From Candidatus Desantisbacteria bacterium CG1_02_49_89 (GTDB lineage Bacteria > Desantisbacteria > UBA1551), in the NCBI GenBank assembly GCA_001871075.1, contig MNUP01000107.1, positions 1 to 7,478 on the forward strand: DNA of 7,478 nucleotides. The letters run 5' to 3'. Both the position numbers and the translations under genes were made by a program. The notes beneath the pieces are model-generated. The model was not told the origin of the DNA and did not search any database. It saw nothing but the letters and a program-made list of their open reading frames with translations. Within the stretch, counting starts at the first letter, position 1. Each line of letters starts with the position of its first letter. Positions 1 to 7,478 of the stretch are shown here, one piece after another.

Positions 1-602
1 GGGTAGGAAGAAGAGGATGTTTCCAGGTAAATATTCTTATACCTGCTCGCGCCAAGTATGGCTTGTTCTGTTGCGCCCTGGTCATACCAGCCCATGTGGG
101 ACATGATAAAATTCACTTTCGGGAATTCCGCGGCAAGGCTTATCATATGCAGGGGGTTACCGTATATTTCCGGGCCTGTGTGCGATGCCATCGGAAGGTT
201 ATATTTCTGCGCGATCTCACAGACCTTAAAAGCCGCATCGCAGTAAAGCTGGAACCTGCAGTTTAGCGGCAGGATCTCTCCTATGCCCCTAATGCCTTTT
301 TTGGCGAAATACTCAACGTCTTCAGCCGCGTCAGGCATCAGCAAATTAAGCCACATAAACGGGATGAACCTGCCAGGGTATTTTCGCGCGGCTTCAAGGG
401 TTTTTTCGTTGGTATATTTGAAATTAGAGCATCTCAGGCTCTGCGCGCCAGCCTCATCCCTTCCGCCCCAGTCAGCCCCGTAGATCCCGCCCATCAGCAC
501 GCCCTTGTCCACGCCGAAGGCGTCATAGCGTTTTATCTTTTCTTCGGCGCTGATAGCCCATATGCCCCAGTCACCCAGGTGGCAGTGAGAATCTATGACC
601 AC
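1..602 (-). CDS. Amidohydrolase-2 family metal-dependent hydrolase, C-terminus outside window
   Basis: The frame is open from a GTG at 602 to the window edge, giving 200 residues and no stop. It begins VVIDSHCHLGDW, with the HxH metal-binding motif at H6 and H8. Further along are GIRGIGEI (about 104-111), H141 in a PMASHTG strand and H169 in FIMSHMG, in the order expected of ACMSD-like amidohydrolase-2 TIM barrels. The strand-8 region with the catalytic Asp lies beyond the window. The product is probably cytoplasmic, as there is no signal peptide. The GTG follows the upstream paralogue's TAA by one base and is preceded by GGGAG, so translation is probably coupled. No in-frame ATG offers a better start near the N-terminus. 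The family covers hydrolases and decarboxylases, and the substrate cannot be told. Confidence 0.85.
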   Translation of the reverse strand, partial: MVIDSHCHLGDWGIWAISAEEKIKRYDAFGVDKGVLMGGIYGADWGGRDEAGAQSLRCSNFKYTNEKTLEAARKYPGRFIPFMWLNLLMPDAAEDVEYFAKKGIRGIGEILPLNCRFQLYCDAAFKVCEIAQKYNLPMASHTGPEIYGNPLHMISLAAEFPKVNFIMSHMGWYDQGATEQAILGASRYKNIYLETSSSSY

Positions 603-603
603 G

Positions 604-1311
604 TTATTCTCCCAGTATCTTAAGCATGCTGTTGCCGCACACTTTTTTATGGTCTTCCGCGGTTAACCCGGCAAGTTCTATTCTTTTCAAAGCAAATCCC
701 ATATCTCCAACGGGAAAATTACTTCCTAAAACAACCCTGTCAGCCCCCAGGGCTTTTACAGCCCCGCCTATATACGCCTTCGGCATTATGATCCGCGAGC
801 ATTCCATATAGATATTATTGTGTTTCTTTGCTATATCCCAGACCGCAGGCGGCCATCCTGCCATGTGCGCGAAGATGATCTTCACCTGGGGGAAATCACA
901 GGCCATTTTTTCAAGGATCTCGGAACTGCTGTGCAGGAATACGGGCAGTCCGTGATCTTCGATCTCCTGCAGGCACTGCCCGAGAAGCGGCGAATAGCAC
1001 CACTGCTCGTCCTCGCTGTGCAGTTTTATCCCTTTGAACCCAAGGTCAACGCTTTTTTTAAGCACCTCCGGACAGTTTTTCAATGCCGGGTTTATCCTGG
1101 CAAAACCTATCAGCCTGTCCTGAAAAGGTTTGATCGCTTCCGCGAGCCACTGGTTCTGTTCTGAATAATCTCCGGGCACAACGTTGTACTGCGGGAAAAC
1201 AACGGCTTTATTTATACCTGAGGAGTCCATTTCCGCAAGAAGCTCTTTTGTGGTAGCACTCCATTTCGGATAAGTTGCTTTCCCAAGATGCGCGTGCGCG
1301 TCGATTATCAT
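604..1311 (-). CDS. Amidohydrolase-2 family protein with Asn at the expected catalytic Asp
   Basis: The protein has 235 residues from the ATG at 1311. I prefer this start to the ATG at 1329 because AGGA sits six bases upstream of it, while 1329 has no ribosome binding site. It shows MIIDAHAHLG (H6, H8), GFKGIKLH (K96), LPVFLHSS (H127) and IIFAHMAG (H149), the ordered signature of amidohydrolase-2 barrels. The strand-8 motif, usually GSDFP, reads GSNFPVGDMG, so N198 replaces the Asp that normally binds metal or activates water. Another Asp, D203, follows five residues later. The protein may be catalytically changed or inactive, or may pair with its neighbour, from which it is separated by one base. 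It is likely cytoplasmic, with unknown substrate. Confidence 0.88.
   Translation of the reverse strand: MIIDAHAHLGKATYPKWSATTKELLAEMDSSGINKAVVFPQYNVVPGDYSEQNQWLAEAIKPFQDRLIGFARINPALKNCPEVLKKSVDLGFKGIKLHSEDEQWCYSPLLGQCLQEIEDHGLPVFLHSSSEILEKMACDFPQVKIIFAHMAGWPPAVWDIAKKHNNIYMECSRIIMPKAYIGGAVKALGADRVVLGSNFPVGDMGFALKRIELAGLTAEDHKKVCGNSMLKILGE
609..613 (-). promoter_or_regulatory. Ribosome binding site GGGAG inside the upstream gene
   Basis: GGGAG lies within the last codons of the upstream amidohydrolase and ends six bases before the GTG at 602. It supports the GTG as the true start and implies translational coupling of the two paralogues. Confidence 0.6.
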
Positions 1312-1317
1312 TCCTTT

Positions 1318-1321
1318 TCCT
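1318..1321 (-). promoter_or_regulatory. Ribosome binding site AGGA selecting the ATG at 1311
   Basis: AGGA is followed by a six-base spacer and the ATG at 1311. It lies inside the longer frame that would begin at 1329, which itself has no such site. This shortens the protein by six residues and removes an accidental glycine-rich N-terminus. Confidence 0.55.
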
Positions 1322-1382
1322 GACCCCATGTTTTAGAGAATCGTTGTAACATCGTTAAGTAAGGTCCCGATGTTCAGGGAAT

Positions 1383-1417
1383 CTTTCGTGTCTTCGTGAT
1401 ACTTTCATGTCTTCGTG
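1383..1417. repeat. Direct repeat of the TTCGTGTCTTCGTG type
   Basis: Two 16-base copies start at 1383 and 1402, differ at one position, and are themselves built of near 8-base steps. They belong to the same word family as the CCACGAAGACACGAAG-like arrays near 2138 and 2853. The repeat lies in the 117-base spacer between the CBM9 gene and the amidohydrolase pair, where I see no terminator or convincing promoter. Confidence 0.6.
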
Positions 1418-1428
1418 GAAATCTTTTA

Positions 1429-2112
1429 TTATTTGAATAGTATCTTGCCGAAATTCTCAGGCTCGTGGAATGAAGTATACATTTGCGCCCAGCTTGTGTT
1501 GATCGACGGGGCGCCTGAGCAGATATTCCTGCAGACATTAAAACTCCACATGGCGCCTTTCTTCGGGTTTGCCTTCAATGTCTTAAAAGGGATCCTGATC
1601 TCAGCTGACCACATTTTATTGCCGGTCACGGTCTTTACTTCCCAGCCGGATGCTTCTGTCTGGGTCCTTGCTATGCCGTTGTACCGCGAACCGATGGCAT
1701 TCACTATGAACTGGTTGTATTCAGCCTCAAGCCCTGGCTGGCCTATAAACACCTCGACGCTGTCCTCGGTCCACAATTCGCCGTTGTCCTTCATGGCCGC
1801 GGATATATATTTCGTATCCGGCTCATCGCATTCCACGGCGATAAATAAGGCGTCGGCGTTATAGCCTGTCCTGAAATACGTCTTTTTCTGGCTTATTTCC
1901 CCTTCTGTTCCGAACACGAAGAATTTCCCGTCTGTCGCCGGGATATTTTTCCACGCCTTGTCGCCTTCCACCTTGCCGTCCATCACGGGAGCCGCTGAAA
2001 GGGAATAGCAGGTAACCTCTTTTGCTGGTTCTGCCGCGAAGCTCGTGTAACACGTAACGTGTAACGTGTAAAGCATGCCCAGGAATAAAACTGCCATTAA
2101 TAACTTTTTCAT
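1429..2112 (-). CDS. Exported CBM9-like carbohydrate-binding protein
   Basis: The protein has 227 residues. The ATG at 2112 follows GGAGG with a four-base spacer. A signal peptide covers about residues 1-27 (MKKLLMAVLFLGM core, cleavage near SFA|AEPA). The rest matches the CBM9-like fold (PF06452 type): MDGKVEGDKAW at 44-54, WTEDSVEVFIG at 114-124, WSAEIRIPF at 168-176 and WSFNVCR at 189-195. Such domains bind glycans or reducing-end sugars, either alone or attached to hydrolases. Here the domain fills the whole mature protein, so it is probably a periplasmic or surface binding protein rather than an enzyme. Residues 14-23, between the hydrophobic core and the cleavage site, are encoded by a heptanucleotide array (2044-2071). 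It lies between the flavoprotein and amidohydrolase genes. Confidence 0.87.
   Translation of the reverse strand: MKKLLMAVLFLGMLYTLHVTCYTSFAAEPAKEVTCYSLSAAPVMDGKVEGDKAWKNIPATDGKFFVFGTEGEISQKKTYFRTGYNADALFIAVECDEPDTKYISAAMKDNGELWTEDSVEVFIGQPGLEAEYNQFIVNAIGSRYNGIARTQTEASGWEVKTVTGNKMWSAEIRIPFKTLKANPKKGAMWSFNVCRNICSGAPSINTSWAQMYTSFHEPENFGKILFK
2044..2071. repeat. Four-unit heptamer array inside a signal peptide
   Basis: Four contiguous 7-base units of CGTGTAA type (one reads CACGTAA) occupy exactly 28 bases and encode residues 14-23 of the CBM9 protein's signal peptide. Because 7 is not a multiple of 3, each unit is read in a different frame, and gain or loss of one unit would shift the frame. 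Confidence 0.85.
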
Positions 2113-2137
2113 ATTACCTCCGTTAAACTATTATTTA

Positions 2138-2217
2138 CCACGAAAGCACTCCGCCCGTCTTTCAGCGGGCGAGACTTCGCCCACCTGTAAGGATGGGCGA
2201 GGAAAGTACGAAGAAAT
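2138..2217. repeat. Period-8 array of CCACGAAA type interrupted by a double hairpin
   Basis: CCACGAAA plus GCAC lies left of position 2150; GAAA, GTACGAAG and AAAT lie right of 2201. Removing 2150-2201 joins GCAC to GAAA and restores a continuous array of 8-base units. The array sits in the 185-base spacer upstream of the CBM9 gene. Confidence 0.65.
2150..2201. repeat. GC-rich double-hairpin element
   Basis: The 52-base element contains two stems. CGCCCG at 2152-2157 pairs with CGGGCG at 2166-2171. TCGCCCA at 2177-2183 pairs with TGGGCGA at 2194-2200. Its sequence GAGACTTCGCCC recalls the GTCGAAGATCTCGCCC-type words at 4704-4763. There is no T-run, so it is not an ordinary terminator. It is REP-like and lies inside a short-unit array with no visible target-site duplication. 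Confidence 0.65.
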
Positions 2218-2245
2218 ACATTTTGCTCCCGAAGACACTGAGAAA

Positions 2246-2282
2246 TCCCCCTCACCCAACCCCTCTCCCTCCAGGGGAGAGG
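2246..2282. repeat. CCCCTCACCC/CTCTCCC palindromic dispersed repeat
   Basis: A run of CCCCCTCACCCAACCCC is followed by CTCTCCC pairing with GGGAGAG around a short loop. To my knowledge closely similar sequences are widespread intergenic repeats in many bacterial phyla. It lies just downstream of the flavoprotein stop. The stem is not followed by a T-run on the minus strand, so terminator function is doubtful. Confidence 0.65.
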
Positions 2283-2297
2283 ATAAAATGGAATAAT

Positions 2298-2825
2298 TTA
2301 AAGGGAGACTCCGAGATCGTGTGCCTTTTTAAGTTCCTTAGCGTTCTTCGCGACTTCTCCCTTTTCGTATGCCGTTGCAAGGATCTTTCCTGCCAGCTTC
2401 ATTCCCAGGTAATCGAAGGACTGCTCGAACATTTCAACAATGGCTTTGCAGGCTTTCGGGCCTTCTGCCGCAGGCACCACGATGACCGCTTTTTTGCCTT
2501 TTAGTTTTTTGCTTGCGATGAACGGGCGAAGCCTGTCAATGAGAAGCTTCATCTGCCCCGTGGGCGCGTACCAGTATAAGGGCGTGCCGAAAATTATCAG
2601 GTCCGCCTTTTGGATCCTGGGATAAATTTCCTTCATTCCGTCATTCTTCCTGCAGGAATGGTTTCCTTTCTGACAAGCGCGGCAATCCATACAGGGCGAA
2701 ATCTTATGATCATAAACATAGATCTTTTCTGTTTTGTGCCTTCGGCATGCGCACAGGATCGTATCAATAAGTATATCGGTATTGCCCTTTTTCCTCGGGC
2801 TTCCGACCAGCGCCAGTATTTTCAT
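2298..2825 (-). CDS. NADPH-dependent FMN reductase / iron-sulfur flavoprotein-like
   Basis: The protein has 175 residues from the ATG at 2825, chosen over an upstream TTG because GAGGGTG lies six bases before it. MKILALVGSPRKKGNT (1-16) is the flavodoxin-like loop that holds the FMN phosphate. TPLYWYAPTGQMK (81-93) is the second FMN-binding loop of the FMN_red/flavodoxin_2 families. Residues 45-58 hold four cysteines, C45, C48, C51 and C58 (CX2CX2CX6C), matching the compact CX2CX2CX4-7C motif that binds 4Fe-4S in archaeal and bacterial iron-sulfur flavoproteins. It is soluble, with no signal peptide, and probably carries electrons or reduces small molecules. Repeat-filled spacers isolate it on both sides, so membership in one operon with the glycan genes is uncertain. 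Confidence 0.9.
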   Translation of the reverse strand: MKILALVGSPRKKGNTDILIDTILCACRRHKTEKIYVYDHKISPCMDCRACQKGNHSCRKNDGMKEIYPRIQKADLIIFGTPLYWYAPTGQMKLLIDRLRPFIASKKLKGKKAVIVVPAAEGPKACKAIVEMFEQSFDYLGMKLAGKILATAYEKGEVAKNAKELKKAHDLGVSL

Positions 2826-2831
2826 GTGGTT

Positions 2832-2838
2832 CACCCTC
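2832..2838 (-). promoter_or_regulatory. Ribosome binding site GAGGGTG for the flavoprotein
   Basis: GAGGGTG ends six bases before the ATG at 2825. It overlaps the TTG that would extend the frame by five codons, which makes that TTG an unlikely start. Confidence 0.5.
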
Positions 2839-2852
2839 AAATAATAAATTTA

Positions 2853-2876
2853 CCACGGAGGCACGGAGACACAGAG
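2853..2876. repeat. Three-unit period-8 array of CCACGGAG type
   Basis: Three contiguous 8-base units fit the consensus NCACGGAG, the last reading ACACAGAG. It is the first of four unrelated arrays packed into the 191-base spacer between the flavoprotein and SGNH genes. The same CACGAAG/CACGGAG word family occurs at 1383-1417 and 2138-2217. Confidence 0.8.
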
Positions 2877-2886
2877 AAGTATAACT

Positions 2887-2928
2887 CAAAGGTCAAAGGT
2901 CAAATCGCAAAAGTCAAATGTGAAATTC
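2887..2928. repeat. Heptamer array of CAAAGGT type
   Basis: Two exact CAAAGGT units are followed by three that keep CAAA at the start and vary in the last three or four bases, then a sixth that is more diverged. Period is 7 throughout. It is non-coding. Confidence 0.85.
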
Positions 2929-2932
2929 CTTA

Positions 2933-2967
2933 ATCCAGGATCTAGGATCCAGGATCTAGGATCTAAA
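2933..2967. repeat. Heptamer array alternating ATCCAGG and ATCTAGG
   Basis: Four units alternate strictly between ATCCAGG and ATCTAGG and are followed by a partial fifth, so the 14-base dimer is perfectly duplicated. It begins five bases after the preceding CAAAGGT-type array. Confidence 0.9.
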
Positions 2968-2972
2968 TTGTG

Positions 2973-2995
2973 CTGACCACTCGCCACTGACAACT
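2973..2995. repeat. Three-unit heptamer array of CTGACCA type
   Basis: Three units of period 7 fit CTGACCA with one or two differences each. A related array (TGACTGC/TGGACAC) occurs at 6340-6370. It lies about 20 bases downstream of the SGNH stop codon and shows no hairpin or T-run. Confidence 0.7.
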
Positions 2996-3016
2996 ATTTT
3001 CACAGTTCGGTCATTG

Positions 3017-4207
3017 CTAGTTCGCCATAAACTTCAGGATCCGCACGGCAGTGCCAATGCTCTTTGTGTTCTTGTTTGCACTCACCCTCAGGACAAGCGT
3101 ATGCCTTCCCTCAGGAAGATTACTGTCGAATATAAGATAACAAGGCCGGTGGAACTGATCGCAATACACGTCAAACTGGTCCTTGGTCCTGAACGGGTTC
3201 CCGTCTATGGAATATTCTATTTTACCCGCGTCAAAACCAACGATCGTGTATATTCCCACGGCTGTGCCCCGGAAATCAAGTGACAGCTCGCTGCCTGGCT
3301 CTGTGGCTTCCAGCACATCCACAGGCGGGGCAAAATTACATGTTTTTCCGGGACGCCAGTTATCCAGAGAAGCAAAACCGCTTTTAACTTTGGCGGAGTT
3401 GATATCTATATACCGCCCGTTCTCATAGCACGAAGACTTAAGTTTTTCCGGCAATCTGGTATCCGGTGCCGGGACCGCAAGCTTCGGGTCGCTCCAGGCC
3501 TGTTTCAGGAAATCAATAATGCAGCCAGAGTATATCTTGCAGCCCATGGATGTAGGATGCACCGAGTCGGTGCTGAATTCCTCCCAGGTCAATGCATCAG
3601 CTTTGATGTGCTCTGCCACTTCACGGTAGAGAAAAAGGACAGGGATGCCGTAATACTCGGCGACTTTATCGTGTTGCCGGATCCATGAAGGTACCCGCCC
3701 GGCATTGAAATCCTGCATATACCCGGTGCACGCAAAATACATAATAACGATATCGATATCCGGGTTCAGGCGTTTTGCCTGGCGTATAATTCCCTCGGTG
3801 GCTTTAACGTCGCCGCCGTTCACGGCGAACTCCAGGAAAAAGAGGTCCACTTTCCCGCTACCAAAAACATCGGAAGGCAGGCGGAAAGCACCCAGGTTCG
3901 CGTCTGTGCCCCCGATACCCGCCATGATAAAATCAAACCTGGTCCCGGGAAATTTTTTCTTAAGAAAATCCATTACCGCGTTGCGCCATTCCCTGGTGGT
4001 CACAGAACCGCCCATGAACGCCACGCGCGCTTCCCCGCCTTTGCGGAACACTTCATAACTGCGCATCAGGCTGTCGCGCATGGTAAAATTGACGAATTTT
4101 TCTGTCATGGGCTCATTCCCTTCTCCGGCAACCGCGTAGAAACCGAAGGCAGCAGCCAGAATTGCAGCCGCTGCCACTATCGCAGATATTCTGGCACTTA
4201 TTTTCAT
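3017..4207 (-). CDS. Exported SGNH/GDSL-type hydrolase with C-terminal beta domain
   Basis: The protein has 396 residues. The ATG at 4207 follows GGAG by six bases. A signal peptide covers about residues 1-27 (AAAAILAAAFGF core, AVA|GE cleavage). SGNH blocks appear in order: VAFMGGSVT with nucleophile S68, AGIGGTDA at 96-103, LEFAVNGG with oxyanion-hole N130, and STDSVHPTS with D214 and H217. Block I reads GGS rather than GDS, a variant I associate with SGNH proteins of polysaccharide-degrading bacteria. Residues about 290-395 form a separate beta-rich region (GTAVGIYTIVG, EYSIDG, EGRHTLVLRV), likely a jelly-roll or carbohydrate-binding appendage. It is probably a periplasmic or secreted esterase/deacylase acting on acylated glycans. 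The substrate is inferred only from the neighbouring CBM9 genes. Confidence 0.88.
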   Translation of the reverse strand: MKISARISAIVAAAAILAAAFGFYAVAGEGNEPMTEKFVNFTMRDSLMRSYEVFRKGGEARVAFMGGSVTTREWRNAVMDFLKKKFPGTRFDFIMAGIGGTDANLGAFRLPSDVFGSGKVDLFFLEFAVNGGDVKATEGIIRQAKRLNPDIDIVIMYFACTGYMQDFNAGRVPSWIRQHDKVAEYYGIPVLFLYREVAEHIKADALTWEEFSTDSVHPTSMGCKIYSGCIIDFLKQAWSDPKLAVPAPDTRLPEKLKSSCYENGRYIDINSAKVKSGFASLDNWRPGKTCNFAPPVDVLEATEPGSELSLDFRGTAVGIYTIVGFDAGKIEYSIDGNPFRTKDQFDVYCDQFHRPCYLIFDSNLPEGRHTLVLRVSANKNTKSIGTAVRILKFMAN

Positions 4208-4230
4208 TTAAATCTCCAAGCAAATATTAA

Positions 4231-4297
4231 CCACACGATTGCACAAGATTAGCCCCTGCAGCCCGCCAATAATCGTGGCGGGCTACGGCACGGATTT
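4231..4297. repeat. Period-10 array of GCACAAGATT type interrupted by a hairpin
   Basis: Units CCACACGATT (4231-4240) and GCACAAGATT (4241-4250) are followed by a 37-base palindromic insertion and then GCACGGATTT (4288-4297). The insertion falls exactly at a unit boundary and no array base is lost. Confidence 0.75.
4251..4287. repeat. 37-base hairpin element between array units
   Basis: An eight-base perfect stem, AGCCCGCC at 4260-4267 with GGCGGGCT at 4277-4284, closes a nine-base loop. It is flanked on the left by AGCCCCTGC. There is no T-run and no target duplication. It resembles REP-like palindromes and, in its AGCCCC word, the elements near 7085-7192. Confidence 0.75.
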
Positions 4298-4298
4298 T

Positions 4299-4383
4299 AA
4301 ACTTTGTAAACTTCATAAACTCTGTAAACTATGTCGAAGATCCCTCTGGGACTTTCGTAAGAAAGTAGAGGGATAAACTGTGT
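4299..4383. repeat. Period-9 array of AAACTNTGT type interrupted by a hairpin
   Basis: Four contiguous 9-base units run from 4299 to 4334. A fifth, AAACTGTGT, lies at 4375-4383, directly against the stop codon of the large GH99-like gene. The 40 bases between fourth and fifth units are a hairpin element. Deleting it restores a five-unit array in perfect register. Confidence 0.85.
4335..4374. repeat. 40-base bulged hairpin element
   Basis: The outer stem is ATCCCTCT with AGAGGGAT. The inner stem is ACTTTC with GAAAGT, closing a GTAA loop. A three-base GGG bulge lies on the plus-strand left arm only. It lies just downstream of the GH99-like gene's stop but has no T-run on that strand, so intrinsic termination is not supported. 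Together with the last array base it begins GTCGAAGATC, a word shared with 4734-4743. Confidence 0.75.
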
Positions 4384-6201
4384 TTATCCGCTTTCGCTTT
4401 GGAACCTGTATCTAAACCGCCCTGCCGGAGCAACGTCCCCCGAAACATAGAAATCCATTATGTCACCGGGCTTTTGTATGTTATCCGCCCACTTGAAATC
4501 AAAAATTAAAGGGTCTGTGGCCAACCCTAATATTTTCCTCGGAACGGCAAGATGCATCTTGTTCCCCTGAAATTTGAAATTGACGGTTCCTGCCTTTTTC
4601 CAGTTCCAGCCCTTTTCGGATTTTTCCAGGACTGCGTTATTACCGTCCAGAGGCAACCTATTAATTATAAAATCATAACCTTCCCACCCCTTGCCCTGAA
4701 CCTGTCGAAGACCTCGCCCTGAAGTTTGGGCGGGTCGAAGATCTCGCCCATCATTCTGGGTGGAAGCCTGCGAATGGTTTTTCAACTTTGAGCTTTCAGC
4801 TTTCAGCTTTGAGCTTATCAGCAGCCACATCCAGTTATTGCCCGGAGGTGAAATATCGTTTTTGGTTTCAGCGTAAAAATAAATGTTTTCTTTGTCAAAG
4901 GAAACTTTAGCGCGAAGTATGTTATTCCTCAGCGTGTCGTTCTTATACCGCAGGTTCCCGTACCCGGAATGGTCCCTGCGGACATTTCCCATATCGTGGT
5001 TTAAAAACTCCGGCTGGACCGCGTCCCACTGGTCGAAGACCCCCTTGATATCAATTGTCTTCGGCTTCTCAGGAACAGGCAGATCTTGGACGCCCTTGAA
5101 TTTCCGCACGCCCGAAACCATCTGGTAATAATAATTATCCGCGTGCCCGCCCTTCATCGGTTCTGTGTCCCTGCTGTATTCCTGGGAGAACTGGTCCATG
5201 AACTGCACGGGCCTGTCAGGTATTACTTCCTCCTTCCCCCTGCCTGCCGTCCACTCGTTCCACCCGGTCACAAACAGGAATTCGGGGTCAAGCTCTAAAG
5301 CGCGGCTCCACTGTTCCTCAGCGTTCATCCCGTAATTTATTATTTCCGGGTAAGGAGGCAATAAGGGCGCGTGCTCTTTACCGTGGTGGAACGACCTACC
5401 CCTGCAATCGCCCCTGCTCATGGACGAGGCGTTTGTAGGCACTTTTATTGTAAGGTTCTGCGCAACTGAAACAACCACCTGCTCCGCAACCTTCTCGTTA
5501 TCCTCGTAGGAATAGGGCTGCGGGTACGCGGCTTCCCAGTGCCAGGCATTGTGCGTATTCTGCATAACAAATGGCCAGTATGCTTTTCTTAGAGTGAAGA
5601 AATCCCTGAGTTCCTGTGTTACTTCTTCAGGCGGGGCAAGCAGGAGCGGCTTGCCTTTCCATTGGAACCACAGGTCTTTGTATAACCCCGGCTTGTAAAG
5701 GTTGTTGTATATTTCAAGCGCTGTTTCCCCCGCCTTTGTGTTTGTCATGAAAGCGATCTGCGGCGTGCATTCGCCTGCCTTTCGAACATCCTCAAAAACT
5801 TCGCACAGCTTCATATAAGCTTCCGGATAAGTAACGGCGTTCGTGGTGTCGAAGATCAGGGTGTCTATACCCGCGTCAGCCAGAAGATGACAGTGCTTCC
5901 TGAGCACCCAGGGGTCATCAACCAGGTAATAGCCAAAAAGCGGTTCTCCCCAGTGATGGGATGACCAGGGGGGTCCCCAGATGGATTCATCCCCGAGGGG
6001 ATTTTCCCTGTGCTCAAGCAGGATCTTTGTTACGTCATACGGGCCGTTCGCGCCTGCTTCTTTCAAATGCGTGAGAAAATAAAATATGCCCGTGAATTTT
6101 TCCTTCCTGAGAACGCGGGCTTCGTTCTGCACAGGCACTGCGCGGCCAAGCCCGTCAACAGCCGGCCAGGCAACTCCGGGAACCGCTGAAAACTGCTTCA
6201 T
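4384..6201 (-). CDS. GH99/GH71-like TIM-barrel protein with C-terminal CBM9 domain
   Basis: The protein has 605 residues from the ATG at 6201. That start has GGAGG five bases upstream, whereas the ATG at 6213 overlaps that site. Residues about 35-370 look like a GH99/WbsX-type barrel: FTGIFYFLTH (36-45), YDVTKILLEH (55-64), GIDTLIFDTT (111-120) and VTGWNEWTAG (311-320), whose GWNEW carries a candidate acidic residue, E316. Residues about 382-600 are a CBM9 domain (IDIKGVFDQWDAVQPEF, WEGYDFIINR, MHLAVPRKILG). The CBM9 is split between WMWLLI (about 457-462) and GKGWEGYDF (503-511) by some 40 residues encoded by two repeat elements. No signal peptide is visible, although related proteins and a CBM9 would suggest export. 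Probable role is glycan binding or hydrolysis; activity is unproven. Confidence 0.8.
   Translation of the reverse strand: MKQFSAVPGVAWPAVDGLGRAVPVQNEARVLRKEKFTGIFYFLTHLKEAGANGPYDVTKILLEHRENPLGDESIWGPPWSSHHWGEPLFGYYLVDDPWVLRKHCHLLADAGIDTLIFDTTNAVTYPEAYMKLCEVFEDVRKAGECTPQIAFMTNTKAGETALEIYNNLYKPGLYKDLWFQWKGKPLLLAPPEEVTQELRDFFTLRKAYWPFVMQNTHNAWHWEAAYPQPYSYEDNEKVAEQVVVSVAQNLTIKVPTNASSMSRGDCRGRSFHHGKEHAPLLPPYPEIINYGMNAEEQWSRALELDPEFLFVTGWNEWTAGRGKEEVIPDRPVQFMDQFSQEYSRDTEPMKGGHADNYYYQMVSGVRKFKGVQDLPVPEKPKTIDIKGVFDQWDAVQPEFLNHDMGNVRRDHSGYGNLRYKNDTLRNNILRAKVSFDKENIYFYAETKNDISPPGNNWMWLLISSKLKAESSKLKNHSQASTQNDGRDLRPAQTSGRGLRQVQGKGWEGYDFIINRLPLDGNNAVLEKSEKGWNWKKAGTVNFKFQGNKMHLAVPRKILGLATDPLIFDFKWADNIQKPGDIMDFYVSGDVAPAGRFRYRFQSESG
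4691..4770. repeat. 30-base tandem hairpin repeat inserted in frame in a CBM9 domain
   Basis: Two 30-base units start at 4704 and 4734, both opening GTCGAAGAYCTCGCCC and ending in a GGG-rich arm that pairs with CGCCC. Thirty bases equal ten codons, so the protein shows a ten-residue repeat (GRDLRPAQTS then GRGLRQVQGK). The left flank CCCTGAACCTGTCGAAG resembles the dispersed CCTGAGCCTGTCGAAG repeat seen in many environmental bacterial genomes. Confidence 0.8.
4783..4817. repeat. Five-unit heptamer array of CAGCTTT type inside a coding region
   Basis: Five contiguous 7-base units occupy 35 bases and encode SSKLKAESSKLK-like residues of the large protein. The same word occurs at 7275-7302 in opposite orientation, again inside a gene. 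It lies 12 bases from the 30-base tandem hairpin repeat. Confidence 0.85.
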
Positions 6202-6206
6202 ACAAA

Positions 6207-6211
6207 CCTCC
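6207..6211 (-). promoter_or_regulatory. Ribosome binding site GGAGG for the GH99-like gene
   Basis: GGAGG with a five-base TTTGT spacer precedes the ATG at 6201. It overlaps the alternative ATG at 6213, which therefore is unlikely to be used. A heptamer array begins eight bases upstream of it. Confidence 0.65.
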
Positions 6212-6218
6212 ATGAAAT

Positions 6219-6246
6219 CGCATATGGCTTATGGCGTATAGCATAC
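6219..6246. repeat. Four-unit heptamer array of GGCTTAT type
   Basis: Four contiguous units (CGCATAT, GGCTTAT and two relatives) keep a period of 7. They lie in the presumed 5' untranslated leader of the GH99-like gene, eight bases upstream of its ribosome binding site. Confidence 0.75.
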
Positions 6247-6264
6247 GCAATCAATACTTCTCTT

Positions 6265-6330
6265 CCTTGAACCTCGGAACCACGGTCGCCCCTGCGGCGA
6301 CCCGCCGAAGGGGCGGGAACTTCGGAACTG
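6265..6330. repeat. GGAAC-type array split by a double hairpin
   Basis: CTTGAACCTCGGAAC (6267-6281, approximately) and GGAACTTCGGAACT (6316-6329) flank a GC-rich core. In the core GGTCGCC (6284-6290) pairs with GGCGACC (6296-6302), and CCCGCC (6301-6306) pairs with GGCGGG (6312-6317), the stems sharing two bases. The register on rejoining is less clean than at 4251 or 4335. Confidence 0.6.
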
Positions 6331-6339
6331 TTTTTTTGC

Positions 6340-6370
6340 TGACTGCTGGACACTGACTATTGGCCACTGA
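6340..6370. repeat. Four-unit heptamer array of TGACTGC/TGGACAC type
   Basis: Four units of period 7 alternate between TGACNNN and TGGNCAC forms and are followed by a diverged fifth, so the effective dimer is 14 bases, as in the array at 2933-2967. It is non-coding. Confidence 0.75.
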
Positions 6371-6472
6371 ATTAAACAGAACCGCCCCTGCCTATAAAGA
6401 ACCTTTTGCTTTTAAGAACGTTTCTTCCTTTGAACCTTTTAATTAAATGAACCCGTCCCTGCCTACAAGGCA

Positions 6473-6508
6473 GACCCCCGTATAGGTCTGCGAACAGACC
6501 TGGGGGTC
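6473..6508. repeat. 36-base bulged hairpin
   Basis: Outer stem GACCCCC with GGGGGTC, a four-base GTAT bulge on the left arm, inner stem AGGTCTG with CAGACCT, and a CGAA loop. Just left of it CCCTGCCTACAAGGCAG forms another small stem, and a partial copy of its start (CCCTGCCTATAA) lies at about 6386. A T-run begins about eight bases to the right on the plus strand, but no plus-strand gene is present to terminate. Confidence 0.7.
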
Positions 6509-6596
6509 CAAGTTCTTTTTTTTATCCCCAGAAGCACAGAGTAAATTATCCAGAATTCGCCTTGTTTTTCAATATCTTTATAAATAGTGCCTGTCC

Positions 6597-7046
6597 CTAT
6601 TTGCTCGGTTCCAGCAATTCAAATCCTGTCCCGGCATCTTTTTTCCGCAATGCTTTTGTTTCAAGTATTTCAAATATTATTACTTCTCCTATATGCCAAA
6701 CCTTTACTCCGCGCCGGATGCACCCGGTGCACGTTTTATCTTTTCTGCCGCAGGCAGCGTGCAGGTGGAGGATCGGTTTGCCGCTTTCGTCCGGAAAAAT
6801 TGTACCGGTGCCCGTAATTTCATAAACATCGTCCAATATAAGCTCCATGGGCTCGATCACGGCGCTCCTTCCCGTTCTTGGGCCCACGACCAGCCTGCTG
6901 TCCTTATCTGCTCCTCCGAGAATCATAACCCCCGCGGCCCTGATATTTTCTTTTATTGCCAGCTCTTCAATACACTTGTGTATAATTTCGCCGTCTTCCA
7001 GCCTTACAATAAATATTCTTCCTGTCTTTCCCTGCGAATACTTCAC
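6597..7046 (-). CDS. PPC/DUF296 domain protein with cysteine cluster
   Basis: The protein has 149 residues from a GTG at 7046, preceded by AGGAG with a nine-base spacer; no ATG competes. MKYSQGKTGRIFIVRLEDGEII opens a PPC (DUF296) domain of about 130 residues, followed by AAGVMILGGADK (37-48), PMELILDDVYEITG (66-79) and the characteristic PILHLHAACG (91-100) with H94 and H96. PPC proteins are small trimeric proteins; plant members carry AT-hooks, but here there is no AT-hook and the bacterial function is unknown. C99, C106 and C109, with H118 nearby, could bind metal with the HxH pair; this is inference. The stop codon lies inside the repeat word AAATAGGGACAGGCAC. The leader is strongly structured. 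Confidence 0.85.
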   Translation of the reverse strand: MKYSQGKTGRIFIVRLEDGEIIHKCIEELAIKENIRAAGVMILGGADKDSRLVVGPRTGRSAVIEPMELILDDVYEITGTGTIFPDESGKPILHLHAACGRKDKTCTGCIRRGVKVWHIGEVIIFEILETKALRKKDAGTGFELLEPSK

Positions 7047-7062
7047 TTTAACTCGCTCCTTT

Positions 7063-7177
7063 CGTAAACCCCCGCGTTTACGTTAGCCCCCGCGTCTAGC
7101 CCCGACCGCAGAGTCATTAGCTTTGTTCTGACTCGCAGGTCCCTGTGTTAAGCCCCGGTTTATCGGGGCTACAGGGA
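7063..7177 (-). promoter_or_regulatory. Structured leader of the PPC gene, three consecutive hairpins
   Basis: Three stems fill the region upstream of the PPC gene. From distal to proximal they are: a bulged hairpin at 7140-7177; a stem of four plus five pairs around a symmetric three-by-three internal loop at 7104-7141 (GACC with GGTC, GAGTC with GACTC, 14-base loop); and a perfect CGTAAAC/GTTTACG stem at 7063-7082, one base from the AAAGGAG ribosome binding site. It may be a structured RNA leader or merely stacked REP-like DNA elements; no known riboswitch was recognised. Confidence 0.4.
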
Positions 7178-7192
7178 TCGGGGCTGTAGGGA
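7140..7192. repeat. Bulged hairpin with AGCCCCG/CGGGGCT stem and partial duplication
   Basis: TCCCTGT (7140-7146) pairs with ACAGGGA (7171-7177). A GTTA bulge on the left arm leads to AGCCCCG (7151-7157) pairing with CGGGGCT (7164-7170) across a six-base loop. The right arm is then repeated as CGGGGCTGTAGGGAC (7179-7193), so alternative pairings are possible. The left arms at 7085 and 7097 also carry AGCCCC. Confidence 0.7.
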
Positions 7193-7197
7193 CAGCT

Positions 7198-7223
7198 AAA
7201 AATTGGGTATTATCCCAATTTTT
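7198..7223 (-). terminator. Possible intrinsic terminator, perfect 10-bp stem with terminal T-run
   Basis: AAAAATTGGG (7198-7207) pairs perfectly with CCCAATTTTT (7214-7223) around a six-base loop. On the minus strand it starts 15 bases after the small exported protein's TGA and ends in TTTTT. The stem has only three GC pairs, so strength is doubtful. The palindrome also resembles dispersed elements of the AATTGGGGAC/GTCCCCAATT kind. Confidence 0.4.
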
Positions 7224-7225
7224 AT

Positions 7226-7242
7226 GATATGTCACATGTCAA
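7226..7242. repeat. Short heptamer array of CACATGT type at a stop codon
   Basis: About two and a half units of period 7 (GATATGT, CACATGT, then CA) overlap the TGA stop of the small exported protein. The array is short, so chance cannot be excluded, but it fits the heptamer pattern elsewhere. Confidence 0.4.
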
Positions 7243-7448
7243 GACCAGGCACCTTTTTTATCCACTGAGGACGACAGGCTGGAAGCTGAAAGCTGCTTTG
7301 AACCAGGCACGTTGACCGGCAGGGCCAGGATAATATCGTCTATCGCTGCAGGGCAGTATATTTCCCGGATCTCTTCAAGTGTCTGGGCGCGCGCCGCGCA
7401 GGCGCCCAGTATCGCCAACGCAAAAACCAGCATAATTTTCTTGCGCAT
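7239..7448 (-). CDS. Small exported orphan protein with repeat-encoded tail
   Basis: The frame encodes 69 residues. The ATG at 7448 follows AGGA by eight bases. Residues 1-22 form a signal peptide (MRKKIMLVFALAILGACAARA). LGAC at 14-17 could be a lipobox, giving a lipoprotein from C17, or type I cleavage may fall at ARA|QT. QTLEEIREIYCPAAIDDIILALPV (22-45) looks like ordinary unique sequence that I do not recognise. From about residue 46 the protein is encoded by repeats: two ACCAGGCAC direct repeats enclosing an AAGCTGA heptamer array, giving a serine-rich tail. The native gene may have been longer and truncated by the repeat, or this may be a genuine short protein whose tail is replaced. 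Confidence 0.5.
   Translation of the reverse strand: MRKKIMLVFALAILGACAARAQTLEEIREIYCPAAIDDIILALPVNVPGSKQLSASSLSSSVDKKGAWS
7244..7310. repeat. Nine-base direct repeats enclosing a heptamer array
   Basis: ACCAGGCAC occurs at 7244-7252 and 7302-7310. Between them, at 7275-7295, are three heptamers of AAGCTGA type (the family of 4783-4817, opposite orientation), followed by CTTTGAA. The 58-base period is not a multiple of three, so insertion would change the downstream frame of the exported protein. Confidence 0.6.
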
Positions 7449-7478
7449 ATTTCGTTTCCTTATAAAATCTCCCCTGGC

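Follow-up and report, generated by a model that had tools for sequence, protein, structure and literature searches.

The GTAG-tagged REPs are small hairpin sequences known to occur as dimers, within genes and inside other palindromes, and the REPtrons can be absent from a species (PMC3733652). The cleavage dinucleotide of TnpAREP lies beside the REP and is CT (or CA), while the spread of the REP hairpins is described as poorly understood (PMC8266576). The genome reported here provides a rare view of the places in which such hairpins land.

The window, that is, the whole stretch of DNA analysed (7,478 nucleotides), is contig C65 of a 2.48 Mb Candidatus Desantisbacteria genome (G000) assembled in 150 contigs. 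The spacer at 4208-4383 consists, in order, of a period-10 array, hairpin 1, a period-9 array and hairpin 2:

4231-4252, no strand: left part of the period-10 array (CCACACGATT GCACAAGATT AG)
4253-4288, minus strand: hairpin 1, 36 nt, a short, GTAG-tagged, REP-like form of element A, described below (reverse complement CCGTAG-CCCGCCACGATTATTGGCGGG-CTGCAGGGG)
4289-4298, no strand: resumption of the period-10 array (CACGGATTTT)
4298-4333, no strand: period-9 array of four TAAACTNNN units
4334-4373, plus strand: hairpin 2 (TCGAAGATCCCTCTGGGACTTTCGTAAGAAAGTAGAGGGA), 40 nt, TCGAAGATC-tagged, of family T
4374-4382, no strand: period-9 unit back in register (TAAACTGTG)

According to the original prediction, each array is split by a hairpin whose deletion restores the register, with an ambiguity of one base at most. 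Both arrays and both hairpins were indeed found at the claimed places, the edges derived from the families falling within 1-2 bases. Removal of 4251-4287 gives the period-10 array CACACGATTG CACAAGATTG CACGGATTTT, while the edges of hairpin 1 as given by its other copies (4253-4288) leave ..GATTAG^CACGGATT... Since these two sets of edges differ, one to two bases are ambiguous; the restored register thus holds to within these bases. When hairpin 2 is cut out (4334-4373), TAAACTCTG TAAACTATG TAAACTGTG remains. The fold of each hairpin is far more stable than that of shuffled sequence (z -3.9 for hairpin 1 and -4.4 for hairpin 2). Tandem Repeats Finder reports 4.1 copies at 78% match for the period-9 array (4298-4334) and only 1.9 copies for the period-10 array (4232-4250). 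As the latter is so short in the window, the case for hairpin 1 is weak there and was tested genome-wide; it draws its strength from the copies across the genome and not from the window alone. Hairpin-free versions of the period-10 array (CACGGATTTTAAACT..TAAACT) are present at two other loci (L014 and L039).

The spacer sequence is repeated throughout the genome, where hairpin 1 has more than 20 matches. These matches belong to element A, a double hairpin of the form GTAG-HP1-CGNAGG-YCCCTG..HP2..CTRCAGGG, the longer copies of which read CC-GNAG-HP1-CGNAGG-YCCCTGYGTTNAG-HP2-CTRCAGGG. Its two hairpins are in inverted orientation with the tags outward: GNAG-HP1 stands on the left and HP2-CTRC (reverse complement GYAG) on the right. 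A CCCGCC..GGCGGG hairpin was found in either of the two slots. The simplest reading of hairpin 1 of the window is that it would have arisen by collapse between the two slots of a two-hairpin copy. The window also carries a full-length copy, itself nested in another hairpin:

7106-7176, plus strand: full-length element A (GCAG-HP1-CGCAGG-TCCCTGTGTTAAG-HP2-CTACAGGG), enclosed by the arms of that other hairpin (AGCCCCGA and TCGGGGCT)

In an alignment of 24 copies, 98.3% of the cells pair, and double changes occupy 57 cells against 17.6 in shuffles; the stem-loop pairing is conserved by compensatory change. A covariance model of the element was used to search for copies genome-wide. In all, 73 copies were analysed in 0.73 Mb of the genome, 71 of them with distinct left flanks, and the filtered model gave 27 matches in the whole genome. 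The copies are dispersed and mainly extragenic. The left tag is GNAG in 66 of the 71 and GTAG in 38, the window copy having GTAG.

The element is confined to this genome among those searched: the filtered model, with the best candidates of each genome scored, found none in 191 others. Six further pattern matches, two in genome_contigs and four in viral_contigs, have no second hairpin and appear to be chance matches. In Rfam, no match reached the gathering threshold, and the two sub-threshold matches are chance ones.

The insertion sites of element A show a clear preference. Some loci had been drawn by searches that included array sequence, a bias of which the 27 copies ranked by model score are free. 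Among these 27, NGTG or NGT stands directly 5' of the element in 16; at random intergenic sites the share is 4.5% (p=2e-15). Array motifs lie on both sides of 26 of the 73 copies (0.7% at random intergenic sites), and the left and right flanks of one copy bridge the register in 28 of 71 (11.7% for shuffled flanks, 9.5% for random sites). The orientation relative to the array or NGTG is nearly uniform, 32 against 3 (p=4e-7). When the flanks are joined, an uninterrupted near match is found elsewhere in the genome for 41 of 71 copies, against 27% with shuffled flanks. The original prediction had called for such empty sites, and uninterrupted arrays of the same units do exist in the same genome; one of them, for the copy at L070:9709, is exact over 22 of 22 bases (TGAATTCAGTG^AACTCAGTGGC). 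No target duplication accompanies the insertions, and the joins are seamless, both at the joined flanks of element A and at the sites of families B and T described below. A general scan of simple stems against arrays gave a weak excess only (8.1% versus 1.3-4.7%) because composite elements are not delimited by it, and the family-based analysis was used instead. That arrays would serve as landing sites for the hairpins is a suggestion that finds support within limits: the hairpins lie at array positions far more often than expected, but about 40% of the copies of element A are not at NGTG/NGT arrays, and several of these are in loops of other hairpins.

Taken together, the hairpins are probably small non-autonomous REP/REPIN-like elements that were inserted into pre-existing short arrays, likely by a Y1 transposase acting in trans. 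They would enter the tandem arrays with neither loss nor duplication of bases, and element A would insert directly 3' of NGTG (or NGT) on the tag-carrying strand, a target that the arrays would offer once per unit.

It is also conceivable, though unlikely, that array and hairpin spread jointly as a composite unit, for example as copied spacer modules, with no entry into a pre-existing array at each site. The array context TTTACAAAGTT..AAATCCGTG, common to the window and three other loci (L055, L060 and L069), is what such copying would leave, and TAAACTATG is likewise common to both copies of hairpin 2. The ORF at 4384-6213 offers a similar hint, as it carries an in-frame insert in which both kinds of sequence occur together:

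4698-4815, minus strand: in-frame insert of about 38 aa in ORF 4384-6213, with TCGAAGA hairpins (4704 onwards) and a heptad TTTCAGC array (4780-4822)

The insert is missing from three homologues (38-48% identity), which are without both array and hairpins. However, element A follows at least 10 different array units, and its distribution is therefore not that of one copied module. The flanks of one copy also match each other better than they match the flanks of other copies, and many arrays built of the same units are uninterrupted. The same spacer could be sought in one genome of the same order, where neither flanking gene was found.

Insertion into pre-existing arrays would extend to two other families. 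Family B is a double hairpin of which all copies (8 of 8) lie at TTTC^GTG; the genome sample contained 33 TTTCGTGNTTTCGTG arrays. The window holds one copy:

2150-2201, minus strand: family B double hairpin, within a period-8 TTTCGTG array (site TTTC^GTG)

At another locus (L060, near 2140-2170), a TTTCGTG array is split by another perfect palindrome, TTTCGTG^TCCCGAAGGGATCCCTTTGGGA^CTTTCGTGG. Family T, which carries the tag TCGAAGAYC and includes hairpin 2, is found in the loops of REPs at CTTT^AG without duplication, and intact forms of these REPs occur elsewhere (e.g., AACTCAGGGCTTTAGCCCTGA, 11 copies). Families B and T probably insert in the manner of element A, the one at TTTC^GTG in arrays and the other within REP loops at CTTT^AG. 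For hairpin 2 itself, the predicted insertion into an array is seamless at the window, but it rests on two copies, as only two loci have the hairpin within a TAAACTATG array and the left junction is common to both. Several independent hairpin families of this genome, each with its own short target, present once in every unit of dispersed tandem arrays or in the loops of other hairpins, might perhaps form with the arrays a self-building, nested system of landing pads driven by single-strand transposases; we regard this broader idea as tentative.

It is improbable that a DDE-type MITE produced the flanking direct repeats by target-site duplication and that the arrays are old duplications. Many copies do have a near-repeat of 7-10 bp on either side, but these repeats are often imperfect, vary in length and are followed by further units. 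Typical terminal inverted repeats with a duplication of fixed length were not encountered, the lack of such duplications was partly seen outside the arrays as well, and the insertions of family T in REP loops are also at odds with this mechanism.

Repeat-rich single strands are prone to slippage and template switching. Hairpins could on that account form in place at the arrays by these replication errors, with no transposition, but we consider this quite improbable, for hairpins identical in sequence and tag recur in one orientation across dozens of unrelated sites. Least probable of all is that selection keeps hairpin 1 near arrays as a functional RNA, terminator or leader: the compensatory changes would suit such a role, but the hairpin matches no Rfam family, and its copies are nested in other hairpins and scattered over many unrelated sites of one genome only.

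The seamless insertion, the strand-specific tag, the fixed short 5' target and the one-way orientation of the REP/REPIN-like elements match the single-strand chemistry of IS200/IS605 or RAYT (PMC6006769, PMC8266576). The likely agent would be a HUH/Y1 single-strand transposase of the host genome, RAYT or IS200-like, working in trans on folded lagging-strand DNA. The genome has ten Y1/RAYT transposase genes, in keeping with the original prediction of a Y1-type enzyme. Arrays of REP hairpins of their own flank three RAYT genes (L007, L008 and L056; two on contig C23, one on C111), which makes it probable that REPs have been mobilised in this genome. Four other Y1 genes (L002, L003, L004 and L006) lie between TIRtron-type inverted repeats, e.g., GGGGACGGTTC or AATAGGGACAGGCAC; downstream of a fifth lies a related end sequence. 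In the window, a similar inverted-repeat end (AATAGTGCCTGTCCCTATT) occurs at 6580-6605 without a gene. Among the nine of the ten Y1 genes whose flanks were read, none has element A or hairpin 2 in its flanks, so that a RAYT is a putative agent of the mobilisation. The single-strand route is favoured by the seamless joins, the GNAG tag on one strand and the single orientation, but finds no support in the surroundings of the Y1 genes examined.

By its tag and dimer layout, element A matches the GTAG-superfamily REPs, BIMEs and REPINs (PMC3733652, PMC3116915). With these it shares small extragenic palindromes, an unpaired GTAG end tag, many copies per genome, frequent dimers with outward tags and some copies inside genes or other palindromes. 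A REPtron, in which a RAYT gene is flanked by the same repeat, was not found for element A around nine of the ten Y1 genes. The likeness to IS200/IS605 and TnpAREP lies in the absence of target duplication, the insertion 3' of a short target, the strand-specific hairpins and a guide-like tetranucleotide 5' of the hairpin foot (PMC8266576, PMC6006769). In contrast to those systems, the present elements are non-autonomous, the transposases are candidates only, and CT is not evident by eye at the NGTG^CC boundary of element A. As in the TIRtrons/TIRYTs (PMC3733652), inverted repeats (GGGGACGG or GGGACAGG) enclose several Y1 genes of the genome, but these repeats are unrelated to hairpins 1 and 2.

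The arrays resemble the TAACTGA-type intergenic direct repeats in being short tandem intergenic units that are patchily distributed across bacteria; however, the units differ, and hairpin insertion into arrays was not seen in the part of that account considered here (PMC4679880). Of about 264 other genera sampled, 15 have the period-10 CACRGATNNACAC array (L160-L169, L178-L207), and the reversed-pattern controls gave zero. In those genera the array often forms inverted AACCAC..GTGGTT pairs around a variable spacer, which sometimes contains a GTAG..CTGC hairpin (L179).

No description of REPs that target tandem arrays was found in the open-access literature. A clear short target, one orientation and empty sites in the same genome make the insertion rule readable and testable in terms of target, strand and transposase, and nested insertions would explain mosaic intergenic regions. 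Compared with the GTAG-superfamily REPs, element A is set apart by two different hairpin slots, varied stems, a relaxed GNAG tag and a strong NGTG target in tandem arrays.
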